From: a virus | Virus record (IMG/VR): IMGVR_UViG_3300033571_012669 | Location: 1-38,182 of that record | Strand: one strand, 5' to 3' | Length of the DNA stretch: 38,182 nucleotides | Shown: one piece after another, positions 1 to 38,182 of the stretch | Numbering within the stretch: position 1 is the first letter of the stretch | Layout: the number at the start of each line of letters is the position of its first letter | Made by a program: the position numbers and the translations under genes | Notes under the pieces: generated by a model | The model's database searches: none | Told to the model about the DNA's origin: nothing | Seen by the model: only the letters and a program-made list of their open reading frames with translations

Positions 1-1
1 T

Positions 2-86
2 GCGCTGGTCACGGCCGGGCCCGGGGTGACCAATGCCATGACGGGCATTGCGAATGCCCACGTGGCGCGCGCCTCGGTGCTGGTGC
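2..86 (+). CDS. Host thiamine-diphosphate enzyme fragment (acetolactate synthase-like), cut by the prophage
   Basis: Reading from base 2, the bases translate to a segment containing VTAGPGVTNAMTGIANAH. This matches the conserved N-terminal pyrimidine-binding region of acetolactate-synthase-type ThDP enzymes. The gene enters from outside the window and is interrupted at the prophage left end. The matching downstream half is not present beyond the right end, where a different gene lies. The exact substrate class cannot be told from 28 residues. Confidence 0.6.
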
Positions 87-130
87 TGAAGCGGCGCGCG
101 ATAAATGCCTCGAAAATTGCGCGATAAATG
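87..130 (+). repeat. Left terminal transposase-binding sites (two CGCGATAAATG copies)
   Basis: The terminus TGAA at 87-90 is followed by CGCGATAAATG at 97-107 and again at 120-130, an exact 23-bp period. The right end carries the same pair inverted at the same distances. Two end sites roughly two helical turns apart, in inverted orientation at both termini, fit a Mu-class transposase end. That the transposase gene at 24734 acts on them is inference. Confidence 0.85.
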
Positions 131-142
131 GAGCCTCGCGCC

Positions 143-158
143 TTTGCAACAGTTGAAA
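143..158 (+). repeat. Left subterminal inverted repeat
   Basis: TTTGCAACAGTTGAAA here matches, inverted, TTTCAACTATTGCAAA at 37985-38000 with 15 of 16 bases identical. The copies lie 56 bp and 95 bp inside their respective ends. This unequal spacing recalls the asymmetric inner sites of Mu attL/attR. The sequence differs from the terminal CGATAAA sites, so it may bind another protein. Confidence 0.6.
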
Positions 159-184
159 ACGAATTGTATCTGTTGCGGATCGCG

Positions 185-215
185 GACAAAAGAAAGGCCA
201 CCGAGGGGTGGCCTT
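185..215 (-). terminator. Rho-independent terminator at the end of the left arm
   Basis: A perfect 9-bp stem (AAGGCCACC 194-202 with GGTGGCCTT 207-215) encloses a 4-nt loop. On the minus strand it is followed by TCTTTTGT. It lies 22 bp past the last minus-strand gene (238-603) and just inside the left phage end, so it would stop late transcription before host DNA. The plus-strand side is T-rich too, so it may also block incoming host transcription. Confidence 0.8.
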
Positions 216-237
216 CTTCATTTCGTAGGGTTGATGG

Positions 238-603
238 TCAGGCGGCTTGCAGGGCTTCCTCGACGATTCCGCAATGAACCACGAAGCCCGTCAGGTAGGG
301 TAGTCCGCGCGGGATGCCATAGTCGCGGCTGGTGGCCTTGCCAATCTTCCAGCCCATCCATTTAGCGGTCGCGGCTTTGATGGCTTCCGACAGGGCTTGG
401 CCGACGATCAGGCCGTTCTGCACTTCATCGGCGAAGTGGCGACCGTAGCGGCTGTCGAGGAAAGCGCGGACGGTGTCGCCATCCTCGCCGGTTGCCTCGG
501 CGACCACGCTGACGGCCAGCGGCCATGCGGCGCTGGCGTGTTCGTTCATGGTTCCCCAAAAGCCCCAATCCTCGTTCTGTGTGGCTGGAATCGTGGCGCT
601 CAT
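238..603 (-). CDS. Conserved hypothetical phage protein, 121 aa
   Basis: The start is the ATG at 603, preceded by a GGAAGGGTGG stretch and overlapping the end of the upstream gene by ATGA. The protein starts MSATIPATQNEDWGFWG. It has a mixed alpha-type composition with a basic centre (AKWMGWKIGK) and no transmembrane segment. I recognise no functional domain. It is the last gene of the com-dam unit, just before the terminator, a position often filled by moron-type accessory genes. Confidence 0.6.
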   Translation of the reverse strand: MSATIPATQNEDWGFWGTMNEHASAAWPLAVSVVAEATGEDGDTVRAFLDSRYGRHFADEVQNGLIVGQALSEAIKAATAKWMGWKIGKATSRDYGIPRGLPYLTGFVVHCGIVEEALQAA

Positions 604-797
604 GCTGCACCACCCTTCCGGTCTGCGCGACCGGCCAAGTAAGCAGCTTCCAGCGCATCCTTGATCGCCCACACCGCCACTTCGGAAAAGTCCAGCCGGT
701 CGGAGTTGCGGGTTTCGAGGGTTTCAACGCCGAGCGTCTTGATGGCGATCTCGGTGATTTTTTGCCTTGCGGCGGCTGGTATGGTGGTGGCGCTCAT
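600..797 (-). CDS. DUF6900-like small protein, 65 aa
   Basis: The ATG at 797 has GGAG at good spacing. The segment LGVETLETRNSDRLDFSEVAVWAIKDALEAAYLAG resembles DUF6900, a small family found on plasmids and other mobile elements, with no known function. Its stop overlaps the next start by ATGA, so the two are probably coupled. The family call is from memory of the conserved ETRNSDRLDF motif. Confidence 0.6.
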   Translation of the reverse strand: MSATTIPAAARQKITEIAIKTLGVETLETRNSDRLDFSEVAVWAIKDALEAAYLAGRADRKGGAA

Positions 798-852
798 GGC
801 GTTCTCCGGTGTGGTTGCGATGACCCCATTCACGCGCTGTTCCGAGAGAACA

Positions 853-1710
853 TCAAGCCCTTTCTGCGGCTTTTGCCGCCCTCGGCGAAATCCACAAAAC
901 CTCGGTGCGGCGCTGGAGGCTGCCAGCCGCGTAGTGGGGTCGTTCCACCCGCTTCCAGCCCTTCAAGACGCGGTCGTAAAGGTCAGACGGGTAGCCTGCC
1001 AGTACCACCAGCCCCTTGACAGCTTTGAGCTGCTCCAGCAGAGCGAGGTGGCCTGCTTCGTCCAGTTCGCAGCGGTAGCCAGATTTCGAGCGCGTCGAGG
1101 GCATGTAGGGCGGATCGACGAAGAACAGGGTGTCCGGGCAGTCTTGCGCCCGGATGACATCGAGCGCAGACCGGCACTCGATGATGACGCCTTGCAGCCG
1201 CCGCGACACGGCCACGAGGCTGCGAGGGTAGGTCATCCACTCGTGGGCTTTGGAGTGCCCGCCAGTCCGATGCCTCGCGTCGGCGAACGTATTCTTCCGC
1301 ATGTTGAACAGGGCTTCGTGATGGAAGGCTTGGTAGGCACGGGTGATTGCCCGCTGCGCCCGGATAACGGGGTCGGCGCTGGCCTGAAACGCCAGCTCGA
1401 ACTCTCGACGGGCGTAGGGGGTGCGGCGCAGGCGTCGGATGAGTTCTTGGCACTTGGCTGGGTCTTGCACCACGCGGAAGATGCCGACGATTTCTTCATC
1501 CAGGTCGTTATAGACCTCGATCTTGCTGCGGGGCTTGCGGAGCAGGATGCTGGCTGCACCGCCAAACGGCTCGACATACACGCGGTGGGGCGGTAGGTGG
1601 CTCATCACCCACGGGGCGATGGCCCATTTCCCGCCGAAATAGCGCAGGAGCGCCCGCGTGGGCTGCTCGTTGCTACGTTGGGGTTTCTTTCGGTTCTGAC
1701 TGGTCACCAC
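853..1710 (-). CDS. dam: DNA adenine N6-methyltransferase, D12/Dam class
   Basis: This would transfer methyl from SAM to adenine N6 in phage DNA, probably protecting progeny from host restriction. The 285-aa protein has the D12-class SAM motifs RYFGGK (residues 23-28) and VEPFGGAAS (46-54), and the catalytic DPPY at 199-202. The start is GTG at 1710, with AAAGGAG 8 nt upstream. The gene begins 38 bp inside the preceding com-like gene, the same arrangement as com and mom in Mu, but with a methylase in place of Mom. Target sequence unknown; GATC would be a guess. Confidence 0.9.
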   Translation of the reverse strand: MVTSQNRKKPQRSNEQPTRALLRYFGGKWAIAPWVMSHLPPHRVYVEPFGGAASILLRKPRSKIEVYNDLDEEIVGIFRVVQDPAKCQELIRRLRRTPYARREFELAFQASADPVIRAQRAITRAYQAFHHEALFNMRKNTFADARHRTGGHSKAHEWMTYPRSLVAVSRRLQGVIIECRSALDVIRAQDCPDTLFFVDPPYMPSTRSKSGYRCELDEAGHLALLEQLKAVKGLVVLAGYPSDLYDRVLKGWKRVERPHYAAGSLQRRTEVLWISPRAAKAAERA

Positions 1711-1897
1711 GGCGACTACTCCTTTCAGGGGCAGGCGCTCCGTGACGCTCCGGTTGGGTTCTGACGCTCTTGGCGCTCATGGCGCTCTGGGCGTTCAGAT
1801 GATTTAGCGTTTTACAACGCGGACACTTGATGGCAAGACGGATGAATTCTCCCTCTGCCAGCTTGCGCGAGCAAGCCTCACATCGAATCTCTTTCAT
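1673..1897 (-). CDS. com: Com-like zinc-finger regulator of the modification gene
   Basis: The 74-aa protein starts MKEIRCEACSRKLAEGEF and continues with IKCPRCKTLNHL. The paired CxxC motifs form the small zinc finger of Mu Com, the translational activator that unfolds mom mRNA. It overlaps the methylase start by 38 bp, which suggests it controls translation of the methylase. The C-terminal tail (from about residue 40) is low complexity and basic. The ATG at 1897 is preceded by a weak AAGGGG, and it overlaps the upstream small ORF by ATGA. Confidence 0.8.
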   Translation of the reverse strand: MKEIRCEACSRKLAEGEFIRLAIKCPRCKTLNHLNAQSAMSAKSVRTQPERHGAPAPERSSRRGDQSEPKETPT

Positions 1898-2055
1898 GCG
1901 AACGAACCCCTTTTTTGCAAATCTCTTGCAAATTCTGTTAGGCTCGAACCGCCTGTGCACAGGTGGCGGGCCTTGCCGGTCTTGCAGGCTCGTTCTGCTT
2001 GGTTGGGGTTCCGTCCGGTGTTAGCGCACCGGGTGGGGTCGCCCGTCTTTTTCAC
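1894..2055 (-). CDS. Possible small gene, 53 aa, first in the com-dam unit
   Basis: A GTG at 2055 lies exactly 29 nt after the late element at 2085-2109, the same spacing as the other four late first genes. It opens a 53-residue frame starting MKKTGDPTRCANTGRNP. The frame ends by ATGA overlap with com. It has no Shine-Dalgarno, like the other late first genes. The composition is polar and basic with three cysteines, and no family is recognised. A longer in-frame ATG start at 2091 also exists. It could instead be a leader region for com. Confidence 0.4.
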   Translation of the reverse strand: MKKTGDPTRCANTGRNPNQAERACKTGKARHLCTGGSSLTEFARDLQKRGSFA

Positions 2056-2084
2056 GTTGGCAGTTTCGCTGCCTTCCCCACCTT

Positions 2085-2109
2085 GCGCCATTGAAGCGTT
2101 TTAGTTTCT
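2085..2109 (-). promoter_or_regulatory. Late promoter-like element for the com-dam unit
   Basis: On the minus strand this reads AGAAACTAAAACGCTT then CAATGGCGC. It matches the family at 9459, 18916, 21943 and 31151, and shares TAAAACGCTT with the endolysin copy. It overlaps the last codons of the reverse transcriptase gene (AGA AAC TAA). Its position before a DNA-modification gene parallels Pmom, one of the four C-activated late promoters of Mu. Activation by the Mor/C-like protein is inferred. Confidence 0.65.
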
Positions 2110-3132
2110 CGCTGGCCCGCGTGGCGGCTTCGTCGGGTAGAAGCGCCTGATCTTGGGAGAGATCAGCTTCACGAGGTCGGGATTGACCTCTTGGATCGTG
2201 CGCCACATGAAGCCGAGGGAATGGGTGTGCTTGGCGTGACCGAGGATGGACGTGACGCTCTCCAACTTGCCCTTTTTAACCGCACGCCGGAACTTGAACA
2301 GGCTGTATTTGCGGATGAACTTCTTGCTGCGCCACGTGCGATAGCCGACGAAATTCACGCCCCGCTTGGTCTTGGCCATCGTCCACTTCGACAGCTCAAG
2401 ATGTAGCTCATCGCGCAGGAAGGCTTCAATGCGCGCCTTGTAGTCGAGGCATTGCTCGCGGGTCAGGTTGAACAGGATGAAGTCATCCACATAGCGACAG
2501 TAGAGCTTGACCTTCAGCTCGCGCTTCACGAAATGGTCGAGCGCGTTCAGGTAGATCAGGGCATAGGTTTGTGAGAGCAGGTTGCCGATGGGGATACCAG
2601 TCGGCTCCGGCAGGTCGGCGAACAGCATCATCATGTCCACCAGCCGCTTGTCCTTGATCTTGCGCTCAATGAGCTTCCGCAGGATGGGACGGTCAATCCG
2701 GTAAAAGAACTTCCGCACGTCAAGCTTGATCAGGTAGCTGTCTGGGCCGCTTTCCCGTAGCGCAGCCTGCGCATAGTCAGAAGCGCAATGTGTGCCTTTG
2801 CCGAGCCGACACGCGAAGCTCTGGTCAATGAAGGCGCGCTCGAAAATCGGCCTGATGACGTGATAGATGGCGTGCTGTACCACGATATCGCCGAACCACG
2901 GCGCGCAAATTTCCCGTGCCTTCGGCTCATAGACGGTGAAGCGGTGGTAGCCGCGCACCGCGTAGCTGCCATCGTGGATGCGCCGATACAGCCAATCCAG
3001 CACCGCGCCCGCTCGCGTGTCGAACCAGTAGCACTGGCGGCGCAGACGCTTGCCGCGCCGCGCCTCGATATATGCGTTGTAGAGAGCCTCGCGCGTGAAG
3101 CACTGCTCGAACAAATTTCCATGCCGCTTCAT
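2101..3132 (-). CDS. Diversity-generating retroelement reverse transcriptase
   Basis: This enzyme copies the template-repeat RNA into cDNA with errors at adenines, so that variable-repeat sequence is replaced (mutagenic homing). The 343-aa protein shows the catalytic Asp of RT motif A in KLDVRKFF (about residue 138). It also has the DGR-type PIGNLLSQ (181-188, where other RTs have QGxxxSP), the active-site YVDD (214-217) and FVGYRTW (from 261). Length and motif order match the Bordetella phage BPP-1 RT. The start at 3132 (MKRHGNLFEQ) is preferred over an in-frame ATG at 3183 because BPP-1-type RTs begin this way. It lies directly downstream of the template repeat. Confidence 0.95.
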   Translation of the reverse strand: MKRHGNLFEQCFTREALYNAYIEARRGKRLRRQCYWFDTRAGAVLDWLYRRIHDGSYAVRGYHRFTVYEPKAREICAPWFGDIVVQHAIYHVIRPIFERAFIDQSFACRLGKGTHCASDYAQAALRESGPDSYLIKLDVRKFFYRIDRPILRKLIERKIKDKRLVDMMMLFADLPEPTGIPIGNLLSQTYALIYLNALDHFVKRELKVKLYCRYVDDFILFNLTREQCLDYKARIEAFLRDELHLELSKWTMAKTKRGVNFVGYRTWRSKKFIRKYSLFKFRRAVKKGKLESVTSILGHAKHTHSLGFMWRTIQEVNPDLVKLISPKIRRFYPTKPPRGPARN

Positions 3133-3443
3133 CGCTGCTCCGAAAAAATGGCCCCGCGCTGGTCTTCGGGCAAGCCCTACCAAAAAGCGCGGAGCCTCTA
3201 TGGAGTTCGCCGCCCTGCATCGCAGGACAGGCAGGACAACCTATCCCTATGGTTCCACTATTCCCTTTCGAGATTTGAGGGGGAAACCGCAGTCCGGGCG
3301 CGCGCCGACGTTGTTGTTAACATTCGTCCGTGGATTGTTGAGATTGCGCGCGAACACCCCGGCGGAAGCACCATTATTGTAGTTGCCACCGACCAGAGGC
3401 AGGCGTGGTCGTAGGTCGCCCTCCAAACACCACAATGGAGCCG
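3133..3443 (-). ncRNA. DGR template RNA region between avd and the RT gene
   Basis: This 311-bp interval carries the template repeat (3291-3405) plus flanks that in known DGRs form the RNA used by RT and Avd for cDNA priming. It contains an open frame (3247-3447, 66 aa) that starts by ATGA overlap with the avd stop and reads through the repeat in the same frame as the target gene (RLPLVGGNYNNGAS). That frame is probably a relic of target duplication. RNA ends and internal priming site cannot be read from the sequence. Confidence 0.75.
3291..3405 (-). repeat. DGR template repeat (TR)
   Basis: This 115-bp segment matches 4046-4160 (offset 755). Of 24 adenines (minus strand), 13 differ in the variable repeat; none of the other 91 positions differ. 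The adenines are concentrated in AAC/AAT and TAC codons that would encode GGNYNN, LNNPRTNVNNN. The 3' end carries a 14-bp G/C-only tract (3294-3307), as at the BPP-1 initiation-of-mutagenic-homing site. No hairpin like the one behind the variable repeat follows it. Confidence 0.97.
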
Positions 3444-3857
3444 TCATTTCTTCTGGCCTTCTTCTTTGGCATCGGCCAGTTCATGCCGTATCCAACCGCC
3501 GATCATGCGACCGAGGTCATCCACCAGCTTGCTGATCGCTTGCCAGCGGTGCGCCTCAACCTCTGCCGCATCACTTGCTGTGCGACCATCCGTGAACTTG
3601 AAATAGCCCAACTCATAGGCCAGAAACAACTGCATCCGCAGTTGCTCGTGCGCTATATCAAGCTGCGTGAGAGTCGTCTTCTTGTGGTATCGCTTTTGCC
3701 CCTCGGTGATGAGGTCGAACACTTCATACGCCGAGTTGCGGATTCTGTTGCAGAGTGCGTATTTTTCGTGGCGCGGAAAGTGGTTTAAGTAGACGTTGAG
3801 GAGCTTCGAAGTCTCGATGAACTTCCGCACCAATGCCGCCTCACGATCCACCGCCAT
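3444..3857 (-). CDS. avd: DGR accessory variability determinant (Avd), four-helix bundle
   Basis: The 137-aa protein is nearly all helical and has the features of the four-helix-bundle (23S IVP-like) family to which Avd belongs: basic, no transmembrane segment, a conserved AYELGYFKFTDG stretch. In BPP-1, Avd forms a pentameric basic barrel that binds RT and template RNA and is essential for cDNA synthesis. Here it sits between target gene and template repeat, the same order as in BPP-1. The ATG at 3857 is preceded by GAGGGGGTGG. The last codons overlap a frame running into the TR. Confidence 0.88.
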   Translation of the reverse strand: MAVDREAALVRKFIETSKLLNVYLNHFPRHEKYALCNRIRNSAYEVFDLITEGQKRYHKKTTLTQLDIAHEQLRMQLFLAYELGYFKFTDGRTASDAAEVEAHRWQAISKLVDDLGRMIGGWIRHELADAKEEGQKK

Positions 3858-3925
3858 TCAAGCCACCCCCTCTTTACAGAATCAGGCGGCATTTTATCGC
3901 GCATGACGTGCTTTCCGAAAGTGCG

Positions 3926-3947
3926 ACCGGGCGCTGATGCGCCCGGT
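3926..3947 (-). other. Perfect hairpin between target gene and avd
   Basis: ACCGGGCGC (3926-3934) and GCGCCCGGT (3939-3947) form a 9-bp perfect stem with a 4-nt loop. It lies in the 177-bp gap between target gene and avd. There is no T-run on either side, so it is a weak terminator at best; it may attenuate avd-RT expression or stabilise the upstream mRNA end. Role not determined. Confidence 0.5.
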
Positions 3948-4008
3948 AAACACCCGCTTGCCTACTCTTGCTGCCCTGACCTTGCGTCGGGGCTTGCTGC
4001 GGCCTGTG

Positions 4009-4032
4009 AGGGGGGCGCTATCGCACCCCCCT
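4009..4032 (-). promoter_or_regulatory. Hairpin/cruciform just downstream of the variable repeat
   Basis: On the minus strand AGGGGGGTGC, GATA and GCGCCCCCCT form a 10-bp stem (one G-T wobble) with a GATA tetraloop, 13 bp past the variable repeat. In BPP-1, a cruciform with a GRNA tetraloop downstream of VR enhances target recognition; GATA fits GRNA. No equivalent follows the TR. It overlaps nothing else, since the target gene stops at 4035. A transcription terminator role is less likely because no T-run follows. Confidence 0.7.
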
Positions 4033-4034
4033 TC

Positions 4035-5090
4035 CTAAGAAACATAGGCCGGGCGCGCGCCGACGTTGCTGTGAACATACGCCCGCGGACTGCTGAGATT
4101 GCGCGCGAACACCCCGGCGGAAGCACCATGAAGGCAGCTGCCACCGACCAGAGGCAGGCGCTCATCGGTCACGTCCAACCAGAAGCCATCACCGCCAAGG
4201 CCGGAGGACGCGACAGGGTAGAGCCCCAAGGACTTCGCAAGGGCCAATGCCGCTGCGCCGACCGGCGTACCGCCGGGGTTGGTCATGCCTTCAAAACTCG
4301 ATCCGGAGGCCCGTACCAGCGTGTAGTTGGTAGTGCCGGATGCCGCATACTTGATCGCATTGGCCGAGCCGGGAGCCACCAGTGTGCCATTGGAGCCGTC
4401 GATGGCCTTCCATAGCGCCGACGCCGCACCTTGGTCTTTGGTGTTGTCCGCCGCGTCGTTGTTCTGGATGATTTGAATTTCTCCAGCTTGCAGGCGCATA
4501 CCACCCACCCACTCCCAGATGTTGCCATTCAGGTCGGCGATGCCGCTGGGCTGGCCGTTATGCCTCCACGATGCCGGGCCTGCGCCGGTGTAGGACTTGC
4601 CATTGCCGGTCGCGCTGCCAATGGCACCACCATCAACGCGCGCTGCCGTTTCCCACGGAGAGCCGACATCTTGACCGTAGTTGTTGTTTCCGCGCGGCAT
4701 GGTGCCGTTCTTCCAGCACCACAGAGCGATAGCCGCCATTTCGGCAGACGTCATCATGTGCCAACCGGGGCCATTGGCTGCTGCCCAGCCACGGAAGGTA
4801 TCGAAGTTCGCGCTGGCGGTCGGCGACACGCCGGGGATAGACAGCAGGTTTCCATCCTTCTGGATACCGATGTGCTGCCCGATGAAGAGTTCGGACTTCT
4901 CGACGCCATTGACAATGAACGCCTCGTGAACGCCGGTACCGAGACTGGCGTCGATGTCCTGCTTGTTGAACTTCGGGATGACGTTCATGTAGCTCGGATG
5001 CCCCGCCGCTGTGTAGAGGACGGTGACAAGCCCGCCGGTCGCTGCCTCGACCGATGCGCGCAGATCGTCTTTGATGAAGATGGTGGTCAT
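4035..5090 (-). CDS. DGR target: variable tail protein with a C-type-lectin (FGE-like) fold
   Basis: Predicted receptor-binding tail-tip protein diversified by the DGR. The 351-aa protein has the formylglycine-enzyme/CLec signature GIADLNGNIWEW at 183-194. The C-terminal RLPLVGG...GASAGVFARNL...NVGARP is typical of DGR variable proteins. Residues about 311-349 are encoded by the variable repeat. Ten residues differ from the template-encoded ones, mostly at template Asn codons. It is not the Bordetella Mtd sequence, only the same fold class by inference. AGGAGAG precedes the ATG at 5090. It follows tail-fibre genes in the same direction and ends with avd, TR and RT downstream. Confidence 0.9.
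   Translation of the reverse strand: MTTIFIKDDLRASVEAATGGLVTVLYTAAGHPSYMNVIPKFNKQDIDASLGTGVHEAFIVNGVEKSELFIGQHIGIQKDGNLLSIPGVSPTASANFDTFRGWAAANGPGWHMMTSAEMAAIALWCWKNGTMPRGNNNYGQDVGSPWETAARVDGGAIGSATGNGKSYTGAGPASWRHNGQPSGIADLNGNIWEWVGGMRLQAGEIQIIQNNDAADNTKDQGAASALWKAIDGSNGTLVAPGSANAIKYAASGTTNYTLVRASGSSFEGMTNPGGTPVGAAALALAKSLGLYPVASSGLGGDGFWLDVTDERLPLVGGSCLHGASAGVFARNLSSPRAYVHSNVGARPAYVS
4046..4160 (-). repeat. DGR variable repeat (VR)
   Basis: Aligned base for base with the template 3291-3405. The 13 substitutions lie at 4048, 4069, 4073, 4079, 4082, 4086, 4090, 4093, 4130, 4132, 4133, 4135 and 4138; every one is opposite a template adenine. A 14-bp G/C-only tract (4049-4062) and a following hairpin mark the homing end. 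It forms the last coding part of the target gene and stops just before its stop codon. Confidence 0.97.
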
Positions 5091-5105
5091 GGTGCTATCT
5101 CTCCT

Positions 5106-5429
5106 TTAGTTGGCAGGCCACAGCGTGATGGCGATGCGGTTGGGGTCGAAGGCTACCGGCGTCATTACGATGCTCGGTTCGCCGGTTTGGGGGTCCACAT
5201 CGCCTTCGGTTTCGATGTAACGGCGGGCGGGAATCTCGATCTGCGCGAGAAACGCGCCAACGCCGCCTTCTTGCGCGATGCCGTCATTCGTGCGGATTTC
5301 GATGGTCGCTGCATCGTCGGCCTCGCGGTCGGCGGTGTTGATGGACACACCAGCTACGGTCACGACTGCGCCAGTAACGGAGAAGTCCGCCACGGCTTGA
5401 CCGGGCTGTTTCAGATGGATTTGCGGCAT
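5106..5429 (-). CDS. Small protein between tail fibre and DGR target, 107 aa
   Basis: The ATG at 5429 follows AAAGGAG at 7 nt. The sequence is rich in beta-strand patterns (VADFSVTGAVVTVAGVSINTADREADDAATIEIRT is the core, described here only in part). It has no signal peptide or membrane segment. I do not recognise a family. It sits between a tail fibre gene and the variable protein with short gaps, so it may be a fibre adaptor or a fold-assisting subunit for the variable protein. That role is inference from position only. Confidence 0.55.
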   Translation of the reverse strand: MPQIHLKQPGQAVADFSVTGAVVTVAGVSINTADREADDAATIEIRTNDGIAQEGGVGAFLAQIEIPARRYIETEGDVDPQTGEPSIVMTPVAFDPNRIAITLWPAN

Positions 5430-5449
5430 ATTCAAACTCCTTTCAAGGG

Positions 5450-6382
5450 TTAAGCGTTGAGGCGATTCACGCGATATCGCGCAACCACGTTGTCAGCGGC
5501 GGCGGCAAGCTGCACCGTGAAGCCGTTGTTGGCGCGACTGGACACCACGAGGCTCTTCGCGTCAGCCGGCGCTCCGTCAGCGGACAGCACATCGAAGGTG
5601 ATGTGGTAGGCCGCATCGGGCAGACCGGAGAGCTGCGGAGAAACCTGCGCAGGGCTGTTTACAGCGATGGGGAACTCGCTCTCCACGCGACGCACGTCGG
5701 TGAGCGTCACGCTGGCGAGATTGGGGTCTGTCGCATCGGTCGAACCGGCGGGCACCGTGAGGCTGTAGATGGTGATGCCGTTGTCCGGAACCGCCTGTCC
5801 GATGGCGGTTACCGCCAGCCGCCACTTGTTGTTCGCGTCCTGGTAGAGATAGGCATAGACGGTGACTGCACCGCTGCCCGTGTTGCTCGGAACAGACGCA
5901 GCATTGTTGCCATCCTCGACCGACAGAACTTGTCCTTTCGCAAAGCAGGTTCCACCCGCGATATTGAGGTTGCGCGCCGCCGTGGTGGACTTCGTGACCG
6001 TGCATCCAGTGACCACGCCTCGGTTCTTGATGGTCAGGATGCCTTCCTGCTGCGCGAACTGGTGCAGGGCGCGAACGCCCTTGTTGGCGACATTGGCTTG
6101 GTCAATGGCGAATTTCAGCGTCGCCATCATCGCGTCCTGCGTTTCCGGGCCAAGCGCCTCGGTCGCAGCGGCCATCTCGGTAATCCGCGCCGCCAGCGAT
6201 GTGGACGCGCCTTTGGCCGCATCCACATCATCGGCACGCGCCTTGAGGTACGCCGTGCGGTTGGCGAGTTGCTTGGCCTGCACGTTGGCGATGCCGTTTG
6301 CGCCGCCCAACACCGGGTCGGTGGTTTCGATTTGATAGACACCGGCTTCCCAAGCCGATCCGTTTTCAGTCACGTTTGCCAT
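5450..6382 (-). CDS. Tail fibre protein, 310 aa
   Basis: The N-terminal region carries the tail-fibre segment DPVLGGANGIANVQAKQLANR (about residues 22-42, quoted without its last residue elsewhere), found in many Mu/P2-type fibres. This is followed by a helical stretch with several Ala-rich heptads (45-110) and a beta-rich C-terminal half. AAAGGAG lies before the ATG. It is short for a complete fibre, so it may supply the base or shaft to which the downstream variable protein attaches. This would make the host-range apparatus a fibre plus a DGR-diversified tip. Confidence 0.75.
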   Translation of the reverse strand: MANVTENGSAWEAGVYQIETTDPVLGGANGIANVQAKQLANRTAYLKARADDVDAAKGASTSLAARITEMAAATEALGPETQDAMMATLKFAIDQANVANKGVRALHQFAQQEGILTIKNRGVVTGCTVTKSTTAARNLNIAGGTCFAKGQVLSVEDGNNAASVPSNTGSGAVTVYAYLYQDANNKWRLAVTAIGQAVPDNGITIYSLTVPAGSTDATDPNLASVTLTDVRRVESEFPIAVNSPAQVSPQLSGLPDAAYHITFDVLSADGAPADAKSLVVSSRANNGFTVQLAAAADNVVARYRVNRLNA

Positions 6383-6394
6383 GTAGGGGTCTCC

Positions 6395-6850
6395 TTAAAA
6401 AAGAATCGTCCAAGAGCCGGTAAGCGACAGGTCGGACTCTTTCTGGATGGGGGCGCGCGATTTGCGCGAGAACAAGGTTCCGTCTTGGCAGACCAAGCCG
6501 AACTCCGTGATGGCGATGCCGTTCAACTCGGCGGTCGAGAGGCTCCAGTTGAACTGCACCTGCCCGGTGGCCGGATACGCCACGCTGCCGATGGCCTTGA
6601 GCGAGGTGGACGGATACAGCGGCGAATAGGTCAGAGCCGTGTCGCCCGGCGCGGCGGCAGTGGTTCCGATGCCGAAGCCGATCTGCGTGATGTGTCGCCC
6701 CGTGACGTTGCCGCCGATGAGTCGCGCGAGTTGGTTTTTCGCGCCATTGACAATGAGGTTTTTCTCCTCAATAAGCTGCACCAGCTCACCCTGTCGGCGA
6801 ACCTCGACGCGGAACAGTCCGGCCAGCTCAATGTGATCTTGCAGGTTCAT
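6395..6850 (-). CDS. Tail fibre/baseplate-associated protein, 151 aa
   Basis: The protein begins MNLQDHIELAGLFRVEVRR and ends with a beta-rich SRKSRAPIQKESDLSLTGSW segment, seen in short phage tail proteins between gpI and the fibre. A central LIVNGAKNQLARLIGGN motif is typical of this group. It abuts the tail protein I gene with 1-nt overlap, so the two are coupled. Likely a fibre-attachment component; exact role unknown. Confidence 0.6.
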   Translation of the reverse strand: MNLQDHIELAGLFRVEVRRQGELVQLIEEKNLIVNGAKNQLARLIGGNVTGRHITQIGFGIGTTAAAPGDTALTYSPLYPSTSLKAIGSVAYPATGQVQFNWSLSTAELNGIAITEFGLVCQDGTLFSRKSRAPIQKESDLSLTGSWTILF

Positions 6851-7893
6851 TACGCCTCCATCATGGTGACAACGTCGCCGCTATAGGCGGTGTTGCCGAA
6901 GTGGGTGAATTGCCCGGCATATTTGGCCGAACCATCGAAACGGTGAAGCCCGAACGCCATACGCCCGTCGTAGCGGCGGTGACGGCGCAGTGATATCGGC
7001 ATGGGCAGGTCTTCCGCCACCGGAGCCGCTGCGCCAAAATCGGCATAGCCGCTGTAGTCCAGTTGCGCATCAAACACGGGGCAGCGCATCTGCCGGTCGC
7101 TGATGACGATCTGCGCGGCCATGCTGTCCTTCTCGCGGTCGCCGTCGTAGCGCGCGCCAGTAGGCGTTGCGGAGAACCCGTTGAGCGCCGCCGCGCCGTC
7201 ATAGTGCAGCGCGCCGTTGAAGCTGTGCAGTGCTCCCTCGTTGAAGTACATGGAGCCGTCGTAGAAGCGACGTCCCCACAGATGCCGATCATCGTGCGTC
7301 AGCGCGCCTGCGTGCTGCTCAAGCTCCGATACAACGGCATGGTCGGTGGTGCTGGCGCGGTGCTGCACGTCGACCAAGTGGCTGCGGGCAGGCTTCCACG
7401 CCGTAACGGTCTCGACAATCAGCGCGGTCTGTTCGGCGGTAATGGGCTGGTCATCGCCGACATCGGCTGTGACGCGAAATTGCGCCCAGCCATAGGCGGC
7501 ATACACGTCCGAACCACTGAAAGCGAGTGCGCCGTCGTAGCGGTTGGACGGCAGACGTTCGTCCATTTCAAGATCGTTGAAGCCGACAGCCTTGAGCGCC
7601 TCACGAATCGCCCACGGCGTACCCTTGTGCCGGTGTAGCGCCACGGCTCGGGCGAGCAGCTCGCGGCGCTGTTCTTCGGTCGCTGCAAGCCGCCAGCCTT
7701 CCGCGCCCGTGACGTGAAACTGTTCGCCCAGATGCGGCAACGCCGAGGCGATGACATGCTCGAAATCGTAGATCAGTGTGGGCAGCAGATCGATGTCGGA
7801 CAGGCGCGACTGGACGGCTTCCAGCGCCCGCATGGAGAGGTCGGTCGCCAGCGGCGGCGGCAGCAGCGACGGCTTTACGAAATCGTCAGCCAT
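6850..7893 (-). CDS. P2 gpI-like baseplate/tail protein with repeat-rich C-terminal extension
   Basis: The first about 190 residues match phage tail protein I (MRALEAVQSRLSDIDL, GTPWAIREALKAVGF), which helps join fibres to the baseplate edge. P2 gpI is about 180 aa; this one is 347 aa. The extra half is made of repeated short aromatic-glycine units (FYDGS, YFNEG, HYDGA, RYDGR, RFDGS, YSGD) likely to form small beta hairpins. It overlaps the gpJ gene by 8 bp. Confidence 0.85.
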   Translation of the reverse strand: MADDFVKPSLLPPPLATDLSMRALEAVQSRLSDIDLLPTLIYDFEHVIASALPHLGEQFHVTGAEGWRLAATEEQRRELLARAVALHRHKGTPWAIREALKAVGFNDLEMDERLPSNRYDGALAFSGSDVYAAYGWAQFRVTADVGDDQPITAEQTALIVETVTAWKPARSHLVDVQHRASTTDHAVVSELEQHAGALTHDDRHLWGRRFYDGSMYFNEGALHSFNGALHYDGAAALNGFSATPTGARYDGDREKDSMAAQIVISDRQMRCPVFDAQLDYSGYADFGAAAPVAEDLPMPISLRRHRRYDGRMAFGLHRFDGSAKYAGQFTHFGNTAYSGDVVTMMEA

Positions 7894-9007
7894 TCGCCAC
7901 CCCCGTAATGGTCACGTTGATGCTGGTGCAGCGCGGCCACTCCCACTTTTCGAGGTTGAGGTCGGCGGCGGGCGCAACCGGCGTGACGGAATAGACGCCA
8001 TAGACGAAAAGAGCGTCGATGAGCTGCGAACGCACGATGCTCTGGCCGAATTGCAGCCGTGCATCACGGAATTCCTGCGTGGCCTTCTCCACCTGCGCGG
8101 TCGCCAGCCCCACATCCGCCGCCGCATTCAGGACGATCTGCACGTCAATCGCATAGTCCACCGGAACGGGGTCGGCCACCATCACCTGATCGCATAGCGG
8201 ACGAACCTTCTCACCACTGCACACGGCCAGCACAGCCGCCTTGATAGCCTCACCCGGAAGTCCTGCTGCCACCAGCGGGTAGAGCGTCACGTCGCCGGGG
8301 GTGTGTGAGATCACGGCCACATCAATGATGTCCGGGTGCGCGCTCATCGCGTGAAAGCGATACGCATCGACAGAACCGGCCACGCTGAACGTTTCCGGCG
8401 CAAGGACGATGCGCTCGCGGAAGCGGTCATCGCTCTCGGCTTCCGCGCCGCCTTCGCTGGTGGCGGTGTTTTCCACCGCGCTCACGGACAATCCGTCCGG
8501 CGCAACGCCGAGCGTCTTGATTTGGCCTGGTGCAAAACCGTTGCCCACTTCGCCCGCCTGCGTGCAGGAAGCCAAAACGTCCATCTGCACCGCGCCCGCA
8601 GGCACGGTGACGGCCTGCGCCGTGGCGAAGACCACACTTCCGCTGATGCCCTGGGTACCGGCTGGCAGCACGGTAGCAACTGAAGGTGCAGGGTTGAAGC
8701 TGAAGCGCAGCGTTACGCTGGCTGCGACGGCGGGCACACGCGAAACGCCGACGTTCTCACCGAGATAGTCGAGGATGACGCCGCGCGAGTAGCGCACGAG
8801 ATTGAGCTTCGCGCCGTCCTGAAAGGCTTCCCGCGTCAGGTTCTCGCGGTAGGCCATCACGTCAATCAGCAGACGCTCTGCCTGCGCTGGATAGAGTGTT
8901 TTCCCGGTGAGCTGCTCGTAGAGGGCAATCATCTCCCGCGTGACCTTTGCAGGGTCACGCTCGATAAAACTTGGCTCTGGCATTTTCCGGTCGAGAAGCG
9001 TCGTCAT
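7886..9007 (-). CDS. Baseplate protein J (P2 gpJ / Mu gp47-like)
   Basis: A 373-aa baseplate wedge component. It shows the J-family N-terminus (MPEPSFIERDPAKVTREMIA), the TGKTLYPAQAERLLIDVMAYRE region described in part, and the beta-rich middle with GTQGISG. It is followed by gpI and preceded by gpW with ATGA-type overlaps, the conserved W-J-I order of P2-like contractile tails. Start ATG at 9007. Confidence 0.92.
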   Translation of the reverse strand: MTTLLDRKMPEPSFIERDPAKVTREMIALYEQLTGKTLYPAQAERLLIDVMAYRENLTREAFQDGAKLNLVRYSRGVILDYLGENVGVSRVPAVAASVTLRFSFNPAPSVATVLPAGTQGISGSVVFATAQAVTVPAGAVQMDVLASCTQAGEVGNGFAPGQIKTLGVAPDGLSVSAVENTATSEGGAEAESDDRFRERIVLAPETFSVAGSVDAYRFHAMSAHPDIIDVAVISHTPGDVTLYPLVAAGLPGEAIKAAVLAVCSGEKVRPLCDQVMVADPVPVDYAIDVQIVLNAAADVGLATAQVEKATQEFRDARLQFGQSIVRSQLIDALFVYGVYSVTPVAPAADLNLEKWEWPRCTSINVTITGVANG

Positions 9008-9429
9008 AGCAGCTTCCTCAACGGCACAGGCGTCTTGAAGATTTCAGCGCCCACCCCATCGGCGAACACCCATTCCACATCCACGGCCAGCGCGGCCACG
9101 TCGCTCGGCGCGACCATCACGCGCATCACCTTGATGCGCGGCTCCCACTGGCGAAGGGCATCAACCACCTCGCGCACGATGTGCGGACGGGCGGCGTCAA
9201 TTGGGTAGTCGATATAGAGATGAAGCTCACTGCCGAAGGTCGGGCGGTGCGGATCGCTGCCCTTGGGCGTAGCGAGGATGATGTAGATGCACTGGCCGAT
9301 GTCCGCCACGCCGGTAACGATCTCTCCATAGCGGTCGTTTGCGAGACCGGATAGATGCCCGTCCACCTGCCCCGATAGCGCGGGCTGGTAGAACGCGGGA
9401 CGAGAGTTTTGGGGAACGGTAGCGACCAT
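9004..9429 (-). CDS. Baseplate protein W (gp25/lysozyme-like family)
   Basis: A 141-aa protein of the GPW/gp25 family. It carries YGEIVTGVADIGQCIYIILA, TPKGSDPHRPTFGS (the usual GER/GSP turn) and a C-terminal beta strand set. In P2 and T4 this wedge protein initiates sheath assembly. The ATG at 9429 has no Shine-Dalgarno. It lies exactly 29 nt after the late element at 9459-9483, so this is the first gene of the unit that continues into fibres and the DGR. An imperfect inverted repeat (AGCGACCAT with ATGGTCGCT) straddles the start codon. Confidence 0.9.
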   Translation of the reverse strand: MVATVPQNSRPAFYQPALSGQVDGHLSGLANDRYGEIVTGVADIGQCIYIILATPKGSDPHRPTFGSELHLYIDYPIDAARPHIVREVVDALRQWEPRIKVMRVMVAPSDVAALAVDVEWVFADGVGAEIFKTPVPLRKLL

Positions 9430-9458
9430 GCGTGTATGGTCGCTTCAAGGCTCTATCG

Positions 9459-9483
9459 CAACGAGTAAAGGGCTTTAGTTTCT
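9459..9483 (-). promoter_or_regulatory. Late promoter-like element for the baseplate-fibre-DGR unit
   Basis: On the minus strand the 25-bp element contains AGAAACTAAAGCCCTTTACT then CGTTG. It is identical over all 25 bp to 18916-18940 and over its first 20 bp to 21943-21967. The core TAAAGCCCTTTA is a near-perfect dyad with a 6-bp centre, similar in geometry to the TTAT-N6-ATAA site of Mu C protein. It lies 29 nt before the gpW start. It would transcribe W, J, I, fibres, the DGR target, avd, TR and RT as one unit. Confidence 0.75.
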
Positions 9484-9498
9484 AAGCCGACTACCCGA

Positions 9499-10107
9499 TC
9501 AGTGGGAGTGGTGGTTGGTGTTTCCACCGGCATCAATAATGGTTCCAGAGGCATTGATATTGCCGTCCACCTGCACGTTGCCCTGAATGCTGGCCGCAGC
9601 GCCGCCACTGCCCTTGCCGACCATGCCGCCGTTGTAGGTAAGCAGCCCCTGAACCGTGCATTTTCCGGTGATGGTGGTCTGCGGCGCATCAATGGTCACG
9701 CTCACCGGCGTCTTCACCGTCACCGCGCCGTCAGCCGTCACATTTACAACACCTTTGCAAACAACGGTCATCGCGCCGTTGCTGCGGTCGTATTCGATGC
9801 TGCCGCCGTCATTGAACTTCAGGTGAAACTTGTCCTTACTAGATACGGGCGGCACATCCGGGTCGGAGTAGATCGCGCCGAGGATACAGCCATCCTCCAT
9901 GAACTCATCGAGCAGGCAGGACACATGCTCACCGACGTCGAGCGTCCACACCACTTTGTCTTCCAGCGTCTTGGGGTGGATGACGGGAAGCCACTGCGTG
10001 GTCAGGTCATCAATGTCGGCAAATCGCACCCTGGCGAAACCGGGCTTTGAATCGACCACGATGCCGGTCTTGTAGCTCACGCCGCCAGTCGGTCGAGCAG
10101 AGTTCAT
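9499..10107 (-). CDS. Baseplate spike protein V (P2 gpV / Mu gp45-like)
   Basis: The 202-aa central spike pierces the outer membrane. It has an N-terminal OB-like domain (to about residue 95) followed by a beta-helix with repeated VTVKTPVSVTIDAPQ-type strands, and ends in NTNHHSH. The terminal HxH matches the iron-binding tip of P2 gpV-type spikes. It overlaps the gpD gene by 4 bp. This is the last gene before the late element at 9459. Confidence 0.9.
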   Translation of the reverse strand: MNSARPTGGVSYKTGIVVDSKPGFARVRFADIDDLTTQWLPVIHPKTLEDKVVWTLDVGEHVSCLLDEFMEDGCILGAIYSDPDVPPVSSKDKFHLKFNDGGSIEYDRSNGAMTVVCKGVVNVTADGAVTVKTPVSVTIDAPQTTITGKCTVQGLLTYNGGMVGKGSGGAAASIQGNVQVDGNINASGTIIDAGGNTNHHSH

Positions 10108-11171
10108 TGCGCCGCCCCCTCTGGCATCGAAGCTGCGCCGAGCAATGGGTCGCGCACGCGCTTCAGATCCACTTCCGTACCGTAACCGCTACTGCGGCTA
10201 ACGCGATGCCGGGCCTGCGTCACGGTGTATTTACCGTCCATTTTGCCGAATCCGATCAGCGTGACGTTCACCCCGCTCATCAGCCGCACTTCGCCGGGCA
10301 GGGTGAGGCTTCCGCCCGTCTGGTCTTCGTTGCTCTTGTCGAGAGCGGCATCGGCCTTGAGCCGAGCCTGCTGCTCGTTCTCTGCGCGAACATTGAGCTT
10401 GAGCGCATCGACACTGTGCGCGTTGCCCACGGCGTCCGGGTCTTCAACTGTGGCGGTCTTGACCTCTTTCGTCTTCGGGTCGAAGTAGCTGGCCGTGCCC
10501 TGTGCGGCCACGCCATGCACCTTGTCCTGAAAACGAAAGCTGCTCACTTGCTGCCGCCGAATGGTGAGCGTCGACTCGGCCTTCTTCAACTCAGACCGCT
10601 TGAAGAACGCCATCTTGTCGCCACGAATGGAAAAGCTGTAGCCGTAGCCCTCGGCCACGCGCTTCAAGAACGTGAGGTCGGTTTCATAAACCTGCGTCAC
10701 GCGGTCAATCTTTACTGTCTCGACATCTCCAGTGAGAGTGAGCTTGTTCCGCTGCGCCACGTCCTTGGCGATGGCCTCGAGCGTGGTGTTCTCGTAGGCG
10801 CGACCGTTGCGGGTACGGACGCTGCGCTTGATTCCAGCCGCCAGTGCCTTGATGCGAATGGTGTCTGGCGGGCCTTCGAGTTCGACTTCATCTACCTCGA
10901 AGTCGCCACAAGGCAACAACGCCCCATTGAGGTAGCCGAGCTGCACATTCACCATGTCCCCGTGTGCGGGATACCACTGGTTCTGCCAGCGCCGGTCGAC
11001 ATCTTCGAGCGTCATCTCCACGCTGTCGCTTTCACCTTCCATGAAGTCGGTGTAGCTCAACTCGATCAGCGATGGCGTGATGACCGAGGTGATGTCCTTG
11101 CGCTCATAGACCACAATGACCTTCGGCGTCGGCACGCCGGTGAGAGCGAGCAGTTCGCTCAACGCTTCCAC
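10104..11171 (-). CDS. P2 gpD-like tail/baseplate hub protein
   Basis: A 355-aa phage late control D family protein (Mu gp44-like). It forms the hub connecting tail tube and spike. Family features are RTRNGRAYENTTLEAIAKDVAQ described in part, DLTFLKRVAEGYGYSFSIRG and the terminal RHRVSRSSGYGTEVDLKR. Start GTG at 11171, inside the end of the upstream gpX gene by 13 bp. The order U-X-D-V matches P2-type tails. Confidence 0.9.
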   Translation of the reverse strand: MEALSELLALTGVPTPKVIVVYERKDITSVITPSLIELSYTDFMEGESDSVEMTLEDVDRRWQNQWYPAHGDMVNVQLGYLNGALLPCGDFEVDEVELEGPPDTIRIKALAAGIKRSVRTRNGRAYENTTLEAIAKDVAQRNKLTLTGDVETVKIDRVTQVYETDLTFLKRVAEGYGYSFSIRGDKMAFFKRSELKKAESTLTIRRQQVSSFRFQDKVHGVAAQGTASYFDPKTKEVKTATVEDPDAVGNAHSVDALKLNVRAENEQQARLKADAALDKSNEDQTGGSLTLPGEVRLMSGVNVTLIGFGKMDGKYTVTQARHRVSRSSGYGTEVDLKRVRDPLLGAASMPEGAAQ

Positions 11172-11392
11172 GGCGGCAACTCCTCGGTCTGCAATGCCTG
11201 CGTCGCCGCACTGGCGGGAAGCACGGGAATCAGCACCTTGATGCCAGACGGCAGCGCCGAGCTGATGTCCAGCGCCGGATTCGCCTCGATGATGCGGCCA
11301 TAGTCCATCGGGTTACCGTAATAGCGCCACGCAAGCGAATCCCAACGCTCACCGGCCTGTGTCACATGCTCGATGCAGTTGATGGCCTTCAT
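11159..11392 (-). CDS. Tail protein X (LysM-domain)
   Basis: The 77-aa protein consists of one LysM fold: GERWDSLAWRYYGNPMDYGRI followed by NPALDISSALPSGIKVLIP (both typical of P2 gpX). It probably caps the tube at the baseplate. It overlaps gpU by ATGA and gpD by 13 bp, so all three are translationally coupled. Confidence 0.9.
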   Translation of the reverse strand: MKAINCIEHVTQAGERWDSLAWRYYGNPMDYGRIIEANPALDISSALPSGIKVLIPVLPASAATQALQTEELPPWKR

Positions 11393-11997
11393 GGCGCGCT
11401 CCGCAGCGGTGACACGTCATCGGCACGTGCGGGGGGAACCACGCTCACCGTCCTTGATGGCTGCGTGGCCGAACCGTTCGCGCCGATCTGCTCGATGGCG
11501 ACCGCAGCTTGACTCGCCACCATGTCGGGCATGACAGAAGGCGGCGGACACTCGCGCATGGTGAGGGAGGCTTCAATCCATAGCAGCGTGCCATCGTGCC
11601 GCGTCATCCGCGTGGCGACGCGTACCGACACCGGAACAAACCAGCCTTGATGTGCGCCACTCATCATCACCAGCGGAAGCGGCTGGTGCGCGGAGATGGC
11701 AGCGCGCAACTTGAACAGCTCGATGGTCGGCGTGCAGAAGCCCGCATGAAACATGAGTTGCCACGTCACTTCGTTCAAGTTGTCGCCAACCCACTGTAAG
11801 CGTGGCTTACCCTCGATAAGCGGATGCTCGACGAAGTTCGCGGAAAAATCTTCATCCATGCTTTCCGGCCCGGTCAGTACGTCGAATGCGACCGTCCCAA
11901 GCAGCGCGTGAGTCAGCCCGCGAAGGTTTCCCTTCACGGCGCGCACAACGGCATCGGTCGCAAGGTCGCCGCCGAGCGAGAGGAGTTGCTCCATCAT
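11389..11997 (-). CDS. P2 gpU-like tail protein
   Basis: The N-terminal part (GLTHALLGTVAFDVLTGPES, FVEHPLIEGKPRLQWVGD) is typical of the gpU family of tail completion/baseplate proteins. At 202 aa it is longer than P2 gpU (about 160 aa); the extra residues are a Ser/Pro-rich C-terminal tail from about 160. It starts at the stop of the tape-measure gene (TGATG overlap). Confidence 0.88.
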   Translation of the reverse strand: MMEQLLSLGGDLATDAVVRAVKGNLRGLTHALLGTVAFDVLTGPESMDEDFSANFVEHPLIEGKPRLQWVGDNLNEVTWQLMFHAGFCTPTIELFKLRAAISAHQPLPLVMMSGAHQGWFVPVSVRVATRMTRHDGTLLWIEASLTMRECPPPSVMPDMVASQAAVAIEQIGANGSATQPSRTVSVVPPARADDVSPLRSAP

Positions 11998-14822
11998 CAG
12001 AATGCCCTCCGTTGTTGCTCGGCCTGAACACGGCGCATCATTTGCTCCAACTCGCGCAGCGACAGGTTCATGGCCTGCTGAACTTGACCCTTTACATCAC
12101 CACCCGCATCGCCACCGATGGTGATATTGGGCGAGAACTGAATACTCATGCCAGCCATCGCCGAATCACTGGCAATGCCCCGTCCCGCTGCGACCGGTGC
12201 TCCGATCTGTACGGTGGGCAACATCTGCGCCGCTTCCTTTATGCCAGCCATCGCATGACCGCTAGCGGCCACTGCGCCTGCCAGTGCGACGCCAGCCATC
12301 TTGCCCGCCGCTCCCTGCACACCGGACAGCGCCCTGGTAATGCCCTGCGCCGCGCCTTCGCCGATATTCAGGCCGAAGTCCATGAATACTCTGCTTGGCG
12401 AGTGGATGCCGAGCATGGACTTGAACTTGTCCTTGATGCCGGTGGCGAGTTCTCCGACCGACTGGCTTAACTTGGCCCAGCCTTCAGTGAGACCACCGAC
12501 CAGCCCGTTGATGATGTCCGCGCCGATCTGGATCATGCGTGCAGGCAGCTTGAGAAACTCGGCGAGCAGCTTCGCGCCCCATGTCAATACTCCCGCGATC
12601 CCCTTGCCGAATTTTTCCCCCATGTTGCGGCCAGCATTCCCCACATCCTCAACTGGCGTGAAAAGGTTTTTCAGCCAGCCCCAAAGCATTTTCACGCCCT
12701 CGACCACGAGTTTGACGGGCAACAGGATGGGAAAGAACAGCACCTTGAGCAGTGGCATCAAAGGCTGAATGGCCGTCATCAGATTGCCGAACGCACCCCG
12801 CAGCGCGGCTAGCGCCGGGCGCAGTGCATCCATCACAGGCTGGAATCCAGTCTTGAGGCCATCCCACAGACCAACGAAGAATCCCTTGATGGGCTTCCAA
12901 TACTTCCAGACCAAGAACGCAAGACCGGCGACCGCAGCGCCAATCCAGCCGATGGGCGTGGTGAGCAACGCAAGGCCAAAAGCACGAGCCGCCCCCGCGA
13001 GCGATAACAGCGTGGTGCGGCCTACCTGCCCGAGCAGCGCCATCGGCCCGCCAGCCAACTGGCTCGCCAGCGCCACCGCCGCGATCCGCGTCCGCAAACC
13101 GGAGAGCGCGGCCTGATAGAGGCCAGTGACACGGATGTTCGCTGCCATGCCCAAACGCGTGGTGAGCAACCAGCCAACAATGTCCTTGAACATGCCGACC
13201 GTCGAGAGCATTCCGCCGCCCATGAACTTCATCGCCAAACCAAGCACCGACATGGCAGATGCCCCGGCCAGCACACCGAAGACCAAGCGCGAGAATAGCG
13301 GGAACGTCTCGGTGAGCGCAGTGGTCATGCGCGTGAGGCCGGTAATGATCGGCATCATGAAGTCCACCACTGGCATCATCGCGTAGCCGAGGGCGATGCC
13401 GAAGTCGGTAATGGCGATTTTCAGCCCCTTGATCTTCTCGGCCATACCCTCGGTACGCCGCTGATAGTCCGCGTCGAGTGTGGCGCGGCCATCATCGTTT
13501 TTTCCGGTGCTGACGTCGCCCATCAGCTTGCCGAGTTCGGCCTTGTTCTGCATTTCTGCCAACAGGTAGCTGACCGCCTGAATGTCCTGGAACACATCGC
13601 CGATTCCAGCGCGCTCACCGAGCTGCGCGATCATCGCCGACCGACGCTCGAGTTCGGCCTGTCGTTGCACGGGGTCGGTAATCTTTGCCACCTCCTCGGC
13701 GACCTTCTTCAACTCGGCGGCAGCTTCTGGAGCTTTGGTTTTGACGTGGTTCATCACCATCTCGACGCCCGCAGCAATCGGGTCTATGCCCTGACGCGCA
13801 GCCGCTTGAAGCTGCGGAATCAAGTCGATGCCCTGTTTCTTGAAGTCCTTGATGGTGTCCTGCGAGGTGAGTTTGGACAGAAAATTCTTGAAGTTGTTTG
13901 CAGCTTCGTCATTGCTGCCCGCCGTGCGAGTGGCGATCTGCATTCGCGCCGCCATGCTCACCACGGCCTCGTTGCCCTGCACGCCGATGGCCTTCATCAT
14001 GCCGCCGAGAGCAGGGAACCACTTTGCCATGTCGCGCAACTCGAAGCTGCCCTGTTTGCCCGCTTTCGCCGCCTGATTGAATGCCAGCTCCATGTCCTTT
14101 ACGCCGAGCAACTGGAAGCTGCGCGCCATCTTCGCCGCGTCGCCACTATCGGTGCGAGTAGCGGTCGCGGTCTTTGCCATCAGCGGCATCAAGGCGTTCG
14201 CATCACCGAAGCTCATGCCGGTCTCGACCAGCTTCTTCATGGATTCACCCAAATCGTTCTGCGCCTGGTTGTAGCGCAGCGACAGACCGCGAATGGACTT
14301 GGCGAGTTCCGCCTCTTCCTTGCGCGAAAGTTCGCCAGTGATGGAGATATCCTTGATGTTGTCTTCGTAGCGCGAAGCCACGTCAAGCGGCTTGTAGAAG
14401 CCGTAGGCCGAAGCCGCCGTGGACATGATCTGCCCATAGGCTTCCGTCCGTATCTGCCGACCGCTCTGGATGTCGTTCTGACCGGAAACACGCAGGCGCA
14501 CACCCTGTTCGGCGGCGCGCAGCCGCTTCATTTCGGCAGTCAGCTTGCCGACGTTCAACCCGGCATCGCGGGCTTTGGCGGTCATGTCCGCCAGCTCGCG
14601 GGTGACCTTGCGGACTTCCTCTTTGGTATAGGAGCCGCTTCTCGTGACCTCGTTGAACCGGGCCTTGAGGGTCAGCAGGTCTTGGCCGAGTTCCCGTTTG
14701 AACTGGACGTCCTTGAGGCTCGCCTTGAGCTGCTCGGTGGATTGTCTTATCATCGACAGACCGCTAACTGCTGCGGCACCGCCGAGGAACGAGACTACCA
14801 AATCGAATTTAGTCTGTGCCAT
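11997..14822 (-). CDS. Tail tape-measure protein, 941 aa
   Basis: It sets tail length and is the scaffold for tube assembly. The N-terminus (to about 120) is coiled coil. A TP901-type core follows (KPLDVASRYEDNIKDISITG region). Several hydrophobic segments lie at about 480-640. The C-terminal part includes LGIHSPSRVFMDFGLNIGEG, a common tape-measure motif. The length would predict a tail around 140 nm at 0.15 nm per residue (rule of thumb). The start is ATG at 14822; an earlier in-frame TTG is less likely. Confidence 0.95.
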   Translation of the reverse strand: MAQTKFDLVVSFLGGAAAVSGLSMIRQSTEQLKASLKDVQFKRELGQDLLTLKARFNEVTRSGSYTKEEVRKVTRELADMTAKARDAGLNVGKLTAEMKRLRAAEQGVRLRVSGQNDIQSGRQIRTEAYGQIMSTAASAYGFYKPLDVASRYEDNIKDISITGELSRKEEAELAKSIRGLSLRYNQAQNDLGESMKKLVETGMSFGDANALMPLMAKTATATRTDSGDAAKMARSFQLLGVKDMELAFNQAAKAGKQGSFELRDMAKWFPALGGMMKAIGVQGNEAVVSMAARMQIATRTAGSNDEAANNFKNFLSKLTSQDTIKDFKKQGIDLIPQLQAAARQGIDPIAAGVEMVMNHVKTKAPEAAAELKKVAEEVAKITDPVQRQAELERRSAMIAQLGERAGIGDVFQDIQAVSYLLAEMQNKAELGKLMGDVSTGKNDDGRATLDADYQRRTEGMAEKIKGLKIAITDFGIALGYAMMPVVDFMMPIITGLTRMTTALTETFPLFSRLVFGVLAGASAMSVLGLAMKFMGGGMLSTVGMFKDIVGWLLTTRLGMAANIRVTGLYQAALSGLRTRIAAVALASQLAGGPMALLGQVGRTTLLSLAGAARAFGLALLTTPIGWIGAAVAGLAFLVWKYWKPIKGFFVGLWDGLKTGFQPVMDALRPALAALRGAFGNLMTAIQPLMPLLKVLFFPILLPVKLVVEGVKMLWGWLKNLFTPVEDVGNAGRNMGEKFGKGIAGVLTWGAKLLAEFLKLPARMIQIGADIINGLVGGLTEGWAKLSQSVGELATGIKDKFKSMLGIHSPSRVFMDFGLNIGEGAAQGITRALSGVQGAAGKMAGVALAGAVAASGHAMAGIKEAAQMLPTVQIGAPVAAGRGIASDSAMAGMSIQFSPNITIGGDAGGDVKGQVQQAMNLSLRELEQMMRRVQAEQQRRAF

Positions 14823-15069
14823 GAACCCCAAGTCCTACTCTGACGCCTTCATGATCTGCTTTGCCATCGCCGCGTTTGCGATTGGCATGGTCGGCTCTAT
14901 CGTCGGCGGCGCGTGGGCTTTCGGTGGCCCCATCGGTCTGATCGCGGGAGCCGTCGTCGGCATGATCCCCGCCACCATCATCCTTGCCCTGTTCTTCCCG
15001 GTCACGCTCCCCGTTCTAGCTCTCGCAGCTTGGTGGCTTGAGCGGAAATCTGCTCACTCGCCAGCTTGA
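14821..15069 (+). CDS. Possible antisense small membrane protein, 82 aa
   Basis: An open frame on the strand opposite the tail genes fills the gap between chaperone and tape measure. It encodes two strong hydrophobic segments (about residues 9-35 and 37-72) with GxxxG-type motifs (GGAWAFGGPIGLIAGAVVG). Its start overlaps the tape-measure start on the other strand, and no Shine-Dalgarno is visible. It overlaps the chaperone extension by 68 bp. No minus-strand gene explains 14823-15001. It could be a real moron-like membrane protein or a compositional artefact. Confidence 0.35.
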   Translation: MNPKSYSDAFMICFAIAAFAIGMVGSIVGGAWAFGGPIGLIAGAVVGMIPATIILALFFPVTLPVLALAAWWLERKSAHSPA

Positions 15070-15419
15070 CCCACTGCTCGAAGTCGCTGGTTTCCAAGCC
15101 TTCAATCTCCGAGGGATTAAAGCGGAACCACCGAGCCAGCAGTCCCGCCCCCTGCCAGTAGTCAGTCTCCGAAACCAGACACCTTGCGAAAGGCGTCCAT
15201 CACTTGGCGCATATCGGCCAGCGTGATTTCCTCCGTATCTTCGATGGTCAGTTTCTCGGCAGACAACGAGCAGATCATGTTCCACACCTGGTCCTCTTCG
15301 TCGCTGGTGATTTTCTGCGCAGCCTTCAGGTCGCGCCGCGTCGGCTCACGGGTGAGCGTGATGGTCTTGACCTCGCCGTTCGGGGTCTTGATCGGAGTTT
15401 TCAGCGTGATCTTCATCAT
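15002..15419 (-). CDS. Tail assembly chaperone, frameshifted long form (E+E')
   Basis: The short form stops at GGA GAC TGA (15162-15170). The frame reached by a -2 (or +1) shift continues ETDYWQGAGLLARWFRFNP...SDFEQWVKLASEQISAQATKL and ends at TGA 15002, giving about 138 aa. The extension has the hydrophobic-then-helical pattern of E' proteins. The likeliest slip is -2 of the Asp codon GAC onto GAG, at a stop codon. Mu is reported to use -2 shifting at this gene pair. The ratio of forms cannot be inferred. Confidence 0.7.
15162..15419 (-). CDS. Tail assembly chaperone, short form (gpE-like)
   Basis: The 85-aa protein begins MMKITLKTPIKTP and has the fold pattern of phage tail assembly proteins of the gp41/gpE type (TREPTRRDLKAAQK, EEITLADMRQVMDAF). 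It binds tape-measure protein before tube polymerisation. It lies between tail tube and tape-measure genes, the conserved location, and is extended by frameshifting. AAGGA lies upstream of the ATG at 15419. Confidence 0.85.
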   Translation of the reverse strand: MMKITLKTPIKTPNGEVKTITLTREPTRRDLKAAQKITSDEEDQVWNMICSLSAEKLTIEDTEEITLADMRQVMDAFRKVSGFGD

Positions 15420-15572
15420 GTGCGTATCCTTCGGTGAATGAATAGGTGCGGGGTTTAGCTATCACCCTTCCCGGTTTTTCAGCCCCGCAAAGCGCCCCGG
15501 TGGAGCTGACCACGACTCCCCTCGCGCCGGTCAGCGGGCGTCGAGGTTCAACGTCTCCACGGAGGTATCCGT

Positions 15573-16094
15573 TTAGCCGCCGATGTTGGTGCGATACAGA
15601 TCGAGCTTGTCCACGCCGTTGACCTTGTAGATGTTCGCCATCGCGTCGACTTCCAGCACATCGTTACCGTCCACCACCTGCTTGATGTAGGTCGCGGAAA
15701 ACTTGCTTTGGAACTCGGCCTTGTCGTTCTGCTTGAAGTCGCCGGTCGGCACCTCGAAGAACGAGCAGGTGATGAACACCACATAGGGCACTTGCGCCTG
15801 TCGGCCTTGAGAGTTGTAGGTCTCCAGCGAACCGCGCGCCTGCAACTGGATGGCGGTGTAGGGGTCGAGCAGCTTGTTCCAGACATCGCGGTAAAACGAG
15901 TTCCACTTGATCTCGCCTTCCAGCGCGTCGAAACCGGACGGCAGCTTGATACTGCCGACCATGCCAACGGCCTTGTGCTCGGCCATCTTGAACTTGACCA
16001 CGGGGAGCTTGAACTCCTCGGCTTGACCCAAGAGGCTGTTGCCATCGATGTAGATGTTCGCGTTGTTGATCGTGTTGAGAGTAATCCCGGCCAC
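15573..16094 (-). CDS. Major tail tube protein (P2 FII-like)
   Basis: The 173-aa tube subunit starts from GTG at 16094 (MAGITLNTINNANIYIDG). Conserved blocks include GSIKLPSGFDALEGEIKW and a late VDAMANIYKVNGVDKLDLYR. It stacks into hexamer rings inside the sheath. It directly follows the sheath gene, as in P2 and related phages. The 153-bp gap downstream (15420-15572) holds only a long-loop GCTGACC/GGTCAGC stem and no gene. Confidence 0.92.
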   Translation of the reverse strand: MAGITLNTINNANIYIDGNSLLGQAEEFKLPVVKFKMAEHKAVGMVGSIKLPSGFDALEGEIKWNSFYRDVWNKLLDPYTAIQLQARGSLETYNSQGRQAQVPYVVFITCSFFEVPTGDFKQNDKAEFQSKFSATYIKQVVDGNDVLEVDAMANIYKVNGVDKLDLYRTNIGG

Positions 16095-16116
16095 GGTAGG
16101 CTCCTTTCAGTGTGAG

Positions 16117-17580
16117 TTAGTTCGAGCCCGTGCCCAGTTGGGACAGGTAGTCGATGTTGATGCTGGCCTTGTAGGTCACGCGTTCGGCGGGCGTGGGCGG
16201 CATGAAGTCGTAGGTGATGGTCAGGTGACCCGCAGCGAGTTCCGTCACCTCGTTGTCGGCGGGATCGAACCATGCCTTGCCGTCGATGATCGCGCCATTC
16301 GCCTTGAGCGTCCGCATGAAGCCGTTACAGCTCTCGACGATGGCATCGATGAGGGCGTTGTCGAGCGGGCGGTCGTTGAACTGGAGCGTGAAATACTCCA
16401 GCGACTCGGCGATGATGTCTGCCGTGCGACGCACGCAAAGGAAGTTCTTCGGGTGCGTATTGGAGGGGAACGCAGCACTGCGGTTGCCCCACACGCGGAT
16501 GCCGGTACCGAACGAGTTGAAGAGCGTGATGATGCCCGCCGCGTTGAGCAGGTTCGCCTCGCAGTTCGGGTCATTGATCATCGCGTCAATCGGACGCTCC
16601 ATGCCGGTAATGCCGAGCAGTTCGGTGTTCGAGAGCGACCACCAGTAACCGTTTTCCTGGTCTTTCCGCGCCTGCGCCCCCGCCGCGAAGACGGACATCG
16701 GGCGCAGCACTTCGGTGTCGGCCTCAACGTCATAGGCTTTGACGTGCGGATAGCACAGCCCGGCACGTTCGCTGCTGGTGTTGAAGTTGATGGTTCCAGC
16801 AGGCCCGCGACCGGTGATGGCGGCTTGCGGCGTGGTTCCAATGGGCGCGTCAATGAACGTGATGGCGCGAATGCTGCTCGCGGTCGCGATCAGTTCGGTG
16901 GACACGGCGGCAAGGGAAGCGAACACCGGAGAGATCAGAATCTTCGGGTAGAAACCGAACAACTGATAGCAGTCGCGGAACGCTTTCATGCCAGTGCGCT
17001 TACCCGTTACCGGGTCAATCGTGCCGATAATGTCCGAGGGCTGCACCAGAGCCGGGTTGAGCCACGTGTAGGTTGCCTTGAACGCAGTCGGGCTGCCCAC
17101 CGTGCCTGCCGGAATCGCGCCGCCCGCCAGACGCTTGCCCTTGCCTGTGGCGAGATCGAAGGTGTAATCGGTGTCCAGGACGTAGGTAGTCGCCAGATCG
17201 GCGCTGGTCAGAACAAGACCGCTCACCGCCGCATGCTCCAACTGGAACTCTCCGCTCGCCGGGTCGACGGTCACCGTTTCCGGCGTGGCACTGATGGTGG
17301 TCTTGTGCGCGGCGTTGGACGGGTCGAGTACGTTGATGACAACCACCACGGTGGCCTTCTGGTCGAAGATGCCATCAAGCGCATCGAGGATGGTGCTATT
17401 TGGCACGTCGACGCCGAACTGAGCGAAGTCTTTCTCGCTGGTGATGATGATGGGTTCGTTCACCGCGCCAGCCACAGCCGTGCCGATGAGACCGATGACG
17501 GCGGTCTTCACCAGTTGAACGGGACGCGGACCTTTGTCGATCTCGATGGTCTCGACGCCATGCAGGAAACTTGCAGCCAT
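16117..17580 (-). CDS. Contractile tail sheath protein
   Basis: A 487-aa sheath subunit. The N-terminus MAASFLHGVETIEIDKGPRP is the handle that links neighbouring subunits. The middle has GTTPQAAITGRGP and ENGYWWSLSNTELLGITGMERP, in part typical of P2 FI/T4 gp18 relatives, and the C-terminal region GHLTITYDFMPPTPAERVTYK forms the last strands. AAAGGAG precedes the ATG. It identifies the virion as a myovirus-like particle. Confidence 0.95.
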   Translation of the reverse strand: MAASFLHGVETIEIDKGPRPVQLVKTAVIGLIGTAVAGAVNEPIIITSEKDFAQFGVDVPNSTILDALDGIFDQKATVVVVINVLDPSNAAHKTTISATPETVTVDPASGEFQLEHAAVSGLVLTSADLATTYVLDTDYTFDLATGKGKRLAGGAIPAGTVGSPTAFKATYTWLNPALVQPSDIIGTIDPVTGKRTGMKAFRDCYQLFGFYPKILISPVFASLAAVSTELIATASSIRAITFIDAPIGTTPQAAITGRGPAGTINFNTSSERAGLCYPHVKAYDVEADTEVLRPMSVFAAGAQARKDQENGYWWSLSNTELLGITGMERPIDAMINDPNCEANLLNAAGIITLFNSFGTGIRVWGNRSAAFPSNTHPKNFLCVRRTADIIAESLEYFTLQFNDRPLDNALIDAIVESCNGFMRTLKANGAIIDGKAWFDPADNEVTELAAGHLTITYDFMPPTPAERVTYKASINIDYLSQLGTGSN

Positions 17581-17598
17581 TGAAATCTCCTTTCAGAT

Positions 17599-17862
17599 TT
17601 ACTTGGTCTTGCCCGACTTGACGGTCGAGGCTTCGGGTTCGATGACGGCAGGCGCGGCGGGCGCGGCCTGCGGGATGGATGCAGCGGCAACAGGCTTCAA
17701 GTAGCCCTGCGCCACCAGCGAGGCGACCATTTCATGGTCGGCGGGAAGATCCACTTCCTGACCGTTCCAGAACAGCACGTCCTGATCTTTGAGTCCGCCC
17801 TTGCCGTCGCTCACCTTGAGCGTGACGGCGGAATTTGGGCCGGTGTAGATGTAGCGAGACAT
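17599..17862 (-). CDS. Small tail-region protein, 87 aa
   Basis: Begins MSRYIYTGPNSAVTLKV and has a globular first half (to about 57) followed by a Pro/Ala-rich tail. It occupies the position of Mu gp38 between the gp37 homologue and the sheath gene. I recognise no domain with confidence; a DUF2635-like role is possible. GGAG lies at 9 nt from the ATG at 17862. Confidence 0.65.
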   Translation of the reverse strand: MSRYIYTGPNSAVTLKVSDGKGGLKDQDVLFWNGQEVDLPADHEMVASLVAQGYLKPVAAASIPQAAPAAPAVIEPEASTVKSGKTK

Positions 17863-17876
17863 AAAGGCACTCCTTT

Positions 17877-18431
17877 TTAGATGGTTGAAGATTCCTGCAC
17901 GCCGAGCAGCGACGCCGCCGGAGCGTTGTCGTCATCGGCGACAGCCCACGGCCCCGGTGGGCGCGGACGGTTGGCCACAGTCGTCATGGGAACGGCGAAC
18001 CGCAGGCTGTAGCCCCATGTGCCCTCGACGTAGTCGTCGAAATCCACACTGATGATTCGCACCTGCCCGGATGCCTGCTGCGGTGTCCAGCCCAAGAGCG
18101 TGTTGCGGCAGGTTTCCAGAAGGTCGTAGATGCCGACACCCTCGGCAGCATCGGTCGCGTCCGGCGTATTGGCTTCGCGCAGCGTGCGCGACACCAACCC
18201 CAGCTCGAACTCATCCTCGTAGCTCACGAGCTGACCGGCTGTGGCGTGGTGGCCGAACTTGCTGCCGCGATAGATGACCAGCGCCGCCCCCTTGGGGTGC
18301 GTCATCCGGTAGTCGCGTGGGCGATCAGGCCATGCGCGCACTTCCACCTTGGGATGCAATTGACCGTTGAGCGTCAGCGCCGCCGTGATGCGCGCGATGA
18401 TGGCGTTCTCGGTGAGGGCAACCGCACTCAT
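17877..18431 (-). CDS. Mu gp37-like tail completion protein (DUF1834)
   Basis: The 184-aa protein shows the Gp37 family pattern: an N-terminal helix, AALVIYRGSKFG, SYEDEFELGLVSRTLRE and a C-terminal GTWGYSLRFAVPMT. In Mu the gene follows gp36 and precedes the sheath, as here. Probably a head-tail joining or tail-terminator component. It starts overlapping the stop of the gp36 homologue. Confidence 0.85.
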   Translation of the reverse strand: MSAVALTENAIIARITAALTLNGQLHPKVEVRAWPDRPRDYRMTHPKGAALVIYRGSKFGHHATAGQLVSYEDEFELGLVSRTLREANTPDATDAAEGVGIYDLLETCRNTLLGWTPQQASGQVRIISVDFDDYVEGTWGYSLRFAVPMTTVANRPRPPGPWAVADDDNAPAASLLGVQESSTI

Positions 18432-18886
18432 CAGCGATTTCCCCGACCAAAGAGCGAAGGCGGTGTGCCGAATTGCGGCATCCCGGCTGACTGCGAGGCC
18501 GGGGCATCGGCAACGTCGTCGCGCAGCCTTGCGCCCGGCAGTTGCACATCGCCGCCCGCGATGGCCTTGAGCAGCTTCACTACATCTTCATACCGCTGCC
18601 GCGCGTCCTTGATGTCGTCGGCAGGCCGCAGAGTTTGCAGCCGGTAGATGGCAATGTCACATGCACAGCGCACCAGAATCGTCGGTGCGGCCATCGGCAC
18701 ACCGGACTGATCCTGCAACGGCATCATGTAGCGCGTGGACAGGTAACCCTCAATCTCCGCGCTCGCATCTGCGATGGCTTTACCAGCACGGACGGTATCG
18801 AGCGCCTGCGCATCATCGTCGGTGATGTTCCGCAGATCGCGCTCGGCGTATCGCTCGGTGAGTTGAATGAGAGTGGCGTAATCCAT
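18431..18886 (-). CDS. Mu gp36-like head-tail connector protein (DUF1320)
   Basis: The 151-aa protein begins MDYATLIQLTERYAERDLRNI and includes IEGYLSTRYMMPLQDQSG and ILVRCACDIAIYRLQTLRP, typical of DUF1320 head-completion proteins (gp6-like fold). It lacks a Shine-Dalgarno. Its ATG lies exactly 29 nt after the late element at 18916-18940, making it the first gene of the main tail unit. Confidence 0.88.
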   Translation of the reverse strand: MDYATLIQLTERYAERDLRNITDDDAQALDTVRAGKAIADASAEIEGYLSTRYMMPLQDQSGVPMAAPTILVRCACDIAIYRLQTLRPADDIKDARQRYEDVVKLLKAIAGGDVQLPGARLRDDVADAPASQSAGMPQFGTPPSLFGRGNR

Positions 18887-18915
18887 GACGGCACTTTGCC
18901 GACTGGCCCGCCTTA

Positions 18916-18940
18916 CAACGAGTAAAGGGCTTTAGTTTCT
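18916..18940 (-). promoter_or_regulatory. Late promoter-like element for the tail unit
   Basis: Identical over 25 bp to the element at 9459-9483. The 29-nt leader that follows contains CAGTCGGCA, three bases, then TGCCG; the endolysin leader carries the same sequence at the same positions. No sigma70-like -35 is visible, fitting an activator-dependent promoter. It would drive gp36 through gpV (18.9 to 9.5 kb). Activation by the Mor/C-like protein is inference. Confidence 0.78.
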
Positions 18941-19193
18941 GGCGCTACCTCAGCGCCACACGCACGATTGGCGAACCATCAAGGGGCGCAATGGCGAACC
19001 ACACGAAAACTCCGGGTTCGCTGCCGATTTCTGGAAGTTTTCCGCCATGCGCACAGTTTGCGGATCGCATCTTGCGATTCATGGCCGCACAGAGGCCGCT
19101 GCGAACGTTCGCGTTGCGTTCTGGCACCCCGGTCTATACCTTCGCCGCATCCAAGAGTCCTACGCGGCTTACAGGCCGTTTAATCGCGTCGGC
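18941..19193. other. Gap between head and tail units, no confident gene
   Basis: This is part of a 379-bp gene-free interval. A GTG-started frame on the minus strand (18945-19127, 60 aa, ending just before the late element) and two short plus-strand frames are present. None has a ribosome site or a recognised motif. The palindrome GCGAACGTTCGC and a repeated GGCGAACCA are the only local patterns. It probably separates the terminator of the head unit from the promoter of the tail unit. Confidence 0.4.
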
Positions 19194-19224
19194 AAAAAAA
19201 AGCCCACGCGGGTAAGGCGCGGGC
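19194..19224 (-). terminator. Rho-independent terminator of the head unit
   Basis: On the minus strand GCCCGCG, a 7-nt loop and CGCGTGGGC form an interrupted GC-rich stem followed by eight Ts. It lies 42 bp after the gp35-like gene and upstream of the next late element. This separates the head unit (protease to gp35) from the tail unit. Confidence 0.8.
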
Positions 19225-19265
19225 CGAAGCTGCCAAGAAGGGAAGCAGCAGGGAGGTTTTAGGTT

Positions 19266-19475
19266 TCAGGCGTCTTTCTTGCCGCCAGCGGACTGCTTTC
19301 CACCTTCCGGCTTCACATCCACTTCGCGCACGATGAGACGCGGCTCATCCTTGATCGCCTGAATTTGCTCTTTCGTGAGTTCTTCCAGCAGCACCGTGGT
19401 GGGCGTGGCGGAAAACTCGCGACCAGCGCGACGGAACACGCCGGACTTGCAGATGACTTCGATTGCATTTGCCAT
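19266..19475 (-). CDS. Mu gp35 / HI1506-like head protein
   Basis: The 69-aa protein contains FRRAGREFSATPTTVLLEEL and EPRLIVREV, characteristic of the HI1506-related family located after the major capsid gene in Mu-like phages. The C-terminal 15 residues are Lys/Gly-rich. AAGGAG precedes the ATG. The family lies in head regions but its exact role is unknown. It is the last gene before the terminator. Confidence 0.8.
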   Translation of the reverse strand: MANAIEVICKSGVFRRAGREFSATPTTVLLEELTKEQIQAIKDEPRLIVREVDVKPEGGKQSAGGKKDA

Positions 19476-19490
19476 GTCTTCGTCTCCTTA

Positions 19491-20390
19491 TCAGGCCAGC
19501 CACGGGCAGACTTCGACCTTCATCAGCCCCTTCATCACGTTGGTGGTGTTGGAGATGATGACCGCTTCAAGCGCCTGACGCGCGGCCTGTTCCAGCGCGG
19601 GCGGAACGAGCAGCAGGTTGGGCATGATGCCGAGCGGCTCGCCGTTGTCGCCCTTGAACGCCATCATCGCGGCGCGCGCCGCCCACAGCGCGGCACTGTC
19701 CAGCGTCTGCTTGCTGGCATAGGCGGTCTGCCACAGGCCATAGCCGACGTTGCAGCGGCCATCCACGCCGAACAGCAGCTCGTTGCGCTTGAAGACGTGA
19801 TCGCTGTCACCGCTCGTCAGCTCCTGCGGCTTGAAGGGAGTGCGCTGCTGGAAGATGATCGGCTTGACCACCTTGGTAGTGTCCAGCAGATACCAGGGCG
19901 TGCCTGCGCCGCCGCCCGTGTTGGACACGGAGACCGTGCCGGTCTTCAATGCCACCGGATGGTCGGTATCGAAGAAATACTGCCCATCGGGGCCAGTCGC
20001 GGCGAAGCCATCTGCGAGCAGCTTGAACACGAGGCGGTTCGGGAACACGCGAGCGTTCTGGCCGAGCTGCTGCGCGGCAATGGAGTAGCCGCCGAGCTTG
20101 CGGTCGGCGATCTTGTCCACCGGCACGCCAATGGTGCCTTCGAAGTGCTTGTTGGAAATCTTGAACGACGCTTCGGCCAAGTTCTGCACCTGACGGTCGC
20201 CGAGCCATTCACGAATGCTGGAGAGGTTTTTCATCCAGCCGTATTCTTCCTCGGACGTATCCGAGTTCACCAGCAGGGCGATATCCTTCCACTGGTCTTC
20301 CACACCGCTGGCGGTGGCCTGAAATCCCTCGTTGAACAGGGCGCGAAGGCCAGTGTAGGCGGCGGTCGCTTGCGCTTGAGTAATCAGCAT
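19491..20390 (-). CDS. Major capsid protein (Mu gpT-like)
   Basis: A 299-aa capsid subunit. Typical gpT blocks are the N-terminus MLITQAQATAAYTGLRALFN, GWMKNLSSIREWLGDRQV, the EGTIGVPVDKIADRKLGGY region in part, and the end MKGLMKVEVCPWLA. HK97-fold shell protein by family knowledge. GGAG lies 10 nt before the ATG at 20390. It follows the cement protein gene and precedes the gp35 homologue. Confidence 0.95.
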   Translation of the reverse strand: MLITQAQATAAYTGLRALFNEGFQATASGVEDQWKDIALLVNSDTSEEEYGWMKNLSSIREWLGDRQVQNLAEASFKISNKHFEGTIGVPVDKIADRKLGGYSIAAQQLGQNARVFPNRLVFKLLADGFAATGPDGQYFFDTDHPVALKTGTVSVSNTGGGAGTPWYLLDTTKVVKPIIFQQRTPFKPQELTSGDSDHVFKRNELLFGVDGRCNVGYGLWQTAYASKQTLDSAALWAARAAMMAFKGDNGEPLGIMPNLLLVPPALEQAARQALEAVIISNTTNVMKGLMKVEVCPWLA

Positions 20391-20413
20391 GTCTTGCTCC
20401 TATAGATAGTTGG

Positions 20414-20833
20414 TTAGCGGAAGTCCACCCAGACCACGGTGCCGGAGCCGACCGCTTCCACGTCGGCCACCTTGCCCGCCTGCACGCGAGTGCCGGTTGC
20501 ATCGGTCAGCGCAACGGTTTCGTCGTCGACCACATAGCAGGCAGCGCCGACGTCGCCCAGATCGATCAGATCGGCAGCCGCCGAGTTGTTGAAACCGAAG
20601 ACGCCGCGCTTGACCTTGACCAGCACCGCGCCGTCCGCGCCGCTGCTGTTGTCCACCGTCTCGGCGGCGATACCGACAGCCTTAGTGCCGCCCGCCGCGC
20701 CGCCACGGGCAAAGCCTGTGGCGGACAGCGTGACCATGCTGCCTGCGTAAATCTTGGTGCTGGCCGCTACCGGGTAGACAAAGTCCACGCCATCACGAGC
20801 CAGGGTGTTGCGAGCCGAAGTCAGCGTGCCCAT
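20414..20833 (-). CDS. Probable capsid decoration/cement protein, 139 aa
   Basis: The protein starts MGTLTSARNTLARDGVDFVY and is beta-rich (VLVKVKRGVFGF, GSGTVVWVDFR), like DUF2190-type or other small head-decoration proteins encoded between protease/scaffold and capsid genes. A perfect AAAGGAG lies 7 nt from the ATG. Function assigned by position and composition, not by a diagnostic motif. Confidence 0.65.
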   Translation of the reverse strand: MGTLTSARNTLARDGVDFVYPVAASTKIYAGSMVTLSATGFARGGAAGGTKAVGIAAETVDNSSGADGAVLVKVKRGVFGFNNSAAADLIDLGDVGAACYVVDDETVALTDATGTRVQAGKVADVEAVGSGTVVWVDFR

Positions 20834-20836
20834 GTC

Positions 20837-21325
20837 TTAATCTCCTTTCGCAGCAGCGAATTTTTCCGGGGTCAGGCCGAGGCTCTTGCACACGGCCATT
20901 TCTTCGTCGTTCAGGGTGACCTTTTTGCCATCACCATCCGGCTTCTTGTCGCCAGTCTGAGTGCCCTTCAACGCAGCGAGCGGCTTGGCATCCTTCAGAA
21001 AGGCTTGCAGCGCGGCGAGCGGTTGAGCGCGCCAGTAGGCCTCGTTCGGCGGCAGGATGCGGGCATCGTCCAGAGCAGCCTGCATCATGCGTTCGTGTTC
21101 AGCCTTGTCGCCCGCATCCTTGAGCGCGGCCAGTTCGCCCGTGAGCTTGGTGTGTTCCGTCAGCGGGATGTGCTTGGCCGGGTCGAACTGGGTAGCCTTG
21201 AGTTCGGTGATCTGCACTTCCTGCTCACGGGTCTTCTGCACCAGAGCGGTCAGCGAGGTCAGCGCCGTATCGTCGCCGGTGTCGAGCGGCAAGCCCAACG
21301 CAACCAGCACTTTGGTTTTGTCCAT
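20837..21325 (-). CDS. Internal-start scaffold protein (Mu gpZ-like)
   Basis: Inside the protease gene an in-frame ATG at 21325 (MDKTKVLVALGLPLDTGDD) is preceded by GAGGA at 7 nt. It would give a 162-aa helical protein identical to the scaffold half. Mu makes its scaffold Z from an internal start of gene I in the same way. The strong site contrasts with the absence of one at the full-length start. Confidence 0.65.
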   Translation of the reverse strand: MDKTKVLVALGLPLDTGDDTALTSLTALVQKTREQEVQITELKATQFDPAKHIPLTEHTKLTGELAALKDAGDKAEHERMMQAALDDARILPPNEAYWRAQPLAALQAFLKDAKPLAALKGTQTGDKKPDGDGKKVTLNDEEMAVCKSLGLTPEKFAAAKGD

Positions 21326-21913
21326 CGTGAGTTCCTCATCAGTAGTCCTGCCAGAGCCGGGCAGTCGGCGTAGTGAAACCATCTGTTGCACGAGCGCGGC
21401 GATTTCGCCGAGCGCGCCAAGTGCGGGAGTGTTGGTAAGCGCGAGACTGTGCAGTGACTGCACCGCACCAGAGTCGGGGTCAAAGAAGAAGACCGGGGAG
21501 AGGTAGCGGTACTCGCCAGCCATCAGGTGCGCGGCTGCGGCATCCGTCCAGCGCACCAGCGCCACGAGGCCGACGCCGGGCTGATATTCAAGGCCGGTAA
21601 TCCAGCCCGCAGCAGGCGCAGGCCGACCATTGTCAGCCGCCTTGATGGTCTGGTGTTCGTAGTCAACCGGAACGTCAATGCCGCGCTGCGTGAACTGCGC
21701 GATGACCTTCTCGGCAATAGCGGCATCCATGCGCCACTTCTTCGCCTTCACACCCTTGATGTTTCCGGGGCGACCGTCCACCGCATCGAAGTCACCATCG
21801 GGGATCACGCGGATGCGTGTCGGCGCAGCCTTGTCATCAAGCTCAATGGCGAGCGCGGCGCATTGCGTCAGCGGTGCTGGAACCCACTCAAGGGCGGCGA
21901 TGAACTTTTTCAT
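20837..21913 (-). CDS. Head maturation protease with C-terminal scaffold (Mu gpI-like)
   Basis: The 358-aa protein has the Mu I-type protease half (about residues 1-190: VPVDYEHQTIKA, GWITGLEYQPGVGLVALVRW, YRYLSPVFFFDP, ALTNTPALGAL) and a helical, charged scaffold half. It processes the prohead. The ATG at 21913 has no Shine-Dalgarno and lies exactly 29 nt after the late element at 21943-21967, corresponding to Mu promoter PI. The gene for gpG, its usual upstream neighbour in Mu, is instead at the far right end of this prophage. Confidence 0.92.
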   Translation of the reverse strand: MKKFIAALEWVPAPLTQCAALAIELDDKAAPTRIRVIPDGDFDAVDGRPGNIKGVKAKKWRMDAAIAEKVIAQFTQRGIDVPVDYEHQTIKAADNGRPAPAAGWITGLEYQPGVGLVALVRWTDAAAAHLMAGEYRYLSPVFFFDPDSGAVQSLHSLALTNTPALGALGEIAALVQQMVSLRRLPGSGRTTDEELTMDKTKVLVALGLPLDTGDDTALTSLTALVQKTREQEVQITELKATQFDPAKHIPLTEHTKLTGELAALKDAGDKAEHERMMQAALDDARILPPNEAYWRAQPLAALQAFLKDAKPLAALKGTQTGDKKPDGDGKKVTLNDEEMAVCKSLGLTPEKFAAAKGD

Positions 21914-21942
21914 GCCGCCACTTTGCCGGGCGGCATGGGGTG

Positions 21943-21967
21943 CTGACAGTAAAGGGCTTTAGTTTCT
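21943..21967 (-). promoter_or_regulatory. Late promoter-like element for the head unit
   Basis: It shares AGAAACTAAAGCCCTTTACT with the elements at 9459 and 18916; the last five bases differ (GTCAG for CGTTG). The leader to the protease ATG is again 29 nt and has GGCAAAGTGGC at the position where the tail-unit leader has GGCAAAGTGCC. It starts 12 bp after the stop of the 81-aa gene, so it marks the switch from the repressor unit to late genes on the same strand. Confidence 0.78.
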
Positions 21968-21978
21968 CGCGTTCGGTG

Positions 21979-22224
21979 CTATGACCCCCGCCTCGGCGTG
22001 AGGCGGCATCCACAGTTCTTGATGCCCGCATCAAAGTGCGCTTCGACCACAGAGGCAAGCTCCGAACCATCCACCTTGAACTTCTTGCCGTGCAATGCGC
22101 GGCATGCTGGCGCGGCATTCTGACTTTCGAGTGCAACCCACTGCGCCCATGGGTGAGTGAGCTTGGCCTCTTTCATGGCCTGCCAGCGTTGCATGAACAA
22201 TCGCCGATGTTCAGCAGTACTCAT
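21979..22224 (-). CDS. Orphan mini-F protein coupled to the repressor, 81 aa
   Basis: This 81-aa protein aligns with the C-terminal part of the F-like head protein at 36704: HPWAQWVAL...CRALHGKKF...NCGCR here versus HPYWRYVAV...HRAMHGRVF...WRCRCR there. Order and spacing are similar. It therefore carries just the HGK/R-F and CxCR module of SPP1 gp7/Mu F proteins. Its start overlaps the repressor stop by ATGA, so it should be expressed from the lysogenic operon. A GC-rich 7-bp stem (21988-22006) lies in its 3' end. Function unknown. Confidence 0.65.
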   Translation of the reverse strand: MSTAEHRRLFMQRWQAMKEAKLTHPWAQWVALESQNAAPACRALHGKKFKVDGSELASVVEAHFDAGIKNCGCRLTPRRGS

Positions 22225-22739
22225 TTCTTGCCCTCTTTTTTCTTCGGCTTGGATGCTTTGCTTCGCGCCGCGATGCCTTCGCCGGACACCCGGATCGCCA
22301 GCTTGCCGTCCGCATTGGCGGCACGGTAGTTCTCCAGCAACTCCCTTTCATCCTTCTCCAGCCGTGTGACGCCCGCGCGCTGCAAGGCAGCGTCGAGCAA
22401 CTTCTCCCAGTCTCGATCTTGCAGCTGGCAGGCATCTCGCACCGTCATCAATTCTCCGTCATCAATTCCGACCGAACGGGAAAGCCGAGTAAGCACAGTT
22501 GCGATTGCGACCGTCAGCTTTTCCGCCCCCGTCATCTCCATCCCTGTCACGAGCCAGTTGTAGTCGCAATGTTCGGGAAACACGCTGGCGACCCGCTCCA
22601 AGTAATCCACCGCAGGCCAGACCTCGCCCTTTTCGTAGCGAATCTGAGTCGATTTTCCAATACCAACCTCCCGCGCGAAGTCGGCCTGTGACAGCCCCGT
22701 TCGCGCCCGCACCTCGGCCAACCGAGAAAATATGCTCAT
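22221..22739 (-). CDS. Lysogeny repressor (XRE/Cro-CI HTH)
   Basis: The 172-aa protein has an N-terminal HTH (SRLAEVRARTGLSQADFARE then VGIGKSTQIRYEKG, residues about 4-38), a hydrophobic linker with YNWLVTGMEM, and a helical C-terminal part ending in a lysine-rich tail (KASKPKKKEGKK). There is no S24 peptidase signature, so SOS cleavage is not expected by this route. It is transcribed away from the Ner-like gene across the operator region at 22733-22804. GAGG lies 11 nt upstream of the ATG. Confidence 0.85.
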   Translation of the reverse strand: MSIFSRLAEVRARTGLSQADFAREVGIGKSTQIRYEKGEVWPAVDYLERVASVFPEHCDYNWLVTGMEMTGAEKLTVAIATVLTRLSRSVGIDDGELMTVRDACQLQDRDWEKLLDAALQRAGVTRLEKDERELLENYRAANADGKLAIRVSGEGIAARSKASKPKKKEGKK

Positions 22740-22804
22740 TTTTGGATACCTCGCTTGACATGTTCAAAAATGAATATTAAGATTCATCAAACCATTTTTG
22801 AGCA
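22733..22804. promoter_or_regulatory. Operator region between repressor and early genes
   Basis: Three related sites occur: TGCTCATTTTTGG (22733-22745), TGTTCAAAAATG (22761-22772) and CATTTTTGAGCA (22793-22804). The second and third are inverted copies with 11 of 12 matches and flank the early promoter -10. A further TGAAT/ATTCA inverted pair overlaps the -10. The arrangement fits cooperative binding of the repressor and/or the Ner-like protein. Confidence 0.7.
22755..22783 (+). promoter_or_regulatory. Early promoter (Pe-like), sigma70 consensus
   Basis: A perfect TTGACA (22755-22760) is followed after 17 bp by TAAGAT (22778-22783). It points to the Ner-like gene, whose ATG is at 22827. It is the only strong sigma70-type promoter I can see in the prophage, and it lies within the operator repeats, as expected for the repressed early promoter. 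Confidence 0.88.
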
Positions 22805-22826
22805 TTGTCCCACGCAGGAGCCAAGC

Positions 22827-23021
22827 ATGAAACCTAAAACGCCGGAAGCCGTCCGCGCGGAGTTCTACCGGAAGGGCGTCACCTTCTCCGAATGGTCAAA
22901 GCGCCACGGCTTCAAATACGAGAACGTCATCGCCGTGATGAACGGGCGCACCAAGTGCCGCCGCGGGCAGGCCCATCAAATCGCCATCGCCCTGGGCCTC
23001 AAGCAAGGAGAGCCCGCATGA
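22827..23021 (+). CDS. Ner-like DNA-binding protein (BcepMu gp16 family)
   Basis: The 64-aa protein begins MKPKTPEAVRAEFYRKGVTF and has the SEWSKRHGFKYENVIAVMNGR HTH, quoted here in part. It resembles the BcepMu gp16 family of small phage regulators. Its position, first rightward gene next to the repressor, is that of Mu ner, which turns down early and repressor promoters. AGGAG lies 6 nt upstream of ATG 22827; an upstream in-frame ATG at 22755 falls in the -35 and is rejected. Confidence 0.85.
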   Translation: MKPKTPEAVRAEFYRKGVTFSEWSKRHGFKYENVIAVMNGRTKCRRGQAHQIAIALGLKQGEPA

Positions 23022-23485
23022 CAAAGACAATCCAGTCCGCGAAGAATGTGCTCGACGTGCTGGCCGCACTGTCAGGGCATTTCGAACACGGCCTTACACC
23101 AACAGATCTCTGCAAGGCCACAGGCTTCAGCCCTAGCAACATCACCCGCTACGTCGCCACCCTCGAAGAAAAGGGCTTCGCCACACGCATCCCCGAAACC
23201 GGACGCATTCGACAGGCCAAGTGGGCTGCCAATGCGCCGCTACCACAAGACACGTTCGCCGAGGAGGTAAAGGCAGCGTTCTACGCCAAAGGCTTAACCA
23301 TCGCCGAATGGGCAAAAGCTAACGGCTACGACAGGCACTACGTCTATTCCGTTCTCAACGGCCAAATCAAAGCCCACAGAGGCAAGGGTTACGAAATCAA
23401 GGCGCATCTTGCCGACTGGCTGAAACGGGAGGGCTTTGCATGCGGTAAATGCGCCGATGTCGGCGCATTTAGGGGTGTTGCATGA
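23018..23485 (+). CDS. Fusion of an IclR-type HTH and a Ner/gp16-like HTH, 155 aa
   Basis: Residues 1-65 (VLDVLAALSGHF, GLTPTDLCKATGFSPSNIT) form an IclR-like winged helix. Residues about 78-130 (EVKAAFYAKGLTIAEWAKANG, in part) repeat the pattern of the preceding Ner-like protein. The gene overlaps that protein's stop by ATGA. The first half is a close paralogue of the next gene, sharing a 35-bp identical run. Its end encodes a palindrome also found in the DUF3102 gene. Probably a regulator of early genes. Confidence 0.75.
   Translation: MTKTIQSAKNVLDVLAALSGHFEHGLTPTDLCKATGFSPSNITRYVATLEEKGFATRIPETGRIRQAKWAANAPLPQDTFAEEVKAAFYAKGLTIAEWAKANGYDRHYVYSVLNGQIKAHRGKGYEIKAHLADWLKREGFACGKCADVGAFRGVA
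23446..23471. repeat. Palindromic repeat, copy 1
   Basis: Two 12-bp arms (TAAATGCGCCGA and its complement) with a 2-nt centre TG lie in the 3' coding end of the fusion HTH gene. The inner 24 bp are identical to 24167-24190. The outermost base pair is T-A here and C-G in copy 2, so pairing is kept by compensation. It may be a binding site or a REP-like element. Confidence 0.7.
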
Positions 23486-23790
23486 GCGCCGCCGCCAAAA
23501 CCAGCCAGACCGCAGGAAAGGTTCTCGATGTGCTGGCCGCGCTGCTCGGCCATTTCGCACACGGCATGACGCCAACCGACCTTTGCAAAGCCACGGGCCT
23601 CGAACCAAGCGCCGTCACGCGCTACGTCGCCACCCTCGAAGAAAAGGGCTTCGCTGAACGCATACCCGAAACCGGACGCATTCGACCCTCCGCGCACCTC
23701 GCACGGCACGCCGTTTCGATTCTCCGCAGCCTCGACGCGGCAGCGGAGCGCCTCGAAAACATGAAATCCCGCATCACGTCCACCAACTGA
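23482..23790 (+). CDS. IclR-type winged-helix protein, 102 aa
   Basis: The protein carries the segment GKVLDVLAALLGHFAHGMTP and then LCKATGLEPSAVTRYVATLE, the HTH of the IclR N-terminus. It lacks the ligand-binding domain of full IclR proteins. It is a tandem paralogue of the first half of the preceding gene (35 bp identical at 23147-23181 and 23620-23654). The C-terminus (SILRSLDAAAERLENMKSRI) is a helix likely used for dimerisation. Starts by ATGA overlap. Confidence 0.75.
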   Translation: MSAAAKTSQTAGKVLDVLAALLGHFAHGMTPTDLCKATGLEPSAVTRYVATLEEKGFAERIPETGRIRPSAHLARHAVSILRSLDAAAERLENMKSRITSTN

Positions 23791-23804
23791 AAAGGAGAAG
23801 CCAC

Positions 23805-24713
23805 ATGGCTCGCAAACCCGCCAAGACCGAGAACGAATCCACCGCCATCGCCGAGATCGACGCCCCCGGCCTGACAGCAGCAGCGGACGCGGCGACCCAG
23901 CTCGCCGTTATCGACCACGAGCGCACCGAGAAGGTCAGGGCACTCGCCACCACGCTTCACTATACCGGCCCGATCCACCCGGATGCACTTGAGGCGGTCG
24001 CTATTGAAGCGCAGCGCCACATCCACGCCGGACTGTTCGCGCTCGGCACGTCGCTCATCCTGCTGCGCGAGAGCTGCGAGCACGGCGATTTCCTTGACAG
24101 GCTGGATCGCATCGGCGTTGAACCACGGGTAGCGCAGAGATCGATGCAGCTCGCGCGCAAGTTCTCAAATGCGCCGATGTCGGCGCATTTGGAAAACCTC
24201 GGCAAATCCAAGCTGCTGGAACTCATCGTTCTAGACGATGAGCAGATCGAGGAGCTGACCGCGACCGGGCAGACAGGCGAACTGTCACTCGACGACTTGG
24301 CAACCATGAGCGTCAAGGACTTGCGGAACACGATCCGCAGCCTGCGGGGGGATGTCGAAGCCAAAGACGCGGTGCTGGCAAAAACGAACGAAAAGCTCAC
24401 CAGGCTGCAAGTCCAACTCAAGAAGAAGGTGGTGGCCGACACCGATTGGCCGGACGCACTGGAACCCATCAGCGAGCAGATCGCTGCCGCTGGCAGGAAG
24501 GTCGCCACCGGCATGAGCGAACTCGAAACCTGCCGCATCACGTTGTTCGAGACGATGCAGAACATTCCCGATGAAGAGCGCCCGAAATTTGAAGCCGCGC
24601 TCGCGCACGTCGGCGAGTTCTACGTGCAGGCACTCCAGCAGGCCGAGAAGCTGGTTTCCAAAGAACGAACCATTTTCGACAAGTCGCTCGGCGCTTACAC
24701 GCCAGAAGCCTGA
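23805..24713 (+). CDS. DUF3102-type early phage protein, 302 aa
   Basis: Helical protein with the DUF3102 block (EAQRHIHAGLFALGTSLILL, FLDRLDRIGVEPRVAQRSMQ), followed by a coiled coil (about residues 165-210) and a C-terminal helical part. DUF3102 proteins accompany transposases in Mu-like and BcepMu-like phages; the function is unknown, DNA binding is plausible. The palindromic repeat copy 2 lies in the segment encoding NAPMSAHLEN (about residue 122). AAGGAGAAG precedes the ATG. Confidence 0.8.
   Translation: MARKPAKTENESTAIAEIDAPGLTAAADAATQLAVIDHERTEKVRALATTLHYTGPIHPDALEAVAIEAQRHIHAGLFALGTSLILLRESCEHGDFLDRLDRIGVEPRVAQRSMQLARKFSNAPMSAHLENLGKSKLLELIVLDDEQIEELTATGQTGELSLDDLATMSVKDLRNTIRSLRGDVEAKDAVLAKTNEKLTRLQVQLKKKVVADTDWPDALEPISEQIAAAGRKVATGMSELETCRITLFETMQNIPDEERPKFEAALAHVGEFYVQALQQAEKLVSKERTIFDKSLGAYTPEA
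24166..24191. repeat. Palindromic repeat, copy 2
   Basis: Same 24-bp core as 23447-23470, inside the DUF3102 gene, with outer pair C-G in place of T-A. It is read in a different frame from copy 1 (NAPMSAHLE here, KCADVGAF there), so conservation is at the DNA or RNA level rather than protein. The two copies are 720 bp apart, upstream of the transposase. Confidence 0.7.
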
Positions 24714-24733
24714 CACGAACGCAGGACAACGAC

Positions 24734-26557
24734 ATGGCCGCACTCGCCCCCGATTTGATGCAAGAACTGTTCGCCTTGCGTGACCGCATCGCAGCGGCTC
24801 CGCACGGCGGTGCGACTGAGCTGGTACATCAATTCGCCAGTCTCATCGGCAAGAATCCCTCGACGATCTACACATGGTTGCGTGTCCACGCGGGCTACAA
24901 GACCGAGCGCAAGAAGCGGGCGGATGCGGGCAGCACCGCCCTCCCCCACGAGACGTTGCACTTCATTGCGGCTGCGAAGCGCGAGGGCATCCGTGGCAAC
25001 GGCAAGGCAACGCTTCCCACAGCGGTCGCCATGAACATCGCCCACACCAACGGCATTGAAGTGCCCGTGTCGGAAGGTCGCATCAACGCCCTGCTCCGTG
25101 CCAACCGCATGGACACCAAGGCGCAGCTCGCCGCCCGCAATCACATCACGATGCGAAGCCTGCACCCGAACCACATGCACCAGATAGACCCGTCGCTGTG
25201 CCTCATCTACTACACGCCGAAGGGTCAGGCCATCATGCGCGATGAGGAGTTCTACAAGAACAAGCCAGCGAGCATGGACAAGGTGCGCCTCAAGGTGTGG
25301 CGCTACGTTCGCTATGACCACGCCAGCGGCAGCATCGACGTTCGTTACTTCGAGGCTGCGGGCGAAAACCAGCACAGCCTCTTCGAGTTCTTGCTCTACA
25401 CATGGGGGCAGCAAGCAAGCCGCGTATCGCATGGCGTTCCGCGCATGTTGCTGTGGGACAAGGGTAGTGCCAACACCAGCTTCGCCATCCGCAACCTGCT
25501 CGACGCGCTGGGCGTGGATCACGAGACACATGCGGTCGGCCACTCGTGGGGCAAGGGTGGCGTCGAGCAGGGCAACAACCTTGTCGAGACGCACTTCGAG
25601 AGCCGCCTGCGCTTCGAGCCTGTCGAGACCGTTGAGCAGCTCAATGCCGCCGCTGCCGCGTGGGTGCGCGACTACAACGCTAACGCCATCGAGCATGTGG
25701 ACTGCCGCCTCACCCGCGCCAGCGGCCAGCCGATGGTGCGCGATGAACTCTGGCAACTCATCATGCGGCATCCCGGCGCGCTGGTGCAGTTGCCGCCGCG
25801 AGACGTGTGCCAGTGGTTCATGTCTGGACAGGAACTCACGCGCAAGGTACGCGACCTCGCCATCAGCTTCTCACACCCGGAGCTTGGCCGCTCGGCTCGC
25901 TACGACTTGAAGCCGTGGGCTGAGTTCCTTGGCAACGGGCAGACCCTGCATGTCACGCCGCTACTCATGCAACAGGGCGCGCTACGCATCGAAATCGAGC
26001 GTCTCGGAGCCGAGCCGCTGCTCGTGCAGGTGATGCCGGAAAGCGAGTTCGATGCCTACGGTCGCCCGCTCTCCGCGCCTGTCGCTGGCGAGGAATACGC
26101 CCGCGCACCGGCCACCGCAAGCGAGCGCGCCGCCAACACGCTCTCTGCTGCTGCGTGGGGTGATGGCACAACGGTGGATGACGCCGAGAAGAAGCGCGCG
26201 GAGCAGGCACGGCCTTTCGGCCACCTCAACGACGGCAAGGGCATCGTCGCTCACTCGCACCTCGGCAAAATCGATCTGCCGCAGCGCCTTGTTCCACATG
26301 CTGGCGAAGTGCAAACGCCACAGGTGCAGAGCCTGCAAAGCAAGGCTGTATCGGTGCAGATCATGCTCACCGTGCCGGAGGCCGTCCGCAGCATCAAGGA
26401 GCGCCTCGGCGATGCCGCGCCCGCCGACCTCTACACGCAGATCGCCACGGCATTCCCGGCAGGCAACGTGCCGCAGTCATGGGCAGACCAGTGGGGTGCG
26501 CAAGTGGCGACTGGCACACACGGCGGCAACGTCACTGAACTGCGGAGGATCAAGTGA
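24734..26557 (+). CDS. DDE transposase (Mu A / BcepMu TnpA-like)
   Basis: The 607-aa enzyme cuts the prophage ends and joins them to target DNA, for integration and replicative transposition. An N-terminal helical DNA-binding part is followed by the rve core. Catalytic residues are D152 (HQIDPS), D242 (LLWDKGSANTS) and E278 (SWGKGGVEQGNN), a D-35-E spacing. The C-terminal part after about 420 likely contacts the ATPase. A short gap separates it from DUF3102; its stop overlaps the ATPase start. It is closer to TniA/BcepMu-type than to classical Mu A by the GKGGVE motif. Confidence 0.95.
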   Translation: MAALAPDLMQELFALRDRIAAAPHGGATELVHQFASLIGKNPSTIYTWLRVHAGYKTERKKRADAGSTALPHETLHFIAAAKREGIRGNGKATLPTAVAMNIAHTNGIEVPVSEGRINALLRANRMDTKAQLAARNHITMRSLHPNHMHQIDPSLCLIYYTPKGQAIMRDEEFYKNKPASMDKVRLKVWRYVRYDHASGSIDVRYFEAAGENQHSLFEFLLYTWGQQASRVSHGVPRMLLWDKGSANTSFAIRNLLDALGVDHETHAVGHSWGKGGVEQGNNLVETHFESRLRFEPVETVEQLNAAAAAWVRDYNANAIEHVDCRLTRASGQPMVRDELWQLIMRHPGALVQLPPRDVCQWFMSGQELTRKVRDLAISFSHPELGRSARYDLKPWAEFLGNGQTLHVTPLLMQQGALRIEIERLGAEPLLVQVMPESEFDAYGRPLSAPVAGEEYARAPATASERAANTLSAAAWGDGTTVDDAEKKRAEQARPFGHLNDGKGIVAHSHLGKIDLPQRLVPHAGEVQTPQVQSLQSKAVSVQIMLTVPEAVRSIKERLGDAAPADLYTQIATAFPAGNVPQSWADQWGAQVATGTHGGNVTELRRIK

Positions 26558-27771
26558 TGGCCACCGCGCTAAACCGCCTTATCGCCCGCCTCGGCCTCAA
26601 GCAAGCACACCTTGCGAGGTCGCTCGGGATCAGCACCGGCACATTCGCCGATCTGGTCAATCACGGCAAGTGGCCGAAGCGTCAAGCCGCTGCGTTGCGC
26701 CGCGACATCGAAGACAAGTTGCGCCGTGCCGGAGCCAGCACTGCACAGATTACGCGGGCGCTCTCGCCCGCACAAAAGCAAAACGCCGCAGAGCGTTCCA
26801 CCGCCGCGCCTACCGACGCGGACATTCGTCAACCAGCCAAGAAGGAAACCGACATGCTTCTACAAAAGCAAACTCTGACCATGCCCACGCGCAAGCATTT
26901 CGGGCTGGCCGCTGATCCGTTCGCCAACGACGTGACGCAGGCGAGCGACGTGTTCATCTCTCAAGACATTCGCTTCGTGCGCGAGACGCTGTGGCAGAAC
27001 GCCAAACACGGCGGGCTGCTCGCACTTGTAGGCGAAAGCGGCAGCGGCAAGTCCACCGTGGTGGCGGATTTCAAAGACCGCCTCGCTCGCGAAGGCCGGG
27101 ATGTTCTCATCATCGAGCCAAGCGTTCTCTACATGGAAGAAAACGACAGCAAGGGCAAGACGCTCAAAAGCGCGGCCATTGTTCAGGCCATCATCGCCAC
27201 CGTCGCGCCGAGCGTGCCCCCAAAACGCGATGCAGAGGCGCGTGCGCGGCAAGTGCAGCAGTTGCTCACGGCAGGGCACCGCGCAGGCCAGCGGCATGTG
27301 CTGTTAATTGAAGAGGCGCACTGCCTTCCTACCGCCACGCTCAAGCACCTCAAGCGGTTCGCGGAACTCAAGGACGGACTGCACCCCCTGCTCTCCATCG
27401 TGCTGGTCGGCCAGCCAGAGCTGCGCAGCCGCCTCGCGGTGAACAACGCCGAGGTGCGCGAGGTGGCGCAGCGGTGCGACATCGTTGAACTGCCACCACT
27501 GGATGCGAGTCTCGGCGAATACCTCAAGTTCAAGCTCCAGCGCGTCGGCGCAGAACTCGGAAAGGTCATCAATGCCGAGGGCATTGAAGCCCTGCGCGAG
27601 CGCCTGACATTCGCTCGGAGAACGGGCAGCGCCAAGTCTGCGCAGGTGATGCAGCAGTGGGTGAGCCTTGCCTATCCGCTGGCCGTCGCCAACGCTCTGA
27701 CTGCCTCCATGAACCTCGCCGCGAGCCTCGGCGCTCCGGTGGTTGACGCCGCCATCGTGAAGGAGGCGTGA
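26557..27771 (+). CDS. Transposition ATPase (Mu B / TniB-like, ExeA-type AAA)
   Basis: The 404-aa target-capture ATPase has an N-terminal XRE-type HTH (LIARLGLKQAHLARSLGIST, residues 8-27), a linker, and an AAA+ domain with Walker A GESGSGKST (159-167) and Walker B HVLLIEEAH (247-255). This HTH-plus-AAA order is that of Mu B. An internal ATG at 26854 with AAGAAGGAAAC upstream could also give an ATPase-only form. Confidence 0.93.
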   Translation: MATALNRLIARLGLKQAHLARSLGISTGTFADLVNHGKWPKRQAAALRRDIEDKLRRAGASTAQITRALSPAQKQNAAERSTAAPTDADIRQPAKKETDMLLQKQTLTMPTRKHFGLAADPFANDVTQASDVFISQDIRFVRETLWQNAKHGGLLALVGESGSGKSTVVADFKDRLAREGRDVLIIEPSVLYMEENDSKGKTLKSAAIVQAIIATVAPSVPPKRDAEARARQVQQLLTAGHRAGQRHVLLIEEAHCLPTATLKHLKRFAELKDGLHPLLSIVLVGQPELRSRLAVNNAEVREVAQRCDIVELPPLDASLGEYLKFKLQRVGAELGKVINAEGIEALRERLTFARRTGSAKSAQVMQQWVSLAYPLAVANALTASMNLAASLGAPVVDAAIVKEA

Positions 27772-27772
27772 C

Positions 27773-28120
27773 ATGGTCGCCGCACTTTCCCTCGTTCAGC
27801 CCACAGACCACACGGAGAACTTTATGAGCCGAATCTTTACCGAGGAGTTCGCCGCACGCCTCGAGGCACTCAACCGCGTGGCGCGTGAGCTGCGGGCGAT
27901 TGGCTACCGCACCGTGAGCGAGAGCGTTGGCGACGAACATGAGCGCCCGACCATCGAGATCAACCCCGGTACCGCGCGCACCACGTTGCCGCTGGTCAAG
28001 CTCGGCCACAGCAGGCTGATTGAGAGACAGCCTGATGGCTGTCGGGTTTGCTCCATCACACGCGACGGTGTGCGCGTGGTCTGGCGCGAGATTACCCGCG
28101 CCAAAGCGGAGGCGGTGTGA
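27773..28120 (+). CDS. Early-region hypothetical protein, 115 aa
   Basis: Starts at ATG 27773 after GGAGG; an alternative in-frame ATG at 27824 also has GGAG and matches where conservation would begin (MSRIFTEEFAARLEAL). It shows a mixed alpha/beta pattern with ending SITRDGVRVVWREITRAK. No family recognised. It lies in the replication-associated operon between the ATPase and a zinc-ribbon protein. Confidence 0.65.
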   Translation: MVAALSLVQPTDHTENFMSRIFTEEFAARLEALNRVARELRAIGYRTVSESVGDEHERPTIEINPGTARTTLPLVKLGHSRLIERQPDGCRVCSITRDGVRVVWREITRAKAEAV

Positions 28121-28605
28121 TGCGAACGCGCTGCCCATGCTGCGGCACCACGCTATCGCTCGATGCGCTCATCGCGCACGAAGCTGCACGTGAGGCGCTG
28201 ACCGCCGCGTTCAAACTATCCGGCACGCTCGGATCGGCCCTGGTGCGCTATCTCGCCATGTTCAGGCCGGACGCCCGCGAGCTGTCTATCGAGCGCGTGG
28301 CGCGGATTATCAACGAACTGCTTCCAGACATTCAGGCGCAACGCATACAGCGCAATGGGCAGGTCTTCGACGCCCCCATCGAAGCATGGGTGTGGGCAAT
28401 CGAACAAGGTATCGCGGCGCGTGATGCCGGGCGACTCAAGACCCCGCTCAAGGGCCACGGATGGCTCTATGAGGTTATCAGCGGTTACCGCCCCGCCGTC
28501 ACGCAACTGGTGGATGGCGCACCGGCGCTGACCGCTTCCAAGAGCGCGAGCAAGACCTTGTCGGGAATCGCCGCTCTGGAGAACTTCAAGCATGGAGGCA
28601 GATGA
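28120..28605 (+). CDS. Early-region protein with N-terminal zinc-ribbon motif, 161 aa
   Basis: The N-terminus MRTRCPCCGTTLSLDALIAH contains a CPCC knuckle, with no second cysteine pair nearby, followed by a helical body (GSALVRYLAMFRP, RIINELLPDIQAQRI) and an Ala/Ser-rich end. This pattern occurs in early genes of BcepMu- and B3-type phages; function unknown. Its start overlaps the preceding stop (TGATG). Confidence 0.7.
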   Translation: MRTRCPCCGTTLSLDALIAHEAAREALTAAFKLSGTLGSALVRYLAMFRPDARELSIERVARIINELLPDIQAQRIQRNGQVFDAPIEAWVWAIEQGIAARDAGRLKTPLKGHGWLYEVISGYRPAVTQLVDGAPALTASKSASKTLSGIAALENFKHGGR

Positions 28606-29122
28606 ATGGTTCCGCGCAGAAATTGCAACTGGCTTGCAGAAGCTGCTGGCGCTGCGCTTGCAGGGAACGCCGCCAGAAGATGCCATCGTCGGCACTGCCG
28701 AGGTGTGGCTCGAAGCCTTGTGGCCGGACAGGACGTGGGCGGAACACATCGACCGCATCCGCATCCAGCAGGCTTTCCGCGTGCTGTTTCGCATCTGCGA
28801 CCGCTGGCCGACACCCAAGCTGTTCCTGGACAACCTCGGCAGCAGGCCGCAACCCCAAGCACTCCCCTCCCCCCCGGCTTCGCCGGAGGTCATTGCTCGC
28901 AACAAGGCCAAGTTGAAGGAGCTGATGGAGCAAATGGCCAAGTCACTCAACTCAACCAGAAAGGAGCCTAAACATGGCAACCAAGACGAAAGCAAAGGCA
29001 GCGCCGTGGGCGTGCCAGACCAAGGAACAAACGCAGGAGGCAATCCGCGCACTCGGCGACGCGCAGCGCGAACTGACGCGACTGGAGACCACGATCAACG
29101 ACCAGATCGCGGCGATAACTGA
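28592..29122 (+). CDS. Early-region protein, 176 aa, with long overlap into gam
   Basis: Residues 1-120 are a plausible globular phage protein (WFRAEIATGLQKLLALRLQG, IDRIRIQQAFRVLFRICDRW). From about residue 125 the frame is inside the Gam gene and the sequence becomes low-complexity and polar. The overlap is 149 bp, unusual for this operon. A -1 shift near 28960 would end the protein at TAA 28969-28971, just before the gam start. So either the C-terminal tail is non-functional or there is a frameshift. Confidence 0.65.
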   Translation: MEADEWFRAEIATGLQKLLALRLQGTPPEDAIVGTAEVWLEALWPDRTWAEHIDRIRIQQAFRVLFRICDRWPTPKLFLDNLGSRPQPQALPSPPASPEVIARNKAKLKELMEQMAKSLNSTRKEPKHGNQDESKGSAVGVPDQGTNAGGNPRTRRRAARTDATGDHDQRPDRGDN

Positions 29123-29483
29123 CGCGAACAAGGATCAGGTGGAAGCGTTGAAGGCACGCATCCAGACGCTGATTGACGGCATCCATGTGTGGTGCGAGGC
29201 CAATCGTGCCGCGCTGCTGGTTGGTGGCGGCAAGACGGCCAACCTCACCACAGGCTCGGTCAAGTGGCGTGAGCGCCCGCCCAGCGTTTCCATCCGCAGC
29301 GTCGAGAAGGTGCTTGAAACGCTGCGCTCTCTTGGCCTTGGCCGCTTCATCCGCAATAAGGAGGAGCCGAACAAGGAGGCGATGCTGGCCGAGCCGAAGG
29401 CTGTGTCCGGTATCGCCGGGATATCCATCGTGACCGGCGTCGAGGATTTTGTCATCGAGCCGTTTGAGGTTGAGGTGGCGTGA
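28974..29483 (+). CDS. gam: Host-nuclease inhibitor Gam (Mu Gam-like)
   Basis: The 169-aa protein binds double-stranded DNA ends and protects them from RecBCD, and is related to Ku. Motifs: long N-terminal coiled coil (EAIRALGDAQRELTRLETTI in part), TANLTTGSVKWRERPPSVSI, LGRFIRNKEEPNKEAML and GISIVTGVEDFVIEPFE. AAAGGAG lies just upstream of the ATG at 28974. Confidence 0.93.
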   Translation: MATKTKAKAAPWACQTKEQTQEAIRALGDAQRELTRLETTINDQIAAITDANKDQVEALKARIQTLIDGIHVWCEANRAALLVGGGKTANLTTGSVKWRERPPSVSIRSVEKVLETLRSLGLGRFIRNKEEPNKEAMLAEPKAVSGIAGISIVTGVEDFVIEPFEVEVA

Positions 29484-29860
29484 TGCCAAGCCTGAACTTC
29501 AAGCGCCAGTTCGCCGAAGCCGTCGCCAACGGCACGAAGCGCCAGACCATCCGCGCCAGAGGTAAGCGGGCGTGGAAGGTCGGGGACACGCTGCATCTGT
29601 TCACCGACATGCGCATGGGCACTTGCAAACGCCTCGGTAAAGCAACGCTGCTGTCCATGCAGCAGATCAAAGTGGACGTGGACACGCGATCCATCCATCT
29701 GGAAAAGACGACGTCGCGAGACAGCTACCTCGCGCACCTCTTTGACGACGAAGCACTTGAACTCGTGAAAGCGGATGGCTTCGCCACGCTCGATGATTTC
29801 TTCGCGTTCTTCGCGCAGACGCATGGCCGCTGCGTAAGCGGTCATCTTCTCAAGTGGTAG
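29483..29860 (+). CDS. ASCH/PUA-like domain protein, 125 aa
   Basis: The start MPSLNFKRQFAEAVANGTKR followed by QTIRARGKRAWKVGDTLHLF is typical of small phage ASCH-like proteins (beta-barrel RNA-binding fold). A two-strand C-terminal part with GFATLDDFFAFF follows. It overlaps the gam stop by one base. Function unknown; RNA binding is inferred from the fold. Confidence 0.7.
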   Translation: MPSLNFKRQFAEAVANGTKRQTIRARGKRAWKVGDTLHLFTDMRMGTCKRLGKATLLSMQQIKVDVDTRSIHLEKTTSRDSYLAHLFDDEALELVKADGFATLDDFFAFFAQTHGRCVSGHLLKW

Positions 29861-29879
29861 CCGCAGAAAGGGGATAGCT

Positions 29880-30098
29880 ATGGACACTCAATGCAATCAG
29901 CTTCTGGAGCGCCTGAAACGCGGCCCGATCACGCCACTGGAGGCGCTGAACGAACTCGGCATCATGCGCCTCGGCGGTCGCATCTACGACTTGCGTCAAG
30001 CCGGTCACCAGATCGACAAGGAGATGGTTGAAGTGTCCACGCGCAACGGCGGCAGGGCACACGTTGCGCGCTACATGCTGGTGGAGGCTGCAACGTGA
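29880..30098 (+). CDS. HTH_39-type winged-helix protein, 72 aa
   Basis: The protein shows LLERLKRGPITPLEALNELG then IMRLGGRIYDLRQAGHQI, the signature of the small winged-helix family HTH_39 (Pfam). These proteins are common in phage replication/regulation regions. It probably binds DNA. A weak AAAGGGG precedes the ATG. Confidence 0.8.
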   Translation: MDTQCNQLLERLKRGPITPLEALNELGIMRLGGRIYDLRQAGHQIDKEMVEVSTRNGGRAHVARYMLVEAAT

Positions 30099-30373
30099 TG
30101 GACGGCATCACGCTCCTCGCCACGCGCATCTGGAAGATTCTGCGCGATGACGGCGGTTTCCATTCCACCGGCAAGGTGGTCGGCATCGCGGCGACGCATG
30201 GCCTGATTGACGACGCCGAGCATCCGCGAGCTGCCGTTGAAGCCGCACTCGAATTGCTCCATGCACATGACCACGTTTCCCGCGTCCACGGCGACAAGTG
30301 GGCTGTGACTACTTTTTGCCAACCCATCACCATCGCGCCGATACGCGCCGATGTGGAGTCTCTCCATGCCTAA
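30098..30373 (+). CDS. Hypothetical early/middle protein, 91 aa
   Basis: Starts at ATG 30098, overlapping the previous stop by TGATG-type arrangement. Helical N-terminal half (ITLLATRIWKILRDDGGFHS) and a C-terminal AALELLHAHDHVSRVHGDKW that resembles a wing of a winged helix. No family recognised. It overlaps the gemA start by 8 bp. Confidence 0.6.
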   Translation: MDGITLLATRIWKILRDDGGFHSTGKVVGIAATHGLIDDAEHPRAAVEAALELLHAHDHVSRVHGDKWAVTTFCQPITIAPIRADVESLHA

Positions 30374-30797
30374 CCGCTCTGCACAGCCCGATCCGCGTCA
30401 ACGCCTCGTGCGACTGATCCACGTTGCCAAGCGCGATCTTGGCCTCGACGATGAGACCTATCGCGCACTGCTCACCGGCTGCGTGAAAAAGGACAGCACC
30501 AGCGCTATGACCGTGCCCGAGCTTGAGCGCGTAATGGCACGCATGAAGCAAAGCGGCTTCAGGGTCAAGCGTACCCGCGCCCTAGCCGATGACGGCCAGA
30601 GCAAGAAGATTCGCGCACTGTGGCTATCGCTGCACGAGGCCGGTGCAGTCCGTAATTCAGCCGAATCGGCACTGGCGTCCTACGTCCAGCGGCAAACCGG
30701 TGTCGCAGCTTTGCAGTGGCTTGACCCCGCACAGGCAAGCAAGGTCATCGAGTCGCTGAAGCAGTGGCTTGCCCGCACAGAAAGGAGGAACGTATGA
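30366..30797 (+). CDS. gemA: GemA-like regulator (Mu gp16 family, DUF1018)
   Basis: The 143-aa protein has DPRQRLVRLIHVAKRDLGLD then DETYRALLTGC, characteristic of GemA/DUF1018. In Mu, GemA modulates host gene expression through DNA topology. Its C-terminal portion (SKKIRALWLSLHEAGAVRN) carries the second conserved block. It immediately precedes the Mor-like gene with a 4-bp overlap, as in Mu-like phages. Confidence 0.9.
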   Translation: MPNRSAQPDPRQRLVRLIHVAKRDLGLDDETYRALLTGCVKKDSTSAMTVPELERVMARMKQSGFRVKRTRALADDGQSKKIRALWLSLHEAGAVRNSAESALASYVQRQTGVAALQWLDPAQASKVIESLKQWLARTERRNV

Positions 30798-31159
30798 ACA
30801 CAGAAATGATGCCATTCCCTGATGGCTACCCCGAACTCTTGGAGCAGATCGGCCAAGTCATCTTCCGCCGTCTTCGTCGTTATGATGTGGCGCACGAGAG
30901 CGCCATTGACATGACGTTCAGCCTGGTGGAAGACATCCGCACGGAAATCGGCGGGGTTCAGCAGTACATCCCGCGCGGCCTCTCGTTCGAGTTGTCGCAG
31001 CGCGATCAAGAAATCTGGCAAAAATTTGCTGGCGACAATTACGATACGCTGGCCCGCGAATACAGGCTCACGGAAATGCAGGTTCGCAACATCATCAAGC
31101 GCGCCCGCCAACGCGACACGGCAACGCGGCAAGGCTCGTTGCTTGACGAGCAGAATTAA
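30794..31159 (+). CDS. Mor/C-family transcription activator of late genes
   Basis: The 121-aa protein matches the Mor family: an N-terminal dimerisation helical part (YPELLEQIGQVIFRRLRRYD) and a C-terminal HTH (LAREYRLTEMQVRNIIKRAR). It is the only Mor/C homologue I find, so it may do both the middle and late jobs that Mor and C share in Mu. AAAGGAGGAA lies 4 nt upstream. The late element at 31151-31175 overlaps its last codons, so it may regulate its own downstream unit. Confidence 0.9.
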   Translation: MNTEMMPFPDGYPELLEQIGQVIFRRLRRYDVAHESAIDMTFSLVEDIRTEIGGVQQYIPRGLSFELSQRDQEIWQKFAGDNYDTLAREYRLTEMQVRNIIKRARQRDTATRQGSLLDEQN

Positions 31160-31175
31160 AACGCTTTAATCGCAG
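31151..31175 (+). promoter_or_regulatory. Late promoter-like element for the lysis-head unit
   Basis: It contains ATTAAAACGCTTTAAT (31155-31170), a perfect 6-bp inverted repeat around four bases. Its sequence aligns with the four minus-strand elements, and the following leader is again 29 nt to the endolysin ATG. The leader contains GTCGGCACACTGCCGAC, a perfect 7-bp inverted repeat. It corresponds in position to Mu Plys. It should drive lysis, terminase, portal, F and G genes. Confidence 0.75.
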
Positions 31176-31204
31176 CGGCGCATATCAGTCGGCACACTGC
31201 CGAC

Positions 31205-31648
31205 ATGAAAAATTCTCGCGCGCTCGACGATCTTCTACCTCCTGTACGCCACCGGGCTCAGGCTTTTGTCGACGCCTGCAAACAGGCTGGTATCGACATC
31301 CTCATCACCTCCACCTTCCGCGATCTTGAGAGCCAAGCTGCGCTCTATGCGCAGGGCCGTACCATGCCCGGCAAACGGGTGACCAACGCCAAGCCGGGCC
31401 AAAGCTACCACAACTGGCGCGTGGCTTTCGACGTGGTTCCGCTGCGCGACGGAAAACCGGTGTGGAGCACCACAGGCGCTGACGGCAAGCTGTGGGAGCA
31501 GATCGGAAAACTTGGTGAAGCGGTCGGCTTGGAATGGGCTGGCCGATGGACCCGGTTCCGCGAATTCGCACATTTCCAGTTCACAGGCGGATTGACACTC
31601 GCGCAACTCGCCGCCGGTGATGTTCCTCAAGAGGAGGCTGTGGCATGA
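31205..31648 (+). CDS. Endolysin, M15 peptidase (VanY/L-Ala-D-Glu type)
   Basis: The 147-aa metallopeptidase cleaves peptidoglycan cross-link peptides. Zinc-site residues are visible: H69 and D76 in SYHNWRVAFDVV, and H123 in EFAHFQF. There is no signal peptide, so export needs the holin. The ATG at 31205 lacks a Shine-Dalgarno and follows the late element by 29 nt. First gene of the lysis cassette. Confidence 0.9.
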   Translation: MKNSRALDDLLPPVRHRAQAFVDACKQAGIDILITSTFRDLESQAALYAQGRTMPGKRVTNAKPGQSYHNWRVAFDVVPLRDGKPVWSTTGADGKLWEQIGKLGEAVGLEWAGRWTRFREFAHFQFTGGLTLAQLAAGDVPQEEAVA

Positions 31649-31887
31649 CCGATATTCAACCTGATCCTGTTGTCATCACGCCGAAACCGTGGTGGCAGAG
31701 CAAGACCATCTGGCTCAATCTGGTTTCAGCACTGCTGATGGCGCTGGAACTGAAATTTGATCTGCTCCAGCCAATCTTGCCGGGCAATGTCTATGCGTGG
31801 CTGGCTGTGGCGATCACAGTAGCGAACGGCGTTTTGCGTGTGGTGACTTCTGCGCCCCTCGCGTTCGGCTTCAAGGCGATTAAATGA
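31645..31887 (+). CDS. Holin-like membrane protein, 80 aa
   Basis: Two membrane segments are evident (about residues 21-38, TIWLNLVSALLMALEL, and 50-71, VYAWLAVAITVANGVLRVV), with a short Pro-rich N-terminus. Size, topology and place between endolysin and Rz fit a holin; function by context. It overlaps the endolysin stop by ATGA. Confidence 0.75.
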   Translation: MTDIQPDPVVITPKPWWQSKTIWLNLVSALLMALELKFDLLQPILPGNVYAWLAVAITVANGVLRVVTSAPLAFGFKAIK

Positions 31888-32417
31888 GCGGGTTGTTTTC
31901 GCTCATCAACTTGGCGCGTGGTTTGCCCTGGAAACTCATCGGCATCCTCGCCATTGTTGCGTCGGCATTCGTCGGCGGCTGTCAGCATGGCGCAAAGAGC
32001 GTCACCGCAAAGTGGGACGCCGAACGCGCCGAATCCGAAATCAAGTTGCAGCAGCTTGCCGCCAAGCAAGCGCAGACCACAACGCAGGTGGTCACCCAGT
32101 ACGTTGACCGCGTGAAGGTGGTGAAGCAGCGCGGCGCTGACATCGTGAAGGAGGTAAATGTCTATGTTCCCGTTCAAGCTGATGTTGCCTGCACTGTGCC
32201 TCGTGGCTTTGTCAGGCTGCATGACGCCGCCGCCGAAGGCGTCGTTCCCGACGCCCCCAACCTTGCTGATGCTGCCCCCTCCGGAGTTGCGCTCTCTACC
32301 ACTGCCGCCACGGTTGCCGACAACTACGGTCGATACCACGAAGTCGCCGAGCAACTGAAATCCCTGCAATCGTGGGTGCGCGAACAGCAGGCTTTGGCGG
32401 ATGGAGGCACGCAATGA
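31884..32417 (+). CDS. Rz: Rz-like i-spanin, 177 aa
   Basis: An N-terminal membrane anchor (about residues 16-34, PWKLIGILAIVASAFVGGC) is followed by a long periplasmic coiled coil (40-95, AERAESEIKLQQLAAKQAQT). This is the form of inner-membrane spanins that fuse inner and outer membranes with Rz1 at lysis. It overlaps the holin gene by 4 bp and completely contains Rz1 in another frame. Confidence 0.85.
   Translation: MSGLFSLINLARGLPWKLIGILAIVASAFVGGCQHGAKSVTAKWDAERAESEIKLQQLAAKQAQTTTQVVTQYVDRVKVVKQRGADIVKEVNVYVPVQADVACTVPRGFVRLHDAAAEGVVPDAPNLADAAPSGVALSTTAATVADNYGRYHEVAEQLKSLQSWVREQQALADGGTQ
32158..32358 (+). CDS. Rz1: Rz1-like o-spanin lipoprotein, embedded in Rz
   Basis: The 66-aa protein lies in the +1 frame inside Rz. 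It has a lipoprotein signal with lipobox LSGC (cleavage before C21) followed by a Pro-rich mature part (PPPKASFPTPPT). A perfect AAGGAGGTAA precedes the ATG. Classical nested spanin arrangement of lambda and related phages. Confidence 0.88.
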   Translation: MSMFPFKLMLPALCLVALSGCMTPPPKASFPTPPTLLMLPPPELRSLPLPPRLPTTTVDTTKSPSN

Positions 32418-32716
32418 CCATTCAGGTGGATTTCTGGCAACTCGTTAGCCTGCTCCTCGGTTTCATCGGCACGCTCGCCACGTTCGGCAAGATTCTGCTG
32501 AAGCAATTGGACTCGCGCCTTGAACATCAGAATGACCGAGTGGGGAAGCTGGAGACGCAGCTCAACGAGTTCATCACCAAGCTGCCGCTGGAGTACCAGC
32601 GACGGGAAGACGCTATTCGCTTCGAGACCACGCTGAATGCCAAGCTCGATGCAATCGGTTCGCGTATCGAGCGCCTCATGGAGCGCCCGCCCGCGATGCG
32701 GCGAAACACGGATTGA
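32414..32716 (+). CDS. Small membrane-anchored coiled-coil protein (DUF2730/Mu gp25-like)
   Basis: The 100-aa protein has one membrane segment (residues 7-29, FWQLVSLLLGFIGTLATFGK) followed by a coiled coil (LDSRLEHQNDRVGKLETQL). It stands between lysis and terminase genes, where Mu gp25/DUF2730 proteins lie. Its role is unknown. The start overlaps the Rz stop by ATGA; an earlier in-frame start at 32372 is not needed. Confidence 0.75.
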   Translation: MTIQVDFWQLVSLLLGFIGTLATFGKILLKQLDSRLEHQNDRVGKLETQLNEFITKLPLEYQRREDAIRFETTLNAKLDAIGSRIERLMERPPAMRRNTD

Positions 32717-32734
32717 TTAAACGGAGAAGTGTGT

Positions 32735-33046
32735 ATGACCCCTGATCTCGAAAAGGCGCGGCGCGAAAACATTCGCTGGCTGATCCTGCTGGCACTCAAC
32801 TCGGCTCAACCTGTCGGTGCGAGCGAGACGGTTATCCTTTCGGCAATCCAGCCATTGATGCCGGACATCACCGCGCTGGAGATGCGCCGCAACCTCGACT
32901 ATCTCGAGGAGCGCGAACTCATCACCATCACGGGGCGCACCTCGCAGCCACAATGGTTCTGCAAGCTGGATCGCTATGGCATCGACGTGGTCGAATACAC
33001 CGTCGAGTGCGATCCGGGCATTGCCCGCCCCGTAAAGTACTGGTGA
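32735..33046 (+). CDS. Mu gp26-like winged-helix protein (VpaChn25_0724 family)
   Basis: The 103-aa protein contains RENIRWLILLALNSAQPVGA and MRRNLDYLEERELITITG, a winged-helix pattern seen in the VpaChn25_0724 family next to terminase genes in Mu-like phages. ACGGAGAA precedes ATG 32735, which is preferred over GTG 32729. It may assist DNA packaging or regulate; unknown. Confidence 0.8.
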   Translation: MTPDLEKARRENIRWLILLALNSAQPVGASETVILSAIQPLMPDITALEMRRNLDYLEERELITITGRTSQPQWFCKLDRYGIDVVEYTVECDPGIARPVKYW

Positions 33047-33051
33047 CATCC

Positions 33052-33573
33052 ATGCCTCGACGCTCGAAAGTGGAGGGACTTCCCCCTGACGTGAAGGCTT
33101 GGCTTGACCAAGCCCTTGTGCAGAACAATTTCAGCAAATACGAGCTGCTGTCCGCCGAACTTGCGTCGCGCGGCTATGAGATTGGCAAGTCTGGCCTGCA
33201 TCGCTATGGTCAGCAATTCGAGGAGCGACTGAAAACCCTGCGCGTGGTGACAGAACAGGCTCGCGCTGTGGTGCAGGCTGCGCCCGACGAAGACGGCGCG
33301 GTCAACGATGCTCTGGTTCGTCTCACGCAAGAAAAAATGTTTTCCATCCTCATGGAGATGAACGTAGACCCTGACGCTGTCGATCTGCCGAAGTTGGCCC
33401 GCGCTGTGGCAGAGCTTGGAAAGGCTTCGGTCGCGCAGAAACGCTGGCAGGCAGAAGCACGCAAGCAGGCGCTGGCCGATGCCGCCAAGGAAGCCGGTGA
33501 AGCGGCCAAGAGCGCAGGGCTGACCGATGAGGCAGCAGAGCAGATTCAGAAGCGCATCTTGGGGGTGGCATGA
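33052..33573 (+). CDS. Terminase small subunit (Mu gp27-like, DUF3486)
   Basis: The 173-aa protein begins MPRRSKVEGLPPDVKAWLDQ and has SKYELLSAELASRGYEIGKS and a helical C-terminal region, features of DUF3486. In Mu this protein recognises phage DNA and starts headful packaging. ATG 33052 lies just after the previous stop; the gene overlaps the large terminase by 4 bp. Confidence 0.9.
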   Translation: MPRRSKVEGLPPDVKAWLDQALVQNNFSKYELLSAELASRGYEIGKSGLHRYGQQFEERLKTLRVVTEQARAVVQAAPDEDGAVNDALVRLTQEKMFSILMEMNVDPDAVDLPKLARAVAELGKASVAQKRWQAEARKQALADAAKEAGEAAKSAGLTDEAAEQIQKRILGVA

Positions 33574-35090
33574 CCGAGGCTGTTCTTCTGCCCTATCAGC
33601 AGGCGTGGCTTGCCGACAAGTCGCAGGTGCGCGTGTGCGAGAAGTCGCGCCGTGTCGGTCTGTCTTGGGCAGAGGCCGCGCTTTCGACGCTGGAAGCGGC
33701 GAAGGCAACAGGACAGGACACTTGGTATCTCGGCTATTCGCAAGACATGGCGCAGGAATTCATCCGTGACTGCGCGTGGTGGGCTGGACACTATCAACTT
33801 GCCGCCACAGCGATGGAGCAGGTTGTTCTCGATGATGAAGACCGCGATGTTCTCGCCTACCGGATCAACTTCGCGTCCGGCTACCGCATCACGGCGCTGT
33901 CCAGCAGCCCGCGCAACCTTCGCGGCAAGCAAGGCCGGGTGGTGATTGACGAAGCGGCCTTTCACCCCGATCTGCCGGAACTGCTCAAGTCGGCCTTCGC
34001 GCTGCTGATTTGGGGCGGATCAGTGTCCATCGTCTCCACGCATTTCGGCGTGGACAATCCGTTCAATGAACTTGTGAACGACGTGCGTGAGGGCAAGAAG
34101 CCCTACAGCGTCCATCGCATCACCTTCGACGAAGCCATCGAGCAGGGCTTGTGCCGCCGCGTGTTCGCAGCCAGCAAGCGCGACTGGTCGCCGCAGGCCG
34201 AGGCAGCATGGGCAGAGGAAATCCGCGCCATCTACCGCCCCAATGATGCCGAGGAACTGGACTGCATCCCATCGAACAGCAGCGGCGCTTACCTGTCGCG
34301 GGCACTCATCGAACAGCGCATGACCGCCGACGCGCCGGTGCTGCGTTACACCTGCCCAGCCGACTTCGAACAGCAGCCCGACACGGTGCGAGAGGCTCAT
34401 GCACTCGACTTCCTTGAGCGAGAGGTCGCGCCGTTGCTCGACACGCTGCCCAAGACGGCGCGCAGCAGCATCGGCATGGACTTCGGGCGCTCCGGCGACT
34501 TGTCGGTACTGATTCCGCTGCTGGAAGGTCAGGCGCTGGAACGGCGCAGCCCATTCATCGTCGAGATGCGGAACGTGCCTTTCCGCCAGCAAGAGCAGAT
34601 CGTGTTCTGGATCGCCGACCGCCTGCCGCGTTTCAACTTCGGCGCGTTCGACGCACGCGGCAACGGCCAGTATCTCGCCGAGGTCGCCATGCAACGCTAC
34701 GGCGCGAATAGCATCGGTCAGATCATGCTCACGCAGCAGTGGTATCTCGAAAATTTCCCTCGCCTGAAAGCGGCTTTTGAAGACGGGACGCTGGCGGGCA
34801 TCCCGCGCGACCGAGACATCCTCGACGATCTGCGCGCGGTCAGCGTCATCAAGGGCGTTCCGCGCATCCCTGAAGGCAAGACCAAGACCGGCGCAGGCCA
34901 GCAGCGCCACGGCGATGCGGCGGTGGCGCTGTGCTTGGCATGGTTCGCCACGTCGCAGGGCGGTGGCCTGATCGAATATCTGGAAGTGCCGCTGCGTTCG
35001 GAGCCGAGAGACATTCCGCGAGGCGGCAATTTCATGCGTCCACCGTCCGATCTGGACTTCCAGATTGACGAAGACCGACGCGCATGGTGA
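33570..35090 (+). CDS. Terminase large subunit (Mu gp28-like)
   Basis: The 506-aa packaging motor has an N-terminal ATPase with Walker A-like CEKSRRVGLSW (23-33) and Walker B VVIDEAAF (124-131), and a C-terminal nuclease with SSIGMDFGRSGDL (D304). It would cut host DNA next to the right end and package about one headful. Length is normal for the family. Confidence 0.95.
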   Translation: MTEAVLLPYQQAWLADKSQVRVCEKSRRVGLSWAEAALSTLEAAKATGQDTWYLGYSQDMAQEFIRDCAWWAGHYQLAATAMEQVVLDDEDRDVLAYRINFASGYRITALSSSPRNLRGKQGRVVIDEAAFHPDLPELLKSAFALLIWGGSVSIVSTHFGVDNPFNELVNDVREGKKPYSVHRITFDEAIEQGLCRRVFAASKRDWSPQAEAAWAEEIRAIYRPNDAEELDCIPSNSSGAYLSRALIEQRMTADAPVLRYTCPADFEQQPDTVREAHALDFLEREVAPLLDTLPKTARSSIGMDFGRSGDLSVLIPLLEGQALERRSPFIVEMRNVPFRQQEQIVFWIADRLPRFNFGAFDARGNGQYLAEVAMQRYGANSIGQIMLTQQWYLENFPRLKAAFEDGTLAGIPRDRDILDDLRAVSVIKGVPRIPEGKTKTGAGQQRHGDAAVALCLAWFATSQGGGLIEYLEVPLRSEPRDIPRGGNFMRPPSDLDFQIDEDRRAW

Positions 35091-35102
35091 TGGAGAACAT
35101 GC

Positions 35103-36707
35103 ATGGCGATTCTTGACCAATTTGGCAAGCCCATAGACGTCGACAATTTCGACGAACCGCAAACCTCGCGGCTGGTCAGCCTGCATCAGCAGGTGGCCGG
35201 GCATCCAGCGCGCAACCTCACGCCTGCGCGCCTGAACGCAATCCTTGAATCGGCAGAGAACGGCGACCTGATCGCGCAGCACGAGCTTTTCCGCGATATG
35301 GAAGAGCGCGATGGTCATGTGTTCGCCGAACTCTCCAAGCGCAAGCGAGCAGTCATCAAGCTCTCGTGGGATGTGCTTCCGCCTCGGAACCCGAGCAAGG
35401 AAGAGGAGCAGTCCACGGCCTATGTGAAAGAATTGCTGCTCGACATGCCCGACCTCGAAGACCTGTTCTTCGATGCGCTCGATGGCGTAGCGCACGGTTT
35501 CTCCGCTGTTGAGTTGGAGTGGCGGCGCGTGGGCAGCGACTGGACAATCATCCGGGCGCAGCATCGTCCGCAGACGTGGTTCCAGCTTGACCGCGAGCAG
35601 CACACCACACTGAACCTGCGCGATGGCACGCTCGACGGTGCGCCGCTGCGTCCCTTCGGCTGGCTGCTGCACATCCACAAGGCAGCGTCCGGCTACACCT
35701 CGCGCAGCGGCTTGGGGCGTGTTCTGGTCTGGCCTTACCTGTTCAAGCACTTCTCGGTCGGCGACCTTGCCGAGTTCCTCGACATCTACGGCCTGCCGCT
35801 TCGCATCGGAAAATATCCGTCGAATGCCAGCGACACCGAGAAAGCCACGCTGTGGCGTGCTGTAGCGGGCATCGGCCACAACGCGGCTGGCGTCATCCCG
35901 GCGAGCATGGCGATTGATTTCCAAGAGGCCGCGAAGGGTTCTGAAAAGCCCTTCGAGACGATGATCAAGTGGTGCGAGCAGACGCAATCGAAGGCCATTC
36001 TCGGCAGCACGATGACCAGCACCACCGAAGCCACCGGCCTCGGCTCTGGCGTCGCCGAAATCCACAATGAAGTGCGGCTCGATATCCGCGATTCTGACTG
36101 CAAGCAGCTCGCAGGCACACTCACCCGCGACCTGATTTTTCCGCTGCTGGCGCTGAACAAGGGATGGGCAGACTTCCGCCGCTGCCCGCGCCTCGTGTTC
36201 GACGTGACCGAGGGCGAAGACATCAAGACCTATGCCGACGCGCTGCCCAAGCTGGTCGGCATCGGCATGAAGATTCCCACGCAGTGGGCGCACGAAACCC
36301 TACGCATTCCCCTGCCATCCAGCGATGAAGAGGAAGTTCTGTCCGTAGCCAAGCCTGCTACCACGCCGCCAGAGCCTGAACCGGAACCGAAGGTGAAGAA
36401 GAAAGCCGATGCGAAGGCTGCGTTGCAGGCCGCACTACGTGATGCCGCAACTGATTTCCCTGATCAAGACGCGCTGGATGGCGCGCTGGAAGGTCTCGCA
36501 CCCGCCTTGCAGCCGCAGGTAGTGGCTTGGCTCAAGCCTGCGCTTGATGCGCTGGCGAAAGCCAGCGGCCCGGAAGCGGCGCTGGCACTGCTGGCGAGCG
36601 AGAACCCGCTGACCGATGACGCGGTGCTGGTGGAAGCCATCGCCCGCGCCCTGTTCGTGACAGAACTGCTCGGCGCGGAAGGCGTTCGACAGGAGTTGAA
36701 GCCGTGA
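35103..36707 (+). CDS. Portal protein (Mu gp29-like, DUF935)
   Basis: The 534-aa protein carries DUF935 blocks: FRDMEERDGHVFAELSKRK, FDALDGVAHGFSAVELEW and ATLWRAVAGIGHNAAGVIP. It forms the dodecameric channel for DNA. The C-terminal about 100 residues are Pro/Glu/Lys-rich then helical. Follows the terminase by 12 bp and overlaps the F-like gene by 4 bp. Confidence 0.95.
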   Translation: MAILDQFGKPIDVDNFDEPQTSRLVSLHQQVAGHPARNLTPARLNAILESAENGDLIAQHELFRDMEERDGHVFAELSKRKRAVIKLSWDVLPPRNPSKEEEQSTAYVKELLLDMPDLEDLFFDALDGVAHGFSAVELEWRRVGSDWTIIRAQHRPQTWFQLDREQHTTLNLRDGTLDGAPLRPFGWLLHIHKAASGYTSRSGLGRVLVWPYLFKHFSVGDLAEFLDIYGLPLRIGKYPSNASDTEKATLWRAVAGIGHNAAGVIPASMAIDFQEAAKGSEKPFETMIKWCEQTQSKAILGSTMTSTTEATGLGSGVAEIHNEVRLDIRDSDCKQLAGTLTRDLIFPLLALNKGWADFRRCPRLVFDVTEGEDIKTYADALPKLVGIGMKIPTQWAHETLRIPLPSSDEEEVLSVAKPATTPPEPEPEPKVKKKADAKAALQAALRDAATDFPDQDALDGALEGLAPALQPQVVAWLKPALDALAKASGPEAALALLASENPLTDDAVLVEAIARALFVTELLGAEGVRQELKP

Positions 36708-37489
36708 TCGACAGCGCCACGCTACTGGCCGCATTCAATATGCCACCAGAACAGGCGGTCGAGTTCCTGCGTGGAAAAGGCTTGCAGGTCACCGATTCGT
36801 GGCGCGATCTGTGGCAGGCGGCACATCGCCGCGCCTTCACGGTAGCCCGATCAGCAGGCTACGACGTCCTTGAAGACATCCGTTCTGCGCTCTTGGAATC
36901 CATGAGCAAGGGCGAGAGCTACCAGCAGTTTGTGGAAAAGCTCACGCCGACCTTGCAATCCAAAGGTTGGTGGGGAAAGGCAATTGACCAAGACACGGGA
37001 GAAATCACGGTCTATCCCGGCACGAGTCAGCCGGTTGAGTTAGGCAGTCCGCGCCGCCTGAAACTGATTTACGAGCAGAACCTTCAGACGGCGTTCATGG
37101 CCGGTCGTTGGCGCGGCATGAAGGATGCCACCGCCACTCACCCGTACTGGCGCTATGTGGCCGTACTGGACAGCCGCACTCGGCCTAGCCATCGCGCCAT
37201 GCACGGGCGCGTGTTCGGCCACGATGATTCCGCGTGGTCAGTCGCCTACCCGCCGAACGGCTGGCGTTGCCGCTGCCGGGCGCAGCCCTTGACCGCCGCC
37301 GCTGTGCGGCGCGAGGGCTACACGGTGCAGACCGGCGACGGCCATATCCAGCAGGTGGATGTGCCGCAGAAGGACGGCTCCATCCTCAAGGTCAAACGCC
37401 TGCAATTGCCGGGCATGGACAGACCGTTTCAGCCGGATGCAGGATGGGACTACAACCCTGCCGCCGATTACCACGGAGGCCAACCGTGA
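36704..37489 (+). CDS. Head morphogenesis protein (Mu gp30/F-like, SPP1 gp7 domain)
   Basis: The 261-aa minor head protein starts with GTG at 36704. The gp7 domain includes LIYEQNLQTAFMAGRWRG, HPYWRYVAVLDSRTRPS (146-162), MHG (166-168) and CRCR (189-192). It is shorter than Mu F (about 425 aa). Its C-terminal module has a small paralogue at 21979-22224. Overlaps portal and gpG genes by 4 bp each. Confidence 0.92.
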   Translation: MIDSATLLAAFNMPPEQAVEFLRGKGLQVTDSWRDLWQAAHRRAFTVARSAGYDVLEDIRSALLESMSKGESYQQFVEKLTPTLQSKGWWGKAIDQDTGEITVYPGTSQPVELGSPRRLKLIYEQNLQTAFMAGRWRGMKDATATHPYWRYVAVLDSRTRPSHRAMHGRVFGHDDSAWSVAYPPNGWRCRCRAQPLTAAAVRREGYTVQTGDGHIQQVDVPQKDGSILKVKRLQLPGMDRPFQPDAGWDYNPAADYHGGQP

Positions 37490-37974
37490 CCGCCTTCTCC
37501 ATTGACGTGCGCGGTGATGCCATCCAGCAGATCGCCGCGCTACAACAGCGGCTTTCCAACCCAGCCCCTTTGATGGCTGGAATCGCCGCCGAGCTGCTAT
37601 CTGTCACCGAGGACGCTTTTGCCCGTGAGGGCATGGTCGATGGGGAGAAATGGAAGCCGCTGGCGCTGTCTACCATCCGGCAGCGTGAGAAACGCGGGCA
37701 GTGGCCGGGGAAGAAGCTGCAACGGTCGACCGCTGGCCTTGCTGCCAGCATCCAGCCGTTCCATAGCGCCGCCCGCGCTGGCCTGACGGTTTCGAAGCCC
37801 TATGCCGCTATCCACCAGTTCGGAGGCATGGCCGGTCGCGGTCGCAAGGTGGATATTCCGGCTCGGCCCTACCTGCCCCTCAAGCGAGAGGGCGGTGACC
37901 ATGCTTTGACGCCGACCATGAATTCCCGGCTCTTGGAAATGGTGGCCGACTTCATTGACGGGCAAATGCGTTGA
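37486..37974 (+). CDS. Virion morphogenesis protein (Mu gpG-like)
   Basis: The 162-aa protein starts from GTG 37486 (TAFSIDVRGDAIQQIAALQQ). It contains WKPLALSTIRQREKRGQWPG, YAAIHQFGG and PARPYLPL, the gpG/tail-completion family pattern. In Mu the protease gene follows; here the gene is the last one before the right phage end, and the protease is 16 kb away on the other strand. Confidence 0.92.
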   Translation: MTAFSIDVRGDAIQQIAALQQRLSNPAPLMAGIAAELLSVTEDAFAREGMVDGEKWKPLALSTIRQREKRGQWPGKKLQRSTAGLAASIQPFHSAARAGLTVSKPYAAIHQFGGMAGRGRKVDIPARPYLPLKREGGDHALTPTMNSRLLEMVADFIDGQMR

Positions 37975-37984
37975 TGTCGGCGTG

Positions 37985-38000
37985 TTTCAACTATTGCAAA
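37985..38000 (+). repeat. Right subterminal inverted repeat
   Basis: TTTCAACTATTGCAAA is the inverted partner of 143-158 (15 of 16 bases). It adjoins a local 7-bp palindrome (TGCAAAT, G, ATTTGCA at 37995-38009). The copy lies 95 bp inside the right end, compared with 56 bp on the left. Confidence 0.6.
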
Positions 38001-38051
38001 TGATTTGCAGCGGTCATCCCGCTTAGGCCGGTTTCTTCCGACCACTTCCCA

Positions 38052-38095
38052 CATTTATCGCGTTTTTTCCCTAGTGTTTATCGTGGTTCCATTCA
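38052..38095 (-). repeat. Right terminal transposase-binding sites
   Basis: CATTTATCGCG (38052-38062) and TGTTTATCGTG (38075-38085) are 23 bp apart. Read inwards from 38095 the end begins TGAA, and the CGATAAA cores fall at positions 13 and 36, as at the left end. The outer right site is less perfect than the left one. Confidence 0.85.
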
Positions 38096-38182
38096 GAAGC
38101 GGAAGTGCCAGACCATGGCGTTACCACCGAGCTTGCCGGTGATGACCAGGCCGACCACGCAGGCGGCCAGCAACCAGTGGAA
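38096..38182 (-). CDS. Host cytochrome b561-type membrane protein fragment
   Basis: On the minus strand the flank reads FHWLLAACVVGLVITGKLGG then NAMVWHFRF and is cut at the prophage end. This is the first transmembrane region of the cytochrome b561/b-type Ni-Fe hydrogenase or YdhU-like family, including the heme-binding His in FHW. It is a different gene from the one at the left flank. Confidence 0.65.

Follow-up and report, generated by a model that had tools for sequence, protein, structure and literature searches.

The window analysed here, a stretch of 38,182 nt of viral DNA, carries near its left end a reverse transcriptase gene beside two similar 115-nt repeats. The locus raises the question of whether these parts make up a complete diversity-generating retroelement (DGR), whether its target gene has been rewritten from the template, and what kind of phage carries it.

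Genes and repeats of the retroelement

The target gene, its variable repeat (VR), avd, the template repeat (TR) and the reverse transcriptase (RT) gene follow one another in this order on the minus strand. The three ORFs (RT 2101-3135, avd 3444-3857, target 4035-5090) are intact, and the target-avd-TR-RT order of Bordetella phage BPP-1 that the first-pass annotation had reported on one strand was confirmed. The RT (344 aa, YVDD and IGNLLSQ motifs) matched RVT_1 (E 8.2e-17), phrog_1423 (E 8.3e-92) and, over nearly its full length, the BPP-1 RT (PDB 8ub7, E 2.6e-51), with which it shares 37.6% identity. Its translation most likely begins at the ATG at 3135 (MKRHGN...); in the alignment these residues pair with the N-terminus of the BPP-1 enzyme. 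The accessory variability determinant encoded by avd (137 aa) matched Pfam bAvd (PF22296, E 2.6e-16) and phrog_3206, 'Avd protein of DGR' (E 3.6e-23). We put the probability that the element is a complete BPP-1-type DGR in a Mu-like phage at about 96%. A D12-class adenine DNA methylase is encoded at 853-1710, immediately downstream of the DGR; the same gene lies there in Pseudomonas phage Bise.

The target (351 aa) is encoded by the last gene of the tail cluster, after the tail-fibre-like genes, and matched phrog_2889 (E 4.5e-120) and the tail family phrog_5302 (E 4.6e-12). The Pfam search alone gave no recognised family for it, and the fold was therefore settled by searching PDB sequences and by modelling. 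In sequence the protein is closest to TaqVP (PDB 5vf4; phmmer E 1.1e-83). The AlphaFold model, built on 35 aligned sequences (pLDDT 88.5), matched the same structure in Foldseek (E 2e-42, TM 0.86-0.87, 42-44% identity over the structural alignment), and the next matches were Mtd variants with much weaker scores. The predicted fold is thus a TaqVP-type, FGE-subtype C-type lectin with the VR at the extreme C-terminus (codons 311-349 of 351), and the earlier expectation that fold prediction would give a C-type lectin was borne out (TM 0.87). The contrast drawn at the same time between an FGE/C-type lectin target and Mtd does not hold: Mtd, like TaqVP, belongs to the FGE subtype of C-type lectins (PMC6328139). 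What distinguishes the window phage is its single-domain TaqVP-type target, a difference in domain organisation and not in fold. A tail or receptor role is putative, based on gene position and the moderate tail-family match.

The TR (3291-3405, minus strand) and the VR (4046-4160, minus strand) form a gapless 115-nt alignment in which 13 positions are mismatched. Every mismatch falls on a TR adenine (13/24, against 0/91 at other positions; hypergeometric p ~5e-11), and the VR carries G at seven, C at four and T at two of these sites. A local alignment with base-blind scoring returned the identical segment and the identical 13 mismatches, indicating that the adenine-only result is not a product of scoring. 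The count reported at first pass was therefore exact, but one mismatch is of a different kind. At 4048 the TR reads GGACT and the VR GGCCT; an equal change, (C/G/T)GACT to GCCT, was present in 61 of the 97 related TR/VR pairs, where the final template adenine is always C in the VR. Random mutagenesis would be expected to leave mixed bases there, so the constant C is a fixed IMH/IMH* mark, which brings the mutagenised set to 12/23 adenines instead of 13/24. Read in the frame of the VR, the TR has its mutable adenines in 10 AAY codons and in one TAC, one CCA and one ACG codon. Mutagenesis of these adenines cannot reach a stop codon, and about 9e12 proteins are possible.

Signals around the repeats

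The IMH-like region, at 4035-4064 on the minus strand, comprises the fixed C (TR GAC to VR GCC) and the GC-rich 3' end of the VR (4049-4064). Directly after the target stop codon lies a hairpin or cruciform (4009-4032, minus strand), AGGGGGGTGC GATA GCGCCCCCCT, with a 10-bp stem and a GRNA loop. Hairpins with at least 7 Watson-Crick pairs were found at the corresponding site in 38 of the 97 related loci, and the loops of all 38 fit GRNA. BPP-1 requires a hairpin 3' of the VR, and phage DGRs have 7-10 bp stems with GRNA loops at 4-34 bp from the VR (PMC3240598). The GATA-loop hairpin of the window matches this requirement.

A spacer RNA conserved in relatives was recognised between TR and RT (3136-3290, minus strand), with a covarying stem at approximately 3152-3194. 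The stem was analysed by RNAalifold on an alignment of relatives (A2), with 500 shuffles and slid windows as controls. Pairing was kept in 94% of the cells of the alignment (34-54% in the slid controls), compensatory changes were present in 8 of the 14 pairs, and none of the 500 shuffles reached an equal score. The Rfam search of the window, spacer included, returned no family. The BPP-1 spacer serves to bring in RT-Avd and to prime synthesis of the cDNA (PMC12875486). Hairpin and spacer stem are two expected DGR parts beyond those named in the first-pass annotation.

The biochemical steps of homing, and the binding of a receptor, may be drawn for this phage by analogy with BPP-1. RT and Avd would bind the avd-TR-spacer transcript, and the RT would make a cDNA of the TR, misincorporating opposite adenines. 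The cDNA would then land at the GC/IMH end and the GATA-loop hairpin that follows it, and would replace the VR in the 3'-terminal part of the tail-cluster gene. Such a cycle could rewrite up to 12 codons (10 AAY, one TAC and one ACG) for residues of the putative binding face of the TaqVP-like C-type lectin, and would most likely serve to change which receptor the phage tail recognises.

Homing in the lineage and in close relatives

The repeats were compared with those of related phages. The closest relative with both repeats (L003) has a TR that differs from the window TR at 12 positions, none of them an adenine. At 12/12 of these positions each VR bears the base of its own TR, and at the 79 non-adenine positions shared by the two TRs the VRs do not differ (0/79). 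The VR was therefore recopied from the TR after the two lineages separated. In eight more distant relatives, the VR likewise followed its own TR at 100% of the non-adenine differences. Together with the adenine-only divergence, the tracking in L003 upholds the earlier claim that the VR has been rewritten since it was last identical to the TR.

Among related loci, the 82 distinct TR/VR pairs show a difference at 56% of the TR adenines, compared with 2.0% of C, 0.5% of G and 2.4% of T. Adenine-only diversity was also present among otherwise identical phages. Three relatives with an identical TR and 0/900 upstream differences (L095, L097 and L098) have VRs that differ at 2-19 of 31 adenine sites and 0/84 other positions. 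In a second group with an identical TR (L115, L117, L118 and L120) the VRs differ at 12-15 of 23 adenine sites and 0/91 other positions; the three members with an identical 900-nt upstream stretch (L115, L117 and L120) differ at 13-15/23 adenine sites and nowhere else, and L118, compared over only 216 nt of upstream sequence, gave an equal pattern. One template spans host genera: a single TR is common to phages of Pseudothauera (L043), Pigmentiphaga (L041) and Burkholderia (L042), which have three different VRs. A second record (L012) is identical to the Pseudothauera phage over the compared stretch. Variation of the VR at adenine positions with an invariant TR was thus seen in close relatives, and the exact-pattern TR/VR scan of viral contigs found no near-identical record of the window phage itself.

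One contig showed a different arrangement. Its record L022 (the same contig is also L082 and L134) is identical to L021 and L023 in the VR and 900 nt upstream, while its TR departs from theirs at 8 sites, which all lie in the 5' half and are 8/8 adenines in L021 (p ~1e-5). This would reflect either mutagenic homing into the template itself or an assembly in which reads of VR variants were mixed into the TR.

Two imperfect copies near one another might in principle be a plain duplication that diverged through ordinary mutation or a base-specific deaminase. This reading has a negligible probability, as the substitution pattern already refutes it: adenines became G, C and T (7, 4 and 2), unlike the product of a deaminase, the changes follow TR adenines and not any VR base, and RT and avd adjoin the repeats. 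The adenine-only mismatches and the repeated adenine-directed homing in relatives support adenine-directed mutagenic homing, the cause proposed at first pass. An assembly artefact, in which metagenomic reads with mixed VRs were merged into a chimeric VR, is very improbable. The virus record is possibly metagenomic and the mosaic-looking TR of L022 gives a precedent in a related contig; however, such mixing presupposes VR diversity in the sample and hence still implies a DGR, the window VR is in frame, and the isolate phage Bise shows an equal arrangement.

A recently silenced relic, with intact-looking parts but with homing stopped in this phage, is somewhat less remote than these two readings and still improbable. 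A single genome cannot reveal present activity, and the scan that gave no near-identical record with another VR leaves room for it. Against this, the RT, Avd and TR are intact, as are the spacer stem, the IMH and the hairpin, no non-adenine TR/VR mismatch has accumulated, the VR followed 12 non-adenine TR changes since the split from L003, and close relatives are clearly diversifying. A complete DGR with mutagenic homing is the reading we keep.

The carrier phage and known systems

The phage genome (38,009 bp, 87-38095, no strand assigned) is bounded by TGAA...TTCA, and CGATAAA repeats lie 12 and 35 nt inside both ends. These paired repeats are probably transposase sites to which the enzyme would bind. 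A MuA-like transposase (24734-26557, plus strand; phrog_310, E 3.3e-70) is 87% identical to that of Bise and forms a block (24734-27771) with a MuB-like protein (26554-27771, plus strand; phrog_296, E 9.1e-67). A Mu Gam-like end-protection protein is encoded at 28974-29483 (plus strand; phrog_491, E 1.9e-62), and terminase, portal, head and contractile-tail genes are also present in the window. As judged from MuA, MuB, Gam and the terminal repeats, the carrier is confirmed as a transposable Mu-like phage.

The 'Mu-like prophage' of the first-pass annotation stands for its first half only. About 87 nt of bacterial DNA flank the phage on each side (1-86 and 38096-38182) and come from two unrelated genes, one cytochrome b561-like (a weak match, E 0.027) and one thiamine-pyrophosphate (TPP) enzyme-like (E 5.6e-7). 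A 5-bp target duplication was sought at both phage ends and was absent (GCTTC vs. GCACC). With unrelated flanks and no duplication, the contig gives no evidence of a single, cleanly integrated prophage. Phage DNA that was packaged, or that came from several insertion sites, would fit the flanks better, and assembly effects are possible. Replication of a Mu-like phage places copies at many sites of one cell, and the DGR could rewrite each of them separately. One infected cell would then release a swarm of tail variants, and the two unrelated flanks would represent DNA of such a multi-site population; we consider this scenario unlikely.

The closest isolate to the window phage is Pseudomonas phage Bise (OR683401.1; L038; P. 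aeruginosa host), which shares the unusual genome order and the target-avd-TR-RT-methylase block (RT 83% and target 68% identical). The TR of Bise differs from the window TR at 14 aligned positions, and its own TR/VR pair is adenine-only (9/25 adenines, 0 other). The Bise DGR (34615-35444) is unannotated, with the TR under a 'hypothetical protein' call on the opposite strand, and our literature search found no paper naming this phage. A very clean DGR is thereby added to the transposable phages related to Bise, and DGR activity becomes testable in a laboratory phage, since Bise is a cultured relative with an equivalent element.

BPP-1 (mtd-avd-TR-brt) resembles the window in gene order, Avd, the GC/IMH end and the GRNA-loop hairpin 3' of the VR. 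Unlike BPP-1, whose target is the multidomain trimeric Mtd, the window phage has a TaqVP-like target and MuA/MuB. The earlier statement that carrier and target depart from the classic case is correct for these two features, but the combination was already known in several Mu-like phages. The Thermus aquaticus prophage DGR (TaqVP, PDB 5vf4, PMC6328139) has the same target fold, a similar target sequence and the avd-TR-RT order, while its host belongs to a different phylum and its target shares the 42-44% identity given above; prophage genes of that host are partly annotated as Mu-like (PMC4605624). The Bacteroides hankyphage, also transposable, encodes RT and Avd and has a TR together with a VR located in a C-type-lectin target (PMC6199706), and its DGR activity has been measured (PMC12135933); it differs from the window phage in its host and in a target of more than 2200 residues. 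Faecalibacterium phage Mushu (PMC5883640) and YPCBV-1 (PMC9769972) are further Mu-like or transposable DGR phages, distant in host and sequence. Mu-like phages with DGRs have been reported since at least 2013 (Toussaint, as cited in PMC5883640), and TaqVP-like targets proved common in a survey that counted 57 hypervariable homologues of the T. aquaticus protein (PMC6199706). DGRs in Mu-like phages and TaqVP-type targets are thus both known already, and the window element adds another.

The right half of the genome is inverted relative to Mu. Misassembly was considered as the source of this order and was rejected, as the order in Bise is identical. The search for tRNA genes in the window gave none. 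Two copies of a 24-bp near-palindrome, AAATGCGCCGATGTCGGCGCATTT, lie within coding sequence of the early operon (23447-23470 and 24167-24190); no copy is expected by chance, and a single copy was present in each of four other viral contigs. Two adjoining, similar regulator-like genes at 23019-23790 are apparently a tandem duplication, and both match one region of Bise.
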